A model generated the notes under the pieces. It was given only the letters and a program-made list of their open reading frames with translations, was not told where the DNA came from and ran no database searches. Shown here one piece after another: positions 1 through 64,000 of a DNA stretch of 64,000 nucleotides. Both the position numbers and the translations under genes were made by a program. Positions within the stretch are counted from its first letter, which is position 1; each line of letters starts with the position of its first letter. Source of the stretch: Actinomycetes bacterium (lineage in GTDB: Bacteria > Actinomycetota > CALGFH01); contig DASYUT010000053.1 in NCBI GenBank assembly GCA_036000965.1, positions 1 to 64,000 of the forward strand, given 5' to 3'.

Positions 1-47
1 CCGGCGCGCCCTGGACTGGCGGGGCGACCGGGACTGGCACGGGGGCC

Positions 48-680
48 GTGGGCGGGCCCGGCTCCCCGCCCGCGGCTGAGGGCGCGGCTTCGCGGGGCGG
101 TGCCGACCACCGGCCGTCCACGGCGATCGTCACTGTGCCGAACGCGATCTCGTTCGCCCGGCTGCTGCTCATGCCGGTGTGCGCGTGGCTGCTGGCCACC
201 GGCCGCTACGGCACCGGACTCTGGCTCACCGCCCTGGTGGGCTCCACCGACTGGGTGGACGGCTGGCTGGCCAGGCGCACCGGCCAGGTCTCCCGGCTCG
301 GGCAGCTGCTCGACCCGCTGGCGGACCGCTTGCTGATCGCGTCGGTGGCCATCGCCCTGGTCGCCCGCGGGGTGCTGCCCTGGCCGGCGGTTGCCCTGCT
401 GGTCGGTCGGGACGTCTTCCTGCTGGGCGGGTTCCCGCTGCTCTCCAAGCGGGGGGTGCGCCCACCCGACGTCGTCTGGGTGGGCAAGGCGGCAACGTTC
501 GTCCTGATGCTCGCGCTGCCGATCCTCGTCGTCGGCGAGACCGGCCTGGCCATCGCCCCGGCCGCGCACGTCATCGGGCTGGCGTTGCTGTGGGCCGGCG
601 TCGTCCTCTACTACGTGGCCGGGGCGGTCTACGTCAGAATGGCCCTTGAAAGGCTGCGAGCGTCGCGCGCCAGCGCGTAG
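48..680 (+). CDS. CDP-alcohol phosphatidyltransferase (PgsA type)
   Basis: Integral-membrane enzyme class that displaces CMP from CDP-diacylglycerol with an alcohol such as glycerol phosphate, an early phospholipid step. The diagnostic motif DGxxAR-x8-GxxxD-xxxD is complete at residues 71-93 (DGWLAR, then GQLLD, PLAD) and hydrophobic helices lie on both sides. About 200 residues is normal for the family. Its position ahead of gcvH-garA-ftsR matches mycobacterial pgsA2, which favours a PgsA role, but the acceptor alcohol cannot be read from sequence. The frame is open to the left edge. GTG 48 is the first start in the window; GTG 135 (VPNAISF) would give the more usual N-terminus. Confidence 0.85.
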   Translation: MGGPGSPPAAEGAASRGGADHRPSTAIVTVPNAISFARLLLMPVCAWLLATGRYGTGLWLTALVGSTDWVDGWLARRTGQVSRLGQLLDPLADRLLIASVAIALVARGVLPWPAVALLVGRDVFLLGGFPLLSKRGVRPPDVVWVGKAATFVLMLALPILVVGETGLAIAPAAHVIGLALLWAGVVLYYVAGAVYVRMALERLRASRASA

Positions 681-802
681 CCCAGCCTGAAGGCGCCGGG
701 GCTTTGCCGTCCCAACGGCGCCGCGGTCAGGCGCGGCGGCCCGCGACCCATCCTGGCCAGCGGGAGCGCACGCAGCTCCACAGGCAGCAAGGAGGCCGCC
801 CC

Positions 803-3334
803 ATGAAGGCCGTGATCATGGCTGGTGGCGAGGGCACCCGTCTTCGTCCGCTCACCGCCAACCAACCCAAGCCGATGCTGCCGCTGGCCAACCGGCCGAT
901 TATGGAGCACATCGTCCGGCACGTCCGCAACCACGGCGTCAAGGAAATCGTGGTCACGGTGCAGTTCCTGGCCAGCCAGGTCCGCAACTACTTCGGCGAC
1001 GGCTCCGACATGGACGTCGACCTGACGTACGCGACCGAGCCGCGCCCGCTGGGCACCGCAGGCAGCGTCAGGAACGCCGCCGAGCAGCTCCAGGAGACGT
1101 TCACGGTCATCTCGGGCGACGCCCTGACCGACATCGGCCTGGACGAAGTGGCTGCCTTCCACCGCCGCTCGGGGGCGCTGGGCACCGTGGTCACCAAGCG
1201 GGTCGAGGACCCGCTCGAGTTCGGCATCGTCATCGCCACCGAGGACGGCCGCATCGAGCGCTTCCTCGAGAAGCCGCACTGGGGACAGGTGTTCTCCGAC
1301 ACCATCAACACCGGCATCTACGTGCTCGAGCCCGAGGTGTTCGACTACATCCCCGAGGACGTCCCGGCTGACTTCGCCGCCGACGTCTTTCCCAAGCTGC
1401 TCGCGGCGGGGGCGCCCCTGTACGCCTGCGTGGCAGAGGGCTACTGGGAGGACGTCGGCAACCTGGACGCCTACCGCCGCGCCCACGAGGACATCCTGGA
1501 CGGCAAGGTGCAGGTCGACGTACGCGGGTTCCAGGTCCGGCCCGGGGTGTGGCTCGGCGAGGGAGCCGAGGTCGACCCGGACGCCCTGCTGCGCGCCCCG
1601 GTCCTGATCGGTGACTTCGCCAAGGTGGAGAACGGGGCCACTCTGCGCGAGTACACCGTCGTCGGCGCCAACGTCGTCGTCAAGGAGAACGCCTTCCTGC
1701 ACCGGGCCATCGTCCAGGACAACGCCTACATCGGGCCGGGCGCCCATCTCCGCGGCTGCGTCGTGGGCCGCAGCGCCGACGTCAAGCGGGGTGGGCAGGT
1801 CGAGGAAGGCGTGGTGGTGGGAGACAACGCCAACATCGGCCCCGGCGCGATCCTGCGACCTGGCGTCAAGGTGTACCCGTTCAAGACGGTCGAGCCGGGC
1901 GCGGTCGTCACCAAGTCGATCATCTGGGAGGGCCGGGGCGCGCGCACCCTGTTCTCCGAGCACGGCGTGGCCGGCCTGGCCAACATCGACGTGACGCCCG
2001 AGCTCGCACTCAGGCTCGCGATGGCGTTCGGCTCCACCCTCAAGAAGGGATCGAGGGTGACGCTCGCCCGCGACGCCAGCCGGGTGTCGCGGGCGCTCAA
2101 GCGCGTCCTGGTGGCCGGGCTGAACACCACCGGGGTCGACTGCGACGACCTCGAGCTGGCCCCGGCCCCGGCGGTGCGGTTCTCCTCCACCCGGGCGGGC
2201 GCTTCCGGTGGCATGTACGTGCGTACCTCGCCCCGGGACAGCCAGGCGATCGAGATCGCCGTGTTCGGCGACGACGGCAGCGACCTCGACGACGGCTCGA
2301 GGCGCAAGGTCGAGCGGACCTACAACCGGGAGGAGTTCCGTCGCGCCTTCGGCTGCGAGATGGGCGAGCTGCGCTACCCCCCGCGCGCGATCGAGCACTA
2401 CACGGCCGCCCTGATCGACTGCATCGACGCCCAGGCGGTGCGCCACCGCCGCTTCAAGGTGGTGATCGACGCCGGCGGCGGGACCTGCTCGCTCGTGCTG
2501 CCCTGGCTGCTGCCCCGCTTCGGCCTGGACTCGCTGCTGGTCGGAGGCAAGCTCGACGAGGAGCGGGTGTCCCCCTCGGCAGAGCAGCTCAGGGAGGACC
2601 TGGACCGGCTGGCCCGCCTGGTGACGGCCTCCGGGGCCGACCTGGGCGTGCGCTTCGACACGGTCGGGGAGCGGCTCACCCTGGTCGACTCGCGCGGCCA
2701 GGTCGTCCCCCACGACCGGGCGCTGCTCCTCTACGTCGACCTGATCGTCCGGTCCGAGCAGCGGGGGACCATCGCGCTGCCGGTGTCGACCACGCGGCGG
2801 GCGGCGGAGCTCGCGGCCGAGCGCGGCTGCGAGGTGATGGGGACGAAGCTGACCGCCAGCGCCATCATGCGGGCGTCCCAGCGCGACGGGGTGGTGTTCG
2901 CCGGCGCGCAGGGCGGCGGCTACGTGTTCCCGGCCCTGCACCCCGCCTACGACGCGCTGATGTCGTTCGGCAAGCTGCTCGAGCTGCTGGCCACCCAGGA
3001 GGTGAGCCTGGCCGGGGCGGTGGCCGCCCTCCCCGAGTCGAACGTCGTCCGCCGCCGGGTGCCGACCCCGTGGGAGCAGAAGGGGGCGGTCATGCGCCAG
3101 GTCGTCGAGGCCGCCAAGGGCCATCGCACCCAGGACGTCGACGGCATCAAGGTGTTCCATCCCGGCCAGCTCGGCGAGCGGGATGGCGGCCCCGACGACG
3201 ACTGGGCACTGCTGCTCCCCGACGTCACCGAGCCGGTCACCCACCTGTGGGCGGAGGCCGGCACCCCGGCGGCGGCGACCGCTCTCGCCGACCGGTACGA
3301 GGCGCTGATCAAGCGGGTGTTCGGCGGGGACTGA
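803..3334 (+). CDS. NDP-sugar nucleotidyltransferase fused to degenerate phosphomannomutase-like domain
   Basis: 843-residue protein in three parts. Residues 1 to about 235 are a sugar-1-phosphate nucleotidyltransferase with an intact signature (MAGGEGTRLRPLT, then KPMLPL), the ManC/GMPP class that makes GDP-mannose or a similar sugar nucleotide. A left-handed beta-helix of hexapeptide repeats follows to about 400. The rest has the fold pattern of a phosphomannomutase/phosphoglucomutase. In that last part the phosphoserine loop reads RTSPRD (Ser476) instead of TASHNP, and the metal loop reads DTVGER (619-624) instead of DGDxDR, so two metal-binding Asp are missing. The mutase part is probably not active as such. 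ATG 803 is chosen for the AAGGAGG site at 789-795. Confidence 0.88.
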   Translation: MKAVIMAGGEGTRLRPLTANQPKPMLPLANRPIMEHIVRHVRNHGVKEIVVTVQFLASQVRNYFGDGSDMDVDLTYATEPRPLGTAGSVRNAAEQLQETFTVISGDALTDIGLDEVAAFHRRSGALGTVVTKRVEDPLEFGIVIATEDGRIERFLEKPHWGQVFSDTINTGIYVLEPEVFDYIPEDVPADFAADVFPKLLAAGAPLYACVAEGYWEDVGNLDAYRRAHEDILDGKVQVDVRGFQVRPGVWLGEGAEVDPDALLRAPVLIGDFAKVENGATLREYTVVGANVVVKENAFLHRAIVQDNAYIGPGAHLRGCVVGRSADVKRGGQVEEGVVVGDNANIGPGAILRPGVKVYPFKTVEPGAVVTKSIIWEGRGARTLFSEHGVAGLANIDVTPELALRLAMAFGSTLKKGSRVTLARDASRVSRALKRVLVAGLNTTGVDCDDLELAPAPAVRFSSTRAGASGGMYVRTSPRDSQAIEIAVFGDDGSDLDDGSRRKVERTYNREEFRRAFGCEMGELRYPPRAIEHYTAALIDCIDAQAVRHRRFKVVIDAGGGTCSLVLPWLLPRFGLDSLLVGGKLDEERVSPSAEQLREDLDRLARLVTASGADLGVRFDTVGERLTLVDSRGQVVPHDRALLLYVDLIVRSEQRGTIALPVSTTRRAAELAAERGCEVMGTKLTASAIMRASQRDGVVFAGAQGGGYVFPALHPAYDALMSFGKLLELLATQEVSLAGAVAALPESNVVRRRVPTPWEQKGAVMRQVVEAAKGHRTQDVDGIKVFHPGQLGERDGGPDDDWALLLPDVTEPVTHLWAEAGTPAAATALADRYEALIKRVFGGD

Positions 3335-3576
3335 GCGGGCGGTGCTCCGGCAAGCCGGGGGATCGTTGCCTTGCCGTGACCCGAGCGTGTCGCCCGTGTG
3401 GTCGCCCGGCCGTACGCTCGCGCACACCCTTGACAGCGCAGCCCGGCTGACAGCGCGACCGGGCGTGCCGGTTCCCCCTTTGTCCCCCCGGGGACGTAAG
3501 CTGGCCTGTCTGGATCGGTCGAGGCTGGTCACGGCCCGCGGCCGTCGCACGCAGCGGCAGAAAGTGAGGAGCCACC
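3335..3576 (+). promoter_or_regulatory. Intergenic leader of the VanW gene
   Basis: About 240 bases without a gene. A TTGACA hexamer lies at 3430-3435 with no good partner 16-19 bases later. A TAAGCT hexamer at 3497-3502 could be a -10 element, which would give an untranslated leader of about 70 bases. A strong ribosome-binding site (GAGGAG) stands at 3566-3571, directly ahead of the proposed ATC start. No other structure is clear. Confidence 0.3.
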
Positions 3577-5466
3577 ATCGACGTCGTCGACCGGCCGACC
3601 ACAGGGCCGGCAGAGGAGAAGGCGGAGCTGCAGGCCCGGCCGCGAGGGGGACCGGAGCTGGCCAGCAGGCAGGGGGGACCGGAGCCGGCCAGCAGCCCGG
3701 TCGAGCCGGGCAAGCGCCTGCGCCTGCTCGGACTGCCCCGGTCGCTGCTGGCCGCCATCCTCGCCGTCGTCCTCGTGCTCACCCTGGTCGGGGTCGACAC
3801 CGCGCTGGCGGCTGGGAGGGTCCGGCGCGGGGTGCGGGTCTCCGGCATCGACCTGTCCGGCCTGCACCGCGCGCAGGCCCGCGCGCGGTTGGCCGCGAGC
3901 GCTCACACTGTGGAAGCACAGCAGGTGACCGTCCGGGCTGACACGGCAAGCCTCGAGCTGCCACGGTCGGAGACGGGACTCCGCCTCGACCTCGACGCGA
4001 GCGTGGAGGCCGCCCTGGCCGTCGGCCGCGCCGGCCCTGCCGACCCCGACCGGCTGCGGACCTGGCTCTCGGGCGTGGAGCTGCCCTGGCGGACGCGTCT
4101 GGACACCAGCGCGTTCGACCGGGTGGTGGCCAGGGCCGACCGCCAGGTCCGCCGCCCGACCACCGAGCCCAGGCTCCTCGTGGTCGCGGCCCAGGTCCGG
4201 CTCGTGCCCGGGATCCCGGGCCAGGCGGTCGACCGGGCCGGCGCGGTGCGGGTGCTCGCGGCCGCGGCCGCCCGTCCCACCGTGAACGAGATCAGCCTGC
4301 CCGTGACCGAGCAGCAGCCGACCGTCGGCCCGGCTGCTGCCGATGCGGCCGCGAAGCAGGCCCGCGACCTGCTGTCAGCTCCGGTGGTGGTGACCGCTGC
4401 GGGCCGGCAGGCCCGGCTCCTGCCGGCCGACCTGGGCCCGCGCGTGCGGACCCGCGTCGACCGCGGTCGCCTGGTGCTCAGCCTCGACCCGCGAGGGCTC
4501 GACGCGCTGCTCCGCCAGAAGGCCCGCTTCGCCTACGCCGTGCCTCGCGATGCCGCGTTCCGCCCGGCCGGCGAGCGCATCGCCGTGGTCCCGGCGGTCG
4601 ACGGCAGCGTCGTGGACCCGGGCCAGGCCGCGGCGGCGGTGCTGGCCGCGGGGGGCCGGGTCGGAGCCGACCGCCGGGCCGCGCTGCCCGTCCGCACCAG
4701 CGCGCCCGCGCTGACCACCGCCGAGGCCAGGGCACTCGGGGTGAAGGAGGTCATCTCCTCCTACACGACCACGTTCAATGCGGGCGACGCCCCGCGCGTG
4801 CACAACATCTCGCTGATCGCCGCGGCAGTGAACGGCAGCCTCGTCCTGCCCGACCAGGTGTTCTCGATGAACGGCGCCACCGGCCAGCGCACCCCGAGCA
4901 AGGGCTACCGCACCGCCCACGTCATCCGCAACGGGGAGATCGTGGACGGGATCGGCGGCGGCGTCTGCCAGGCCGGGACGACCGTGTTCAACGCGGTCTT
5001 CTTCGCGGGCCTTCCCGTGGTCGAGCGCCGCAACCACAGTCTGCACATCAGCCACTACCCCATGGGGCGCGACGCGACCCTCAACTGGCCGGGCACCGAC
5101 CTCAAGTTCCGCAACGACTCGCCGTACGGGATCTACATCACGGCCAAAGCGACTCCGGCGACCCTGAAGGTCACGCTGTACTCGACGTCGCGGGGGTACA
5201 AGGTCACCCACAGCACCTCGAGCCCGTACAACTTCCGGGCCCCGCAGACGAGGTACGAGGACGACCCGACCCTGCCCGAGGGCACCGAGGTCGTGGAGAG
5301 TCAGGGGTCCTCCGGCTTCGACGTGACCGTCCACCGTACCGTCACCCAGAGCGGACGGGTCGTGCGCAAGGACACATTCGTCTCCAACTACATCCCGTGG
5401 AGCAAGGTGGTCCGCCGGGGCACGAAGAAGCCCGACGGCCCTCCGACCACGCTCCCGCGCCCCTAG
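3577..5466 (+). CDS. VanW family envelope protein, apparent ATC start
   Basis: Membrane-anchored cell-wall protein of the VanW/YabE type. From the proposed start there is a Pro/Glu-rich cytoplasmic tail, a helix at about 54-72, two peptidoglycan-binding-4-like segments, then a well conserved VanW domain (NGATGQRTPSKGY, GGGVCQAGTT, HSLHISHYPMGRDA) and a G5-like tail. The frame opens after TGA 3565-3567 and holds no ATG, GTG or TTG before GTG 3775. Starting at 3775 would cut the membrane helix in half and leave no ribosome site. ATC 3577 has GAGGAG six bases upstream and gives a sensible anchor, so I use it; a CTG start or a sequencing error (ATG read as ATC) are alternatives. VanW proteins are envelope-associated but their reaction is not established. 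Confidence 0.75.
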   Translation: MDVVDRPTTGPAEEKAELQARPRGGPELASRQGGPEPASSPVEPGKRLRLLGLPRSLLAAILAVVLVLTLVGVDTALAAGRVRRGVRVSGIDLSGLHRAQARARLAASAHTVEAQQVTVRADTASLELPRSETGLRLDLDASVEAALAVGRAGPADPDRLRTWLSGVELPWRTRLDTSAFDRVVARADRQVRRPTTEPRLLVVAAQVRLVPGIPGQAVDRAGAVRVLAAAAARPTVNEISLPVTEQQPTVGPAAADAAAKQARDLLSAPVVVTAAGRQARLLPADLGPRVRTRVDRGRLVLSLDPRGLDALLRQKARFAYAVPRDAAFRPAGERIAVVPAVDGSVVDPGQAAAAVLAAGGRVGADRRAALPVRTSAPALTTAEARALGVKEVISSYTTTFNAGDAPRVHNISLIAAAVNGSLVLPDQVFSMNGATGQRTPSKGYRTAHVIRNGEIVDGIGGGVCQAGTTVFNAVFFAGLPVVERRNHSLHISHYPMGRDATLNWPGTDLKFRNDSPYGIYITAKATPATLKVTLYSTSRGYKVTHSTSSPYNFRAPQTRYEDDPTLPEGTEVVESQGSSGFDVTVHRTVTQSGRVVRKDTFVSNYIPWSKVVRRGTKKPDGPPTTLPRP

Positions 5467-5564
5467 CGCGGCGGCTCGATGGCTGTGGACATCTCTGGCA
5501 CGACGGCGACGGCTGTGCTTGGCTACGCCCCGGCGCGGGCGGCTCGTCCGGCTCCCGGGAGCCG

Positions 5565-5594
5565 GGAGCCGGAGAGCCCGGAGCCGGAGAGCCC
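5565..5594 (+). repeat. 15-bp tandem duplication upstream of gcvH
   Basis: The unit GGAGCCGGAGAGCCC occurs twice without a gap (5565-5579, 5580-5594), preceded by a partial copy. It lies in the gap between the VanW gene and gcvH and belongs to the many short tandem duplications found at gene junctions in this window. Confidence 0.85.
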
Positions 5595-5636
5595 GGCCCG
5601 GACGTCGCCACGGGGCGAGGCAGACAGGAGAGTCGA

Positions 5637-6017
5637 ATGTACCCAGACGATCTGAAGTACACCAGGGAGCACGAGTGGATGCGGGTCGACGGCAACCGCG
5701 CCACCGTCGGGATCACCCACTATGCCCAGGACGCCCTCGGCGACATCGTCTACGTCGACGTCCCGCCGGTGGGCACCGCGGTCACCGGCGGGGAGCCGTT
5801 CGGCGAGGTCGAGTCGACGAAGTCGGTCTCCGACCTCTTCAGCCCGGTGACCGGGACGATCGTCGAGCGCAACGAGGAGCTGGACAAGAGCCCTGAGATC
5901 ATCAATTCCGACCCCTATGGCCAGGGCTGGCTCGTCGTGATCGAGATGACCGACGCCAGCCAGGCCGACGAGCTGATGGATGTCGACGCGTATCGTGAAC
6001 TGGTGGCAGAAAGCTAG
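5637..6017 (+). CDS. gcvH: Glycine cleavage system H protein
   Basis: Lipoyl carrier of the glycine cleavage system: it shuttles the aminomethyl group from the P protein to the T protein and is reoxidised by the L protein. 126 residues, the usual length. Conserved features are YTREHEWMRV near the N-terminus, VYVDVPPVG, and the lipoylation site ESTKSVSD with Lys62. ATG 5637 has AGGAG at 5626-5630. Its partners gcvPA and gcvPB lie 5 kb downstream; gcvT and lpd are not in the window. The neighbouring FHA protein is the GarA type, which in mycobacteria links glutamate and 2-oxoglutarate metabolism to Ser/Thr kinases. Confidence 0.97.
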   Translation: MYPDDLKYTREHEWMRVDGNRATVGITHYAQDALGDIVYVDVPPVGTAVTGGEPFGEVESTKSVSDLFSPVTGTIVERNEELDKSPEIINSDPYGQGWLVVIEMTDASQADELMDVDAYRELVAES

Positions 6018-6165
6018 GCGCGCTACCTCGAGGTCGAGGGTTCTGGCGGCTCGCGCCGGCCCGGGTTGGCGCACGTCCGACCAGCCCGTTTACGTTGACC
6101 CTGTTTCAACCGGTCCTCTACAGTCAGCGTCCACATCGACATCGACCCGAAGCCCGGAGGGCGGA

Positions 6166-6660
6166 ATGTTCTGCACCCAGTGCGGTCACAAGAACCCGGA
6201 AGGCGCCCACTTCTGCGCGAATTGTGGCGCCGCGCTGGTGGCAGCCGCCGACGACTCGACGACCACGATCAGCCTGGCCGCACAGGACCTCGAAGCTGAG
6301 GTCGAGGAAGAGGTCGCCGCCCCGGTCGAGGAGCTGCGGGAGGGCACGGCCATGCTGGTGGTGCGCCGTGGCCCGAACGCCGGCAGCCGCTTCCTGCTCG
6401 ACAAGCAGGTGGTGACCGCCGGCCGGCACCCCGAGAGCGACATCTTCCTGGACGACATCACGGTCTCCCGCCGGCATGCGGAGATCCGCCGTGCCCCGAC
6501 CGGCTTCACCGTGCACGACGTCGGCTCGCTCAACGGCACCTACCTGAACCGCGAGCGGGTCGAGGACGGAGATCTGGTCGGCGGGGACGAGCTGCAGATC
6601 GGCAAGTTCAAGCTCGTGTTCTTCGCGGGGAGCCGGCCAGGGGCCGGTGGAGCCGGGTAG
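6166..6660 (+). CDS. FHA-domain protein with N-terminal zinc ribbon (GarA-like)
   Basis: 164-residue cytoplasmic phosphothreonine-binding protein. The N-terminus is a CxxC-x10-CxxC zinc ribbon (Cys3, 6, 17, 20), then Thr32-34 in DDSTTTIS, where GarA/OdhI carry their phosphorylated Thr pair. An FHA domain follows at about 65-155 with GRHPESDI, SRRHAEI and LNGTYLNRE. Mycobacterial GarA and corynebacterial OdhI inhibit 2-oxoglutarate dehydrogenase unless phosphorylated, and synteny with gcvH and two MerR genes supports orthology. The zinc ribbon is an addition not present in GarA of Mycobacterium. ATG 6166 has GGAGG ten bases upstream. The regulatory role is inferred from family and synteny. Confidence 0.87.
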   Translation: MFCTQCGHKNPEGAHFCANCGAALVAAADDSTTTISLAAQDLEAEVEEEVAAPVEELREGTAMLVVRRGPNAGSRFLLDKQVVTAGRHPESDIFLDDITVSRRHAEIRRAPTGFTVHDVGSLNGTYLNRERVEDGDLVGGDELQIGKFKLVFFAGSRPGAGGAG

Positions 6661-6665
6661 GTGTG

Positions 6666-7649
6666 ATGGTCGACCCGGTCGAGCGCGAGGCAGCCGCTCC
6701 GTCCCCCGGAGGGGGAACGGGAGCACGCGGCGGGTCGGCCCGGGACAGGCAGTCGGTGGCGCCGCCCGGCACGATGAGCATCGGTGAGGTCCTCGCGGTC
6801 CTCAAGCCGGAGTTCCCCGACATCACCGTGTCCAAGATCCGCTTCCTCGAGGGCGCCGGCCTCATCCGGCCCGACCGGTCGGCGTCTGGCTACCGCAAGT
6901 TCTCCGAGGACGACGTGGCCCGGCTCCGCTTCGTCCTGCGCGCCCAGCGCGACCAGTACCTGCCGCTACGGGTGATCCGCCAGCGGCTGGCCGACCTCGA
7001 GTCGGTCGGGGAGCTGCACGCCGGAGGCGGTCCGCCGGCCGACCCGACCTCCCCGCCCGCAGCGCGCGAGGCCCGCTCTCCTGCAGCGCACGAGGCCCGC
7101 TCTCCTGCAGCGCGCGAGGCCGGGTCGCGGGCAGCCCGGACACTCGCTGGCGCCGCAGGGGAGCCGGGCGCGCTACCACGGCACGCCCTCGCCGAGCGCC
7201 CTGGGCCGGCAACCGCCGGGGGCGGCCTGCTGTCGAACGCGCCGCCCTCCGACGCCCAGTTCAGCCGGGACGAGCTGTGCCGGGCCGCGGGCACCACCGC
7301 CGACCAGCTCGCCGAGCTGGAGGCGTTCGGCCTCATCGCGGCCAGAGGCTCGACCGAGCGCGGCAGCTGGTACGGCGGTGACGACCTGGTGGTCCTGCGG
7401 CTCGCCCGCGACCTGGCCGAGTATGGGCTGGAAGCCCGCCACCTGCGGATGTACAAGACGTTCGCCGAGCGTGAGGCGGCCCTGTTCGAGCAGGTCGTGG
7501 CCCCGCTGGTCCGCCAGCGCAACCCGGAGGCGCGGGCCAGGGCCCGCGAGATGCTCGAAAGCCTCGCCGACCTCGGGAGCCGCATGCGGGACGTCACCCT
7601 GCGAACCGCGATCGGGACCTTTGCCGAGGCCACGGAGCACCGCCGGTGA
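6666..7649 (+). CDS. MerR-family regulator, FtsR type
   Basis: 327-residue DNA-binding regulator. The MerR helix-turn-helix occupies about 35-110 (MSIGEVLAVLKPEFPD, SKIRFLEGAGLI, SGYRKF), matching FtsR/Rv1828, which in corynebacteria activates ftsZ transcription. A second conserved region lies in the C-terminal half (DELCRAAGT, LRMYKTFAERE). Between them is a low-complexity linker with three 8-residue repeats of AAREARSP type. ATG 6666 lies five bases after the garA stop, so the two are probably cotranscribed; GTG 6663 is an equal alternative. The stop codon is embedded in a tandem repeat array. Confidence 0.88.
   Translation: MVDPVEREAAAPSPGGGTGARGGSARDRQSVAPPGTMSIGEVLAVLKPEFPDITVSKIRFLEGAGLIRPDRSASGYRKFSEDDVARLRFVLRAQRDQYLPLRVIRQRLADLESVGELHAGGGPPADPTSPPAAREARSPAAHEARSPAAREAGSRAARTLAGAAGEPGALPRHALAERPGPATAGGGLLSNAPPSDAQFSRDELCRAAGTTADQLAELEAFGLIAARGSTERGSWYGGDDLVVLRLARDLAEYGLEARHLRMYKTFAEREAALFEQVVAPLVRQRNPEARARAREMLESLADLGSRMRDVTLRTAIGTFAEATEHRR
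7059..7130 (+). repeat. In-frame 24-bp triplicate inside the FtsR-like gene
   Basis: Three consecutive 24-bp units (7059-7082, 7083-7106, 7107-7130) encode the Ala/Arg-rich linker between the DNA-binding domain and the C-terminal domain. The first two units differ by one base; the third diverges in its last third. The period is a multiple of three, so the frame is kept. Confidence 0.9.
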
Positions 7650-7913
7650 CCTGGGTCGACGACGCGACAGCCGGTGGTGGCCCGGAGGCCCCCGGTGACC
7701 CGGGTGGGCGTCGCGACGGCCGGTGGCTCGGAGGCCCGCTGGCTGGTGACCCGGGTGGGCGCCCTGACGGCCGGTGTGGCTCGGAGGGGGCGGCTGGTGA
7801 CCTGGGTGGGCGTCGCGACAGCCGCTGGTGGCTCGGAGGGGCGCCGGTGACCGGCGGCTCCGTGCGGTGACCGGCGGCTCCCGGCTCCGTGCGGTGACCG
7901 GCGGCTCCGTGCG
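7645..7913 (+). repeat. Stop-codon-containing tandem array between ftsR-like and carboxypeptidase genes
   Basis: Four degenerate units of about 50 bp begin at 7645, 7694, 7745 and 7796, each opening with GGTGACC. The first GGTGACC contains the TGA of the upstream gene. From 7846 the array passes into three shorter units (20-27 bp, GGTGACCGGCGGCTCC). These short units supply several alternative GTG starts of the next gene, which makes its N-terminus ambiguous. Confidence 0.85.
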
Positions 7914-9123
7914 GCGGTGGCGGCCCGCGCTTGTCGCGCTCCTGGTCGTGGTGGCCGTAGGCGCCGGGCCGGCGCCGCTCGCGCCGGATGCCGTGGCCGG
8001 CCCGTCGGTCCCCCGGCCGGTCGATGCGGCAGGAGCTCCGCCAGGACCGGTGGCCCTGCCCAAGATCCGCGCCCGCGCCTTCATCCTGGCCGACCAGGAG
8101 ACCGGACAGGTGCTGCTGGAGCGGGCGGCGGCCCGGCCGCGCCCGATGGCCTCGACCACCAAGGTCATGACCGCTCTGCTCACCCTGGAGCGCCTGCCGC
8201 AGAGCCGGGTGGTGGTGATCGGGCCCGGGCCGGTGGCGGTCGGCGGGGAGTCGCTCAGGCTCCGCGTCGGGGAGCGCCTGACCGTCCGCCAGCTCCTGCT
8301 CGCCCTCATGCTGAAGAGCGCCAACGACGCTGCCGCTGCGCTGGCCGAGGCGGTGGACGGCTCCCAGGCGGCATTCGCCCGCCGCATGAACCAGCGGGCC
8401 GCCGCGCTGGGCCTCACGGCCACCCGCTTCGTGACCCCACACGGCCTCGACCGGCCGGGCCACCACACCAGCGCCCGTGACCTGGCCCGGCTCTGGGAAG
8501 TGGCCATGCGTCGGGCCGACTTCCGGGCCCTGGCCGGCACCCGTCGGGCCGCCATCCCGGGGGCTGGTCCGTCCCGGCGCTTCCCCAACCGCAACCAGCT
8601 TCTGTTCACCTACCGGTGGACCGAGGGAGGCAAGACCGGGTTCACCAACCTGGCCCGCCGCTGCCTGGTCGCATCCGCCAGCCGCGGCGGCCGCCGGCTG
8701 GTCGCGGTCGCCCTGGGCTCGCCCAACGCCTTCACCGACGTGCAGGCCCTGTTCGAGTACGGCTTCAACGCCCTGGTCCGGGTCAGGCTGACCGCCCGCG
8801 GCCAGGCGGTCACGGTGCGGACCGGCGCAGATGCCGCCCGCTGGCAGGTCGCGGCCGACGTGGACGCCCTGGTCCGCCGGGACCTGCTCGGCCGGGTCGT
8901 CGCCGTGCCCGCGCCGGTCCGGCCGGGGCCCCGTGCGGGCGCTCCGCCACGGATGTGGCTGGCCGCGGGCGGGACCCTGCTCGCCCCGCTGCCCCTGCGC
9001 CCCCTCGACGGCGCGCCCGCGCCCGTCCCGGCCGGTGGGGGGGAGGGCTTCCGGCCCGGCCCGGTGCCGGCCGGCGCCGCGACCGGGGTGATCGACCCGT
9101 TTCTGGCCCCGAGGGCGGCATGA
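7828..9123 (+). CDS. D-alanyl-D-alanine carboxypeptidase (peptidase S11)
   Basis: Penicillin-binding carboxypeptidase that trims the terminal D-Ala from peptidoglycan stem peptides outside the cell. All three active-site motifs are present: STTK (the SxxK nucleophile), SAND (SxN) and KTGFT. A basic stretch and a hydrophobic helix (ALVALLVVVAVGAG) act as signal or anchor, and a Pro-rich C-terminal tail replaces the usual PBP5 C domain. The start is uncertain: GTG 7828, 7867, 7894 and 7909 are all in frame, and the last three lie in tandem copies; the shorter forms give a more normal signal peptide. This gene is inserted between two members of the block conserved in mycobacteria. Confidence 0.9.
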   Translation: MARRGAGDRRLRAVTGGSRLRAVTGGSVRRWRPALVALLVVVAVGAGPAPLAPDAVAGPSVPRPVDAAGAPPGPVALPKIRARAFILADQETGQVLLERAAARPRPMASTTKVMTALLTLERLPQSRVVVIGPGPVAVGGESLRLRVGERLTVRQLLLALMLKSANDAAAALAEAVDGSQAAFARRMNQRAAALGLTATRFVTPHGLDRPGHHTSARDLARLWEVAMRRADFRALAGTRRAAIPGAGPSRRFPNRNQLLFTYRWTEGGKTGFTNLARRCLVASASRGGRRLVAVALGSPNAFTDVQALFEYGFNALVRVRLTARGQAVTVRTGADAARWQVAADVDALVRRDLLGRVVAVPAPVRPGPRAGAPPRMWLAAGGTLLAPLPLRPLDGAPAPVPAGGGEGFRPGPVPAGAATGVIDPFLAPRAA

Positions 9124-9253
9124 CGGCTCGACCTGGCACGGCCGGCCGCAGGCGATCGTCTTGTCGCGCGTGGGAGGGGCGTCTGATAGCCTCTGATTGC
9201 TGGCAGGCGCCCGGCCGGGCGCAAGAACCTTCGACGCTCGAGGGGGTTTCGCT

Positions 9254-9730
9254 TTGGTCGAGCTGACCCTCGTCGGCGTCCGGATCGAGCTTCCCACCCA
9301 GACGCCCATCGTGCTGCTCAAGGAACGCGACGGCGAGCGCTTCCTGCCGATCTGGATCGGCAACGTCGAGGCGACGGCCATTGCGTTCGCGCTCCAAGGG
9401 GTCGCCACCGCGCGCCCGCTCACCCACGACCTCCTGAAAAACCTGCTCGACGAGCTCGTCGTCTCGATCGAGCGGGTCGTGATCACCGAGCTCAAGGAAG
9501 GCACCTTCTACGCCACCATCGAGCTGCGCCAGAACGGGTCGAAGTACTCGGTGTCGAGCCGGCCCAGCGACGCTATCGCGCTGGCCGTCCGGGCCAACAC
9601 TCCCATCTACGCCGAGGAGGGCGTCCTCAGCGAGGCGTCCATCCTGATCAAGGAGAGCGACGACGAGGAGCGCGAGGTCAAGAAGTTCCGCGAGTTCCTC
9701 GACCAGGTCAGTCCGGAGGACTTCGAGTAG
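9254..9730 (+). CDS. BFN-domain (bifunctional nuclease family, DUF151) protein
   Basis: 158-residue protein of the DUF151/BFN family, homologous to Rv1829 and to plant proteins reported to degrade both RNA and DNA. Conserved stretches are LPIWIGNVEATAIA, RPLTHDLL and SRPSDAIALAVR. Its cellular role in bacteria is not settled. TTG 9254 is the chosen start because it sits seven bases after GAGGGGG and gives VELTLVGVRIELP, the normal N-terminus; upstream in-frame starts lack conservation. Synteny with the flanking MerR genes is the strongest context evidence. Confidence 0.9.
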   Translation: MVELTLVGVRIELPTQTPIVLLKERDGERFLPIWIGNVEATAIAFALQGVATARPLTHDLLKNLLDELVVSIERVVITELKEGTFYATIELRQNGSKYSVSSRPSDAIALAVRANTPIYAEEGVLSEASILIKESDDEEREVKKFREFLDQVSPEDFE

Positions 9731-9795
9731 ACCTCGCCCCCTTCCTCCCTTCCTCCCATCCACCCACCTGGTCGCCCGCTGTCGCTCGGGGGTCG

Positions 9796-9843
9796 TTGAC
9801 GCCCGGTTCTGCGATCTCTAGGCTGGTCCCTTACACCGTTGTA
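9796..9843 (+). promoter_or_regulatory. Promoter and candidate operator of the second merR gene
   Basis: TTGACG (9796-9801), a 17-base spacer and TAGGCT (9819-9824) form a good housekeeping-type promoter. Eight bases downstream lies TACA-CCGT-TGTA (9832-9843), an inverted repeat placed about where transcription begins. A MerR-family protein encoded 30 bases further on makes autoregulation likely, but this is inference. The mRNA leader would then contain AGGAGGG at 9861-9867. Confidence 0.55.
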
Positions 9844-9872
9844 GTTCGCGCTGTCGCCGCAGGAGGGTGAGG

Positions 9873-10436
9873 ATGGCTGATCGCTCTTCCCCGGAGGCGG
9901 CAAGCCCAGGCTACCGTGGCACCACGGTCTACAAGCTGGTCGGCATCACCTACCGCCAGCTCGACTACTGGGCCAGGACCGGCCTGGTCACGCCGTCGGT
10001 GCGCGCGGCCGACGGGTCGGGCACCCACCGGCTCTACAGCTTCGAGGATCTGGTCGAGCTACGCGTGATCAAGCGCCTGCTCGACGCCGGGATCTCCCTG
10101 CAGAAGATCCGCGATGCCATCGGCTATCTGCGCCGCGAGTCGGCCGGCAGGCCGCTCTCGGACGTCACCCTGATCTCCGACGGCGAGCGCATCTACGCCT
10201 GCCACTCGGGCGAGGAGGTGATCGACGTCCTGTCGAACGGGCAGGCGGTGTTCGGCATCGCCGTCGGCCGCGTGTGGACCGACACCGAGGGCGACGTCGC
10301 CCACCTCCCCGCCGACGAGCGGGCGTCCTCCCGCCCCGGCCAGCTCCCGCTGGAGGACCTCGACCCGGTGGCGCAGGCGTCCGGGGAGCCGATGCCGACC
10401 CGGGCCACCGCCCGCTCCAGCAGGTCCCGCGGCTGA
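9873..10436 (+). CDS. MerR-family regulator, second paralogue (Rv1830-like position)
   Basis: 187-residue MerR-family regulator. The winged helix-turn-helix covers about 12-95 (YRGTTVYKLVGITYRQLDYW, ARTGLVTPS, FEDLVELRVIKRLLDAG), followed by a conserved SDVTLISDGERIYACHS segment and a variable tail. It is distinct from the FtsR-like protein 2 kb upstream and occupies the place of Rv1830 between bfn and the gcvP gene. No metal-binding cysteine cluster is visible. ATG 9873 follows AGGAGGG directly; GTG 9867 would destroy that site. A terminator-like hairpin lies just after the gene. Confidence 0.88.
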   Translation: MADRSSPEAASPGYRGTTVYKLVGITYRQLDYWARTGLVTPSVRAADGSGTHRLYSFEDLVELRVIKRLLDAGISLQKIRDAIGYLRRESAGRPLSDVTLISDGERIYACHSGEEVIDVLSNGQAVFGIAVGRVWTDTEGDVAHLPADERASSRPGQLPLEDLDPVAQASGEPMPTRATARSSRSRG

Positions 10437-10450
10437 GGCTCGGCCCGTCC

Positions 10451-10475
10451 GGGCGCCTGGACGTGTCAGGCGCCC
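10451..10475 (+). terminator. GC-rich hairpin after the second merR gene
   Basis: A perfect 9-bp stem (GGGCGCCTG with CAGGCGCCC) and a 7-base loop, 15 bases past the stop codon. There is no U tract, which is common for actinobacterial terminators. Termination is inferred from position and stability. Confidence 0.6.
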
Positions 10476-10928
10476 TCGCCAGGGTCGACCTGCAGGTCGC
10501 CACCGACGACGGCCCGGCCAGCATCCGGGTGGGAGGCGCCGCCCGGCCACCTGGTCGTGGAGACGCCCGGGCACCTGCAGCACCCGGCCAGCGGCGCTGG
10601 GAGCAGCTCGGCACCCACGAGCGCACCTTGGAAGCCCTGGTACCGGCACCACCCGGCCAGGGTTCGGCGTCTGCGACGCGGGCCATGGGACTGTCGGTGG
10701 CGTTGCGGCACCCACGACGGCGGTGTTCAATCAGGCGGTCCCGGCCCGGCCGCCCGTTCCGGACGGTTCGCGGGTCCGCCGCGGCCTCGAGGCTGTCGCC
10801 GCACGACGGCGACGGCTCATCGATTTGTCGATGGAGAAAGAAGTCGCTGGATCACTATGTCGCTAATTCGTCCCGCTGTCCGGACGTGGCCCCCTGGCCC
10901 GGTCCGGTGGACGTGAGGAGGGGAGCGG
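10476..10928 (+). other. Gap before gcvPA, no gene seen
   Basis: About 450 bases after the hairpin without a supportable reading frame. I looked for a glycine riboswitch, expected ahead of many gcv operons, and did not find its conserved core. The last part is less GC-rich than its surroundings, which would suit a promoter for gcvPA-gcvPB, but no convincing -35/-10 pair was found. The ribosome site GAGGAGGGG ends the region. Confidence 0.5.
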
Positions 10929-12500
10929 TTGAGCTACCAACCCCATACCGACACTGAGGTGCGCCGGATGCTCGAGGCGCTCGGCCTCGAGGACGTCGAG
11001 GAGCTGTTCGGGCCGATCCCGGCGGCGCTCCGCGCCCCCGCCGGCCTGGACCTGCCCCGCCCGCACGCCGAGCAGGAGGTGACCGCCGAGCTGGCCCGGC
11101 TGGCCGCCCGCAACCGCCACCTCGACGAGCTGACCTGCTTCCTGGGCGCCGGGGTCTATGACCACTACGTGCCCGCGGTGGTCTGGTACCTGGCCGGACG
11201 CGGGGAGTTCGCCACCTCCTACACCCCCTACCAGCCCGAGGCGAGCCAGGGCGTGCTCCAGGCCCTCTTCGAGTACCAGACCCTCATCAGCGAGCTGACC
11301 GGCCTGGAGGTCTCCAACGCCAGCCTGTACGACGGCGCCTCGGCGGTGGCCGAGGCGGCCATGATGGCGGTCGCGGCCACCAGGCGGCACGAGCTCCTGG
11401 TCAGCGGCGCGGTCTCGCCCAGGGTGCGCGAGCTGCTCGAGACCTACGGCCGGGGCCTCGACATCAAGCTGGTCGAGGTCGGCACCCTGGACGGCCACAC
11501 CGATCTCGAGGAGGCTCGCGGCAAGGCCGGGAGCGGGACCGCCGCCCTGGTCGTGGCACAGCCCAACTTCCTCGGCGTGATCGAGGACGTGGCCGCCGCC
11601 GCGGAGGTCGCCCACGCGGCCGGGGCCCGTCTCGTCGTCACCTTCGACCCGCTCGCCGCCGGCCTCCTGGAGCCGCCCGGCCGGCTCGGCGCGGACATCG
11701 TGGTGGGCGAAGGGCAGGCGCTGGGCAACCACCCCAGCTTCGGCGGCCCTGCATTCGGCTTCCTGGCCTGCTCGGCTGCTGACGTTCGCCGGCTGCCCGG
11801 CCGGCTCGTGGGCGAGACCGTCGACAGCGACGGCCGGCGCGGCTTCGTGCTGACCCTGCAGGCCCGCGAGCAGCACATCCGGCGCGAGAAGGCCACGAGC
11901 AACATCTGCACCAACCAGACCCTGAACGCGATCGCGGCCGCGGTCTATCTGAGCTGGCTCGGCCCGCAGGGCCTGGACGAGCTCGGCCGGCTCTGCCTGC
12001 GGGCGGCCCGCTACGCAGCCGACCGGCTCGCGGCCCTGCCCGGTGCCCGCCTCGCCTTCCCCGACCAGCCCTTCTTCAAGGAGTTCGTGGTACGCCTGCC
12101 CGCCGACCCGGCCGAGGTGTGCCGCCGGCTGGCCGACCGCGGGCTGCTCGCCGGTCTGCCGCTCGCCGGCCTGGTCCCCGGGCTCGAGGACGGCCTGCTC
12201 GTCGCCGTGACCGAGCGGCGCTCCAAGGCCGACGTGGACCGGCTCGCCGACGCCATGGGCGAGGTGCTCGCCGGGCTCGCCGGCAAGCAGGGCAAGGCCA
12301 CTGGAGCGGGCGCTGCGGGGGCCGGAGGGGAGCACGCTGAGCGCCGCACCTCCGGGGTGGGTCGACCCGGCGCGAAGGGTGAGGAGTTGGTGGGTCGACT
12401 CCTCGTCGAGGGCGAGAAGTGGGTGAGTCACCCCGACGTCGGGGGCGAGAAGTGGGTGGGTCGACCCGGCGCCGAGGGTGAGAAGGAGGAGCGTCGATGA
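10929..12500 (+). CDS. gcvPA: Glycine dehydrogenase (decarboxylating) subunit 1
   Basis: N-terminal half of the two-subunit P protein of glycine cleavage, a PLP enzyme that decarboxylates glycine and passes the aminomethyl group to GcvH. Conserved motifs are FLGAGVYDHYVP, YTPYQPEASQGVLQ, GEGQALG and REKATSNICTNQTL. The PLP lysine lies in the partner subunit. The catalytic domain ends near residue 455; the remaining 70 residues are an odd tail with four 11-residue repeats of VGRPGAKGEEL type. TTG 10929 has GAGGAGGGG just upstream. The stop overlaps the gcvPB start (ATGA), so the subunits are translationally coupled. Confidence 0.95.
   Translation: MSYQPHTDTEVRRMLEALGLEDVEELFGPIPAALRAPAGLDLPRPHAEQEVTAELARLAARNRHLDELTCFLGAGVYDHYVPAVVWYLAGRGEFATSYTPYQPEASQGVLQALFEYQTLISELTGLEVSNASLYDGASAVAEAAMMAVAATRRHELLVSGAVSPRVRELLETYGRGLDIKLVEVGTLDGHTDLEEARGKAGSGTAALVVAQPNFLGVIEDVAAAAEVAHAAGARLVVTFDPLAAGLLEPPGRLGADIVVGEGQALGNHPSFGGPAFGFLACSAADVRRLPGRLVGETVDSDGRRGFVLTLQAREQHIRREKATSNICTNQTLNAIAAAVYLSWLGPQGLDELGRLCLRAARYAADRLAALPGARLAFPDQPFFKEFVVRLPADPAEVCRRLADRGLLAGLPLAGLVPGLEDGLLVAVTERRSKADVDRLADAMGEVLAGLAGKQGKATGAGAAGAGGEHAERRTSGVGRPGAKGEELVGRLLVEGEKWVSHPDVGGEKWVGRPGAEGEKEERR
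12357..12488 (+). repeat. In-frame 33-bp x4 repeat forming the gcvPA C-terminal tail
   Basis: Four 33-bp units (12357-12389, 12390-12422, 12423-12455, 12456-12488) encode 11-residue repeats at the extreme C-terminus of GcvPA. The array ends nine bases before the gcvPB start and supplies its ribosome-binding site (GAGAAGGAGGAG). The unit length is a multiple of three, unlike most arrays outside genes in this window. Confidence 0.92.
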
Positions 12501-14119
12501 GCGGCGGGCCGATGGAGCGGGGCGCCCGTGGTCGGGTGCCGTTCGAGGCGCCCACGTGGGCGGCGGGGATCTCGGGACCAGGAGGGACCGGCGGGACGGG
12601 CCAGGCCGAGCTGCTCGTGTTCGAGCGGTCGGCGGCCGGCCGGCGCGCGTCGTCGTTCCCGGACGGCGCCGGCCTGCCCGAGGTCGACCTCGACCGGGCG
12701 CTGCCGGCCGGCGCGCGCCGCACCGGGCCGGTGCGCCTGCCCGAGGTGTCCGAGCGCGACCTCGTGCGCCACTACACCCGCCTTGCCCACCGCAACTTCG
12801 CGATCGACCTCGGCTTCTACCCCCTGGGCTCGTGCACCATGAAGTACAACCCGAAGGTTGCCGAAGCCGTCGCGAACCTGCCCGGGTTCGCCCGCCTCCA
12901 CCCCGCCCAGCCGGCCGAGCAGGTCCAGGGCGCGCTGGAGGTGCTGGCCCGGCTCGAGCACGCCCTCTGCGAGCTGACCGGCCTGGCCGGGGCCACGTTC
13001 CAGCCCGCCGCGGGCGCTCATGGCGAGCTCACCGGCCTGCTCGTCATACGCGCCCACCACGAGGCCAACGGCGACCCCCGGCGCCGGGTGGTCATCCCGG
13101 ACAGCGCCCACGGCACCAACCCGGCCTCGGTCCGCATGGCCGGCTTCGACGTCACCACGGTCGCGTCGAGTGCCGAGGGGCTGGTCGACCTCGACGCGCT
13201 CGAGGCCGTCCTGGACACTGACGTGGCCGCGTTCATGATCACCAACCCGAACACCCTCGGCCTGTTCGAGCGCGACATCGCCCGGGTCGCCGAGCTGGTG
13301 CACGGTGCCGGCGGCCAGCTCTACTACGACGGCGCCAACTTCAACGCGATCCTGGGCAAGGTCCGGCCGGGCGACATGGGGTTCGACGTCGTCCACCTCA
13401 ACCTCCACAAGACGTTTGCAACTCCGCACGGCGGCGGCGGGCCGGGTGCGGGCCCGCTCGTGGTCGCCGAGCACCTCACCGACTTCCTGCCAAGCCCGGT
13501 CGTGGCCCGCGACGGCGACGGCTTCCGGTGGGACCACGACCGGCCTCGCTCGATCGGGCGCGTGCACGGCTGGAACGGCAACTTCGGCATCATCGTGCGC
13601 GCCTACGCGTACCTGCTCGCCAACGGCGGCGACGGGCTCCGCCAGGTGGCTGAGCGGGCCGTGCTCAACGCCAACTACCTGCTCGAGCGGCTCTCCTCTG
13701 CCTTCGAGCCGGGCTATGCGACCAGGCCGGTGATGCACGAGTTCGTGCTGTCGGCGCGCAGGCAGAAGGCGCAGGGCGCGCGTGCCCTGGACCTGGCCAA
13801 GGCGCTCATCGACCGCGGCTACCACCCGCCCACGGTGTACTTCCCGCTCATCGTCGACGAGGCGCTGATGGTCGAGCCGACCGAGACGGAGAGCGTAGAG
13901 ACCTTGGACGCCTTCGCCGACACCCTGCTCGAGCTGGCCGCCGAGGCCGAGACGGACGCGGGGCCGCTGCGCGAGGCTCCGGTGACCGCCCCGGTGCGGC
14001 GGCTCGACGAGGCCAGGGCCGCGCGCCGCCTGGTCGCCCGCTGGCACCCACCGTCCGAGCCCGAGGAGGCCGGGTCGGATCCCGCCGATGCCGGACCGGA
14101 GGAGAAGCCGACGTCGTGA
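12497..14119 (+). CDS. gcvPB: Glycine dehydrogenase (decarboxylating) subunit 2
   Basis: C-terminal half of the two-subunit P protein, carrying the PLP-binding lysine (Lys305 in NLHKTFATPHGGGG). Other conserved motifs are LGSCTMKYNPK, ELTGLAGATFQPAAGAHGEL, SAHGTNPAS and the YFPLIVDEALMVEPTETES segment near the C-terminus. 540 residues is somewhat longer than typical because of N- and C-terminal extensions. ATG 12497 overlaps the gcvPA stop by four bases and has its own strong ribosome site. With GcvPA and GcvH it forms most of the glycine cleavage system here; gcvT is elsewhere. Confidence 0.96.
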   Translation: MSGGPMERGARGRVPFEAPTWAAGISGPGGTGGTGQAELLVFERSAAGRRASSFPDGAGLPEVDLDRALPAGARRTGPVRLPEVSERDLVRHYTRLAHRNFAIDLGFYPLGSCTMKYNPKVAEAVANLPGFARLHPAQPAEQVQGALEVLARLEHALCELTGLAGATFQPAAGAHGELTGLLVIRAHHEANGDPRRRVVIPDSAHGTNPASVRMAGFDVTTVASSAEGLVDLDALEAVLDTDVAAFMITNPNTLGLFERDIARVAELVHGAGGQLYYDGANFNAILGKVRPGDMGFDVVHLNLHKTFATPHGGGGPGAGPLVVAEHLTDFLPSPVVARDGDGFRWDHDRPRSIGRVHGWNGNFGIIVRAYAYLLANGGDGLRQVAERAVLNANYLLERLSSAFEPGYATRPVMHEFVLSARRQKAQGARALDLAKALIDRGYHPPTVYFPLIVDEALMVEPTETESVETLDAFADTLLELAAEAETDAGPLREAPVTAPVRRLDEARAARRLVARWHPPSEPEEAGSDPADAGPEEKPTS

Positions 14120-14278
14120 CCGGCCCTGCGGGGAGTCCCGCCGGTCCGTCGAAGCCTCGCCGTCGCGGTGGCAGGACAGGTCGGTCCGCTCGGACCTGAA
14201 CAACTGCTCAGGATCGTCCCGGCCCTTCCGATGGAGGCGGTGACGTGACGCCGCCTGGGTGGAGGAGCCGGGAGCGCG

Positions 14279-17080
14279 ATGCCGATCGAGGGCGAGTCCA
14301 GCCAGCCGCGGACCGGGAGCCGGTCGCGGCTGGTCAGGCTGCGCGGCCTCGTGCCCACACGCTTCCGGGTCCTGCCCGAGCGCCTGCTGCCACGCTTCCG
14401 CCGGCTGCTGCTGGTGGCCTCGCTCGCCTACCTGCCGGTCGCCGTCGTGGCCGGGGTCACGGCGGGCGCCCAGCCGCTCGGCCTGCGGGTGGCCGCCGTG
14501 GCGAGTGCGTGCTGGCTCGGGTGGTGGTGGGTGCGCGGCCGTGACCGGGACGACTTCCCCCTGGCCGTGCTGCCGGTCGAAGTCGCAGCGCTGGCCGCGC
14601 TGCTCACGGTGCCCGGGCCCCGCTTCGACGTCTCCGGGCTGCTCTTCATGGCGCTGGCCTACCGGGCCAGCTACGGGTCGACGGCCGCCGCGCTGCGCAC
14701 CTCGGCCCTGTTCCTGCTCGGCTCGCTGACCGCCACCGTGCTCGTCTCCGGCCCGGGTGGGCTCCGCCCCGGCCAGCTCGCCTCCCAGCTCGTGAACGTC
14801 ATCATCACGGTCGTGATGGTCCGGTTGATCGCGTCCACCCTGGCCAAGTTCGACCTGCTGCGGGTGCGGGAGACGATCCTTTCCCGCGCCCGCGGGGCTC
14901 TGGTCGCCGCCACCGGTGCGGACGTGATCGCCCGGGCCGCGCTCGAGGCGGCCGCCGGCCTGCTGGAGACCGACCGCGGTGTCGAGCTCCGCCTGGTCCT
15001 GGCCGGTCCGGACGGTCCTACAGTCCTGGTCCCGGGCCGGGCCGGTGGCGCGCCCGAGACGGTCTTGGTCCCGGGCCGGGCAGGTGGCGCGCCTGAGGCG
15101 GTCCTTGTCGCGGGCCGGGAGGGGGGCCGTCCGGAGGCGGCGGTCGTGCCGGCCGCGTCTGGCGACCCCGCGCGCTGGGACGTCGTGGCCCTCGCCGGGC
15201 TACTGGAGGACGGCTCGGGCCGGGCCGCGCTGACCGTGCCGCTGCGGGCCAAGGGCGCGCTGAAAGGCGCGATCCTCGCCGCCCACACCGGGCCGCTCCC
15301 GGACGGGGCCGCCGGCGGGCTGGAGGCGCTCGCCGCCGAGGTCGCGCTCGCGCTCGACAACGTCGGCCTGGCCGAGGACCTGGCCCTCCGCGAAGCCCGC
15401 TTCCGGTCGCTGGTGCAGAACGCCTCGGACGTGGTCTGCATCGGGGACGCGGCCGGCACGATCACCTACATGAGCCCGGCCGTGGAGCGCGTGCTCGGGG
15501 AGCCACCGGAGCGGTGGATCGGCCGCACCGCCATGGAGGCCGTGCACCCCGACGACCTGCCCGGCGCCCAGGCAGCCCTGGGTGCGTTGCTCGGGCGGGC
15601 CGGGTCGACCCGGCGCGCCCTGTACCGGATGGCCCACGCCAACGGCTCCTGGCGCTGGCTCGAGGTGACGAGCACCAACCTGCTCGACGACCCGGGCGTG
15701 CGCGGCATCGTGTCCAACGTCCGCGACGTGACCGAGCGGCAGGAGTTCGAGGAGCAGCTCACCAGGCACATGTTCCACGACCCGCTGACCGGGCTGGCCA
15801 ACCGGGCCCTGTTCCGCGACCGGATCGAGCACGCCCTGGCCACCAGCGCCCGCGACGGCGACGAGGTCGCGGTGCTCCTGGTCGACCTCGACAACTTCAA
15901 GACCATCAACGACAGCCTCGGCCACACCAGGGGGGACGCCGCGCTGGCGGCCGTCGCCGGTCGCCTGACCGAGAGCCTCCGCCCGGCCGACACCGTCGCC
16001 CGCCTCGGCGCCGACGAGTTCGCCGTCCTGCTCGAGGGCGCCCCACGCGACGAGGTCCTGGCCACCGCCGACCGGATCGGCGCCGCCCTGACCGCGCCGC
16101 TCGCCGTCGACGGCACCGACGTCCCGGTGACGGCCAGCATCGGGGTGGCCACCGGCGCCCGGGCCGGCCACGACGCCGAGGAGCTGCTCCGCAACGCCGA
16201 TACGGCGATGTACGCGGCCAAAGAGGCCGGCAAGGCCAGGTGGGCGGAGTTCGAGCCGGCCATGCGGGACGGCATCACCGACCGCCTGCGCCTCGAGACC
16301 GACCTGCGCCAGGCCGTCGAGCGAGGCGAGCTGACCCTGCTCTACCAGCCGATCATGACCCTGCCCGCGGGCGACATGGTCGGGGTCGAGGCGCTGGTCC
16401 GCTGGCGCCACCCGAGCCGTGGCCTGGTCTCGCCGGCCCAGTTCATCCCGCTGGCCGAGGAGACCGGGCTGATCGTGCCGATCGGCCGGTGGGTGCTCAG
16501 GGAGGCGTGCCGCCAGGCGCGGGCCTGGCAGCTCCGCCACCCGACCCGCCCGTCGCTCGGTCTGAGCGTGAACCTGTCCGCCCGCCAGCTCCGCCACCGC
16601 GGGCTCGTGGCCGAGGTTGCCGAGGCGCTGGACGACAGCCGGCTCGATCCCAGGCACCTGGTCCTCGAGATCACCGAGACGACACTGGTCGACTCGGCCG
16701 ACGAGATCACCGCCACCCTGACGGCGCTGCGCCGGCTCGGCGTGCGGTTCGCGCTCGACGACTTCGGGACCGGCTACTCGTCGCTTTCCCACTTGCACCG
16801 GTTCCCGATCGACGTGGTCAAGATCGACAAGTCGTTCATCGACGTCGTGACCGGCGGTCCCGACCAGACCGCGGTGGCCCGCGCGATCATCCAGATCGGC
16901 CGGACGCTCGACCTGGAGACCGTCGCCGAGGGGATCGAGGCGGCCGAGCAGGCCGACCGGCTCGCCGAGCTGGGATGTCTGCTCGGCCAGGGCTACCACT
17001 TCGCCCGGCCGCTCGAGCCGGAGGCGATCAGCGCCCTGCTCGACGGACCCCTCGTGACCGGTCGGCTGCAGCCGGCGTGA
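14279..17080 (+). CDS. Membrane-bound PAS-GGDEF-EAL cyclic di-GMP enzyme
   Basis: 933-residue signalling protein for synthesis or breakdown of cyclic di-GMP. Order: about five membrane helices (35-205), a GAF-like segment interrupted by three 13-residue repeats (248-286), a PAS domain (365-490, ending VRDVTERQ), GGDEF (500-660) and EAL (670-925). The GGDEF motif reads GADEF at 577-581, with an intact RxxD inhibitory site (RPAD) five residues earlier, so cyclase activity is uncertain. EAL motifs are complete ([29 protein letters not shown]), so phosphodiesterase activity is likely. ATG 14279 follows GGAGCGCG. No flagellar or polysaccharide operon is adjacent, so the output is unknown. Confidence 0.93.
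15020..15136 (+). repeat. In-frame 39-bp x3 repeat inside the GGDEF-EAL gene
   Basis: Three 39-bp units (15020-15058, 15059-15097, 15098-15136) encode 13-residue repeats of [13 protein letters not shown] type in the GAF-like region. The first two are nearly identical and the third has drifted. The repeat probably forms a flexible loop. Confidence 0.9.
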
Positions 17081-17190
17081 CCCGGCGTGGCGGGCTCAGG
17101 CTGCCCGGCGTGGCGGGCTCAGGCCGCCCCCCGGCGTGGCGGGCTCAGGCCGCCCGGCGTGGCGGGCTCAGGCTGCCCGGCGTGGGCTGG
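17081..17190 (+). repeat. 23-26 bp tandem array after the GGDEF-EAL gene
   Basis: Four units of CCCGGCGTGGCGGGCTCAGG plus 3-6 variable bases start at 17081 and end in a partial fifth. The array abuts the TGA of the upstream gene, whose last bases (CCGGCGTGA) resemble the start of the unit. It separates convergent genes. Confidence 0.88.
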
Positions 17191-17234
17191 CGCGGTCCGC
17201 CAGCTGGGCCTCGTGCTTCAGGCAGGTGTTCTGG

Positions 17235-17885
17235 TCAGGCCGGTCCCGTCTGGCGGTCGCCGGCTGGGGCGCTGGGGCCGGCGAAGCTCTCCATGAGACG
17301 GGCCACCAGCTCGACCGTGCCGAACACCGCCTGCCCGCGGGCGCGGTCGTCGTCCAGGTGGTCGAGCAGCTCGATCCCCATGAACAGCGAGGTGACCGCG
17401 AAGGCGAGGTCGTCGACGGGCAGGACCTGCTCGAACGGGGTGCCGGCGACGGCCCTCGCGATCGCCCCACTGGCCAGGTCGATCCAGGGGGTGAAGCGCT
17501 CGCGGAGCTGCCGGCTCAACTCGGGCGACGAGGAGGAGCCGGCGAGCATCTGGGCCAGCACCGTGATGTGGCCGTCGCGCAGGTCCTCGGCGTAGAGCCT
17601 GGCGCCGACCGCGACCAGCTCGGGCAGGCTGCGGACGCCGGCCAGGTGCTGCTCGTAGCTGGCCATGCGGGTCGCGCTCAGCTTGTCGACCGCGGCCAGC
17701 AGGACCTCGTCGACGCTGCCGAAGTGGTAGAAGATCAGCGCCTGGTTGAACCCGCCGGTGCGCGCGATCGCGCGGGCGCTTGAGCCGACGATGCCCTCCC
17801 GCTTGATCGTCTCCAGCGCCGCGTCGATGATCCGCGCCTTGGTCACGTCGCCAGGCGCGCCGCTGGTCGCTCTCGATCGGCCCAC
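17235..17885 (-). CDS. TetR-family transcriptional regulator
   Basis: 216-residue repressor-type protein. The helix-turn-helix is at about 15-62 (ARIIDAALETIKREG, SSARAIARTGGFNQALIFYHF), followed by an all-helical ligand domain. It is the second gene of a two-gene unit, 47 bases behind a membrane protein gene, and a palindrome upstream of that gene is a likely operator. The ligand is unknown. GTG 17885 is the only start that keeps the whole helix-turn-helix and N-terminal arm. Confidence 0.9.
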   Translation of the reverse strand: MGRSRATSGAPGDVTKARIIDAALETIKREGIVGSSARAIARTGGFNQALIFYHFGSVDEVLLAAVDKLSATRMASYEQHLAGVRSLPELVAVGARLYAEDLRDGHITVLAQMLAGSSSSPELSRQLRERFTPWIDLASGAIARAVAGTPFEQVLPVDDLAFAVTSLFMGIELLDHLDDDRARGQAVFGTVELVARLMESFAGPSAPAGDRQTGPA

Positions 17886-17932
17886 GCCGTCTGCTTACCA
17901 CATCGTCGGGCCGGGCGCCGAGCGGGCGCGCC

Positions 17933-18385
17933 TCACCCCTGCACCCCCGGCCGGGTCCACGGCTGCTGCGGCGTCGGAGGACCCCAGTCGTCCCCACCCC
18001 CCACCACGGGCGGGGGTGGCGGGAGCTGCTCGAGCCTGGCCCGGTGCCGGATGCGGTAGAAGAGGTACATGTTGACGAAGTGCAGGACGCCCAGGGACAC
18101 GAGCAGGATGCCGAGCTTGCGGGCGAGCACCTCGATCGCGCCGACCGTGTCGGATGCCTGCTCGGCCCGCAGCAGCAGGCAGGCGTAGCCCAGGTTCAGC
18201 ATGTAGAAGCCGATCACCAGCAGCTTGTTGACCGCCCTGGCCATCCCCGGCCGGTCGGCGAAGACGTCCTCCAGGAACACGGCGCCGCTGGCGAACAGCG
18301 TCCGCGCCAGCCACACGGTCAGGCCGACGCTGACCACGCCGTAGGCCAGGTAGACCGCGACGAGGTAGCCACCATGGTCACGCAT
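17933..18385 (-). CDS. Predicted four-helix membrane protein
   Basis: 150 residues with about four hydrophobic helices (AVYLAYGVVSVGLTVWLA, a second near 25-40, LLVIGFYMLNLGYACLLL, LGILLVSLGVLHFVNMYLFY) and a Pro-rich cytoplasmic tail. I do not recognise a characterised family. ATG 18385 has a near-perfect AGGAGGTG site on its strand. It is cotranscribed with the TetR gene that follows, so it is probably the target of that regulator, for example in membrane stress or small-molecule response; this is inference. Confidence 0.8.
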   Translation of the reverse strand: MRDHGGYLVAVYLAYGVVSVGLTVWLARTLFASGAVFLEDVFADRPGMARAVNKLLVIGFYMLNLGYACLLLRAEQASDTVGAIEVLARKLGILLVSLGVLHFVNMYLFYRIRHRARLEQLPPPPPVVGGGDDWGPPTPQQPWTRPGVQG

Positions 18386-18398
18386 GCCGCACCTCCTG

Positions 18399-18413
18399 CG
18401 CTCAGGCTGAGCG
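18399..18413. promoter_or_regulatory. 15-bp palindrome in the leader of the membrane protein/tetR operon
   Basis: CGCTCAG-G-CTGAGCG, a perfect 7-bp inverted repeat directly upstream of the ribosome-binding site of the membrane protein gene. It could be a second operator or a leader hairpin. Confidence 0.5.
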
Positions 18414-18443
18414 TTCGATGTGAGCAGACGCTATGATCGAACG

Positions 18444-18463
18444 GTTTGAGCGATCGATCAAAC
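18444..18463. promoter_or_regulatory. Candidate TetR operator
   Basis: GTTTGA-G-CGATCG-A-TCAAAC, a 20-bp near-perfect palindrome broken at one symmetric pair. It lies 60-80 bases upstream of the start of the membrane protein gene in a short AT-richer stretch suited to a promoter. TetR proteins usually bind 14-24 bp palindromes near their own operon, and this operon encodes one. Confidence 0.65.
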
Positions 18464-18591
18464 AATAGCGCGTCCGGATGCTGCCGGCAAATCTCGAGGA
18501 GCTGGTGCGAACCCAGGGGCGTCACCGGTTGCGGGACGTCAGCACCCACGTGAGCTGCTGGACCGACTCGCCGGCGGAACCCCGGCAGGCG

Positions 18592-19101
18592 TCAGCCCTT
18601 CCGGGGGTCGAGCAGCTCGGCCGGGGCCTCGCCGGCCAGCCGGTCGCGCAGCGCGACCAGCCGCTCGGAGCTGGCGCCGAGGTCGGCGAGGCGGTCGCGC
18701 TGCACGGCGATCTCCTCGGTCTGCGGGCGGTAGGCCAGGTCGAGCGCCGCCCGTACCAGCCGCATGTGATGCTCGAACACCGCCACGACAGCCGTGGCGG
18801 TCGGGCTGGCCAGGCCGAGGCCGGCCAGCTCGTCGGCGAGCCCGCGGTAGGCCTCGCAGACGCGGAGCCCCTCCCTGGCCAGCCCGCCCGAGGCGCGCGC
18901 GTCGGCCCGGCACCGCCGGATGAACCCCTCGGCGGCCGCCTCCAGCTGGATCCCGCGGTTGGTGAGCCCGAGCGCGTCCACCAGCGCCCGGCCGCGGTCC
19001 GAGCATCCTGGTCCGCTCGGCACTGCCGCCCCCGTCGTCACCTCGACCTCTGGGACGCCCCTATTCTGCCCCCCGGCCAACCGCCGCACCACCCCCGGCA
19101 C
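18592..19101 (-). CDS. Conserved-looking helical protein, function unknown
   Basis: About 169 residues, mostly helical and charged (ASPTATAVVAVFEHHMRLVRAA is its most ordered part; EEIAVQRDRLADLGASSERL looks coiled). No motif, signal peptide or membrane helix is seen and I recognise no family. Codon use is normal for the region. The start is uncertain: GTG 19101 is the longest, but internal GTGs up to about 19035 are possible. It faces away from the LysE gene, with about 115 bases between. Confidence 0.6.
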   Translation of the reverse strand: MPGVVRRLAGGQNRGVPEVEVTTGAAVPSGPGCSDRGRALVDALGLTNRGIQLEAAAEGFIRRCRADARASGGLAREGLRVCEAYRGLADELAGLGLASPTATAVVAVFEHHMRLVRAALDLAYRPQTEEIAVQRDRLADLGASSERLVALRDRLAGEAPAELLDPRKG

Positions 19102-19217
19102 CGAGACCCGCCGGCCGTGGCAGCCAGCCCGCCCGCTGTCCCTTCCAGCGGGCCGCGCACCCGCGGGCCGCGGATATCCCGTGGCGTCGCGGCCCGGCTG
19201 GCCGCGATACTGCCGGC

Positions 19218-19844
19218 ATGGTCACCGCACTCTTCGCCGGGCTCGGCCTCGGCTTCCTCGTCGGCGCCCAGGTCGGGCCGATCTGGCTGCTCTGCGCCCG
19301 CACCGTGCTGCGTGGGCGGCTCGCGTCCGGCCTGGCCATCGGCGCGGGCGCCGCCGTGGTCGACTTCCTCTACGCCTGCCTCGGCGTGGCCGGGGCCGCG
19401 CAGCTGCTGCGGATCGCGGCGTTGCGGGTCGTGCTCGGCGTGGTCGGCGCCGGGGTGCTGCTGGCGCTCGGTGCCCGCACGCTGGCGTCGGCGTTCCGGG
19501 TCCGGGCCGGCGCCGAGGTCGAGGGGGACGTCGGCACGCCCCGGTCGGCCCTGCGCACCTCGCTGGTGGCCACCGCGTCCAACCCGCTCACCATCGCCTC
19601 GTGGGCCGGGGTGTTCGCCGCGGCGTCGACCGCCAGCGTCGCGACCAGCGCGGCCACCACCTCGGCCCTGCTCGCGGGCATCGGCGTGGGCAGCTTCGCC
19701 TGGTTCGTGGTGCTGTCGCTGGCCATGGCCGGGCTCCGGCCCCGCCTCGGCGAGCGCAGCCTGCGGGCGGCGGACGCGCTCGCCGGCGCCGGGCTGATCG
19801 GCTTCGGCGGCCTGCTCGGCTGGCGGGCGATCCGCGAGGCCTGA
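19218..19844 (+). CDS. LysE/RhtB-family amino-acid exporter
   Basis: 208-residue membrane protein with six predicted helices, an N-terminal GLGLGFLVGAQVGPIWLLC that fits the LysE signature, and the ATASNPLTIASW segment typical of the family. Members export basic or neutral amino acids or related small solutes; the substrate cannot be read here. A GATACT hexamer lies at 19206-19211, six bases before ATG 19218, with no ribosome site, so a leaderless transcript is likely. Confidence 0.88.
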   Translation: MVTALFAGLGLGFLVGAQVGPIWLLCARTVLRGRLASGLAIGAGAAVVDFLYACLGVAGAAQLLRIAALRVVLGVVGAGVLLALGARTLASAFRVRAGAEVEGDVGTPRSALRTSLVATASNPLTIASWAGVFAAASTASVATSAATTSALLAGIGVGSFAWFVVLSLAMAGLRPRLGERSLRAADALAGAGLIGFGGLLGWRAIREA

Positions 19845-19849
19845 GGGAC

Positions 19850-19925
19850 CGGTCCTCAGGGGTCCGGGCTGGCCGCGGCCTTCCGCCGGTCCTCAGGGGT
19901 CCGGGCTGGCCGCGCGGCCTTCCAG
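19850..19925 (+). repeat. 37-39 bp tandem duplication after the lysE-type gene
   Basis: Two near-identical units beginning CCGGTCCTCAGGGGTCC (19850-19886, 19887-19925) start six bases past the stop codon. The second copy has a two-base insertion (CGCGCGG for CGCGG). Confidence 0.9.
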
Positions 19926-19987
19926 TGGGCGTGGCCGGCCCCCGGCCGGGGCGGCCGCCGCCCGCGGAAGCGGGCAGCCCCGCCCGG

Positions 19988-20791
19988 TCAGCCGTCCAGG
20001 TCCGCCAGCTCCACGCTGGCGGCGCCCAGGAACCGGAACGTCCACTCCTCAGCCAGCGGCCGGGAGTCGGCGAAGACGATCGGGACGGCCGGGTAGCGGA
20101 CCTGCAGCCGGGCGACGAGGTCGAGCAGCCAGCCCGGCTGGACGTGCTCCTGCCTGAGCAGCGCCCCGTACCTGCCCTCGACCACCACCGCGGCCCGGTC
20201 CATCGCGGCCAGGTGGGCCAGCTCGAAGGCGAGCGAGCCGTCGGCCAGGCTCCGGGTGAAGTCGTCGACGGCCTTCCGCTCGACCACGGCGAGCACCTCG
20301 CCGTCCCGCTCCACACCGTAGTCGCCGGCCGGCAGGGCGCGGCGGACGGTCGACGCCTGCTGGCGGGCGAACTTGAACGGGTACCGCTCGCGCGTGTCGA
20401 CCAGAAGCTCCAGCTGCTCGGCGCCTGAGGCGCGGCGGGCCGGCACCCGCACGCCGGGCCTGGCCGCCCTGGCCACCTTGGCCGTCTGCCAGAAGATGGC
20501 CGGGCGACCGCCGCGCAGCGAGGTGAACACGAACTGGGAGCGGAAGTTCCGGCCCCGGGCCAGCACCAGGTCGATCGCCGGCCCCCGGCGCTCGCACGAG
20601 CGGACCGGCGCGTGGTCGACAACGTCGGCGTCGGCCGGCCAGGCGTGCTCGTAGGGGTGGCAGTACACGCGCGCCGTGACCGGCCAGGGCGCCCCGCACT
20701 TCAGGACCAGCCCGCCCTCGATCGGCAGGCGGACCAGGTACGGCAGCTTGGTCCCGTCCTCGGGGTTGCGCGCGACCACGAACGGCTTCAT
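19988..20791 (-). CDS. ERCC4-domain nuclease
   Basis: 267-residue protein whose C-terminal half is an ERCC4/XPF-type nuclease domain: VDTRE at 131-135, GDY at 156-158 and ERK at 171-173, the metal-dependent catalytic set of the family. The N-terminal 120 residues are unrelated to the nuclease and carry two Cys. Related actinobacterial proteins are annotated only by domain; a role in processing branched DNA is plausible but unproven. ATG 20791 (MKPFVVARNPEDG) is chosen over longer frames whose extra N-terminus looks like translated intergenic DNA. No second nuclease subunit is adjacent. Confidence 0.85.
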   Translation of the reverse strand: MKPFVVARNPEDGTKLPYLVRLPIEGGLVLKCGAPWPVTARVYCHPYEHAWPADADVVDHAPVRSCERRGPAIDLVLARGRNFRSQFVFTSLRGGRPAIFWQTAKVARAARPGVRVPARRASGAEQLELLVDTRERYPFKFARQQASTVRRALPAGDYGVERDGEVLAVVERKAVDDFTRSLADGSLAFELAHLAAMDRAAVVVEGRYGALLRQEHVQPGWLLDLVARLQVRYPAVPIVFADSRPLAEEWTFRFLGAASVELADLDG

Positions 20792-21103
20792 GCCCCGGAT
20801 GCTGGCGTCCCGCCCCGCCGCGCGCAACCCTCTTGAGCCCCCGGTCAAGTGTCTGCGCCGCGGTCGTCCTGTCCCAGGGTAGTCGGAAAGCCGGGGATCC
20901 ACTGGCCGGGCGGGCAAGTGCCGCTGGCCGGGCCTGCGTGAGGAGGCCAGGCCGGTCCAAGTCGTGACCTTCCGTGACCACTCCGGTTGGGCGGCTCAGC
21001 CAGATCGTTACCGAGCGGCCTCATGCTTGGGCGTGTCGATGCGCCGCACCGGCGCCGCCGGCCCCCGGCCGGTGACCAGCGCCCAAGGAGAAGGAGGGGG
21101 ACC
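20792..21103. other. Gap between ERCC4 gene and small ORF
   Basis: About 310 bases between divergent genes. It contains CTTGA-N8-TCAAG near 20833-20850, a short inverted repeat that also offers TTGACC on the minus strand as a -35, and a strong AAGGAGAAGGAGGGGG site at its right end for the small gene. No reading frame is supported. Confidence 0.4.
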
Positions 21104-21241
21104 ATGCAGCTGACGAAGATGGCCGCCTGGTGGAACGCGAGGAAGCAGAGTCGCGACAGCAGGCACCCGTTCGGCTCGGCTGCCGCCGAGGAGCTCTACG
21201 CGCTGCTCGACGAGGCCTCGATGGTCTCCCACAAGCGCTGA
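21104..21241 (+). CDS. Small protein of 45 residues, unknown
   Basis: A 45-codon frame from ATG 21104 with an unusually strong ribosome site (GGAGAAGGAGGGGG, six bases upstream). The product is basic and amphipathic (MQLTKMAAWWNARKQSRDSR at the start, then AAAEELYALLDEAS). No family is recognised. It stands alone, followed by a long non-coding repeat region. The ribosome site and protein-like composition support it. Confidence 0.55.
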   Translation: MQLTKMAAWWNARKQSRDSRHPFGSAAAEELYALLDEASMVSHKR

Positions 21242-21819
21242 CCCACCGGTACCACCTCGCCCGCGGCACCCGGCGGACCATGGCACCGGCGCTGTTGGGG
21301 GGGCCGTGGGGGGGAGCGAGCTCCCCCCATCGAACGAGGACCACGGGTCCCCAGAAGCTGGCACAGGCGCCCCTTCGGGATCCCCTTGGCCATGGCACAG
21401 GCGCCCTTCGGGATCCCCCTGGCCATGGCACAGGCGCTCTTGGGGGACCGGGGGGAGCTCGCTCCCCCCACATCGAACCAAGGCCGCGCACCCGCCCCGC
21501 TCGCCTGAAGCGCGGGGGCCTGGGCCGGCCTCCTGGCCAGGATAGCCGCGACCCGGGCAGGGCATGCCGTGGCAACGTCCCTCGGGGGCAGCGCCCGAGC
21601 TTGGAGGTACCGGGGATGGCGGACCGCGCGACGGCGCCCGCCTGGCCGGCTGGGACCCCGGGCTGGTCGCCCGGGGCCGAGGGCCAGGGCTGATGCCGCG
21701 CCGCAGCCGCCTGAGCCGCAGCTAATAATCCGCGTCCAGCTATCCCCGGCGGCAGCGCGGCGTGCCATTCTCTCCCCTGAGCGCCCGGGCGCTGCCGCCC
21801 CGGGCCATGAGGAGGCCTC
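21242..21819 (+). repeat. Non-coding region with twin hairpins and 34-bp tandem repeats
   Basis: 578 bases without a credible gene. Two 20-bp hairpins with identical arms (GGGGGGAGC and GCTCCCCCC) lie at 21309-21328 and 21450-21469; each is followed by ATCGAAC. Between them are three tandem units of 33-34 bp starting TGGCACAGGCGC at 21359, 21393 and 21426. A related sequence precedes the first hairpin (21281), and a relative of the unit recurs at about 41275. This looks like a small structured repeat element; its role is unknown. Confidence 0.75.
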
Positions 21820-22716
21820 GTGGACGAGCGGGAGCGCGGCGGGGACGGCCCCCGGCCGTCGCCGGCGCGCACGGCGGCGATCCTCGCCGCCCTCGCCGTC
21901 CTGCTCTGGGTCGTCGCGGTCGCCAGCCGCAACCAGCGGCCGGACGCGTCCGGGCCGGCCCGGGGCCCGCTGGTCGCCTCGCCCCGGCTACTCGTCTCGT
22001 TCTACGGCGTGGTCCTGGTGCTCGGGCTGGTGCAGGTGGCACTGCTGGCCAGCCAGGCCTGGCGCCGCCGGGGGCTCACGGCGCCCAGGAAGCGCAAGCC
22101 CTGGCGGGGACTGGTCGGGGTGGCGGCCCTGCTGCTGGTCTGCGTGATCCTGGCTGGCGTGGAGCTCCCCGACTGGGCCAGGCGCGGCGGCGGGGGCAGC
22201 GGTGGCCGGCCGGAGGACCCGCCGGCCCAGAGCGCCCCGGTTGCCGGCCGGCCGGCCACGGAACGGTCCCCGCGGGTGCTCGGCCTCGAGGCGCTCGCGC
22301 TGGCCGGCGCGGTCACCGGGCTCGCCGTGCTGGTGGTGACCTGGCAACGGCGGCGCCGGCGGGAGGCCGGGCTGGGCCTGGCCGGTGTGGCAGAGGACCT
22401 GTCGGCGGCGATCGAGCGGTCCCTCGACCAGCTGCAGGGGGAGCTGGACCCGCGCCAGGCGGTGATCGCCGCCTATGCGACCATGGAGCTGACCCTGGCC
22501 GCGCACGGGATCCCGCGCGCCCCGGCCGAGGCGCCGCTCGAGTACCTGGCCCGCGCCCTGGCCGGCCTGCGGGTCTCGGCCGGGTCCGCCACCGCCCTGA
22601 CCGAGCTGTTCGAGCGGGCCAAGTTCAGCCAGCATGCGGTGGACGAGGGCATGAGGCAGGACGCGGTCCAGGCACTGGCCGCGGTCCGCGACGACCTCAA
22701 GGGGGCCGCCGCATGA
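21820..22716 (+). CDS. DUF4129-domain membrane protein
   Basis: 298 residues: a helix at 18-36, one at 55-77, one at 94-112, one at 155-172, then a soluble C-terminal DUF4129 domain (YATMELTLAAHGIPRAPAEAP, EYLARAL, LFERAKFS). DUF4129 proteins occur in operons with MoxR ATPases, DUF58 proteins and transglutaminases. GTG 21820 has GAGGAGG at 21809-21815. It is the first gene of a five-gene unit with overlapping or very short junctions. Confidence 0.85.
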   Translation: MDERERGGDGPRPSPARTAAILAALAVLLWVVAVASRNQRPDASGPARGPLVASPRLLVSFYGVVLVLGLVQVALLASQAWRRRGLTAPRKRKPWRGLVGVAALLLVCVILAGVELPDWARRGGGGSGGRPEDPPAQSAPVAGRPATERSPRVLGLEALALAGAVTGLAVLVVTWQRRRRREAGLGLAGVAEDLSAAIERSLDQLQGELDPRQAVIAAYATMELTLAAHGIPRAPAEAPLEYLARALAGLRVSAGSATALTELFERAKFSQHAVDEGMRQDAVQALAAVRDDLKGAAA

Positions 22717-22769
22717 CCCGGGAGGGGGCCGCCGCATGACCCGGGAAGGGGCCGCGGCATGACCCGGGC
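22701..22769 (+). repeat. Stop/start junction triplicated in tandem
   Basis: Three 23-bp copies (22701-22723, 22724-22746, 22747-22769) of GGGGCCGCCGCATGACCC-type sequence. Each copy contains ATGA. In the first, TGA is the stop of the DUF4129 gene; in the third, ATG 22759 starts the next gene. The array therefore amplified a translationally coupled junction. Confidence 0.93.
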
Positions 22770-23325
22770 CGGCGCCACCCCGACGCCACGCAGGCGGAAG
22801 GCAGCGCCGACCATCCGGCGGGTCGCCACGTGGGCGGCGCTCGGCGTGGCGGCCGCCTCCGGGATGGCCGTGCTGCGCGCGCTCGCCCCCGACCGGCCCG
22901 TGCTCGGCCGGGTGTGGCTGCTCGGCCTGGCCGTGCTGCTGGTACTGCGGCTTGGCTACCGGACCCGCACCGAGGAGCTGCGGCCCCGGCGGTCGCCCTA
23001 CGACCGGGCCGCCCGGCGCGGCACCGGGGAGCCAGGCCGCCCCGAGGACCTGCGCCGGCTCGAGCAGGCGCTGTACTTCGCGACCATGCGCGAGGCCGAC
23101 CTGCACGCCCGGGTCCGCCCGGTGCTCCGGGAGGTCGCCGAGCTGCGCCTGGCAGCCCGCCGGGGCATCTCCCTGGACGGCGACCCGGCCGCAGCCGCCG
23201 CGGCACTCGGCCCGGACCTGTGGGAGCTGGTCCGGGCCGACCGCCGCCCGCCCGCCGACCAGACCGCCCCGGGCGCCACCCCAGCCGCCCTGGGGGCCAT
23301 GCTCGACCGGCTCGAGGCGATCTGA
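22759..23325 (+). CDS. Membrane protein of the MoxR/DUF58 operon, unknown
   Basis: 188 residues with two hydrophobic helices at about 22-40 and 50-64, then a charged helical domain (YDRAARRGTG, RRLEQALYFATMREADLH). No named family is recognised, but a protein of this layout commonly sits between DUF4129 and MoxR in actinobacterial operons. ATG 22759 is the third of three tandem ATGA copies; the first two are followed by in-frame stops. Its last 13 codons and the next gene's first codons are duplicated in tandem. Confidence 0.75.
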   Translation: MTRAGATPTPRRRKAAPTIRRVATWAALGVAAASGMAVLRALAPDRPVLGRVWLLGLAVLLVLRLGYRTRTEELRPRRSPYDRAARRGTGEPGRPEDLRRLEQALYFATMREADLHARVRPVLREVAELRLAARRGISLDGDPAAAAAALGPDLWELVRADRRPPADQTAPGATPAALGAMLDRLEAI

Positions 23326-23364
23326 GTGCCCATGGACCTGCTCGACCGGCTCGAGGCGATCTGA

Positions 23365-23379
<15 letters not shown>
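23302..23379 (+). repeat. 39-bp duplication containing both stop and next start
   Basis: Two 39-bp units (23302-23340, 23341-23379) identical at 38 positions. Each holds the end of the upstream gene, TGA, GTGCCCATG and the first codons of the MoxR gene. The first copy stops the upstream gene; starting at its GTG/ATG gives a mini-ORF of about 12 codons that ends at the TGA of the second copy. Confidence 0.95.
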
Positions 23380-24341
<962 letters not shown>

Positions 24342-24345
<4 letters not shown>

Positions 24346-25616
24346 CCCGCTACCCGACCCACAAGCTGGGCGCGTACACCGCGGTCGTGGCGTTCGGGCT
24401 GCTCGGCGCGCTCGCCAGCGGCCTGCCCGAGCTGGTCGCGCTGGTCGCCCCGTTCGCGGTGCTGCTGCTGTACGGCCTGATCCGGTCGCCGGCGCCCGCG
24501 GCCAGCGTCGGCCTCACCCTCGCCGACGAGCGCGCCGTGGAGGGCGAGGGCGTCCCGCTCCACGTCGAGGTGTGCGCGCATGCCCCGCTCGAGCAGGTCG
24601 AGGTGCTCGTCGCCGTCCCCCAGGGGCTCACCCTGGAGGGGGCGGCGAACCCGACCGCGCTGCGGCTGGCCGATGGCGAGGTGGCCCGTCTGGAGTACGT
24701 CGTCCGGGGGGTCCGGTGGGGCCTGTACGGGGTGGGGGAGGCGTGGCTGCGGGTCCGCGACCGGTTCGGGCTGTTCCAGTTCGAGGCCCGGGTCGACCGG
24801 CGGGTGCCCCTGCGGGTCTACCCGGGCGCGCGCACCCTGCGTGGGCTGGTCCGGCCGCGCGACACCCGGGTCACCGTGGGCAACCAGGTCGCGCGGACCA
24901 AGGGCGACGGCATCGAGTTCGCCGACCTGCGCCCGTTCGTGCCCGGAGACCGGGTCCGCCGGGTGAACTGGCGGGCGAGCGCGCGCCAGGGCGCGCTCTG
25001 GGTCAACGACGCCCACCCGGAGCGCAACACCGACATCGTGCTGTTCCTCGACACCTTCGCGGAGGCGCGCTCGGCGGCCGGGTCCACCCTCGACGACGCC
25101 GTGAGGGCGGCGACCGCGCTGGCCGCCCGCTACCTGGACGGCCGTGACCGGGTCGGGCTGGTCCGGCTGGGCGGGACGCTCCGGTGGCTGGTGCCGGGGA
25201 CCGGCCCGGCCCACCTCCACCGGGTGGTGGAGGCGCTGCTGGAGGCCGACGCCTCGCCCAGCTTCGTCGACAAGGGGATCGGCCTGGTCCCACCCCGCAC
25301 GCTGCCGCCCAGGGCGCTGGTGATCGCGCTCACGCCCCTGCTCGACGAGCGGGGCCGGGCGATCATGCTCGACCTGCACGCCCGCGGCTTCGACCTGGTG
25401 ATCGTCGAGGTCTCCCCGCTTGGCCTGACCGAGCCCGGCGAGGGCGAGCTCGGCGAGCTGGCCGTGCGCCTGTGGCGGCTGGAGCGCGAGGCGGTGCGGG
25501 CGCGCTACGAGCGGCTCGGCGTCGCGGTGGCCGAGTGGCGGGACGGGGTGGGGCTGGAGTCGGCCCTGGAGGAGGTGGCGGCATTCCGGCGGTACGCGCG
25601 CCAGGTGCGCGGGTGA
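24342..25616 (+). CDS. DUF58-domain protein (MoxR partner)
   Basis: 424 residues: two N-terminal membrane helices (ALASGLPELVALVAPFAVLL region), a beta-rich middle, and the DUF58 core (KGDGIEFADLRPFVPGDRVR, NWRASARQG), followed by a VWA-like segment with TDIVLFLDTF in place of a strict DxSxS MIDAS. The family works with MoxR ATPases in operons whose substrate is usually unknown. ATG 24342 overlaps the MoxR stop; its own stop overlaps the next start (GTGA). Confidence 0.92.
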
Positions 25617-26131
25617 CGACCGCCGCCGGCTCGCTCGCGGGCTGGGCGGTGGTGGTGGTCGTGGTGAGCCGCAGCCAGGGGCTGCTCGCCCCGGCCGCGG
25701 TGACCCTTGCGCTGCTCGCCGGCGTGCTGCTCGCCTGGTCGCTGGTGCAGGCCTGGGCGCCCGGGGTCGGCTGGGTGCTGTGGGCGCTGGTGCTCGGCTA
25801 CCTGCTCTGCCTGCTCGCCCAGCCGCGCCGGGTGGACGAGGGTGCCCCGGTGGCCGGGGCCGCGCTGTTCCTCATGGCCGAGCTGGCCTACTGGTCGATC
25901 GAGCAGCGCCCGCCCGCGCGCCAGGCCCGCGAGCTGCCCGTCCACCGGCTGGCGACCATCCTCGGGGTGGTGCTGGCCGCCGAGGCCCTGAGCGCGGCCG
26001 CCCTGCTCACCGCGTCGCCGGGGCCCGACGTCGGGGTGGTCCTTGACGCCGCCGGCGTCGCCGCCGCGGTCGCCGCCGTCGCCCTGCTGCTCGGCCTGCT
26101 CGACCGCCACCGCAGCGGTCCGGAGGGCTGA
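25613..26131 (+). CDS. Five-helix membrane protein ending the MoxR/DUF58 operon
   Basis: 172 residues, nearly all hydrophobic, with about five helices (LAGWAVVVVVV, AVTLALLAGVLLAWSLV, WVLWALVLGYLLCLLA, TILGVVLAAEALSAAALL, AAAVAAVALLLGLL). No family is recognised. GTG 25613 overlaps the DUF58 stop by four bases, which supports the start and cotranscription. No transglutaminase gene follows, although many such operons contain one. The last codons form one arm of a long inverted repeat. Confidence 0.82.
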   Translation: MTTAAGSLAGWAVVVVVVSRSQGLLAPAAVTLALLAGVLLAWSLVQAWAPGVGWVLWALVLGYLLCLLAQPRRVDEGAPVAGAALFLMAELAYWSIEQRPPARQARELPVHRLATILGVVLAAEALSAAALLTASPGPDVGVVLDAAGVAAAVAAVALLLGLLDRHRSGPEG

Positions 26132-26200
26132 CGGCCCGGGTGGTCCGGGGTTGACGGCCCGCCCGGTGCGGTGGCGGTCGAGCAGGTTGACGGCCGGCCC
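26096..26200 (+). repeat. 18-bp inverted repeat overlapping a TTGACGG tandem array
   Basis: An 18-bp arm inside the end of the membrane protein gene (26096-26113) is repeated in perfect inverted orientation at 26168-26185, with 54 bases between. The same stretch holds three CTGACGG/TTGACGG units (26129, 26151, 26187), the first of which contains the stop codon. The structure may terminate transcription; the last TTGACG may serve as the -35 of the next gene. Confidence 0.85.
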
Positions 26201-26213
26201 GGGTGGATAGGCT
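26187..26213 (+). promoter_or_regulatory. Leaderless promoter of the PhoD-like gene
   Basis: TTGACG (26187-26192) and TAGGCT (26208-26213), spacing 15 bases. The -10 ends eight bases before ATG 26222 and there is no ribosome site, so the transcript probably starts at or next to the start codon. Confidence 0.5.
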
Positions 26214-26221
26214 AGGCAACC

Positions 26222-27892
26222 ATGAGAGGACTCGTGCTCGGACCGCTGCTTCGCTACGTCGGCGAGGCCCAGGCGACCGTCTGGGTGGAGACCGACGGCC
26301 CCTGCGAGGTCGAGGTGCTGGGCCACCGCGCCGCCACCTTCCACGTCGAGGGCCACCACTACGGGCTCGTGCTGGTCGAGGGGCTCGAGCCGGGCCGGGC
26401 CTACGAGTACGAGGTGCTCCTGGACGGCGAGCCGGTCTGGCCCGAGCCGGGCGGCCGCTTCCCGCCCAGCTCCATCCGCACCCTCGACCCGGAGGGCAAA
26501 GGCCGGCCGCTCAGGCTGGTGTTCGGCTCCTGCCGGGTCGCCGCGCCCCACGAGCCGCCCTACACGCTGCCCAAGCACGTCGACAAGCGCGGCCGCGAGG
26601 TCGACGCCCTGCGCACCTTCGCGCTGCGCATGCTCGAGCAGCCGCCCGATGCCTGGCCGCACGCGCTGTTCCTGCTCGGCGACCAGGTGTACGCCGACGA
26701 CACCTCCCCGGGCACCCGCGAGTTCATCCGCGAGCGGCGCGACACCAGCCAGCCGCCCGGGGAGGAGGTCGCCGACTTCGAGGAGTACACCCACCTGTAC
26801 CGGGAGGCGTGGAGCGAGCCGGTGCTGCGCTGGCTGTTGTCGACCGTGCCCAGCGCGATGATCTTCGACGACCACGACGTCCACGACGACTGGAACACCT
26901 CGGCTGCCTGGCTCGCCACCATGCGGGCCGAGCCCTGGTGGCAGGAGCGGATCGAGAGCGGGCTGGCCGCCTACTGGATCTACCAGCAGCTCGGCAACCT
27001 CTCGCCCGCCGAGCTCGCCGACGACCCGGTGTACGCCAAGGTGCGGGCGGCCGAGGACGCCGGGCCGTTGCTGCGCCGGTTCGCCGCCGAGGCCGACCAG
27101 GAGACCGAGGGGACCCGCTGGAGCTACCACCGCGACTTCGGCACCACCCGGCTGCTGGTGATCGACTCCCGCTGCGGGCGGGTGCTCGACGAGCAGAACC
27201 GGGACATGCTCGACCCGGAGGAGTGGCGCTGGGTCGAGCAGCGCATGACCGGGCAGTTCGACCACCTGCTGGTCGCCACCTCGCTGCCGTTCCTGCTCGC
27301 GCCGGGCACCCACCACCTGGAGGCGTGGAACGAGGCGGTCTGCGCCGGCGTCTGGGGCCGGCTGGCCGCCACGCTCGGCGAGCGCCTCCGCCAGGCGGCC
27401 GACCTCGAGCACTGGGCCGCCTTCGGCCGCTCCTTCGACCGGCTCGCCGGCCTGCTCGTGGAGGTGGCGAGCGGCCGCCGGGGCCCGGCGCCCTCGTCGG
27501 TCGTGGTGCTGTCTGGCGACGTCCACCACGCCTACCTGGCCAGGGTCGACGACCCGCCCGGCACCCGCCTCGAGAGCAAGGTCTACCAGGTGGTCTGCTC
27601 GCCGCTCCGCAACGCGCTGGAGCCGAGCATGCGCCGGGTGCACCGGCTGGCGATGACCCCGGCGGGGGAGCGGATCGGGCGGGCGCTCGCACGCCTGGCC
27701 GGCGCCCGTCGTCCCGCGATCGGCTGGCGGGTCCTGCGCGGGCCCTGGTTCGACAACCAGGTCGCCACCATGGAGCTGGACGGCCGCGGCATCGAGCTGC
27801 GGATCGAGCGCGCCCCGGCCGGCCACGACCCCGACCCGAGCCTCGACCCCGTGCTCGACCACCGCTTGGCCGAGGTCGCCCCCCGGCCCTGA
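26222..27892 (+). CDS. PhoD-like metallophosphatase
   Basis: 556-residue phosphoesterase of the alkaline phosphatase D family. An N-terminal beta-sandwich (1-90) is followed by the metallophosphatase domain with FGSCR, LLGDQVYADD, FDDHDVHDDWN and SGDVHH, the residues that bind the metal centre in the family. Typical PhoD proteins are Tat-exported; here there is no signal peptide, so the enzyme is probably cytoplasmic, as in a large actinobacterial subgroup of unknown substrate. No other phosphate gene is adjacent. Confidence 0.9.
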   Translation: MRGLVLGPLLRYVGEAQATVWVETDGPCEVEVLGHRAATFHVEGHHYGLVLVEGLEPGRAYEYEVLLDGEPVWPEPGGRFPPSSIRTLDPEGKGRPLRLVFGSCRVAAPHEPPYTLPKHVDKRGREVDALRTFALRMLEQPPDAWPHALFLLGDQVYADDTSPGTREFIRERRDTSQPPGEEVADFEEYTHLYREAWSEPVLRWLLSTVPSAMIFDDHDVHDDWNTSAAWLATMRAEPWWQERIESGLAAYWIYQQLGNLSPAELADDPVYAKVRAAEDAGPLLRRFAAEADQETEGTRWSYHRDFGTTRLLVIDSRCGRVLDEQNRDMLDPEEWRWVEQRMTGQFDHLLVATSLPFLLAPGTHHLEAWNEAVCAGVWGRLAATLGERLRQAADLEHWAAFGRSFDRLAGLLVEVASGRRGPAPSSVVVLSGDVHHAYLARVDDPPGTRLESKVYQVVCSPLRNALEPSMRRVHRLAMTPAGERIGRALARLAGARRPAIGWRVLRGPWFDNQVATMELDGRGIELRIERAPAGHDPDPSLDPVLDHRLAEVAPRP

Positions 27893-27937
27893 CCAGGGCA
27901 CCCGGCCCTGACCCGGGCACCCGGCCCTGACCCGGGC
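27882..27937 (+). repeat. 19-bp x3 array containing the phoD-like stop codon
   Basis: Units CCCGGCCCTGACCCGGGCA at 27882-27900, 27901-27919 and 27920-27937 (last one incomplete). The TGA in the first unit ends the PhoD-like gene; the other two are extra copies downstream. Confidence 0.93.
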
Positions 27938-27964
27938 CTGCGGGCCGGGGCCGGGGCCGGGGGC

Positions 27965-30659
<2,695 letters not shown>

Positions 30660-30769
30660 CGCGGGTCCCGCCTGTCCGGCTCGTTCATTGCGCGAACCGT
30701 AGCAGGCGCACCGTCCGCGGGTACAGTGCGGTCTGGTGGCGTTTGCAATGCTCGCTCGAGCGCTCCGGC

Positions 30770-30821
30770 CTCGACGTGGCGGGCGGTCAGACGACCTCGA
30801 CGTGGCGGGCGGTCAGACGAC
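30770..30821 (+). repeat. 26-bp tandem duplication downstream of the TSUP gene
   Basis: CTCGACGTGGCGGGCGGTCA plus ACGAC occurs twice without a gap (30770-30795, 30796-30821). On the minus strand each copy holds CGTCTGACCG, resembling the region around the stop of the TSUP gene 30 bases away. Confidence 0.92.
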
Positions 30822-30851
30822 CTCGCCTCGCCTCACCCGGGTCGACGACGG

Positions 30852-31619
30852 TCACGACAGCAGCAGGCGCAGGCCGACGGCCAGGCCGAACGCGATGACC
30901 AGGGCGCGGAGCACGCGGTCGTCCAGGCGGCGGGCGAGGGCGACCCCGGCCTGGCCGCCGAGCAGGCTGGCCAGGGCCATGACGGCCACGGCGAGCCAGG
31001 CCACCTCGGCGAACAACGCGAACCAGACCGCGGCGATGACGTTGATGAGCAGGGAGAGCAGCCCCTTGAGGGCGTTCAGGCGCTGCAGGCTGTCGGTCAG
31101 GAAGATCCCGAGGATGGCGAGCATCATGATGCCGACCCCGGCGCCGAAGTAGGCGCCGTAGACGGCGGCCAGGAACTGGCTGGCGTACAGGGCGACCCGG
31201 TGCGGCCCGCCGCCGTCGCGCTCCCGGCGGGCTTGCACGAACCGGGCCAGCCGCGGCTGCACCGCAAGCAGCCCGCATGCAAGGAAGATCAGGAATGGCA
31301 CGATCAGCTCGAACAACTCAGCCGAGCTGACGACCAGCAGGAAGGCGCCGAGCACGGCGCCGCCGGCGCTGATCGCGCCCAGGGCGCGGACCCTGGCACC
31401 CTGGCCGGCGAGCTCCCGGCGGTAGCCCAGGGTGCCGCCGAGGTAGCCGGGGCAGAGCGCGACCGTGTTGGTGACGTTGGCGTCAAGCGCGGGGTAGCCG
31501 ACCGCGAGCAGGGCGGGGAACGAGACCAGCGACCCGCCCCCGGCGACCGCGTTCACGGCCCCGGCGACGAGAGCCGCGCCGGCCAGGATGGCGATCTGGG
31601 GGAGCCCGAGGTCGGCCAC
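30852..31619 (-). CDS. TauE/SafE (TSUP) family membrane exporter
   Basis: 255 residues with about eight hydrophobic helices in two halves. The N-terminal GAVNAVAGGGSLVSFPALL and the second-half FGAGVGIMMLAILG are the two TSUP signature repeats. The family moves sulfite, sulfonates or other organosulfur anions, but the substrate here is unknown. ATG 31619 gives the normal N-terminus. There is no sulfur operon directly adjacent. Confidence 0.9.
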   Translation of the reverse strand: MADLGLPQIAILAGAALVAGAVNAVAGGGSLVSFPALLAVGYPALDANVTNTVALCPGYLGGTLGYRRELAGQGARVRALGAISAGGAVLGAFLLVVSSAELFELIVPFLIFLACGLLAVQPRLARFVQARRERDGGGPHRVALYASQFLAAVYGAYFGAGVGIMMLAILGIFLTDSLQRLNALKGLLSLLINVIAAVWFALFAEVAWLAVAVMALASLLGGQAGVALARRLDDRVLRALVIAFGLAVGLRLLLS

Positions 31620-31935
31620 GCCCGCAGCCTACGGGGCGGCCCGAGGCGCTCGGCTGGAAGCCCCGACGCTCACCAGCGCCACCCGGGGATCGCGTCCAGG
31701 ACTGGATGCGTCATCGCTGCTCCTCCCACGCGGTCGCAGCCTACAGGTTCCCGGGGTGGGGCCGGATCGGCTCGGCCGGTGCGGGCGCTGCGCCAGCCGG
31801 CCTGCCACGCCTGGCGGGTGGGCCCTGTCCGTGGACGGGACCGCGCCGGGGGAGTACCATCCGAACACGTGTTCGAGTACCGTGTCCTGCGTGTCCATCG
31901 CGCAGGCGGGGTGGCCGGGAGGGAGGGGCCAGCGA
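31620..31935. other. Gap between divergent TSUP and small-gene operon
   Basis: About 315 bases with no supported gene. Its notable contents are a TACCAT hexamer (31855-31860), the SOS-type palindrome at 31861-31876 and a GGGAGGGG ribosome site at 31920-31927. The left half shows nothing recognisable. Confidence 0.5.
31861..31876 (+). promoter_or_regulatory. SOS (LexA) box
   Basis: CCGAAC-ACGT-GTTCGA. It fits the Gram-positive consensus CGAACRNRYGTTCG at every position and misses the mycobacterial TCGAACN4GTTCGA by one base at the edge. It starts immediately after a TACCAT that could be a -10, so LexA would block initiation. It lies 60 bases upstream of a two-gene unit of small unknown proteins. 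Confidence 0.8.
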
Positions 31936-32175
31936 ATGGGAGAGACCACCAGCCTGCTCGACCAGGCGACCGTCACCAACGTCGGTCAGCTCGTCCGGGC
32001 CCTGCAGGCGTTCCCGCCGGAGACCCCGGTGGAGGCTGGTCTCGGCTACCGCGACGAGACCGACAGCTATCAGACCGTGACCGTCACTGCGGTGACCTCG
32101 GCCTGGCTCGACGGCCGGCCCGACGTCACCACAGTGATCGTGCTCGGCGAAACGGGTAGCCTCCGGGCGCCGTGA
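31936..32175 (+). CDS. Small protein, predicted SOS-regulated
   Basis: 79 residues, acidic, with a recognisable rhythm NVGQLVRALQAFPPETPVEA followed by a beta-rich half (YQTVTVTAVTSAW, TTVIVLGE). The VGxLxxALxxxPxxTPV pattern occurs in small uncharacterised proteins of actinobacteria and their phages; I know no function. ATG 31936 has GGGAGGGG nine bases upstream. The LexA-type box ahead suggests induction by DNA damage. Confidence 0.65.
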   Translation: MGETTSLLDQATVTNVGQLVRALQAFPPETPVEAGLGYRDETDSYQTVTVTAVTSAWLDGRPDVTTVIVLGETGSLRAP

Positions 32176-32208
32176 CCGGATCAAAGGCCCATGGACGGGA
32201 GGACGTAC

Positions 32209-32421
32209 ATGTCGCAGACGCAGGCAGAGCCCATCGAGAAGGGCAGCGAGGTCAAGGTCAGGCGGCCCGGCAGCGGCGAGTCCGGGACCTGGAAGGTGAC
32301 CGGGCGGGTGGCCAGCTCCGGGACCGACGACCCGGCCTACGACGTGACCAACCTGATCAGCGGGCGTCAGCGGGTCTTCCGGGCCTCTCGGCTCATCGTG
32401 CTGCGCGCGGTCAAGCGGTGA
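32209..32421 (+). CDS. Small basic beta-barrel-like protein
   Basis: 70 residues, rich in beta-strand pattern (GSEVKVRRPGSGESGTWKVT, YDVTNLISGRQRVFRASRLI), a layout seen in small SH3-like or nucleic-acid-binding folds; no family is assigned. ATG 32209 has GGGAGGA just upstream, and ATG 32191 in the same frame has no such site. It follows the previous small gene by 33 bases and is probably cotranscribed with it under the SOS box. Confidence 0.65.
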   Translation: MSQTQAEPIEKGSEVKVRRPGSGESGTWKVTGRVASSGTDDPAYDVTNLISGRQRVFRASRLIVLRAVKR

Positions 32422-32536
32422 CCGGGCGCGCTGGCGGCGCGGGCCGGTCCTTGCCCCACGACGTCGTCAGCGGGTAGACGCCGACGTCTCTGAGGGGTCG
32501 CGAACTCCGAACGGTTCTGCCGGGAGGGCCGGCACC

Positions 32537-33961
32537 TCAGGCCTCCAGCTGCTCCCGGACCTCGGGGCGGGCGCGCAGGGCACGGCGGGTCGGCGCTGGC
32601 AGGTCGCGGGACCCGAGCAGCGCAGCCGTCCGCCCGAACGCGTCCGGGCCGAGCGCCTCGCGGGCCGATGCCACGACCCGGGCCGGCTCGACGACGAGCG
32701 AAAGCGAGGCGAGCAGCCCGGCGGCGTCCTGGTCGAGCTGGCGCTCGCCGGCAGCCGCCTCGGCCCGGTCGAAGTCGACCAGCCAGGGGTGGCCCTCCTC
32801 GTCGACCACGAAGCTGTCCGGCTGGAGGTCGCCGTGCGCGATCCTGGCCCGGTGCAGGATGGCGACCTGCCGCCAGACCTCGCCGAGCAGGGTGTCGTCG
32901 ATGCGCTCGGCGGGGAGGCGCTCGAGGCCGAGCCCGGGCACGCGGTGCTCGACGAGCAGGCCGGCGCCGTTGCCGAACGGGCGCACCAGCAGGACCGCGG
33001 GCGCGCGCACGCCGGCGCCCGCGGCGAGCAGCGCCATCGACGCCTCGTGCTCGACCTGCTGCACGGGCGGGCTGAACCGGGGTGGTCCGGCCGACCTGCG
33101 GAGCGTGAGCCACCGCCAGGCCCGCCAGAGGAGGTCGCCGTCGCGCCGCTCCCTCGGGACCACCTTGACGAACAGGTCGGGCCGGTCCCGGCTGGTGACG
33201 TAGTAGCTGGCCGACCGGCGCGACTCGGGCTCGACCGGCTGCAGCTCGACCGGGTCGAGCCCGTACCGGTGCAGGGCCTGGCGCACGCGGGCCAAGGCTG
33301 GGCGGCCCCTGGGCGCCCCGAGCAGGAGGTGGACGAGCGACCCGGCCGCCCAGCCGAGCGCGGCGCCCCCGAGCACGTCCAGGGGCAGGTGCGCCCCCAC
33401 GTACATGCGGGCCAGGCAGACCACGATGGCGCCCGCCCACGCGACCCGCCGGCCCCGGCGGCCGAGGTAGGGGCTGGCCACGGTGGCGAGCGCGACCGCT
33501 ACCGCGGAGTGTCCCGACACGTAGCCCAGGCCCCGGGCCGGCTCCCCGAGGATGTGCACGTTGTCGAGCAGGGTCTGCGGCCGGCCCCGCTGCACGAACT
33601 GCTTGATGACCCTGGCCACCACGTAGATGGCGCCGCCGGCGACCGCGGCGTCGAAGGCCAGCCGCCAGCGGCGGGTCGCCGCGGCCGCCACCGCGACCAG
33701 AGGCACGGCCCCCAGGTTGCCGAGCTGCATCATGAACCAGACGAACGGGTAGGCCCAGCCGGGGATCGGGAGGTCGTTGACGAGCCGGAAGACGTTGGTC
33801 TCCTGCTGGCCGATCCGGTCGCTGTGCACGGATCGGGTGCACAGGACGACGAGGACCACACCCAGGGCGACCCGCAGCGCGTCGCTCGGGTGGCGGGTGT
33901 ACACCTCGCCACGGAACCGCCTCAGCGACACGCCCGCCCGGGCGCCGGCCATCTCCGCCAT
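32537..33961 (-). CDS. PAP2 phosphatase fused to a kinase-like domain
   Basis: 474 residues. Residues 30-225 form a PAP2 membrane phosphatase with all three motifs (KQFVQRGRP, GYVSGHSA, RMYVGAHLPLDVLGG), which remove phosphate from lipid or isoprenoid phosphates. From about 230 the protein is soluble and resembles a small-molecule or lipopolysaccharide kinase: YYVTSRDRPDLFVKVV supplies a Lys, HGDLQPDSFVV is the catalytic loop with Asp, and LVDFDRA is the metal-binding DFD. Similar fusions exist in actinobacteria, sometimes with a lysyl-lipid synthase part that is absent here. The substrate pair is unknown. Confidence 0.87.
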   Translation of the reverse strand: MAEMAGARAGVSLRRFRGEVYTRHPSDALRVALGVVLVVLCTRSVHSDRIGQQETNVFRLVNDLPIPGWAYPFVWFMMQLGNLGAVPLVAVAAAATRRWRLAFDAAVAGGAIYVVARVIKQFVQRGRPQTLLDNVHILGEPARGLGYVSGHSAVAVALATVASPYLGRRGRRVAWAGAIVVCLARMYVGAHLPLDVLGGAALGWAAGSLVHLLLGAPRGRPALARVRQALHRYGLDPVELQPVEPESRRSASYYVTSRDRPDLFVKVVPRERRDGDLLWRAWRWLTLRRSAGPPRFSPPVQQVEHEASMALLAAGAGVRAPAVLLVRPFGNGAGLLVEHRVPGLGLERLPAERIDDTLLGEVWRQVAILHRARIAHGDLQPDSFVVDEEGHPWLVDFDRAEAAAGERQLDQDAAGLLASLSLVVEPARVVASAREALGPDAFGRTAALLGSRDLPAPTRRALRARPEVREQLEA

Positions 33962-34031
33962 GCTACCGCCCCATGTCCGCGCTGCCCGGAAGTCTACGTT
34001 CTGCCTGGTCCCCTGAACAGCCCGGCCGGGC

Positions 34032-35261
34032 TCAGCCGGGCAGGCGCCCGAGGACCTCGGCGGCAGCGCGCAGGCCGCTGCGGACCGCGCCCTCCATCAG
34101 CCCGGCCCAGTCGCCGGCGGTGTGCTCGCCGGCGAAGTGCAGCCGGCCGGCGGGGCGGGCCAGGAGCTCGTCGTCGCCAGGGTCGCGGTCCGGGGTGCGG
34201 GTCGAGTAGGCGGCACCCACCCAGGGATCGCAGTCCCAGGTCGACAGCACCACGCCGGCCTCGTCGAGGTCGAGGTCGGGCCGCAGCGCCCGCAGCCGGC
34301 CCAGCCAGCCACCCGGGCCCTCGGCGACGCCGAGCCGCTCGAGCGCCGGCGCCGAGCCCGCGAACGCGCTGACCACCGGCTGCACGGCCCCGTCGGCGCC
34401 CCGCGCGGTCCAGGTCCAGTAATGGTCGGGAACTGACAGAACCGCGCTGGGCGGGGCCGGCCGCCGCAGGGGCACGAAGAGCTTGGCCGCGTGCCCGTAG
34501 ACGACCCGCCCGAGCGCGCCCGCCTTCCAGGCCGGCAGGGCCGGGTCGAAGCGGATGCGGCCGGTCACCGAGGCCGGCACCGCGACGACGGCCGCGTCGG
34601 CCGTTACCACGTCTCCGCCGGCCCGGACCCGCACCCCAGGCCCGGTCCACACCACCGACTCGGCGGGGGCGCCGAGCCGGACCGCCGGGCCCAGGCGCTC
34701 GGCCAGGCGGTCCGCGACGCGCTGGTTGCCACCGGCCACGCGCACGCTCTCGCTCCGGTCGAACGTCGAGCCGGCGTGGTCGAGCGAGGTCGCGGCGAGC
34801 GCGCCCACCGGCTGGGCAGCTGAGACCTGGATGCGGGCGGCGATCGCCTCGCGCGCCCCCGGGTCGAGCGGCAAGGCCTCGAGCACCGCCGCGACCGACA
34901 GGCCTGGCCGGCGCCAGGCTCGGCCCGGCTCGGCGAGCAGCCGCCCGAGCTTGGCCACCTCGGCCCAGAGGGTCTCGCGGTCCACGCCGAGCCCGCCCCG
35001 TGGCTCGCGGTCGCCGTAGCTCATGCCGGCCGGCGCCAGCTCGAGGCCGAGGCGGCCGGTGGTGTCGGCCAGTGCGCGGTGCCCCCGCTCGACGAACTCG
35101 GCCCCCAGCTCCACGATGGCGGCGTTGCCGAGCCGGGCCGAGTGGACGCGGCCACCCACCCGGTCGCGCGCCTCGAGCACGAGCGGCTCGGCGCCCCCCT
35201 CCTGAAGGGTCCAGGCTGCCGCGAGCCCGGCGAAGCCCGCTCCGATGACGCACACCCGCAT
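34032..35261 (-). CDS. FAD-dependent amine oxidase family protein
   Basis: 409 residues. The dinucleotide fold is at the N-terminus (VCVIGAGFAGLAAAWTLQ, then VLEARDRVGGRVHS) and the C-terminal FAD motif is LHFAGEHTAGDWAGLMEGAVRSG. This is the flavin monoamine oxidase group, which oxidises amines, amino acids or carotenoid precursors; the substrate is not predictable. ATG 35261 lies six bases after TAGGAT on its strand and has no ribosome site, so the mRNA is probably leaderless. Confidence 0.92.
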   Translation of the reverse strand: MRVCVIGAGFAGLAAAWTLQEGGAEPLVLEARDRVGGRVHSARLGNAAIVELGAEFVERGHRALADTTGRLGLELAPAGMSYGDREPRGGLGVDRETLWAEVAKLGRLLAEPGRAWRRPGLSVAAVLEALPLDPGAREAIAARIQVSAAQPVGALAATSLDHAGSTFDRSESVRVAGGNQRVADRLAERLGPAVRLGAPAESVVWTGPGVRVRAGGDVVTADAAVVAVPASVTGRIRFDPALPAWKAGALGRVVYGHAAKLFVPLRRPAPPSAVLSVPDHYWTWTARGADGAVQPVVSAFAGSAPALERLGVAEGPGGWLGRLRALRPDLDLDEAGVVLSTWDCDPWVGAAYSTRTPDRDPGDDELLARPAGRLHFAGEHTAGDWAGLMEGAVRSGLRAAAEVLGRLPG

Positions 35262-35397
35262 GGCCCGATCCTACCTGGACGGCGGCGGCCCCGGCTGGCG
35301 CTCCTGCCTGACGCCGTCCACCGAGGTGGTGGCCACGTCCTCAGGTCTTCAGTCCGATAACCGGTTGTATTCCGGACAGCAGCCAGGCGCCTCAGGC

Positions 35398-35462
35398 TGA
35401 TCCCGGCGTGCCCCGGTGACCTGCGGCGTGCCCGGGGTGATCCCGGCGTGCCCCGGGTGACC
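35398..35462 (+). repeat. 20-bp tandem array next to the DUF4230 gene end
   Basis: Three degenerate 19-21 bp units of TGATCCCGGCGTGCCCCGGG type (35398, 35417, 35438), ending five bases before the DUF4230 stop. They fill most of the gap between this gene and the amine oxidase gene. Confidence 0.85.
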
Positions 35463-35466
35463 GCCG

Positions 35467-36231
35467 TCAGGTGGGCGGGTCCTGGAAGGTGACGGTGACG
35501 TTGGTGAAGCCGAGCGAGCGGAGCATGCCCACAAGCATCGCCCGGGTGTTCGCCTCGGCCCTGGCCACCAGCCCGCTCTCGACCGCGGCCGACCCGAGCT
35601 TGGTGGTGGCGAGCTGGTACAGCTCCCGCTCGCTGGTCGGGTTGTCGGACAGCACCGAACCGAGCCGGTCGAGCAGACCCCGCTTGCGCGAGGCGACGAA
35701 GCTGCGGTCGGGGTCGATGCGGGCCTTGGTGAGCCGCGCGTGAGGCAGGGTGACCGAGACCGAGCGCCGGTCCTCGGAGACCTTGATCGCGCCCTTGTCG
35801 ACGCCGGAGAAGTCCACCTCGGCGTCCACGCTGCCGGCGGCCACGAACAGCGTCCGCTCGCCCTTGACGAACGACGGCAGGTACTTCGAGTCCTTCTCGA
35901 GGTCGATCAGGATCTGGAAGTTGCCCGAGGCGGCCTTGTAGACGTGCAGGTCCTCGATCGCCTTGAGCACCACGGGCGGGCTGCGGTCCACCGACCGGGA
36001 AGCGAACGGGTTGGGGAAGGACGGCCACAGCCGCCAGCCGACGAAGCCCCCGACCCCCAGCACCGTCAGCACGAGCAGCGCGACGACCAGCAGGGCGATG
36101 CCGATGCGGGCCCGCGACGGGCGCTGCCGCTCCTGCGGCGGCCACGGTCCGCCCAGCCGCGACGTCTCCGCCCAGGGGTCGTACGGCCCCAGCGGTCTCG
36201 TCGGTTCCTGCCTGCCCATGCGCTTGCTCAT
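35467..36231 (-). CDS. DUF4230-like membrane-anchored protein
   Basis: 254 residues: a Pro-rich cytoplasmic N-terminus, one membrane helix (IGIALLVVALLVLTVLGVGG, 43-63), then an extracytoplasmic domain with SPPVVLKAIEDLHVYKAASG and VFASRK-like strands typical of DUF4230. The family has no known function. ATG 36231 has GGAGAAG directly upstream. It is transcribed in the same direction as the PP2C phosphatase gene behind it but 200 bases away. Confidence 0.8.
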   Translation of the reverse strand: MSKRMGRQEPTRPLGPYDPWAETSRLGGPWPPQERQRPSRARIGIALLVVALLVLTVLGVGGFVGWRLWPSFPNPFASRSVDRSPPVVLKAIEDLHVYKAASGNFQILIDLEKDSKYLPSFVKGERTLFVAAGSVDAEVDFSGVDKGAIKVSEDRRSVSVTLPHARLTKARIDPDRSFVASRKRGLLDRLGSVLSDNPTSERELYQLATTKLGSAAVESGLVARAEANTRAMLVGMLRSLGFTNVTVTFQDPPT

Positions 36232-36433
36232 CTTCTTCTCCGCCTACCCTTTGGGAGCGCTCGCCCTACCCCGGCGCACCCGATTGTGCACGTTGCGGCC
36301 AGCCCGGGGTAGGCGCGGCCATCCCCGTGACCTCCGGCGACGACGCCCACGACCGTGCCGCTGGCGCCGAGGACCGCACGGAACGGCCCGGTGATGCTCC
36401 GCGCCCCTCCGGCACGGGCCGGCGTCGCGACGG

Positions 36434-37174
36434 TCAGGCGCCCGGGTCGCCCTTGGCGGTCCGGACCAGGACGACGGTGACGTTGTCCGGGCCGCCGGCG
36501 GCGTTGGCCGCGTCGACCAGCGCGTCGCAGGTGGCGTCGCCGTCCGGGGACGACATCAGCAGCTCGGCGATCATGTCCTCGCCGACCGGCTCGGTGAGGC
36601 CGTCGGAGCAGAGCAGCACCTGATCACCGGAGCGGAGCGGGAGCGGCGGCGGGAGCTGGATGTCGACCTCCCGCTCCAGCCCGATGGCAGTGGTCAGCAC
36701 GCTGCGGTAGGGGTGCGAGGCGGCCTGGTCGCGGGAGAGGCGGCCCTGGCGGACCATCTCGGCCACGACCGTCTGGTCATTGGTGAGCTGCCGCAGCGGC
36801 TCGCCGGGCCGAAGCAGGTAGGCACGGCTGTCCCCGACGTGCGCGATGACGAGCTGCTCGGCGGCGAGCAGGGCCGCGGTCAGGGTGGTGCCCATCCCGG
36901 CGCGGGCCGGGTCGAGCGCCGCCTCGTCGCGAACGACCCGGTTGGCTTCCTCGAAGGCGGCCACCAGCTCCTCCCGGGCCGCCTCGACGCTGGCCGGGCG
37001 CATGCCGTCGAGCCGGGCCAGCACGCGCACCGCGGTCGCGGACGCGACCTCCCCGGCCGAGTGGCCGCCCAGGCCGTCGGCGACGGCGAACAGCGTCCTC
37101 CCCGGGTGGTGGCTGTCCTCGTTCCGGTCCCTGACCCGGCCCGGGTCGGAGCGGGCGAACGCGCAGATGAGCAT
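36434..37174 (-). CDS. PP2C-family Ser/Thr protein phosphatase
   Basis: 246-residue metal-dependent phosphatase of the PstP/Stp1 type. All core motifs are present: RNEDS, ADGLGGH, GDSRAY, CSDGLTE and GGPDNVTVVLV. Such enzymes reverse Ser/Thr kinase phosphorylation, including that of GarA-type FHA proteins. It lacks a membrane helix and a C-terminal extracellular domain, so it is cytosolic and smaller than mycobacterial PstP. No kinase gene is in the window. ATG 37174 gives the normal N-terminus. Confidence 0.93.
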   Translation of the reverse strand: MLICAFARSDPGRVRDRNEDSHHPGRTLFAVADGLGGHSAGEVASATAVRVLARLDGMRPASVEAAREELVAAFEEANRVVRDEAALDPARAGMGTTLTAALLAAEQLVIAHVGDSRAYLLRPGEPLRQLTNDQTVVAEMVRQGRLSRDQAASHPYRSVLTTAIGLEREVDIQLPPPLPLRSGDQVLLCSDGLTEPVGEDMIAELLMSSPDGDATCDALVDAANAAGGPDNVTVVLVRTAKGDPGA

Positions 37175-37390
37175 GGTCGATGCCTTGGTCGCGGGCTACT
37201 GACACCAGATCATAGTGCCCACCCGCCCCGTAGACGGCGCGGCCGGAAGCAAGACTTCCACCTCGCTTCGCAGCCGTCTCAGGGCCGGCGGAGGTTCCGG
37301 ACGGTCGGTGCGTCATGGCAGATCGCGATGGGATCATACGAATGGGCGGGTGCGTCACGTGGACACCTGTCGGGCGAAGGAGCGTTCATC

Positions 37391-37606
37391 ATGAAGACCG
37401 GCCACCTCGACGAACTGCTCAGCCGGTTCACCGCTGAGCAGTGCAACGCCGCGGTCGACGAGCTCGAGCGGTACCTTGACGCCGGGCTGGCGAGCACGAG
37501 GGAGCTACTCGCTGCCTTTCTGAACGACCTCCACGACGAGTGCCTCGTCCGGTGGGGTCCCCTGGGTGACACCGGCCAGGCGGTCGGCCTGCCTGGACCG
37601 CCCTAG
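37391..37606 (+). CDS. Small acidic protein, unknown
   Basis: 71 residues, largely helical (HLDELLSRFTAEQCNAAVDE, then LERYLDAGLASTRELLAAFL). ATG 37391 has AAGGAG eight bases upstream and an AT-richer stretch in front. No family is recognised. It stands alone between the PP2C gene and the ATP-grasp operon. Confidence 0.6.
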   Translation: MKTGHLDELLSRFTAEQCNAAVDELERYLDAGLASTRELLAAFLNDLHDECLVRWGPLGDTGQAVGLPGPP

Positions 37607-37843
37607 AGCCCGAGGATGGCGCCCGCGAGCCCGCCGACACCCTTCCCGTGGCCGCCGCTGCTGGTTAGGCTTGCCGTGGCGAGGGCAAGAACGGGCGCAC
37701 CGCCGTGTCCCCGACGCTCCCCGCCGCCAGGAAGCGGGTGATCGCCACCGGAACCCACCGCCGTCCACCGACCGGACGCACACGTGCGGCCTAGCACGGG
37801 TGCACGGCCGCACCCGCCCGGTCCGCGCCCGGAAGGAGCCCCC

Positions 37844-38782
37844 ATGCCCAAGCTCGTCGGCCTGCTCGTAGGGATCGAGAACACCTTCCCGCTGCCGTTC
37901 CTCGACGTGGTGAACGAGAAGGGCAAGCAGGACGGCATCCGGGCCGAGATGTGCTCGCTCGGGGGCGCTGGGGAGCTGGAGGAGCCGCCCCGCTACGCGG
38001 TGATCGTCGACCGGATCTCCCACGAGGTCCCCTTCTACCGCGCCTACCTCAAGAGCGTGGCCCTGCTCGGCACGGCGGTCATCAACGACCCGTTCTGGTG
38101 GGAGGCCGACGAGAAGTTCTTCGAGTGCACCCTGGCCCGCAAGCTCGGGGTGGCGGTGCCCAAGACGATCGTGCTGCCCAACAAGGAGTACATCGGCTAC
38201 ATCGACCCGGACCGGTCGCTGCGGAACCTCCAGTACCCCCTGGACTGGGAGGCGGTCGTCGGCTACACGGGCCTGCCCGCGGTGCTCAAGCCGAACACCG
38301 GCGGCGGCTCGCGCGACGTGTACGTCGTCGGCTCGCTCGAGGAGCTGATCCGCGCCTACGACCAGACCGGGCAGAAGACGATGATCCTGCAGCAGTACAT
38401 CGACTGGGACGATTACGTCCGCTGCATCGTGATCGGCGAGGACGTGCTGCCGTTCCGCTACGACCCCAGGCGGCCGTTCTTCGACCGCTACGTCACCGAC
38501 AACCCGCCCGAGGGTGAGCTGCGCGAGCGGGCCATCGGTGACGCGCGCACCCTGACCCGGGCGCTCGGCTACGACATGGACACCGTCGAGTTCGCGGTCA
38601 AGGACGGGGTGCTGTACGCGATCGACTTCCTGAACCCGGCCCCCGACTTCGACAACTTCTCGATCAAGGACGAGGGCTTCGACTGGGTGCTGCACCACAT
38701 GAGCGAGCTGGTCCTACGCTACGCGCGCGGTGAGGCGGCCCCGCCCTGGCGGGGCGAGCACCGCTGGTGGAGGTACGTGTGA
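37844..38782 (+). CDS. RimK-like ATP-grasp ligase
   Basis: 312-residue ATP-grasp enzyme, the class that activates a carboxylate as acyl phosphate and joins it to an amine. The ATP-binding loop is VLKPNTGGGSRDVYVV, followed by MILQQYIDWDDYVRCIVIG and the metal-binding AIDFLNPAPDFDNFSI near the end. ATG 37844 has GGAAGGAG just upstream. It overlaps the next gene by four bases (GTGA), and three amide-ligase genes follow one another. Substrate and product are unknown. Confidence 0.9.
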   Translation: MPKLVGLLVGIENTFPLPFLDVVNEKGKQDGIRAEMCSLGGAGELEEPPRYAVIVDRISHEVPFYRAYLKSVALLGTAVINDPFWWEADEKFFECTLARKLGVAVPKTIVLPNKEYIGYIDPDRSLRNLQYPLDWEAVVGYTGLPAVLKPNTGGGSRDVYVVGSLEELIRAYDQTGQKTMILQQYIDWDDYVRCIVIGEDVLPFRYDPRRPFFDRYVTDNPPEGELRERAIGDARTLTRALGYDMDTVEFAVKDGVLYAIDFLNPAPDFDNFSIKDEGFDWVLHHMSELVLRYARGEAAPPWRGEHRWWRYV

Positions 38783-40119
38783 ACGATCCCGTCGCCGCCT
38801 GGCACGAGCTCCTCGACGACCGGGCGCTCGCCAACGAGACCTGCGCCGCGCTCGCCGAGGGGCAGCGCGAGCGGGGCCTGTACTTCGGCGCGCACCCGCT
38901 CTCGGTCGCGCTGCGCCCGCAGCTCATCGAGCAGGCGCGCTGGGACCGGGCGGTGGGCGCCGCCGAGACCGTCTACGCCGCGCTCGGCGCGCTCGAGCGG
39001 GCGCTGCTGGCCGACGCCGACCTGCGCGCCGAGCTGGACCTGACGCCCGAGGAGGAGCGCTTGGCCCTGGCCGACCCGGGCTGCGGCTCGTCGTCGCCGT
39101 CGAGCCGGCTCGACAGCTTCTTCGCCGACGAGATCCGCTACGTGGAGTACAACGCCGAGTCGCCGGCGGGCATGGCCTACGGTGACGTGCTCGCCGAGGT
39201 GTTCGAGTCCCTGCCGGTCATGCAGGCGTTCCGCAAGCGCTGGCGGCTGCACCACCTGCCCGTGCGCCAGGCCCAGCTCGACTGCATGCTGCGCGCGTTC
39301 GCCGAGTGGGGCACGGGCGACACCCCGGTCGTCGCGATCGTGGACTGGCCCGGCCTGCCGACCCTGTCGGAGTTCGAGATGTTCCGGGAGTGGTTCGAGT
39401 CGCGCGGGGTCCGCACCCACATCTGCGACCCGGCCGGCCTCGACTTCTCGGGCGGCTCGCTGTGGGCCGAGGGGGAGCGGGTCAACCTCGTCTACCGCCG
39501 GGTGCTCACCAGCGAGCTGCTGGCCACCGAGGACGAGGCCCACCACGCCCTGCGCGACGCCTACCTGGCCGGGGCGGTGTGCGTGGTCAACACCTTCCGG
39601 GCCAAGCTGCTGCACAAGAAGATGAGCCTGGCCCTGCTGTCGGACGAGCGCTACGCCGGGCTCTACACCCCGGCCCAGCGCGAGGCGATCGAACGGCACG
39701 TGCCGTGGACGCGCAAGGTCCGCCACGGCCCCACCACCCGCCACGGCGAGCCCATCCAGGACCTGGTCGCCTATGTCTGCCAGCGGCCCCGGGAGCTGGT
39801 GCTCAAGCCCAACGACGAGTACGGCGGCAAGGGGGTGGTGCTCGGCTGGACGGTCCACGCCAACGACTGGGAGCAGGCGGTCGACGTCGCCCTGACCCAG
39901 TCCTACGTGGTGCAGGAGGCCGTGCCGGTGCCGCGCGAGCCGTTCCCGGTCGCGCTCGAGGGCGTGCGCCTGCTCGACCTCGCGGTCGACATGGACCCGT
40001 ACCTGTTCGACGGCCGGGTCGCGGGCACGCTCACCCGGCTGTCGTCGTCCGCGCTGCTCAACGTCACCGCGGGCGCGGGAAGCATCGTGCCCGCCTACGT
40101 GGTGGAGGGATCGCTGTGA
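38779..40119 (+). CDS. Circularly permuted ATP-grasp-type ligase
   Basis: 446 residues with the layout of circularly permuted ATP-grasp or glutathionylspermidine-synthase-like enzymes: IRYVEYNAESPAGMAYGD in the middle and ELVLKPNDEYGGKGVVLGW near the C-terminus, the ATP-binding half. GTG 38779 overlaps the stop of the preceding ligase gene and GGAGG precedes it by six bases. Its own stop overlaps the next start. Such enzymes form peptide-like bonds in secondary metabolites or modify small molecules. The assignment to fold is firm, the substrate unknown. Confidence 0.82.
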   Translation: MNDPVAAWHELLDDRALANETCAALAEGQRERGLYFGAHPLSVALRPQLIEQARWDRAVGAAETVYAALGALERALLADADLRAELDLTPEEERLALADPGCGSSSPSSRLDSFFADEIRYVEYNAESPAGMAYGDVLAEVFESLPVMQAFRKRWRLHHLPVRQAQLDCMLRAFAEWGTGDTPVVAIVDWPGLPTLSEFEMFREWFESRGVRTHICDPAGLDFSGGSLWAEGERVNLVYRRVLTSELLATEDEAHHALRDAYLAGAVCVVNTFRAKLLHKKMSLALLSDERYAGLYTPAQREAIERHVPWTRKVRHGPTTRHGEPIQDLVAYVCQRPRELVLKPNDEYGGKGVVLGWTVHANDWEQAVDVALTQSYVVQEAVPVPREPFPVALEGVRLLDLAVDMDPYLFDGRVAGTLTRLSSSALLNVTAGAGSIVPAYVVEGSL

Positions 40120-41246
40120 CCGAGCCGCGACTCACGATCGGCATCGAGGAAGAGTTCCAGATCGTCGACTCCGACGGGGAGCTGCGGGCCCACATCGACA
40201 CGCTGCTCGCGGTCGCCCGGCCCCTGCTCGGCGAGGACGTCAAGGCCGAGATGCTGCAGTCGGTGGTGGAGGTGGGCACCAAGATCTGCCAGAACGTCGG
40301 CGAGGCGCGCGCCGAGGTCGTGCGCCTGCGGGGCGCGCTGGCCGGCCTGCTCAGCCCGGACGGGCTGCGGATCGTGTCGGCCGGCACCCACCCGTTCTCG
40401 CGCTGGCAGGACCAGCGCATCACCGAGCTCGAGCGCTACAAGCTGCTCGAGGCCGAGATGCAGGACGTGGTCAGGGAGCTGCTGATCTTCGGCATGCACG
40501 TCCACGTCGGCATCCCCGACCCCGAGGCGCGCGTCGAGGTCATGAACGAGGCGCGCTACTTCCTGCCCCACCTGCTCGCCCTGTCCACCTCGAGCCCGTT
40601 CTGGCTGCGGCGCAAGACCGGCCTGAAGTCCTACCGGAGCGTGATCTGGTCGCGCTTCCCGCGCACCGGCATCCCGCCCGAGTTCGGCTCCTACGACGAG
40701 TTCAACAACCACGTCGAGCTGCTGATCAAGACCAACTGCATCGACAACGGCAAGAAGATCTGGTGGGACCTGCGGCCGCACTGGCAGTACCCGACCGTCG
40801 AGTTCCGGGTCTGCGACGCGATCACCCGGGTCGATGAGGTCATCTGCGTGGCCGCTCTCATCCAGGCGATCTGCGCCAAGCTGCTGAAGCTGCGCGGCCA
40901 GAACCTCGGCTTCCGCAAGTACCTGCCCTCCCTGGTGGCCGAGAACAAGTGGCGGGCGGTCCGCCACGGCATCGACGGCAAGCTGATCGACTTCGGCAAG
41001 CTCGAGGAGGTCCCCATGCGCGACCTCGCCCGCGAGCTGCTCGAGTTCGTCGACGACGTGGTCGACGAGCTGGGCTCCCGGGCCGACGCACAGTACCTGC
41101 ACACGATCCTGCGCGACGGCACCAGCGCCGACCGCCAGCTCGCGGTCTACGAGCGGACCGGGGACCTCAAGGCGGTGGTCGAGCACCTCGCCGACGAGAC
41201 GGTGGCCGGGGTCCCCCTGGCCGCTGCGCCCAGCGGCCAGGCCTGA
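40116..41246 (+). CDS. GCS2-family carboxylate-amine ligase (YbdK type)
   Basis: 376 residues of the glutamate-cysteine ligase family 2 group. Conserved motifs are LTIGIEEEFQIVD, GMHVHVGIPD, WDLRPHWQYPTVEFRVCD and ALIQAICAKL. The group makes gamma-glutamyl or similar amides from ATP; E. coli YbdK is only weakly active on glutamate and cysteine, so the natural substrate is open. GTG 40116 overlaps the previous stop by four bases. With the two ATP-grasp enzymes it forms a tightly coupled three-ligase operon. Confidence 0.9.
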   Translation: MTEPRLTIGIEEEFQIVDSDGELRAHIDTLLAVARPLLGEDVKAEMLQSVVEVGTKICQNVGEARAEVVRLRGALAGLLSPDGLRIVSAGTHPFSRWQDQRITELERYKLLEAEMQDVVRELLIFGMHVHVGIPDPEARVEVMNEARYFLPHLLALSTSSPFWLRRKTGLKSYRSVIWSRFPRTGIPPEFGSYDEFNNHVELLIKTNCIDNGKKIWWDLRPHWQYPTVEFRVCDAITRVDEVICVAALIQAICAKLLKLRGQNLGFRKYLPSLVAENKWRAVRHGIDGKLIDFGKLEEVPMRDLARELLEFVDDVVDELGSRADAQYLHTILRDGTSADRQLAVYERTGDLKAVVEHLADETVAGVPLAAAPSGQA

Positions 41247-41266
41247 GCGGCCGCGCTGGGGGATCT

Positions 41267-41331
41267 GCCCGACCGTGGCACAGGCGCGCTCGGGGGGCCG
41301 TGGCGGCGGGACCCGCCCGACCGTGGCACAG
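41267..41331 (+). repeat. Direct repeat between convergent operons
   Basis: GCCCGACCGTGGCACAG occurs at 41267-41283 and 41315-41331. The stretch between them (GGCACAGGCGC, GGGGGGCCGTGG) is related to the repeat region at 21.28-21.45 kb, so this may be a dispersed repeat family. Confidence 0.75.
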
Positions 41332-41335
41332 CCTC

Positions 41336-42076
41336 CTAGCAGAAGCGGGGCAGGTGGTGGGCGAGCTGGGCCCGCCAGGAGGGCCAGTCGTGGGGCACGT
41401 CGTAGCCCCAGAGGTCCAGCTCGTGGGGGACGCCCTTGGCGTCCAGCACGCCTGCGAACGCCTTGGTGCTCTCGAGCGCGCCGGTGGTGTCCTCCCACAT
41501 GCCCTGGCCGCAGACCAGCACCAGGTGGACCTGGCGCCGCAGCCAGTCGAGGTGGTCGCCGTCGGCGTTGGCCATGTAGTCCGTGGGGTTGTTGAAGTAG
41601 ACCGCGTCGCCCCGCTCCCAGCCGCCGCCCACCGCCGCGACGTCGTACACCCCGCTCATGCAGATGGCGAGGGGGAACAGGTCGGCCCGCTTGAGCGCGA
41701 AGTTGGCGGCGTGGTAGGCGCCGAAGCTGCACCCGGTGAGCATCACCTCGGTGGGGCCGCCGCAGTCGGCGTGGACCCGCGGGACCACGTGGTTGACGAC
41801 CCAGTCCTCGTACCCGGCGTGCCTGCGGGCCCGCTCCTCGAGCGGCAGGGCGTTGTTGCGCCAGCTCTGGTCGTCGAAGCTGTCCACGCAGTAGAGCTTG
41901 ACCCGGCCCGCCTCGACGAGGTCGCCGACGGCGCCGACCATGCCGCGGTCCTCGAAGTCGGTGCGGCGGCCGCCGTCGGAGGGGAAGGCCAGCAGCGGGC
42001 GGCCGTAGTGGCCGTAGGCGACGACGCCTCCCGTGCCGATCGCCGGCGACTCGACCGCCCACTCGTCGCGCCTCAT
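41336..42076 (-). CDS. Esterase of the alpha/beta-hydrolase fold (enzyme 2)
   Basis: 246 residues. The nucleophile elbow is TGCSFGAYHAANF (GxSxG), with YGHYGRPLLAFPSDGGRRTD at the start and a late His in YDVPHDWPSW. It resembles the uncharacterised esterase group related to esterase D and feruloyl esterases. ATG 42076 overlaps the stop of the upstream esterase gene (ATGA) and has AAGGAGCTG ahead. It converges on the three-ligase operon, a neighbourhood that suggests it acts on the same product. Confidence 0.85.
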   Translation of the reverse strand: MRRDEWAVESPAIGTGGVVAYGHYGRPLLAFPSDGGRRTDFEDRGMVGAVGDLVEAGRVKLYCVDSFDDQSWRNNALPLEERARRHAGYEDWVVNHVVPRVHADCGGPTEVMLTGCSFGAYHAANFALKRADLFPLAICMSGVYDVAAVGGGWERGDAVYFNNPTDYMANADGDHLDWLRRQVHLVLVCGQGMWEDTTGALESTKAFAGVLDAKGVPHELDLWGYDVPHDWPSWRAQLAHHLPRFC

Positions 42077-43152
42077 CCCCACAGCTCCTTCAGCAGGCTC
42101 ACCAGGTGCGGGTCGAACATATCGCGCCAGGCGGTCCAGTTGTGGGCGTCGCGGCTGGCGGCGAAGCGCGCCGGGTAGCCCTGGCGGCGCAGCACCAGGC
42201 TGGTGGCCCGGTTGTTGGGCAGGTTCAGCTCGACGCCGCCGCAGGTGATCACGATCGGGATCGGGTGGCTCCACTCGCGGTCGGCGTGCACGCGGTCCAT
42301 GAAGCGGCGGATGCGCTGGAAGTGCTCGAAGCCGATCTCGTGGTGGTCGTAGCGGTGGTGGAAGAAGCTGCCAGACTGCAGGAACAGCCCGCCGAAGGTG
42401 GCCGGGCGCTGCCGGTGGGCGTGCAGCATCGCGAGCGCGCCGAGGCTGGCGCCCATGCCGACGCGGAAGCGGCGGCCCGGCGGCGCCGGGGCCACCGTGG
42501 CCAGCGACGGCAGCACCTCGCGGGCGAGCGCCTCGGCGTAGGCGTCGGAGGCCGAGTAGTGCTCGTCGCGCCGCATCGGGTGGAGCAGGGCGGCCCGCAT
42601 GGGCGGGAGCGCGCCGCGGTGGGAGAGCCGGTCGAGCATGAGCGTAAGGCTCGAGTACTGCGCGTACTCGATGCCGTCGTGGGCGACGAGCAGCGGCAGC
42701 CGCTCATGGGCGGTCACTCCCGGGCTGGCCCAGAGCGCGGCCCGCATCCGCCCGCCCAGGGTGGGCACGTCGACCTCGAGGTCGGTGGTGGTCCCGGCGG
42801 GCGCGTCGACCGGGACCGTCCAGCCCGGCGGCCGGTACTCGGGGAACTCGACGACCGACTTGTCGCCGAACGGTCCGGGGGCGCGCAGCGGGTTGGCCGG
42901 GTCGCAGACCAGCTCGCTGCGCCCGTCACCGTGGAGCAGCTCGATCAGGTACTCCATCCGGTCCACGGCCGGGCGGGGGAAGCGCAGCCGCCACGGTCTG
43001 CCGTTGCCGTCGGGCTCGAGGCTCCAGCCGCCGCGGGGCATGGCGACCTCTTGGAACAGCCAGGCCGCGGCCAGGTCGCGACCGGTGTCATGAAGCTGGA
43101 AGGTGACCCCGTCGGCGGACAGCATGGGACCAGCTTTGGAAGCAGCAGGCAT
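42073..43152 (-). CDS. Enterochelin-esterase-like hydrolase (enzyme 1)
   Basis: 359 residues. An N-terminal beta-sandwich-like domain (1-120) precedes an alpha/beta-hydrolase with VAHDGIEYAQYSSLT, nucleophile GMGASLGALAML and a terminal His in DAHNWTAWRD, the Fes/IroE/esterase D layout. No siderophore genes are present. ATG 43152 is chosen; ATG 43125 is an in-frame alternative. It is coupled to the second esterase by a four-base overlap. Confidence 0.82.
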   Translation of the reverse strand: MPAASKAGPMLSADGVTFQLHDTGRDLAAAWLFQEVAMPRGGWSLEPDGNGRPWRLRFPRPAVDRMEYLIELLHGDGRSELVCDPANPLRAPGPFGDKSVVEFPEYRPPGWTVPVDAPAGTTTDLEVDVPTLGGRMRAALWASPGVTAHERLPLLVAHDGIEYAQYSSLTLMLDRLSHRGALPPMRAALLHPMRRDEHYSASDAYAEALAREVLPSLATVAPAPPGRRFRVGMGASLGALAMLHAHRQRPATFGGLFLQSGSFFHHRYDHHEIGFEHFQRIRRFMDRVHADREWSHPIPIVITCGGVELNLPNNRATSLVLRRQGYPARFAASRDAHNWTAWRDMFDPHLVSLLKELWG

Positions 43153-43276
43153 GCCACCTGGATACCACGGAACCCCGACTGCACGCCTGCCTTGGGAACA
43201 CGGTTGCGCTCGAGCCCCCGTGGCCCAGTCCGCCTCCGTCGCAGCGAGCGGAAGCCCAGCTGCTGGACGCGGCTCG

Positions 43277-44428
43277 TCAAAGGACCCGGTCGAGCGTCGC
43301 GAACAGGTGGGTGATGTCGTCGTCGGTGATGTGCAGATGTGGGCTGATCCGCAGCGCCGACCCGCGGACACCCACGTGGACGCCGGCTTCGCTGAGCGCG
43401 GCGAGCAGGTTGCTGCGGAGCTGGTCAGGGACGCGCACGCCGAGCATGTGCGCCCCCCGCGCCGCCGGGGTCGCCAGGCCGTGGTCGCAGGCCCGAGCTT
43501 CGATGGGTGCGGTCACCGCATGCAGCGTCGCGGCGATGTTGGCGACGCCCCAGGCGTGCACCTGCTCCAACGCGGCGATCGCCATCGGGGTCAGCTCAAA
43601 GGCGGTGCGCGCGCCGACGTCGAAGCGGCGTGCGCCGGGCTGGTAGGTGTCCGGGTAGTCGACCAGGCGGGCGAAGTCTCGTGCGCCGTCGCGGAGGATC
43701 CAGTTCTCCTCGATCGGCTGGCCGTCGTGCCAGGCCTCGTCGACGTACAGGTAGCCGAGCCCGAACGGGCCGAGCAGCCACTTGTAGCCGACCGTGACCA
43801 GGAAGTCCGGTCGCAGGACGCCGACATCGATCGGCATCGCGCCCGCGGACTGGCTGGCGTCGACGACCAGCTTGGCCCCGACGCTGCGGGCAGGTGGAGC
43901 GATCCGGTCGAGGTCCACCAGCGCCCCGTCGGTCCAGTGCACCTGCGGCACCGACACCACCGAGACCCGCTCGTCGAGCGCTGCCAGGACCGCGTCGGCC
44001 CAGCCCTGCCCCGGCGCACGGTGCACGGTGTGGAGCTCGGCGCCGGTCCGGCGTGCGAAGCGAGCCCAGGTGTAGATCCCAGACGGGTACTCTTCGGCCA
44101 GGACCAGCACGCGCTGGCCTGGCCGGGCGGGCAGGTTGGCGGCGGCCACCGCCATGCCGTAGCTGGTCGCGGGGACCAGCGCGACGCTCCCGGCTGGGGC
44201 GCCGATGAGCTGGGCGAACAGCGCCCGCCGACGCTCGGCGTCGTCGAACCAGTCGGCGGCGGCGATCCGCCACGGCTGGGCTCGTCGTTGCAGCGCCTGC
44301 CGCCCGGCGGCAACGCCGGCGCGCAGGGTCGGGGCCAGGCTGGCGACGTTGAAGTAGGCGACGTCAGGGGGGATGTCGAAGAGGTTCCTGGCGACTGGCA
44401 GCATGCGCTGCACGGGCGCTGGGTTCAT
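43277..44428 (-). CDS. PLP-dependent aminotransferase class V protein
   Basis: 383 residues of the class V/cysteine desulfurase-like fold. The PLP lysine is in VTVGYKWLLGPFG, with the aspartate in LVVDASQSAG and phosphate contacts in ATSYGMAVAAAN. It lacks an obvious desulfurase cysteine loop and is closer to kynureninase or isopenicillin-epimerase relatives. ATG 44428 has CAGGAGGCG in front. It lies in line with the two esterases and msrA, so it may belong to the same pathway as the amide ligases. Confidence 0.85.
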   Translation of the reverse strand: MNPAPVQRMLPVARNLFDIPPDVAYFNVASLAPTLRAGVAAGRQALQRRAQPWRIAAADWFDDAERRRALFAQLIGAPAGSVALVPATSYGMAVAAANLPARPGQRVLVLAEEYPSGIYTWARFARRTGAELHTVHRAPGQGWADAVLAALDERVSVVSVPQVHWTDGALVDLDRIAPPARSVGAKLVVDASQSAGAMPIDVGVLRPDFLVTVGYKWLLGPFGLGYLYVDEAWHDGQPIEENWILRDGARDFARLVDYPDTYQPGARRFDVGARTAFELTPMAIAALEQVHAWGVANIAATLHAVTAPIEARACDHGLATPAARGAHMLGVRVPDQLRSNLLAALSEAGVHVGVRGSALRISPHLHITDDDITHLFATLDRVL

Positions 44429-44548
44429 GACGCCTCCTGGATAGGCTGTGCTGAGCGGCGTCGACGGTCTCACCTGCCCGGTGTTGGCGGCGGGCGAGGC
44501 CAACCGGGCCGTCCCGGTCCGAGCGTCGCGAGCACAACGGCAGCTGCG

Positions 44549-45205
44549 TCAGTTCTCCGCCCTCGTCACCCCGACGGGGCAGCTCACCCCGGTGCCGCCG
44601 ATGCCGCAATAGCCGTTCGGGACCTTGTCGAGGTACTGCTGGTGGTAGTCCTCGGCGTAGTAGAACTCCGACGCCACGCCGACCTCGGTCGTGACCTGGC
44701 CGTACCCGGCCGCGGTCAGCTCCTTCTGGTAGGCGTCGCGGGACGCCTCGGCGGCCTCGCGCTGGGCGTCGGACCGGGTGTAGATGGCCGAGCGGTACTG
44801 GGTGCCGACGTCGTTGCCCTGCCGCATCCCCTGGGTCGGGTCGTGGCTCTCCCAGAAGACCTTGAGCAGCTGCTCGTAGCTGACCTGGCCGGGGTCGAAC
44901 ACGACCAGCACGGCCTCGGTGTGCCCGGTGCGCCCGCTGCACACCTCCTCGTAGGTGGGGTTGGGGGTGAACCCTCCCGCGTAGCCGACCGCGGTGGTCC
45001 ACACGCCGGGGGTCTGCCAGAACGCGCGCTCGGCGCCCCAGAAGCAGCCGAGGCCGAAGACCGCCTGCTCCAGGTGGTCCGGGAAGGGCGGTGTCAGGGG
45101 CGTGCCCAGGACAGTATGGCGCTCCGGCACAGGCATCCGTGCCGACCGGCCGGGCAGCGCGTCCTTGGCCGCGGGCATGCTGGTCTTGTGGAAGCCGAAG
45201 ATCAT
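44549..45205 (-). CDS. msrA: Peptide-methionine (S)-S-oxide reductase
   Basis: 218-residue MsrA, which repairs oxidised methionine. The catalytic Cys54 is in GLGCFWGAE, with [18 protein letters not shown] and [19 protein letters not shown] as family hallmarks; C-terminal Cys residues recycle the enzyme. ATG 45205 has AAGGAG in front. An upstream in-frame ATG 45262 would add a Ser/Thr/Gln repeat encoded by a 15-bp tandem array and lacks a ribosome site. Two SigR/SigH-like promoters stand upstream, so induction by thiol-oxidative stress is expected. Confidence 0.95.
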
Positions 45206-45227
45206 GCGGGACTCCTTGCTCTTGGTG

Positions 45228-45262
45228 CTCGTCTGACTGGTGCTCGTCTGACTGGTGCTCAT
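45228..45262 (-). repeat. 15-bp tandem repeat in the msrA leader
   Basis: TCTGACTGGTGCTCG-type units repeat two to three times in the leader between the nearer promoter and ATG 45205. On the coding strand they read as Ser-Thr-Ser-Gln-Thr repeats if ATG 45262 were used. Confidence 0.85.
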
Positions 45263-45282
45263 CCTGGTCGTTCGCCAGCTGC

Positions 45283-45309
45283 AACGGTACGGCCACCACC
45301 CGCGTTCCC
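45283..45309 (-). promoter_or_regulatory. SigR/SigH-like promoter, proximal copy
   Basis: On the minus strand GGGAAC (45309-45304), a spacer of exactly 18 bases, and GTT (45285-45283). This matches the thiol-stress ECF sigma consensus of Streptomyces SigR and mycobacterial SigH (GGGAAY-N18-GTT). msrA is a known member of these regulons. Confidence 0.78.
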
Positions 45310-45354
45310 GCCTGTCGAGCACCCATGGGAACAGGCTGCCCTCGGAGAAGCTGC

Positions 45355-45381
45355 AACGGTACGGCCACCACCCGCGTTCCC
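45355..45381 (-). promoter_or_regulatory. SigR/SigH-like promoter, distal copy
   Basis: A second GGGAAC (45381-45376), 18-base spacer and GTT (45357-45355), identical in the spacer to the proximal copy and 72 bp away. Beyond it, two further partial copies of the GGGAACGCGGG end lie at 45382-45420. Confidence 0.75.
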
Positions 45382-45431
45382 GCCCGGCCCGCGTTCCCGC
45401 CCGGCCCGCGTTCCCGCCCGGCGAACTCGGC

Positions 45432-46661
45432 TCACGCCGGCGGGCGCTTGGGGATGAGCGAGCGGAGCTCCACGTCCTCGTCGGCGAGCTGGTCCGGGTG
45501 GTCCAGACGGGCCCAGACCAGGCGGCGGGCGGCGGCGATCTCCTTGAGACGGTTCACCCCGGCGGCGGCCCGCACCTCGGGTCCGAGCAGGTAGAAGGCG
45601 ACGAACGAGCGGTCCTCGACCTTGCCCCGCAGCACCACCCGGTCGTACCGGTCGGCGATGCCGACGACCTGCAGGTGCAGGTCCCACTGGTCGGACCAGA
45701 CGAACGGGACCGGCGCGAAAGGCACCCGCCGGCCGAGCATGCCGTGGGCGGCGGCGACCGCCTGGTTGTGGGCGTTGTCGACGTGCTCGACCCGGAGCCG
45801 GGTGCCGAGCCGCGGGTGCCACCAGGCGGCCACGTCCCCGGCCGCGAACACCCCGGGCACGCGGGTCTGGCAGTACTCATCGACGACCACGCCGTTGTCG
45901 AGCCGCACGCCGGAGCCGGCCAGCCACTCGGTCTCGGGGACAACCCCGACGCCGACCACGGCCAGGTCGCAGGCGACGACCCGGCCGGAGGTGGTGACCA
46001 CCGCCGCGACCCGGCCGTCGCCCCGGAACGCGGCCACTCCGTCGCCGGTGCGCAGGTCCACGCCCTGGTCGCGGTGGTACCCGGCCCAGATCCGCCCCAG
46101 CTCCGGACCCAGGCGGGGCAGCGGCAGGGGCGCGGCCTCGAGCATGGTGACCTCGAGGCCCAGGTCGCGGGAGCAGGCGGCCACCTCGGTACCGATGAAC
46201 CCGGCACCGACCACGACCACCCGGCGGCCGGGCGCCAGCTCGGCCCGCAGGCGCTCGGCGTCGCGGACGGTACGCAGCAGGTGGATGCCGGCCAGGCCGG
46301 CGCCGGGTACGTCGAGGCGGCGCATCCTCGACCCGGTGGCCACCAGCAGCCGGTCGTAGCCGAGCGGCCCGCCGCGGTCCAGCTCCACCGTGCGCGCGGC
46401 CGGGTCGAGCCGGGTGGCGCGGGTGCCCAGCCGCAGCTCGATCTCGTGCTCGGCGTACCAGCCCTCGGGGCGCAGGTAGAGCGCCTCCTCGGGCTGGCGG
46501 CCGTGCAGGAACGCCTTGGACAGCGGCGGCCGCTCGTAGGGGCGGTCCGGCTCGGCGCCGACGAGCACCACCCGGCCGTCGAACCCGGCCGCTCGGAGGG
46601 TCTCGGCGGCGCGGCCCCCGGCCAGGTTGCCGCCCACGACGACGCAGGTCCGGGCGGTCAC
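45432..46661 (-). CDS. FAD/NAD(P)-dependent ferredoxin reductase-type oxidoreductase
   Basis: 409 residues with two nucleotide-binding folds ([17 protein letters not shown] at the N-terminus, [15 protein letters not shown] in the middle) and the FAD motif [13 protein letters not shown]. The C-terminal 80 residues fit the reductase C domain found in ferredoxin or rubredoxin reductases of P450 and dioxygenase systems. No ferredoxin or oxygenase is adjacent, so its electron partner is elsewhere. GTG 46661 is the start that keeps the first fold complete; no clear ribosome site is seen. Confidence 0.92.
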
Positions 46662-46699
46662 GGGTTGTCGAACAGCTCGAGGACCTCCGCTCGTCGCAC

Positions 46700-47758
46700 C
46701 TACAGCCAGCCGCTGCGGCGGAACATCCGGTACAGCAGCGAGCAGGCCAGCACCATCACGCCGATGACCAGCGGGTAGCCGATCGTTGAGCGCAGCTTGG
46801 GCATGTGCTCGAAGTTCATGCCGTAGATCCCGGCGATCATCGTGGGCACCGCGAGGATGGCCACCCAGGCCGAGATCTTGCGGACGTCCTCGTTCTGGCG
46901 CAGGGTCACCTGGGTGGCGTTGGCCTCGAGGGCGTTGTTGAGCAGGCGCTGGAACCCGTCGACCTGCTCGACGACCCGCAGTGCGTGGTCGTAGACGTCG
47001 CGGAAGTACTCGCGCATCTCGGGGTCGACATGGGGGAGCCGGCCCCTGGCCAGCCGCTCCAGCGGGTCGATCAGGGGCGCGGTCGCCCGGAGGAACTCGA
47101 GCACCTCGCGCTGCAGCTTGTAGATCCGCTCGGCCGAGCCGCCCTGGCCGGCGAAGACCTGCTGCTCGATCTCGCGGATGTCCTCGTCGACGCCTTCCAC
47201 GGCCGGGACGTAGTTGTCCACGACGTGGTCGAGGACCGCGTACATCACCCCGCTCGGCCCGCAGCCCAGCAGCTCCGGGTGGGCCTCGAGCCTGGACCGG
47301 ACCTCGACCAGGGCCTTGGTCTGGCCGTGGCGCACCGAGACCACGAACCCCTCGCCGACGAACAGCAGGATCTCGCCGAAGTCGAGGACCTCCTCATGGT
47401 CGACGTAGCGGGCCGGCTTGAGGACCAGCAGCAGCGTGTCGTCGTAGACCTCCAGCTTGGGCCGCTGGTGGGCCTTGATGGCGTCCTCGACGGCCAGCGG
47501 GTGGAGGTTGAACTCGCGCCGGACCGATCCGAACTCCTCCTCGGTCGGCTGGTGCAGCCCGATCCACACGAACGCGCCCTTGCCGGCCGCCTCGTAGGCG
47601 TCCCTCAGGTCGACCACGCCCGGACGCCGGACGCCGTTCTCGTACACCGCGCAGTCGACGATCACGCTCGCATTGTGCCGCACCCACGCCGGCCGCCGGG
47701 GGAGGGTCGGTGAGCGGTGGTCTTCGGCCGGCGAGACCGCCTCGGTGGGGTCAGTCAT
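46700..47758 (-). CDS. corA: CorA-family Mg2+/Co2+ transport protein
   Basis: 352 residues. A large cytoplasmic domain (LHPLAVEDAIKAHQRPKLE is the conserved region) leads to two C-terminal helices with the GMN selectivity motif (IYGMNFEHMP). CorA forms a homopentameric magnesium channel. ATG 47758 overlaps the end of the small upstream gene by eight bases, so the two are probably cotranscribed. The short positively charged tail (RMFRRSGWL) is normal. Confidence 0.95.
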   Translation of the reverse strand: MTDPTEAVSPAEDHRSPTLPRRPAWVRHNASVIVDCAVYENGVRRPGVVDLRDAYEAAGKGAFVWIGLHQPTEEEFGSVRREFNLHPLAVEDAIKAHQRPKLEVYDDTLLLVLKPARYVDHEEVLDFGEILLFVGEGFVVSVRHGQTKALVEVRSRLEAHPELLGCGPSGVMYAVLDHVVDNYVPAVEGVDEDIREIEQQVFAGQGGSAERIYKLQREVLEFLRATAPLIDPLERLARGRLPHVDPEMREYFRDVYDHALRVVEQVDGFQRLLNNALEANATQVTLRQNEDVRKISAWVAILAVPTMIAGIYGMNFEHMPKLRSTIGYPLVIGVMVLACSLLYRMFRRSGWL

Positions 47759-47915
47759 GCTCCCTGTCCTGCTCCCGCGCTGCCCAGCGCTGCCGCCGGG
47801 CCAGCCAGCGCCGGTGGTCGCACTCGTTCTGGTAGTCGGCGTACAGCAACCCGGCGACCAGGACCGTCCCGCCCAGCACGGCCAGGAGAATCAGGGCCAC
47901 GCCCAGGGCGTTCAT
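47751..47915 (-). CDS. Small single-helix membrane protein
   Basis: 54 residues: one helix (LGVALILLAVLGGTVLVAGL) and a charged tail (CDHRRWLARRQRWAAREQD). It overlaps the corA start, and its own ATG 47915 overlaps the stop of a truncated upstream gene (ATGA). The coupling on both sides supports it as a real gene of the original operon. Function unknown. Confidence 0.6.
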   Translation of the reverse strand: MNALGVALILLAVLGGTVLVAGLLYADYQNECDHRRWLARRQRWAAREQDREHD

Positions 47916-48121
47916 GCCGCCCGTCCCCGGATCGCACGCCGCCGACGCCCGGGCCACCACGGCGCCTGCTCCCCGAACGATGCCGCGTCCTGATCAGACG
48001 CCGCGACCTGGGCAAGCGGGTCCTCGGGGTCGGGCCGGCTGGTCATGGCGGCCGGCTCGGCGACCCGCAGGAGGATGCAGACGACCAGCCCAACGGCGAC
48101 CGCGGCGAGCGCGTAGCCCTG
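47912..48121 (-). pseudogene. 5'-truncated membrane protein gene at island edge
   Basis: In the frame that ends at TGA 47914-47912 (overlapping the small gene start), 69 codons are open: a membrane helix (GYALAAVAVGLVVCILLRV) then a charged tail. The codon just upstream is TAA (48124-48122), and sequence beyond it has a different composition. This is the C-terminal remnant of a larger membrane protein whose 5' part was lost where the accessory island begins. The original family cannot be told. Confidence 0.65.
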
Positions 48122-48263
48122 TTAGGGATCATGAGCGGGCGGTTTGACGGTATCGGCCGCGCTTCGTCCACTCGGCCGCTGTGGACGATGAGAAGACCAT
48201 TGCGAGAAGCAAGGATCGGCCTACGCGGTACGATTGCCCTTATTCGTCCGCTAGAGGGACTCC

Positions 48264-49580
48264 ATGCCGATCGAGCGAGAAGATAACTTGCTGCTACGCG
48301 AGCAGCGTGAACTTCGCGATTGGTCGTTGGGCGAGGCAGCCGGGCATCTGCGAGAGGTCATGCTCGCAATGGGTGACAAGCAGGCCGGCGTGAACGCCAA
48401 CATGTGGTGGCGCTGGGAACGTGGCATGCGACGGCCCGAGCGGCGTTACCGGAGGGGGCTGTGCCGTCTGTTCGGGCTCCCGGCCGACCATCTGGGCCTG
48501 CCTACCAGCGAGGAACGCGCATCGGTCCGCCGTAGGCCCTTGGTGACTTCCTCCGTCGAGGATGGGCAGTACAACACCGAGACAGTGGCTGCTGGTGAAG
48601 ATTGGACGGCCGACGCAGTCGAGTTGATGCGGCAGACCGAGCAATCAGACATCGGCCCGGACACGCTGGAGACGATCGACCGCATCGTCGATCGATTCTG
48701 CCGAGACTACTCCAGTACGATGCCTGTCGTGCTTCGGCGGGAGGTCCTAAAGCAGCTCAGGTACGTCGGCCAGCTCCTCCAAGGACGACTCACGATCGCG
48801 CAGCGACGGCACCTGCTCGTCTCCGCCGGCTGGCTCGCGCTCCTGCTTGCCTGCCTGCACTTCGACGTTGGCGACCGCACCGCCGCCGAGGCGAACCGCG
48901 GCGTTGCATTCCACCTCGGCAGGCAGGCCGATCATCATGACCTGATGGCGTGGGCGTTGGAGACGAAGGCATGGTTCTCCCTCGCCGATGGTAGCTATCG
49001 CGACGCCATCGAGGCGGCCCGCGCCGGCGAGGCGTTCGCGCCGGCGGGTGCTTCCGCGTTGGTCGCGTTGACCCTGCAGCAGGCCAGAGCATGGGCCCGA
49101 CGCGGCGACAAATGGGAGACCGAGCGGGCGATCCGGCGCGCGACGAAGGAGATGGATAAGACGCCGGCCCCAGCGCATCCGGAGCACCATTTCGTCTTCG
49201 ACGCCCCGAAGCTGTCGTTCTATGCTGCGACGAGCTTCGTGCTGTTGGGCGAGCCCGATCCTGCCGAGGAGCACGCGAACCGAGTGATCGAGGAGTGTAG
49301 CGATCCCGAGCGGCCGAACTATTGGCCGACCCGCGTTGCGACCACCCAAGTTGAACTCGGAATGATTCTGGGGCTGCGTGGGGAGGTCGACGGTGCGGCC
49401 GAGGTCGGGGCTAAGGCGTTTGATTCCGCGTTCCTTCGCACCTCGACGCTGTGGCGGGCCGCTGAGCTGGATAGGCTCCTGATGAGCAGGTATGCCGACG
49501 TGCCAGAAGCCCGGGACTTCCATGAACAGCACGTCTTGGCGCGACGTTCGCTCACCCGATCAGGCGCGGCCAAGGGGTAG
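48264..49580 (+). CDS. Xre-type regulator with TPR-like C-terminus
   Basis: 438 residues. The N-terminus is a Cro/C1-type helix-turn-helix (LREQRELRDWSLGEAAGHL, WWRWERGMRRPE, RRGLCRLFGLPADHLGLP), followed by a long helical repeat region of TPR character (VAFHLGRQADHHDLMAWALE). This layout is common in actinobacterial regulators of unknown signal. ATG 48264 has GAGGG ten bases upstream. GC content and third-position GC are clearly below those of the neighbours, a sign of acquisition. Confidence 0.85.
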   Translation: MPIEREDNLLLREQRELRDWSLGEAAGHLREVMLAMGDKQAGVNANMWWRWERGMRRPERRYRRGLCRLFGLPADHLGLPTSEERASVRRRPLVTSSVEDGQYNTETVAAGEDWTADAVELMRQTEQSDIGPDTLETIDRIVDRFCRDYSSTMPVVLRREVLKQLRYVGQLLQGRLTIAQRRHLLVSAGWLALLLACLHFDVGDRTAAEANRGVAFHLGRQADHHDLMAWALETKAWFSLADGSYRDAIEAARAGEAFAPAGASALVALTLQQARAWARRGDKWETERAIRRATKEMDKTPAPAHPEHHFVFDAPKLSFYAATSFVLLGEPDPAEEHANRVIEECSDPERPNYWPTRVATTQVELGMILGLRGEVDGAAEVGAKAFDSAFLRTSTLWRAAELDRLLMSRYADVPEARDFHEQHVLARRSLTRSGAAKG

Positions 49581-49650
49581 ATTCAGGCCCTTCAATTTGG
49601 AGTGGAACAATGAGGTGTGGTAGGCCCTTGCCTGCTGCATAGTCAAGGGT

Positions 49651-49950
49651 GTGCCAAGTCCCATTGCCGTCCTCGCCAGTTCGCGGGAGGAGAGCCAGCA
49701 GCTGTGCGACAAGCTCGCCTGGGCGCACGGCGAACTTGGTTTGGGCAAAGCTCCAAGACCGGACGTGGCCTCCAACCATCCAGCCCTACTCCTGGTCGGC
49801 TTGACAGGCGCTCACCACCGTCTCCGTCCGAACGACCTACAACCGGCGTCGCCGAGTGTCCTGGCGAAATTCACCGGCGTGCCTGGGTCTGGGCCGCCAT
49901 ACTGCATGCACCCTGAGACCCCCTCGTTCAAGGGCTACGTGCAAACATGA
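49651..49950 (+). CDS. Small protein of the accessory island, unknown
   Basis: 99 residues from GTG 49651, without a recognised motif (PSPIAVLASSREESQQLCDK at the start, SVLAKFTGVPGSGPPYCMHP near the end). Its stop overlaps the start of the next large gene (ATGA), which is the main evidence that it is translated. Base composition is low for this genome. Confidence 0.5.
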   Translation: MPSPIAVLASSREESQQLCDKLAWAHGELGLGKAPRPDVASNHPALLLVGLTGAHHRLRPNDLQPASPSVLAKFTGVPGSGPPYCMHPETPSFKGYVQT

Positions 49951-51935
49951 CCAGCCGCCGGCGCGCGAACAGGATTGGGCTGTCGTGGAAGCAGATCGAG
50001 TGCCGCGGCTGCCGCGGGGCCCGTGTCGTCGGGATACCATGCCCGACCTGCGGTGCACGCCCCGACCCGCGCGAGGTCGACCCGGACCTCCAGCGCCGCC
50101 AGCGGCTCGCCCGCGAGGCCCTGGCCATCCTCGACCGCCAACCTGGCAGCCAAGCCCGATCGCGCCCGGCCAGCGATCCGTGGCCGCCAGAGCAGGCATT
50201 CGACCCCCTCGTGGAGTGGGTGGGCCGGTTCCTGCCGACCCTCAACGCCGCCATCCAGGACCCCTCGGCCGCTCCGCGGCTGCTCGAACTCGTCACCAAC
50301 CTCGTCGACCTCCGCGACCAGCTCCACACGTCCCGGTGGCTTCGGCCGCACCTGCCGCTCTGGCGCACCGCCGACGCGCTGATCGGGCACCTCACCCAGG
50401 TGGCCGGCTGCTACCTCACGGCATGCGCGGCGCCCACGCCGCTGCAAGCCCAAGCAGCCGCCGACGCGGGGCAGCAGGCCCTGGATGCCGCAGAGGACGA
50501 AGGCAATCACCTCATCGAGCGGCTGGAGCGCTGGCGGCGGATCAGCGCCTCCGACCGGGCCGGCGACATCGTCGCCGCGCTCGCCGTCGAGGCCTACCGG
50601 CTGGCCGGCACCACCGATCTACTCCTGCTCGAGCAGGACGGCGCCCGGGACTTCGAGCAGCTCCTCGGTGCTTCCTGCCCCAGCGGTATGGGTCTGCTGC
50701 TGCGCATGATGACGCTGCACGCCGAGGTGGTCCTTGACGACCAGCGCTTCCGCCGAATCGCCCACGACGCCTACGCAGTCTTCACGCGGCGTCCCGACCA
50801 GCTCCAGCGGCTGGTCCACGACCACACGCTGGTCGACGACATCCAGGATGCTGCTCGGCGCGGCTACGACGCCGCGGTCACCGCCCAAGCCGTCCTTGCG
50901 GCCGCCCGCGATGACCGGCAGGCGGTCCGCGCCGTCCTCGCCCTTGCCCACGAGCTGCTCGAAGGCCCCGGCAAGCGCTACGTCGCGGCGCTCCTGACCG
51001 TGAACGGCCAACGCAGCTACCAGGACGTGCGCCGCCGGAACGCGGGCATGCTGCTGCGCCAGGCATCCCAGCAGCCAAGCCTCGTCCCGCTGCTGGACGG
51101 CCTCGACATCGCCTTGCGTGACGCCAAGGCGCACGAGGACTACCTGATCGAAGGCGACGAGCTGATCCTCACCGATCACGGCGTGCGCCGCCCCAACACC
51201 CAGCCGATCTCGGGCTTGGTGCTCCTTGACCAGGTCCTCACCGCCGTGGAGACGCTCCAGGCGCTGTTCTTCGCGCTTGCCGCCGCCGCAGCCGGGATCG
51301 GTATCACGCTGGTCGGCGCGCTGGACTACAGCCACTTCGACATGGCCGACGAGGACACGATCGCGACGCTGCTCGGCCTGCAGTCCTGGACCGAGGTCAC
51401 CGTCGAGCTGCACGACTACACCGTGCGGGCTGCAGGTACCGCCGAGCTCCCGACCCAGCCGCTGCAGCCCGTGGCCGTCCTGGTTCCACACCTTCCCGAG
51501 CGCATCACCCAGCTCGAGCTCACCGTGCGCACCAGCAGAGGACAGCGCCTGCTTGCCGGACCAACCGAGCCGTGGCGTCGATACCACGCGTCCGCTGACT
51601 GGGAGAAGCAGCTGCACTTTGTCGAGTGCTGCCGATACTGGCACTTCGACGAGCAGCCGATCTTCGACCGAGCGCAGACCCAGCTTTGGGTTGCTCGGCA
51701 AGCGCTCCAGCAGGCTGCTGCTGGCTATCCGGCCTGCATCCGGCCACTTCGGCAGCTCCGCACCTTCGCGCAGCGGCTCAAGGACGAGGAACTCGCCAGC
51801 GACCTGAGCGAGCTGATCGCCTACGCCCGCAACCGGTCGACGGGCCTCACCAACGAAGGTGCAGTGTCGGACATCGTGAGCCGGTTCACGCGCCGGGCGC
51901 AGGCGGACGTGCCCCTTCCCGAAGTGCTGAGATAA
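49947..51935 (+). CDS. Large zinc-ribbon protein of unknown function
   Basis: 662 residues. An N-terminal CxxC-x9-CxxC ribbon (IECRGCRGARVVGIPCPTCG) is followed by a long, mostly helical region and a C-terminal mixed domain (VTVELHDYTVRAAG, ERITQLELTVRTSRGQRLL). No catalytic motif, membrane helix or signal is seen and I recognise no family. ATG 49947 overlaps the preceding small gene. Placement between regulators and a toxin-like pair in an acquired segment makes a role in defence or mobile-element biology possible, but this is conjecture. Confidence 0.75.
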   Translation: MTSRRRANRIGLSWKQIECRGCRGARVVGIPCPTCGARPDPREVDPDLQRRQRLAREALAILDRQPGSQARSRPASDPWPPEQAFDPLVEWVGRFLPTLNAAIQDPSAAPRLLELVTNLVDLRDQLHTSRWLRPHLPLWRTADALIGHLTQVAGCYLTACAAPTPLQAQAAADAGQQALDAAEDEGNHLIERLERWRRISASDRAGDIVAALAVEAYRLAGTTDLLLLEQDGARDFEQLLGASCPSGMGLLLRMMTLHAEVVLDDQRFRRIAHDAYAVFTRRPDQLQRLVHDHTLVDDIQDAARRGYDAAVTAQAVLAAARDDRQAVRAVLALAHELLEGPGKRYVAALLTVNGQRSYQDVRRRNAGMLLRQASQQPSLVPLLDGLDIALRDAKAHEDYLIEGDELILTDHGVRRPNTQPISGLVLLDQVLTAVETLQALFFALAAAAAGIGITLVGALDYSHFDMADEDTIATLLGLQSWTEVTVELHDYTVRAAGTAELPTQPLQPVAVLVPHLPERITQLELTVRTSRGQRLLAGPTEPWRRYHASADWEKQLHFVECCRYWHFDEQPIFDRAQTQLWVARQALQQAAAGYPACIRPLRQLRTFAQRLKDEELASDLSELIAYARNRSTGLTNEGAVSDIVSRFTRRAQADVPLPEVLR

Positions 51936-52083
51936 CGGTCCCGTCACAGCCCTGCCGTGGCGCTGCGGCAGGTGCCACGAACACCTGCTGCGGTTCAAGT
52001 ACGGCGCCTCGCCGGGCGCCCGCTACGGCGAGCCAAGCCAGGAGCTGGACCCGGCCGACCATTCGCGTGCTAAAATCGCACAC

Positions 52084-53205
52084 GTGTCACCAGGTCAGAT
52101 CTTCGAGCAGAAGCAGATCGGCCAGCGCATCGCTGATGCCCGTGTCGAAGCCGGGCGTACGCAGGCCGACCTCGCGGCGACGCTTGGGCTGGATCGAACG
52201 GCGCTCGCCAAGATCGAGGCCGGTGCTCGAAAGGTGTCCGCCGTCGAGTTGGCTGGTATCGCCTCCGAGCTGCAGCGGCCACTGGACTGGTTCCTTGTGG
52301 AGTCACCCCAGCCGGTGGTGAGCCGCCGGGCCGACGCCGCGGTCGGTCACCGCTCGATGCACCTCGACCGAGCCGTCGACAAGGCAGCTCGCGACGTGGA
52401 GTTCCTCGTGGGGCAAGGTTTCCTGAACCCTGCTGTCAGCGACCTACAGCTTCCGACACCACGGAGCGTCAGCGAAGCCGAGCGCGCGGCGGACCGCGTC
52501 CGCAGCAGCCTGGGTCAGGGAACCGAGCCACTTGTCCAGCTCGCCGACATCGCCGAGCGGCTCGGGCTCGTCTGCTTCTCGCTGCCGCTCGGCGAATCCT
52601 CCGGCGACGGCGCCTACGTGTCGCTCGGCGACTTCGGGGTCGCGGTGATCAATGGCGACACCGACCCGGGCCGTCGCCGCTTCACGTTGGCCCACGAGAT
52701 CGGCCACCACGTGTTCGCCGACGAGTACTCCACCGACCTGTCCCTCGCTGAGAACGGTGACGAGACGGAACGTCGAGTCAACGAGTTTGCCAGTCACCTC
52801 TTGCTGCCTCGCGAGTCGGTCACGAGACGATGGCAAGCCGGAGCGGGTGAGCCTCGGGAGAAGGCGGTCCGTCTCGGCGTAGAGTACCGCGTGAGCTGGT
52901 CCGCGCTCTGCAGCCAGTTGAAGAGCCTCGGGCTGGTCACCGACGCCGAGCGTCGAGCGTTGCTGGCCCACCCTCCGACCAGGGCCGACTTCATCGAGCT
53001 GGGAATGGCCGTGGTCGAGGAGCTGCATCCACCGTCAGCCTCGCCTCGCTATGCGCAGGCAGTGCTCCGTGCCTACCGCGGCGGAAAGCTCGGGGCGAAC
53101 CGCACGGTCGACCTTCTGTGGGGCTCTGTTGCAAAGGAAGAGCTGCCGCAGCTCGACGCGCTGCCCGTCGAGGCACTGCGCCGTGAGTTCGATCCGCTGC
53201 CGTGA
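52084..53205 (+). CDS. Xre helix-turn-helix + ImmA/IrrE metallopeptidase
   Basis: 373 residues. Residues 8-70 are an Xre DNA-binding domain (IADARVEAGRTQADLAATLG), and 150-260 are a COG2856-type zinc peptidase with HEIGHH at 204-209 and a downstream EFASHLLLP. In mobile elements such proteins cleave repressors or act as regulators/antitoxins. GTG 52084 follows a short AT-rich stretch. It overlaps the PIN-domain gene by four bases, forming a two-gene module like others that pair this protein with a PIN-type toxin. Confidence 0.92.
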   Translation: MSPGQIFEQKQIGQRIADARVEAGRTQADLAATLGLDRTALAKIEAGARKVSAVELAGIASELQRPLDWFLVESPQPVVSRRADAAVGHRSMHLDRAVDKAARDVEFLVGQGFLNPAVSDLQLPTPRSVSEAERAADRVRSSLGQGTEPLVQLADIAERLGLVCFSLPLGESSGDGAYVSLGDFGVAVINGDTDPGRRRFTLAHEIGHHVFADEYSTDLSLAENGDETERRVNEFASHLLLPRESVTRRWQAGAGEPREKAVRLGVEYRVSWSALCSQLKSLGLVTDAERRALLAHPPTRADFIELGMAVVEELHPPSASPRYAQAVLRAYRGGKLGANRTVDLLWGSVAKEELPQLDALPVEALRREFDPLP

Positions 53206-53735
53206 ACGCGCTGGTCTTTGACACCTCCCCGCTCAGCCACTTCGCACGAGCTGGCCGCCTGGCGGTTCTCGACCGCCTCACCGCGAACTACAGGCGGGTC
53301 ACCCCGAGAGCGGTCTTGGACGAGGTTCGCGGGGGCGAGCTGACGCATCCGCCCCTGGCCGACATTCGAAACGTTGACTGGCTCGAAGTCGTGGCCTGCG
53401 ACGGCCTGCCTGAGCTTCGGGCGTTCGCCCATTACGCCCAGATCCTGGGCAGTGGGGAGCGGGATGTCGGCGAGGCGTCGGTGCTCGCGTGGGCTGAGGT
53501 CAATGCCGGCGTCGCGGTGATCGACGAGCGGGCCGGGACGCACGCCGCATCGATGCGAGGGGTCGTCGTCCACGGCACGCTGTGGCTCATCACCAATGGA
53601 GTGAGCGCGAGTGAGCTATCGCTTCCCGATGCCGAGCGGCTCGTCGACCAACTCCGGGACACGGACGCGCGACTGCCATGCACCGGTGCCACGCTGTTTC
53701 AGTGGGCGAAAGAGCACGGTCTCCTCTCGCAGTGA
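53202..53735 (+). CDS. PIN-domain-like nuclease, probable toxin
   Basis: 177 residues. The acidic positions of a PIN nuclease are visible: Asp7 (VFDTSPLSHFA), Glu41 (VLDEVRGGE), Asp88/Glu91 (GERDVGEASVL) and Asp108 (VAVIDERAG). This pattern fits the DUF3368/COG2405-like branch. GTG 53202 overlaps the stop of the Xre-ImmA gene. PIN toxins cut RNA; the partner protein is probably its antitoxin or regulator. It is the last gene of the island. Confidence 0.82.
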   Translation: MNALVFDTSPLSHFARAGRLAVLDRLTANYRRVTPRAVLDEVRGGELTHPPLADIRNVDWLEVVACDGLPELRAFAHYAQILGSGERDVGEASVLAWAEVNAGVAVIDERAGTHAASMRGVVVHGTLWLITNGVSASELSLPDAERLVDQLRDTDARLPCTGATLFQWAKEHGLLSQ

Positions 53736-53750
53736 TCAACCTCCCGCGGA

Positions 53751-53790
53751 CGTTCCCCAAGTGACGTTCTCCAAGTGACGTTCCCCAAGT
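53751..53790 (+). repeat. 15-bp x3 array at the right end of the island
   Basis: GACGTTCCCCAAGT-type units occur three times in tandem (53752, 53767, 53782 approximately), with CCCC or TCTC variants, in the short gap between the PIN gene and the convergent DUF4395 gene. No longer flanking repeat or integration target was found. Confidence 0.85.
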
Positions 53791-53808
53791 CAAGTATGGT
53801 CGCTGGGG

Positions 53809-54510
53809 TCAGGCCAGGCGTTCGAGGACGGTGCCGTCGCCGGCGACCGTGAACGCGGTCGGGACCACGGTGACGTGGTAGCGGCGGGCGAGGTCAGGCC
53901 GCTCGGACACGTCCACGCTGACCAGTGGGCGGGCGTCGCGCCGCAGCCGTCCCTCCAGCTCGCGGCAGTCGCCGCACAGCGGGTGGGTGAACTGCACCAG
54001 CGTCTCGGAGGCGACGGCGTCGGCGCCCAGCTCGCCGAGGTCGACGGCGCCCACGGCGCCGCGCCGGACACCGCGGGCCCGGGCCAGCAGGCGGTAGGCC
54101 TCGCAGCCCACGCAGAGCCCGGTGACCGCGGCCAGCAGCGCGAGCGCGGCCACGATACCGCCAAGGGTCGCGCCCACGGTGCGGAAGCCGGCCAGGTACG
54201 CGACTGACGCGGCGGTGAGGAAGGCCACGCCGACCATGTTGGCGAACCGCGGCGGGCGGGCGTCCTCGACCGGCCCCTCGCCGAGGCGGGGCTGCACCAC
54301 CTCGAAGTACAGCAGGCAGGGCAGGCAGAAGCGGCGGCCGAGGGTCAGGCCGAGCGCGAGCTGGAAGGCGAGCAGGGCGAGCAGCCACCACCACCCGGTG
54401 AGCAGGGCAAGGAGGCTGACCAGGCCGACGGTGGCCTGGTTGAAGCGGGGGGCCCTGGCGTCGATGACGTCGGTGTCGGTCCAGGGGTCGGCGGTCCGGG
54501 TCGCCAGCAT
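53809..54510 (-). CDS. DUF4395 membrane domain fused to thioredoxin-like domain
   Basis: 233 residues. The N-terminal 150 residues hold about four helices with Cys pairs (FCLPCLLY, GLCVGCEAYR) as in DUF4395; the C-terminal part is thioredoxin-like with FTHPLCGDCREL (CGDC) and RYHVTVVPTAF containing the cis-Pro. DUF4395 genes in actinobacteria are usually separate and next to thioredoxin or sulfurtransferase genes; here they are one protein. A role in thiol or sulfur metabolism at the membrane is likely. ATG 54510 has AAGGA in front. A leader ORF with attenuator-like hairpins precedes it. Confidence 0.85.
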   Translation of the reverse strand: MLATRTADPWTDTDVIDARAPRFNQATVGLVSLLALLTGWWWLLALLAFQLALGLTLGRRFCLPCLLYFEVVQPRLGEGPVEDARPPRFANMVGVAFLTAASVAYLAGFRTVGATLGGIVAALALLAAVTGLCVGCEAYRLLARARGVRRGAVGAVDLGELGADAVASETLVQFTHPLCGDCRELEGRLRRDARPLVSVDVSERPDLARRYHVTVVPTAFTVAGDGTVLERLA

Positions 54511-54581
54511 GGCGGGCCATCCTTCTCGTGCGCGGGCGGGGTCGCCCGAACGGCAGGGGGAAGCCGCGGCCCGAGCGGTAC

Positions 54582-54610
54582 CCGCCTGTCCGGCGGCGCG
54601 CTATGCCGCC
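54582..54610 (-). promoter_or_regulatory. Alternative hairpins at the leader ORF stop (attenuator candidate)
   Basis: On the minus strand GGCGGC (54610-54605), loop, GCCGCC (54597-54592), short loop, GGCGG (54586-54582). The middle segment can pair with either neighbour, and the stop codon of the leader ORF lies in the first loop. This is the geometry expected when ribosome position decides between two structures. Confidence 0.5.
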
Positions 54611-54699
54611 AGGAGGGACCGCCGGGCCTGCCAACAGGCGCACGAGACCACGCGCCCGTGGTCGAGGGCGCGGTTCCGGGTGAGCAGGACGCCGGTCAC
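54601..54699 (-). CDS. Cysteine-containing leader peptide
   Basis: A 32-codon ORF (GTG 54699 to TAG 54601): VTGVLLTRNRALDHGRVV, then SCACW with two Cys codons, then an Arg-rich end. Short Arg-rich ORFs with clustered Cys upstream of sulfur or thiol genes are known in actinobacteria as cysteine-responsive leader peptides. The thioredoxin-type gene begins 90 bases later. Ribosome site is only GGGAG directly before the GTG, so the exact start is doubtful. Confidence 0.5.
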   Translation of the reverse strand: MTGVLLTRNRALDHGRVVSCACWQARRSLLAA

Positions 54700-54721
54700 G
54701 CTCCCGACGGTGCCGGAAGGA

Positions 54722-54770
54722 GACCCGCGGTGTCAACCAGCAGAGGGCCCGCGGTGTCAACCGGCGGGCG
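54722..54770 (+). repeat. 23-bp duplication near the aldehyde dehydrogenase stop
   Basis: CCCGCGGTGTCAACC occurs at about 54727 and 54749. On the minus strand each unit contains GGTTGACACCGCGGG, related to the TTGACCGG around the stop of the aldehyde dehydrogenase gene a few bases away. Confidence 0.8.
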
Positions 54771-54776
54771 GGCCGG

Positions 54777-56339
54777 TCAAGGGGCGTCCAGGCGGAAGTC
54801 GAGGTCGGCGTCGACGTCGGCCACGTCCATCTGCGCCTTCTGCAGCCTGCCGGAGTAGTCCCAGTTCACCGCCTGCCAGCGGGTGAACTGGTCGAGCACC
54901 CAGATGCCGGACTGGCGGGCGCCGTTGCCCGAGCGCCCGTTGCCACCGAACGGCAGGTGCGCCTCCGCGCCCGAGGTGGAGTTGTTGACGCTCACCATCC
55001 CGGCGCCGACCCGCTCCCGGAAGCGGAACGCCGCCTTGGGGTCCTGGGTGTAGATCGACGCCGACAGCCCGTAGCCGTGCCCGTCGGCGAGGTCCACCGC
55101 CTCGTCGAAGTCGCCGAAGGAGGCCACGCCCACGATCGGGCCGAACGTCTCGGTGCGGTACAGCTCGTCCTTGGCGGTGACGCCGTCGACGATCGTCGGG
55201 TGGCAGTACAGGCCGGCGTCGGGGTCGCCCACGAACCCCTGCCTCGGGTTGGCGCGCGTGATCCGGCCGATCCCGGTCGACCCGCCGACCCGGTGGTGGC
55301 CCTCGACGAGGTCCAGCCAGCCGAGGAACCGCTCGAGGAACCGCTCGGAGAGCATCGGCCCGTACAGCACGTCGGCGTACGGGTCACCGATGGCCGCCGC
55401 CTCGGTGGCGGCGGTGAAGCGGGCCAGGAAGTCGTCGTGGACCCAGTGGTGCACCAGCACCGTGCCGAGCGAGGTGCAGCGCTGCCCGGCGGTGCCGAAC
55501 CCGCTGAACAGTGCCCCTTCCACGGCGAGGTCGAGGTCGGCGTCGGCCATGACCACCAGCGGGTTCTTCCCGCCCAGCTCCAGGCAGGGCGTCTGCAGGT
55601 GGCGGCCGCACAGCGCTCCGATGCGCCGCCCCACCTCCGTGGAGCCGGTGAAGCCGACCTTGTCGACCAGGCCGGCGGTAAGGGCCCGTTCGAGCCCCTC
55701 GAAGGTGGTGGGGCCGTCGGCGAGGACCAGGTGCAGCACCCCAGCGGGCACGCCGGCGTGGAGGAACAGCTGGGTCAGGGCCTGCGCGCTGGCCGGTGCG
55801 TACTCGGCCGGCTTCCACACCACCGGGTTGCCGCAGACCAGCGCGGGCACCAGGTACCAGGACGGCACGGCGACCGGGAAGTTCCCGGCGGTGACGATGG
55901 CGGCCACCCCGACCGGCGTCCGGAAGGTGAGCAGCTGCTTGTCGGGCATCTCGCTCGGCACGGTCTGCCCGTACAGCCGCCGGCCCTCGCCAAGGAAGAA
56001 GCTGCAGGTGTCGATGACCTCCTGCACCTCGCCGAGAGACTCGGCGTACGGCTTGCCGATCTCGTCGGTGACGATGCGGGCCAGCGCCTGCTTGTTGGCT
56101 TCAACGAGCCGGCCGGCCTGCTGGATGGCACGCCCGCGCACGGGCGCCGGGGTCGCCGCCCACGCTCGCCTGGCCGCCTGCGCGGCGCGGCAGGCGTCCA
56201 GGAACGCCGCGGCGTCGGCCAGCTCCGCCTCGCTGGTCACCTGGTCGGTGCGGGCCGGGTTGGCCAGGCTGATCCGGCGGGCCCCGGCCGCGCCGCTCCA
56301 GGGCTGCCCGCCGATGATCGAGGCGACGGTCCGGGTCAT
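54777..56339 (-). CDS. Aldehyde dehydrogenase (NAD(P)+)
   Basis: 520-residue member of the aldehyde dehydrogenase superfamily. The catalytic Cys is in TAGQRCTSLG, the general base in CLELGGKNPLVV, and the cofactor region has GFTGSTEVGRRI and TAGNFPVAVPSWYL. It is closest in feel to the semialdehyde dehydrogenases of lysine or amino-acid breakdown, but the substrate cannot be fixed. ATG 56339 has GGGAGGAACCC just ahead. A CTGT tetranucleotide repeat lies 45-70 bases upstream of the start, within the likely promoter. Confidence 0.92.
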   Translation of the reverse strand: MTRTVASIIGGQPWSGAAGARRISLANPARTDQVTSEAELADAAAFLDACRAAQAARRAWAATPAPVRGRAIQQAGRLVEANKQALARIVTDEIGKPYAESLGEVQEVIDTCSFFLGEGRRLYGQTVPSEMPDKQLLTFRTPVGVAAIVTAGNFPVAVPSWYLVPALVCGNPVVWKPAEYAPASAQALTQLFLHAGVPAGVLHLVLADGPTTFEGLERALTAGLVDKVGFTGSTEVGRRIGALCGRHLQTPCLELGGKNPLVVMADADLDLAVEGALFSGFGTAGQRCTSLGTVLVHHWVHDDFLARFTAATEAAAIGDPYADVLYGPMLSERFLERFLGWLDLVEGHHRVGGSTGIGRITRANPRQGFVGDPDAGLYCHPTIVDGVTAKDELYRTETFGPIVGVASFGDFDEAVDLADGHGYGLSASIYTQDPKAAFRFRERVGAGMVSVNNSTSGAEAHLPFGGNGRSGNGARQSGIWVLDQFTRWQAVNWDYSGRLQKAQMDVADVDADLDFRLDAP

Positions 56340-56382
56340 GGGTTCCTCCCGCTCGGGTGGCGCGCCGGGCGCCGTCCTGTGC

Positions 56383-56406
56383 CTGTCTGTCTGTCTGTCT
56401 GTCTGT
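56383..56406 (+). repeat. CTGT x6 microsatellite upstream of the aldehyde dehydrogenase gene
   Basis: Six perfect CTGT units (56383-56406), followed by less regular CCTG/CTGT words up to 56436. Tetranucleotide runs of this length are unusual in GC-rich actinobacterial DNA. The position is in the 5' leader or promoter of the minus-strand aldehyde dehydrogenase gene. Confidence 0.95.
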
Positions 56407-56637
56407 ATCTACTGCCTGCCTGTATCTGCCTGCCTGTTGGTAGCATTGAACCAGGCAGTGCCGACCTCCGGAGCGACCCCGTTCCGGCTCACGACCCGGA
56501 GGAACGAGGCGTAACAGGAGCGGCTGTGCGTGCAGCACGTCGGCCATGCGGATCCCGTGGGAGGCCGTGAGAGCAACGGGACGTATCAGGAGCAGCCGTG
56601 CGTGCTCTGGAAAATGACTTGACGGAAAGGGTGGACG
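56407..56637 (+). other. Leader of the next + gene with an imperfect 24-bp repeat
   Basis: A TAGCAT hexamer stands near 56441 as a possible -10 on the + strand. Two related stretches of CGTAACAGGAGCGGCTGTGC type occur at about 56511 and 56584, 70-odd bases apart, each with a CAGGAG ribosome-site look and a GTG behind it. They may be remnants of short leader ORFs. Nothing else is supported. Confidence 0.4.
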
Positions 56638-57129
56638 TTGAGGAACGAGGCTGGGAGCGCCGGGCTCGGCGACGAGGACGCGTCGCTGCTGAAGGAGCTC
56701 CAGACGGTGATGCGGCAGGTCGATCCGGTGCCGGCGCGGGTGCGGGAGGCGGCCAAGGCCAGCTTCACCTGGCGGACGGTTGACGCCGAGCTGGCCGAGC
56801 TGGCCTTCGACTCGCTGGTCGACCAGCAGGAGCTTGCGACCGTGCGGGGCTCCGCCGAGCCGCGGCTGCTGTCGTTCACCGCGCCCGGCCTGACCGTCGA
56901 GGTCGAGGTCGCGGCCAGCGGCGCCCGGCGCCGGCTGATCGGCCAGCTCGTGCCGCCGGGAGCGGCCGAGGTGAAGGTCCGCCACCCGGGTGGGACGGTC
57001 ACCGTCGAGGCTGACGAGTTCGGCTGTTTCGTCGTCCCGGAGCTTGAGGCCGGTCCCGTCCGGCTGCAGTGCCGGGTCCAGCGGCCGCAGCCCGTGGCCC
57101 CGTTCGTGACCGACTGGGTGTCGATCTGA
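56638..57129 (+). CDS. Carboxypeptidase-regulatory-like protein, unknown
   Basis: 163 residues: a helical N-terminus (LLKELQTVMRQVDPVPARVR, TVDAELAELAFDSLVD) and a beta-rich C-terminal half (VEVEVAASGARRRLIGQLVP, GCFVVPELEAGPVRLQCR). Proteins of this layout are found next to ECF sigma factors in actinobacteria, but no such gene is adjacent here. TTG 56638 has GGAAAGGG in front. The end of the gene, including the stop, is duplicated in tandem. Confidence 0.7.
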   Translation: MRNEAGSAGLGDEDASLLKELQTVMRQVDPVPARVREAAKASFTWRTVDAELAELAFDSLVDQQELATVRGSAEPRLLSFTAPGLTVEVEVAASGARRRLIGQLVPPGAAEVKVRHPGGTVTVEADEFGCFVVPELEAGPVRLQCRVQRPQPVAPFVTDWVSI

Positions 57130-57187
57130 CGCCACCCGCGGGCCCGTTCGCCACCCACTGGGTGTCGATCTGACGCCACCCGTGGGC
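57100..57187 (+). repeat. 44-bp duplication containing a stop codon
   Basis: Two 44-bp units (57100-57143, 57144-57187) with a handful of differences. The first holds the last nine codons and the TGA of the upstream gene; the second repeats the same end beyond the stop. Confidence 0.93.
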
Positions 57188-57220
57188 GGTCCTGACACGC
57201 CAGCACGCCCTTGACCCGGG

Positions 57221-57303
57221 TGGTCATGGCCTTTGAACACGGTGGTCATGGTCTTTACCCCGCTGGTCATGGCCTTTACCCCGCTGGTCATGGTCCCTAT
57301 GCT
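57221..57303 (+). repeat. Tandem array that carries a promoter -35
   Basis: Units GGTCATGG(C/T)CTTTACCCCGCT repeat about four times (57222, 57245, 57265, 57286 approximately). The last TTTACC (57275-57280) is 17 bases from TATGCT (57298-57303), a good promoter for the acyl-CoA synthetase gene whose ATG is 36 bases on. The array may thus change the number of -35-like hexamers. Confidence 0.8.
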
Positions 57304-57339
57304 CAGGCCCTGGGTTCGCCGAGCCACTGGGGGCAGCGG

Positions 57340-59193
57340 ATGACCGACGACGCCGTGCTCAGCGCACGCCGGGAGATCGAGTCGGAGATCGAGGGCCGGA
57401 CCTTCTGCGACCTGCTCCACGAGCACGCCCAGGGGCATGGCGACGCGCCGGCGCTGTCGTGGAAGGACGACGCCGGCTGGCAGACCCTGTCCTGGGGGGC
57501 GTACCAGGACCGCGTCGCCGAGGTCGCGCTCGGGCTGGCCAGCCTCGGCGTGACCAGCGGCGACCACGTCGCGCTCATGATGGCCAACCGGCCCGAGCAC
57601 GTCATCGCCGACCAGGCCACCGTCCACGCCGGCGCCACCCCCTCCACGTTCTACGCCACCCTCGCCCCCGACCAGATCCGCTACTGCGCGGCCAACTGTG
57701 CCGCCAAGGTCGCCGTCCTTGAGAACCGCGACGTGGCCAAGCGCTGGCTGGAGATCCGCCACGAGCTGCCCGCCCTCGCGCACCTGGTGCTCGTGGAGGA
57801 CGCCGAGGACTTCTCCGGCGAGCGCGGCACGATCGCCTGGGACGAGCTGGTCGCCCGGGGCCGGGAGGCCCTCGCCGCCGGCCGGGCCCCCTTCGACGAG
57901 CTGCGCGCCCGGGTCCGGCCGGAAGACCCGCTGACGCTGCTGTACACCTCGGGCACGACCGGCCCGCCCAAAGGGGTCGTGCTCACCCACCGGAACCTGC
58001 TGTACGAGTGCGCCGCGCTGGACCGGCTCAGCGGCCTGCCAGACGGCCTCACCTCGGTCTCCTACCTGCCGCTGGCTCACATCGCCGAGCGGGTCCTGTC
58101 GATCTACGACCCGCTGCAGAAGCGCGCCCACGTGTACTTCTGTCCCGACCCGGCGCAGGCGCTCGACTACGTGCGCCAGGCCCGGCCCACGTTCTTCTTC
58201 GGTGTGCCGCGGGTGTGGGAGAAGGTGCGGACCGGGGTCACCGCCAAGCTCGCCGCCGAGCCCGACGCCCGCAAGCGCAAGCTGGCCCAGTCGGCCGTCG
58301 AGGCCGGGTTCGACGTGGTCCGGCGCCAGCAGCGCGGCGCGTCGGTCTCCCTTGCTCTGCGGGCCAGACATGCGGCGCTGGACCGGCTCGTGCTGGCCAA
58401 GGTCCGGGCGGCGCTCGGGCTGGACCGGTGCCAGTTCGCCTCGAGCGCGGCCGCGCCGCTCCCGGTCGACGTGGCCGAGTTCTTCGCCGCCATCGGGCTC
58501 CCGCTGATCGAGGTCTACGGCATGACCGAGACCAGCGGGGTCGCCACCGGCAACCCGCCCGGGAAGCTGAAGATCGGCACGGTCGGCCCGGCGATCGCCG
58601 GGATCGAGGTGCGGCTCGACGGCGACGGCGAGGTGCTGGTGCGCGGCCCGATCAACACACCCGGCTACCACGACCGTCCCGACGCGACCGCGGAGCTGGT
58701 CGACGCCGACGGCTGGCTGCACACCGGCGACGTGGGCGAACTCGACGCCGACGGGTACCTGCGGATCGTCGACCGCAAGAAGGAGCTCATCATCACCTCG
58801 AGCGGCAAGAACCTGTCGCCGGCCAACATCGAGAACCTGCTGAAGGAGCACCCGCTGGTCGGCCAGGCGCTCGCGTTCGGGGACGGCCGGCCGTACGTGG
58901 TCGCGCTCGTCGTGCTCGACCACGAGGTCGCGCCCGGCTGGGCCAAGCAGCAGGGCATCCCCTTCGAGGCCCTGGCCAGCTTCGCGCGCCAGCCGCGCGT
59001 GCTCGAGGAGCTGCAGCGGGCGGTCGACGCCGCCAACCAGCGGCTGTCACGCATCGAGCAGGTCAAGCGGTTCGTGGTCGTGCCCGCGGAGTGGACGGCC
59101 GAGAGCGAGGAGCTGACCCCGACCCTGAAGCTGAAGCGGCGCGTGATCCACGCCAAGTACACCGCGGAGATCGACGCCCTCTACAGCACCTGA
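57340..59193 (+). CDS. Long-chain acyl-CoA synthetase (FadD15-like)
   Basis: 617-residue AMP-forming enzyme that activates fatty acids with ATP and CoA. Motifs: LLYTSGTTGPPKGVVLTH (P-loop), YGMTETSG, WLHTGDVGELDADGYLRIVD and KNLSPANIENLLK. The long-chain type is indicated by length and by the linker between halves. ATG 57340 is chosen; upstream in-frame codons are translated tandem repeat. The 3' end overlaps the convergent gene by 13 bases. Confidence 0.95.
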   Translation: MTDDAVLSARREIESEIEGRTFCDLLHEHAQGHGDAPALSWKDDAGWQTLSWGAYQDRVAEVALGLASLGVTSGDHVALMMANRPEHVIADQATVHAGATPSTFYATLAPDQIRYCAANCAAKVAVLENRDVAKRWLEIRHELPALAHLVLVEDAEDFSGERGTIAWDELVARGREALAAGRAPFDELRARVRPEDPLTLLYTSGTTGPPKGVVLTHRNLLYECAALDRLSGLPDGLTSVSYLPLAHIAERVLSIYDPLQKRAHVYFCPDPAQALDYVRQARPTFFFGVPRVWEKVRTGVTAKLAAEPDARKRKLAQSAVEAGFDVVRRQQRGASVSLALRARHAALDRLVLAKVRAALGLDRCQFASSAAAPLPVDVAEFFAAIGLPLIEVYGMTETSGVATGNPPGKLKIGTVGPAIAGIEVRLDGDGEVLVRGPINTPGYHDRPDATAELVDADGWLHTGDVGELDADGYLRIVDRKKELIITSSGKNLSPANIENLLKEHPLVGQALAFGDGRPYVVALVVLDHEVAPGWAKQQGIPFEALASFARQPRVLEELQRAVDAANQRLSRIEQVKRFVVVPAEWTAESEELTPTLKLKRRVIHAKYTAEIDALYST

Positions 59194-60053
59194 CCCTGCT
59201 CGCGGGCGAGCGCCTCGGCCAGGGCGTCCCCGCCGGCCTTGGCCACGGCGGCCATCACCCGCTGGCAGAGCGAGGTGAAGCCGCGCGGCGCGCCGCCGGC
59301 ATGGGCCACCAGCAGCAGACCGCTGCCGCCCTGGGGGCGGAGCGGGGCGGTGCAGCGGGCCACCAGCCCGTCGGCGAACGACAGCGGCCGGTACGGGAAC
59401 GGGCTCGCGCGCAGGTCCTGCTCGACCAGCAGCCCGCCGGCCGCGGCCGGCGCGAGCGGCAGCATGGCGGTGATGACCTCGGTGGCGCTGGCCGCGGGGT
59501 GCCACCCCTCGTCGGCCACGGCGAGGTGCAGCTGCGGCTCGACCAGCAGCACCGCCCCGAACCCGCACGACAGCGCCCGGCTGGTCAGGCCGGCCAGCGC
59601 GCGCGCGGCCCCGGCCACCGACTCCCGGGGGATCCGGCTCGCCGCGGCCGCTGCCTGGGCGGCCTCCAGCTCGTCGGCGACCACCTTCTCGGCCGGCACC
59701 GCCCCGGCGGCGCCCAGTGCCGCGCCGGCCAGCGCCAGCAGCCGCTCGTCGTCGGGCCCGGCCGCCCCGGTCCCGCCGAGCACCGCCATGTCGCCGCCGA
59801 TCCCGACGACCGCCACCTCGGTGGTCCAGTAGGGCCCGAACGCGCGGAACGGCACGCCCGACCGCCGCCGCAGCACCGTGCCGGCCGTCACCCGCGCCAG
59901 CAACGGCTCGGCGGACGCGTCGACGGTGACGTTGCCGGCCCAGCCGGCGCCCCGGCCCCGGCCGTCGACGTTGAACAGCCGGCCGGGCGCGATCTGCCGC
60001 AGCAGGAACAGGTCGGGTGCTGGCAGGTCCTCGAACGACAGGGCAGCCGTCAC
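59181..60053 (-). CDS. Companion protein of the histidine kinase, GAF-like, unknown
   Basis: 290 residues, Ala-rich, with alternating strands and helices consistent with one or two GAF-like modules (LSCGFGAVLLVEPQLHLAVA, GSGLLLVAHAGG). No catalytic motif is seen. GTG 60053 overlaps the stop of the histidine kinase gene by four bases, so the two are coupled. It could modulate the kinase or replace its response regulator as output; neither can be shown from sequence. Confidence 0.65.
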   Translation of the reverse strand: MTAALSFEDLPAPDLFLLRQIAPGRLFNVDGRGRGAGWAGNVTVDASAEPLLARVTAGTVLRRRSGVPFRAFGPYWTTEVAVVGIGGDMAVLGGTGAAGPDDERLLALAGAALGAAGAVPAEKVVADELEAAQAAAAASRIPRESVAGAARALAGLTSRALSCGFGAVLLVEPQLHLAVADEGWHPAASATEVITAMLPLAPAAAGGLLVEQDLRASPFPYRPLSFADGLVARCTAPLRPQGGSGLLLVAHAGGAPRGFTSLCQRVMAAVAKAGGDALAEALAREQGQVL

Positions 60054-61267
60054 GGCACCTGTTCGGCGGCGCGGTCGGGGACGGTCAGCGCGAACCGCGT
60101 CCACTGCTTCTGCCTGGCGTACTCGACCCGGCCGCCGAGCTCGCCGACCAGCCGCTGGACCGAGTGCAGGCCGAGGCCGGTCCCGTCGGGCCTGGCCGGG
60201 TCGGTGGCGTAGGCGCCGAACAGGCGGGGCAGGACCCCGGCGGCGACCCCGGGTCCCCGGTCGGCCACGGTGATCGCCGCCCCCTCGGGAACCGCCTCGA
60301 CCAGCACGTACGCCTGGGTCCCTGGCGGCGCGAACTTCAGGGCGTTGTCGAGCAGGTTGAGCAGCGACCGCTCGAGCCGGTCGGGGTCGGTGACCAGGGT
60401 GACCTCCCGGCCCTCGATGACCACCTGCCCGTCGCGGCTGGACCGGGCCGCGGCGGCCGCCCGCTCGGCGACCGCCCGCACCCCGGTCGGCCGCAGCCGC
60501 ACCGGCCCGTCCGAGCGGGCGCCGACGTCGGCCAGCGCCTCCGACAGCATCCGCTCGAGCCGCTCGGCCTGCGCCTCGATGCAGGCAAGCAGCTCCGAGC
60601 GCTGGTCGTCGCTGAGCCGCTGGGCCCGGGTGCGCACGGTCACGGCCATGCCCCGGATCGCGGTGAGCGGGCCTCGCAGGTCGTGCTGCAGCCCGGCCCG
60701 CAGCAGGTTCCGGTCCTGGCGGAGCTCGTGCAGCTCGGCGCGGAGCGCTTCGAGCTCGCGCTGGTCGCAGACCCGCTGGGCGAGCAGCCCGACCGGGCCT
60801 GCCAGCCAGTGCAGCGCGTCGGTCTCAACTGGACGGTCGGCCGTCACCAGCAGCACCACCGTGGTGGCGCTGGCCAGCAGCAGCGGCATCGCCCCAGCCC
60901 AGGCGTGCCCGCCCGGAGGCCGGGTGGGGCGGAGCGTGGGCTGCGGGCTGCTCTCGTCCCCCAGCGCAATGGCGTCGCGGAGCAGGCGGGTGGTGACCGG
61001 GCCGACCGGCCCCGGCGGTCCGAGGCCGGCCGCGAGCGGGCCGCCGGCGGCCAGCAGCTCGGCGCCCCCCGTGCCCGCCGGGACGAGGAAGACCCCGGCC
61101 AGGCTGGTGCCGAGCTCGTCGGCGGCCATGGTGAGCACGGTGGCCAGGCCGCTGGCTGGCTGACGCCGGGCACCAAGGGCCAGCGTCACCAGGTCGTGGG
61201 CGCGGTTGCGGGTCAGGCTCATGCTGACTACATCGGTCCGAGGGGCGCTGTTCCAAACCTGCCGCAT
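60050..61267 (-). CDS. GAF-domain histidine kinase
   Basis: 405 residues. An N-terminal GAF-like sensor (30-165), then the dimerisation box with His195 (LQHDLRGPLTAIRG), N box (LLNLLDNALKFAPPG), G1 (VADRGPGV) and G2 (GTGLGLHS). No membrane helix, so it is a cytosolic sensor kinase. No response regulator gene is adjacent; the coupled downstream gene encodes a GAF-like protein. ATG 61267 has GGGAG in front; ATG 61222 is an alternative. A 35-bp duplication lies directly upstream. Confidence 0.92.
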   Translation of the reverse strand: MRQVWNSAPRTDVVSMSLTRNRAHDLVTLALGARRQPASGLATVLTMAADELGTSLAGVFLVPAGTGGAELLAAGGPLAAGLGPPGPVGPVTTRLLRDAIALGDESSPQPTLRPTRPPGGHAWAGAMPLLLASATTVVLLVTADRPVETDALHWLAGPVGLLAQRVCDQRELEALRAELHELRQDRNLLRAGLQHDLRGPLTAIRGMAVTVRTRAQRLSDDQRSELLACIEAQAERLERMLSEALADVGARSDGPVRLRPTGVRAVAERAAAAARSSRDGQVVIEGREVTLVTDPDRLERSLLNLLDNALKFAPPGTQAYVLVEAVPEGAAITVADRGPGVAAGVLPRLFGAYATDPARPDGTGLGLHSVQRLVGELGGRVEYARQKQWTRFALTVPDRAAEQVP

Positions 61268-61284
61268 GGAATCACTCCCTGGCG

Positions 61285-61352
61285 GCGGTACGGATCAAGA
61301 GCGTCGACTGACCGTCTGGGCGGTACGGATCAAGAGCGTCGACTGACCGTCT
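61285..61352 (+). repeat. 35-bp tandem duplication between sigma gene and kinase gene
   Basis: GCGGTACGGATCAAGAGCGT plus CGACTGACCGTCTGG repeats at 61285-61319 and 61320-61352. It lies between the 3' end of the sigma factor gene and the start of the histidine kinase gene. Confidence 0.95.
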
Positions 61353-61378
61353 GTATCGACGCGACGGTCGGGCCCGGG

Positions 61379-62611
61379 TCATGCCCGACTTGGCGGCGTG
61401 AGCTGTGCGGCGCGGGACTCGAGATAGCGCTGCTCGGGGACGCTGAGTGTGCGGCGTGCGGCCAGGCGGTAGCAGGCGCGTGCCGCCTCCTGGTCACCTG
61501 CGAGATCGAGCAGGTGCGCGCGGACGGCGTGGACCCGGTGGTGCCCGGCGAGCGCGGGGTCGGCCTCCGCCGCGGCCAGCCGCCGCAGACCGGCCTGGGG
61601 GCCGTGGACCATGGCCACGGCGACGATGCGGCCCAGGGTGACCATCGGTCCGGAGGCGATGCTACCCAGCAGCTCATACAGTCCGAGGATCTGCCGCCAG
61701 TCGGTGTCCTCGAAGCGGGCCGCCTCGTCGTGCACCGCGGCGATCGCGGCCTGCAGCTGGTAGGGGCCGATCGGCGCGCTGGCCAGCGTCTCGGTGATCA
61801 GCGTGACCCCCTCGGCGATGGTCTGGGCGTCCCAAAGGCTGCGGTCCTGCTCCGCCAGCGGGACCAGGGCGCCGTCTGGGCGGGTCCGCGCCGGGCGGCG
61901 GGCGTCGGTCAGCAGCATCAGCGCCAGCAGCCCCGCGACCTCGCCGTCTTCGGGCAGGCGGGTGCGGAGCTGCCGGGTCAGGCGGATCGCCTCGCCGGTG
62001 AGCTCGACGCGGTGCAGCGCAGACCCGGAGCTGGCGGTGTAGCCCTCGTTGAAGATCAGATACAGCACCTGCAGCACCGCCGCGATCCGCTCGGAACGTT
62101 CGGCCTGCGGGGGCAGCCGGAACTCGGCGCCGCTGGTTCTGATCCGCTGTTTCGCGCGGCTGATGCGCTGGGCCACGGTCGCCTCCGGGACCAGCAACGC
62201 GCGGGCGATCTCCGCGGTGCGCAGCCCGCCGACGGCGCGCAGGGTCAGCGCCACCTGGGAGACCTGGGTGAGTGACGGGTGGCAGCACAGCAGCAGCAGG
62301 GTGAGCGTGTCGTCGACGGCGGGTACGGGCTCGGGGTCCGGCGGTGCCAGCAAGGCGGCGGCCTGCTCACGGCGTCGGCGGGCCGCCTCGTTGCGCCACA
62401 GCTCGGTCCGCCGGCGGGAGGAGACCGTGATCAACCAACCCTTCGGGTTGCCCGGCACACCCTCGGTCGGCCACTGCACCGCGGCCGCCAGCAGGGCCTC
62501 TTGCACCGCGTCCTCGCAGGTGTCAAAGCCGCCGTAGCGCCGGACGAGGGCGCCAAGGACACCCGGCGCCAGTTCCCGCAGCAGGCCCTCGACCTCCGTC
62601 GCGGTGCTCAC
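61379..62611 (-). CDS. ECF42-type RNA polymerase sigma factor
   Basis: 410-residue extracytoplasmic-function sigma factor with sigma-2 (DAVQEALLAAAVQW, PKGWLITVSSRRRTELWRNE) and sigma-4 (TAEIARALLVPEATVAQRIS) regions, then a long C-terminal helical extension of TPR type. Long C-terminal extensions and a neighbouring DGPF-motif protein define group ECF42, which lacks an anti-sigma factor. GTG 62611 overlaps the stop of the DGPF gene. The inducing signal of the group is not well known. Confidence 0.93.
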   Translation of the reverse strand: MSTATEVEGLLRELAPGVLGALVRRYGGFDTCEDAVQEALLAAAVQWPTEGVPGNPKGWLITVSSRRRTELWRNEAARRRREQAAALLAPPDPEPVPAVDDTLTLLLLCCHPSLTQVSQVALTLRAVGGLRTAEIARALLVPEATVAQRISRAKQRIRTSGAEFRLPPQAERSERIAAVLQVLYLIFNEGYTASSGSALHRVELTGEAIRLTRQLRTRLPEDGEVAGLLALMLLTDARRPARTRPDGALVPLAEQDRSLWDAQTIAEGVTLITETLASAPIGPYQLQAAIAAVHDEAARFEDTDWRQILGLYELLGSIASGPMVTLGRIVAVAMVHGPQAGLRRLAAAEADPALAGHHRVHAVRAHLLDLAGDQEAARACYRLAARRTLSVPEQRYLESRAAQLTPPSRA

Positions 62612-62985
62612 ATGTCCAGCCCGAGCCCGTTGAGGTCCAGGACCGGCCGCACCTCGACCAGGCCGTAGGCGGCCTCCGGGACCCGCGCGGCGTGCTCGAC
62701 CGCACGGTCGAGGCCCTCGCACTCGATGAGGTAGAAGCCGGCCAGGTGCTCCTTGGCCTCGGCGAACGGCCCGTCGGTGGTCATCGTGCGGCCCGCGCGC
62801 ACCGACACGCGCGTTGCCAGCGACGGATCGGCCAGGGCCTCGGCCACGATCAGCTCCCCTGATGCGGCGAGGTCCTCGTTGAGGGCGGCATACCGCTGCA
62901 GGCCCTCGGCGCGCTGGGCGTCGGAGAGCCCCTCCCAGACCGCCCTGGACGCCGGGTTGCTGTAGATCAGGATCAGGTACTTCAC
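62608..62985 (-). CDS. DGPF/YCII-related protein (ECF42 partner)
   Basis: 125 residues, single YCII/DGPF fold: KYLILIYSNP at the start, TTDGPFAEAKEHLAGFYLIE with the DGPF motif at 71-74, and YGLVEVRPVLD at the end. Such proteins sit next to ECF42 sigma factors and are proposed to be sensors or targets. GTG 62985 has GGAGGCAGC upstream, a strong site. The stop overlaps the sigma start. Confidence 0.93.
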   Translation of the reverse strand: MKYLILIYSNPASRAVWEGLSDAQRAEGLQRYAALNEDLAASGELIVAEALADPSLATRVSVRAGRTMTTDGPFAEAKEHLAGFYLIECEGLDRAVEHAARVPEAAYGLVEVRPVLDLNGLGLDM

Positions 62986-63157
62986 GCTGCCTCCACGGGG
63001 TCGGGGACATTCTCTCACCCGGGATGTCGAGACCGGTTCCGCAGCTTCGACGTCCCCCATGAGCGGCGCCCGCAAGGGGTGCCGGAGCCAAGGAGAGCAC
63101 CATGGACGGACCGGATCCGCGCCCAGAGCAACGCTTGCTCTTCCCGAGGAGGTAACG

Positions 63158-63706
63158 ATGCGCAAGATCGTCGCGGGGCTGTGCATCTCGCTGGACGGCG
63201 TGGTGGAGTCGCCCGACAAGTGGGGCTTCCCGTACTTCAACGACGAGATGTATGACGTGATGAGCGCCGGAGTCGCGCAGGCCGACGCCGTGCTGCTGGG
63301 CCGGCGCACCTACCGGCAGTTCGCCGCGTTGTGGCCCAGCCAGGGCAGCGACGTGCCGATGGCCGACTTCCTGAACAACTCGCCCAAGTACGTGGTGTCG
63401 GCCACCCTGGGCACCCTCGAGTGGGCCAACTCCAGCCTGGTCACCGGCGACCTCGCCGTGGAGCTCACCAAGCTCAAGCAGCAGCCCGGCAAGAACATCC
63501 AGATCCCCGGCAGCCCCACGCTGGTGCGGTCGCTGCTGCGCGACGGCCTGCTCGACGAGCTGCAGCTCATGGTCTGCCCGATCGTGGTCGGCTCCGGGAT
63601 GCGCCTGTTCGACCAGACGACCGACCACCTGGGCCTCGAGCTCGTCGAGTCCAGGCCGTTCAGCACCGGCGTGGTGGGCGTGGGGTACCGGCCGGCCAGC
63701 GCGTAG
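63158..63706 (+). CDS. Dihydrofolate-reductase-like (RibD C-terminal type) protein
   Basis: 182 residues of the DHFR/RibD-C fold (KIVAGLCISLDGVVESPDKW, DAVLLGRRTYRQFA, LVCPIVVGSGMRLFD-like strand). Stand-alone members are annotated as dihydrofolate reductase family but their reactions are mostly unknown. ATG 63158 has GAGGAGGT upstream. It is divergent from the DGPF-ECF42 operon, a pairing often seen, and so may be a target of that sigma factor; this is inference. Confidence 0.88.
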   Translation: MRKIVAGLCISLDGVVESPDKWGFPYFNDEMYDVMSAGVAQADAVLLGRRTYRQFAALWPSQGSDVPMADFLNNSPKYVVSATLGTLEWANSSLVTGDLAVELTKLKQQPGKNIQIPGSPTLVRSLLRDGLLDELQLMVCPIVVGSGMRLFDQTTDHLGLELVESRPFSTGVVGVGYRPASA

Positions 63707-63931
63707 CACGCCCTGGCCGGGCCCGGCCCGGGCACCACCCGATGCGGCGTCCGCCCGGGCCCGGTCCACACAACCGACACCGACATGCGGCAACGGGGAC
63801 GGGCGGTGGGGACGGGCGGTGGGGACGGCAGGGGACGGGCGGGGGGTGCGGCTCGCGCGTGGCGCCCGCACGCGGTCACGCGGTACAACCACGGGCGACG
63901 GCACGGGCGGAGGGGAGCGTGGGGGGGCGGC
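63707..63931 (+). other. Gap with short G-rich tandem repeats
   Basis: No gene is seen. GGGACGGGCGGTG-type words repeat three or four times between about 63797 and 63845, another small tandem array after a gene end. Confidence 0.5.
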
Positions 63932-64000
63932 GTGGCAGGCGGACGCGAGGTCGGGGTGGGGCTGGTCGGCTACGGGTTGGCCGGGTCGATCCTGCACGCG
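63932..64000 (+). CDS. Gfo/Idh/MocA-family oxidoreductase, 5' end only
   Basis: Open from GTG 63932 to the right edge (23 codons). It reads VGVGLVGYGLAGSILHA, the NAD(P)-binding GxGxxG fingerprint and following His-Ala of Gfo/Idh/MocA sugar or inositol dehydrogenases. GGAGGGGAG lies about 15 bases upstream. The rest is beyond the window, so the family is probable and the substrate unknown. Confidence 0.65.
   Translation, partial: MAGGREVGVGLVGYGLAGSILHA

Follow-up and report, generated by a model that had tools for sequence, protein, structure and literature searches.

Two exact copies of a probable thiol-stress promoter precede msrA in a duplication-prone actinobacterial genome

The gap upstream of msrA, a gene that serves to repair oxidised proteins, in the window (the whole 64-kb stretch of DNA that was analysed) holds a 36-bp repeat in two identical copies, each spanning the motif GGGAAC-N18-GTT, and comparison with known and related promoters makes it probable that msrA has a thiol-stress (SigR/SigH-group) promoter in two exact copies, P1 (distal) and P2 (proximal). 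As far as sequence can tell, both the promoter type and its target are already known, and the process behind the doubling is typical of the clade; the second copy seems to be a side effect of how readily this genome duplicates short intergenic DNA. The features of the locus are:

44549..45208, minus strand: msrA, peptide-methionine (S)-S-oxide reductase of 219 aa (TIGR00401, PF01625), with an ATG served by an AAGGAG ribosome-binding site
45223..45260, minus strand: 15-bp tandem array of 2.5 units in the msrA leader, in frame with msrA
45277..45312, minus strand: proximal copy of the 36-bp repeat, from 3 bp before the -35 element to about the predicted start site
45283..45309, minus strand: putative proximal SigR-type promoter P2, GGGAAC-N18-GTT, with its -35 element starting 101 bp before the ATG
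45313..45348, minus strand: non-repeated 36-bp spacer between the copies, not convincingly similar to the flanks
45349..45384, minus strand: distal copy of the 36-bp repeat, 100% identical to the proximal copy
45355..45381, minus strand: putative distal SigR-type promoter P1, identical to P2, with its -35 element starting 173 bp before the ATG
45371..45422, minus strand: 17-bp tandem array, 3.1 units of CCGGGCGGGAACGCGGG (minus strand), holding the P1 -35 element and two orphan -35-like ends
45432..46661, minus strand: upstream gene, a ferredoxin--NAD reductase-like FAD oxidoreductase, whose stop codon borders the msrA promoter region

The msrA gene was assigned by profile (TIGR00401, 221.5 bits against a cut-off of 108.1; PF01625 also matched), and its start, ATG 45208, was read from the sequence and is shared by homologues. 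The 15-bp leader array would encode STSQT repeats if an upstream ATG near 45262 were used; a longer MsrA from ATG 45262, with the array read as protein, was rejected given the better ribosome-binding site and the homologue match at ATG 45208. Between msrA and the ferredoxin reductase-like gene, both on the minus strand, lie 223 bp, which in the direction of transcription comprise the 17-bp array (45422-45371), the distal 36-bp block, the spacer, the proximal block and the 15-bp array, before ATG 45208; the last 17-bp unit runs into the distal block (45384-45349). A consensus scan of 45150-45500 found neither a sigma-70-type promoter nor an intrinsic terminator, a negative that carries little weight at this GC content.

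The sequence-only reading had described GGGAAC, an 18-base spacer and GTT occurring twice, 72 bp apart and with identical spacers, in front of msrA, and its coordinates, spacing and copy number were right. On the minus strand, GGGAAC and GTT lie at 45309-45304 and 45285-45283 in P2, and at 45381-45376 and 45357-45355 in P1. They belong to a longer repeat, GGC-GGGAAC-N18-GTT-GCAGCT, whose two copies have zero mismatches, identical N18 spacers and a 72-bp offset, and which is laid out as repeat, unrelated 36-bp spacer and repeat, rather than as a simple head-to-tail duplication. A plain 72-bp tandem duplication was discarded, as it would have left a second 36-bp spacer after the proximal copy, where there is none, and the flanks hold no convincing match to the spacer. 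GGGAAC-N18-GTT occurs in the window at these two places only, against 0.22 expected, and two occurrences were reached in 4 of 100 shuffles. Because one duplication event would explain the pair, the question of chance concerns a single motif at that place, and for the msrA strand of the 223-bp gap the expected number of chance matches is ~0.0002 (taking the 13 reversed-pattern matches in 6.47 Mb as the background). The 25-mer core was not found elsewhere in the 6.47-Mb genome, even with 3 mismatches allowed, and when the DNA of the gap was searched against its own genome it matched only itself; a dispersed repeat family is hence ruled out.

Two further partial ends had also been reported. Both are present, but the two extra GGGAACGCGGG ends form part of the 17-bp array and, relative to msrA transcription, are located upstream of the distal copy, the GGCGGGAACGCGGG ends falling at 45388-45401 and 45405-45418; neither has a GTT at the right distance, so that both are bare -35 elements without a -10. 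The array is built from the -35 end of P1 and has no counterpart at P2, so that it probably arose after P1. Just upstream of the distal promoter copy, the array also carries G-tract runs on the msrA coding strand that match a G-quadruplex pattern. Two G-quadruplex-type motifs fall in the gap, in the array by the distal copy, versus 23 in the whole window, and a G-quadruplex was set aside as the main explanation given how common such motifs are there.

Both copies fit the SigR consensus of S. coelicolor, GGGAAT(G/C)-16-(C/G)GTTG (as quoted in PMC3489674), at every position except for C in place of T, which the SigH consensus of M. tuberculosis allows (as quoted in PMC3489674). They thus share with the SigR (S. 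coelicolor) and SigH (M. tuberculosis, C. glutamicum) promoters a GGGAAY -35 element, 18 nt to GTT and a following G, and the systems also agree in having msrA as a target and in the presence of a SigR-family sigma factor and a putative zinc anti-sigma factor in the genome; what sets the msrA region apart is its two exact tandem copies and two orphan -35 ends. That msrA is a known target, as had been proposed, agrees with its 6.59-fold increase in a C. glutamicum deletion mutant of rshA, which encodes anti-SigH (PMC3489674), and with the upstream regions of msrA in other genomes. GGAAY-N18/19-GTT was present within 150 bp upstream of 18 of 35 actinobacterial msrA genes (0.17 expected from shuffles), several of the 35 being close relatives of one another, so that the 18 are not independent events, versus one of 47 in other groups, with the split taken from record titles. 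An alignment of both copies with five such promoters and the genome's own sigR promoter, in which one row was slipped by the aligner, showed few invariant positions outside the GGGAA core and most of the GTT. Each of the other msrA upstream regions examined had at most one such promoter.

The -35 element of the homologues starts at most ~100 bp before msrA, apart from a single outlier at 158 bp that is probably due to chance. P2 is probably the ancestral copy and P1 the added one, because the 101-bp distance of P2 from the start codon fits the single promoter of relatives whereas P1 lies at 173 bp; it is from these distances and from the makeup of the 17-bp array that we infer the order of the duplication events. 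In the sister genome G001, no motif was found within 300 bp of its msrA. The sister genome G002 has a second, more distant msrA (G002:C715:4042-4625), with GGGAAT-N18-GTT ~105 bp upstream of the match.

A scan for the same spacing elsewhere, as the sequence-only reading had suggested, gave 37 GGGAAY-N18-GTT sites genome-wide compared to 13 for the reversed control (p ~0.001), and no enrichment for GGGAAY-N19-GTT (27 versus 29 reversed). For GGGAAT with spacers of 14-24, a hand tally gave 11 sites at N18, while the other lengths averaged 4.5 (Poisson p ~0.007). By crude gene calls on selected stretches only, 12 of 29 N18 sites lay just before a gene, versus three of 27 N19 sites (p = 0.015); the genes behind N18 sites include a clpC-like gene, infC, two DUF4193 genes and an ECF sigma gene. 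The two sister genomes are also enriched (24 versus 3 and 30 versus 8, motif versus reversed), and the match to the thiol-stress sigma consensus is therefore backed, for both motif and N18 spacing, by genome-wide enrichment as well as by conservation at actinobacterial msrA. Both DUF4193 genes (L036, L037) have a GGGAACAACCGCC-type SigR motif in front, and both sister genomes contain motifs like it.

The SigR-group sigma factor on which the earlier proposal had been made to depend is encoded twice in the genome, both genes scoring above the curated TIGR02947 cut-off in a profile search:

C53:80885-81448: sigma gene 1 (TIGR02947), on the same contig, ~17 kb past the end of the window
C205:584-1150: sigma gene 2 (TIGR02947)

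Each is directly followed by a small zinc anti-sigma gene, RsrA-like, with HxxxCxxC and a PF13490 (zf-HC2) match, and with a TIGR03988 score (59.5 and 55.3) just under the cut-off of 62.5. A SigR-type promoter lies ahead of both sigma genes: GGGAAT-N19-GTT at C53:80604-80631 for the C53 gene, and, as read from the sequence, GGAAT-N18-GTT ~330-350 bp before the sigma match for the C205 gene; GGGAAT-N18-GTT also precedes an rbpA-like gene behind the C205 pair, a name that is our own reading of a 40-residue fragment without a Pfam match. Both SigR/RsrA-like pairs (C53:80885-81711 and C205:324-1150) are complete and sit between molybdopterin-oxidoreductase-like and rbpA-like genes. Either the pairs are paralogues that arose by duplication or one of the contigs is foreign to the bin, the assembly being a draft of 358 contigs with an estimated contamination of 4.19%.

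The local duplication habit that had been suspected from the window is borne out at the level of the genome. Over 284 kb of this genome, Tandem Repeats Finder detected 48 arrays per 100 kb, about three times the density in other actinobacteria (16 per 100 kb, in 205 kb), with 72 and 30 per 100 kb in the two sister genomes. A small subset above 72% GC had ~30 per 100 kb, and part of the excess hence goes with GC content. Arrays were five times denser between genes (144 per 100 kb) than in coding DNA (28 per 100 kb), and their periods were multiples of three in 88% of coding versus 39% of intergenic cases, as predicted by selection against frameshifts. Dense short arrays run across the whole window and at L133 and L137-L146, and are common to both sister genomes. 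The 17-bp and 15-bp arrays upstream of msrA resemble bacterial intergenic short tandem repeats of the kind seen throughout this genome, the difference from the usual case being that the duplicated unit here holds a recognisable core promoter.

In the mechanism that would account for these findings, disulfide stress would oxidise an RsrA-like anti-sigma factor and so release SigR, which when free would direct RNA polymerase to GGGAAC-N18-GTT at either copy, with msrA mRNA starts predicted just past each GTT, at ~45275-45278 (P2) and ~45347-45350 (P1). P1 would have been made by the short-duplication process common between genes in the clade, and slippage at its -35 end would then have given the 17-bp array. 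An offset of 72 bp would let a polymerase sit on each copy: both lie on one strand, and the distance exceeds the 35-bp step reported for mutual occlusion between start sites of E. coli tandem promoters (PMC8830795), which leaves room for separate occupancy. Native E. coli tandem promoters with two promoters on one strand and start sites >35 bp apart (PMC8830795) are a close likeness, and at such distances interference would stem from occupancy of the downstream promoter, not from occlusion. In synthetic non-overlapping promoter pairs, a polymerase at the downstream promoter can attenuate the summed output (PMC11339919); if a polymerase at P2 did likewise, the stress-induced burst of msrA would be stronger than from P2 alone, but probably by less than twofold. 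Unlike the E. coli and synthetic pairs, the msrA pair consists of identical copies that suit one and the same alternative sigma factor and appear to be born of duplication. Transcription from each copy, its redox control and the effect on output are predictions.

The main competing explanation, which we regard as unlikely though worth keeping in mind, is that P2 is the sole working SigR promoter, with P1 and the 17-bp ends being neutral debris of a repeat-prone intergenic region. It gains from P2 alone lying at the usual distance from msrA and from the many intergenic arrays without evident function in this genome; moreover, three arrays in one 223-bp gap have a probability of ~0.004 (~0.4%) at mean density, in a gap chosen for looking repetitive, which suggests a local hot spot. 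P1 is nonetheless letter-identical across the core promoter, and would be expected to be recognised like P2, barring effects of flanks or interference. At the other extreme, the clade's frequent intergenic duplications may supply promoter copy-number variants, of which the msrA promoter would be a selected case whose copies vary by strain and set the size of the response, a conjecture to which we give little credence.

It is very improbable that the repeats are not SigR promoters at all and that the 36-bp unit is another regulator's operator or a chance GC-rich motif. The G-rich array by the distal copy, with two of the window's 23 G-quadruplex-type motifs, might hint at this; against it, such motifs are common in the window, other msrA upstream regions are conserved only in their -35 and -10 elements, enrichment is seen for the N18 spacing but not for N19, and the genome encodes cognate sigma factors. 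An artefact of assembly or binning, for which the number of contigs and the contamination of the draft are the grounds, is hardly credible given the unique 36-bp spacer between the copies and their distinct flanks, a whole stretch of ~150 bp that fits in single reads, and sister genomes that are array-rich too. A thiol-stress promoter in duplicate is the reading that we prefer; if both copies work, msrA would provide a natural case in which local DNA duplication has doubled the core promoter of an alternative sigma factor, the duplicated unit matching that core almost exactly, and a simple test of how exact promoter duplication alters a stress response in a duplication-prone genome.

A tandem SigR-type layout is rare in this form but has precedent, and the present case is the only one observed with an exact copy in front of msrA. 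Pairs of GGGAAY-N18-GTT motifs separated by 25-55 bp turned up in seven of 397 actinobacterial genomes, in a search that demanded exact GGGAAY and so missed weaker pairs; by inspection, other cases included one protein-coding repeat and one repeat with matches on both strands. Two actinobacteria with large genomes (L191, L192) share a possible native tandem SigR-type pair ahead of a response-regulator gene: like that of msrA, it consists of two GGGAAC-N18-GTT sites on one strand, 70 bp apart, but its spacers differ, and hence it is no exact duplication, and the gene downstream is a different one.
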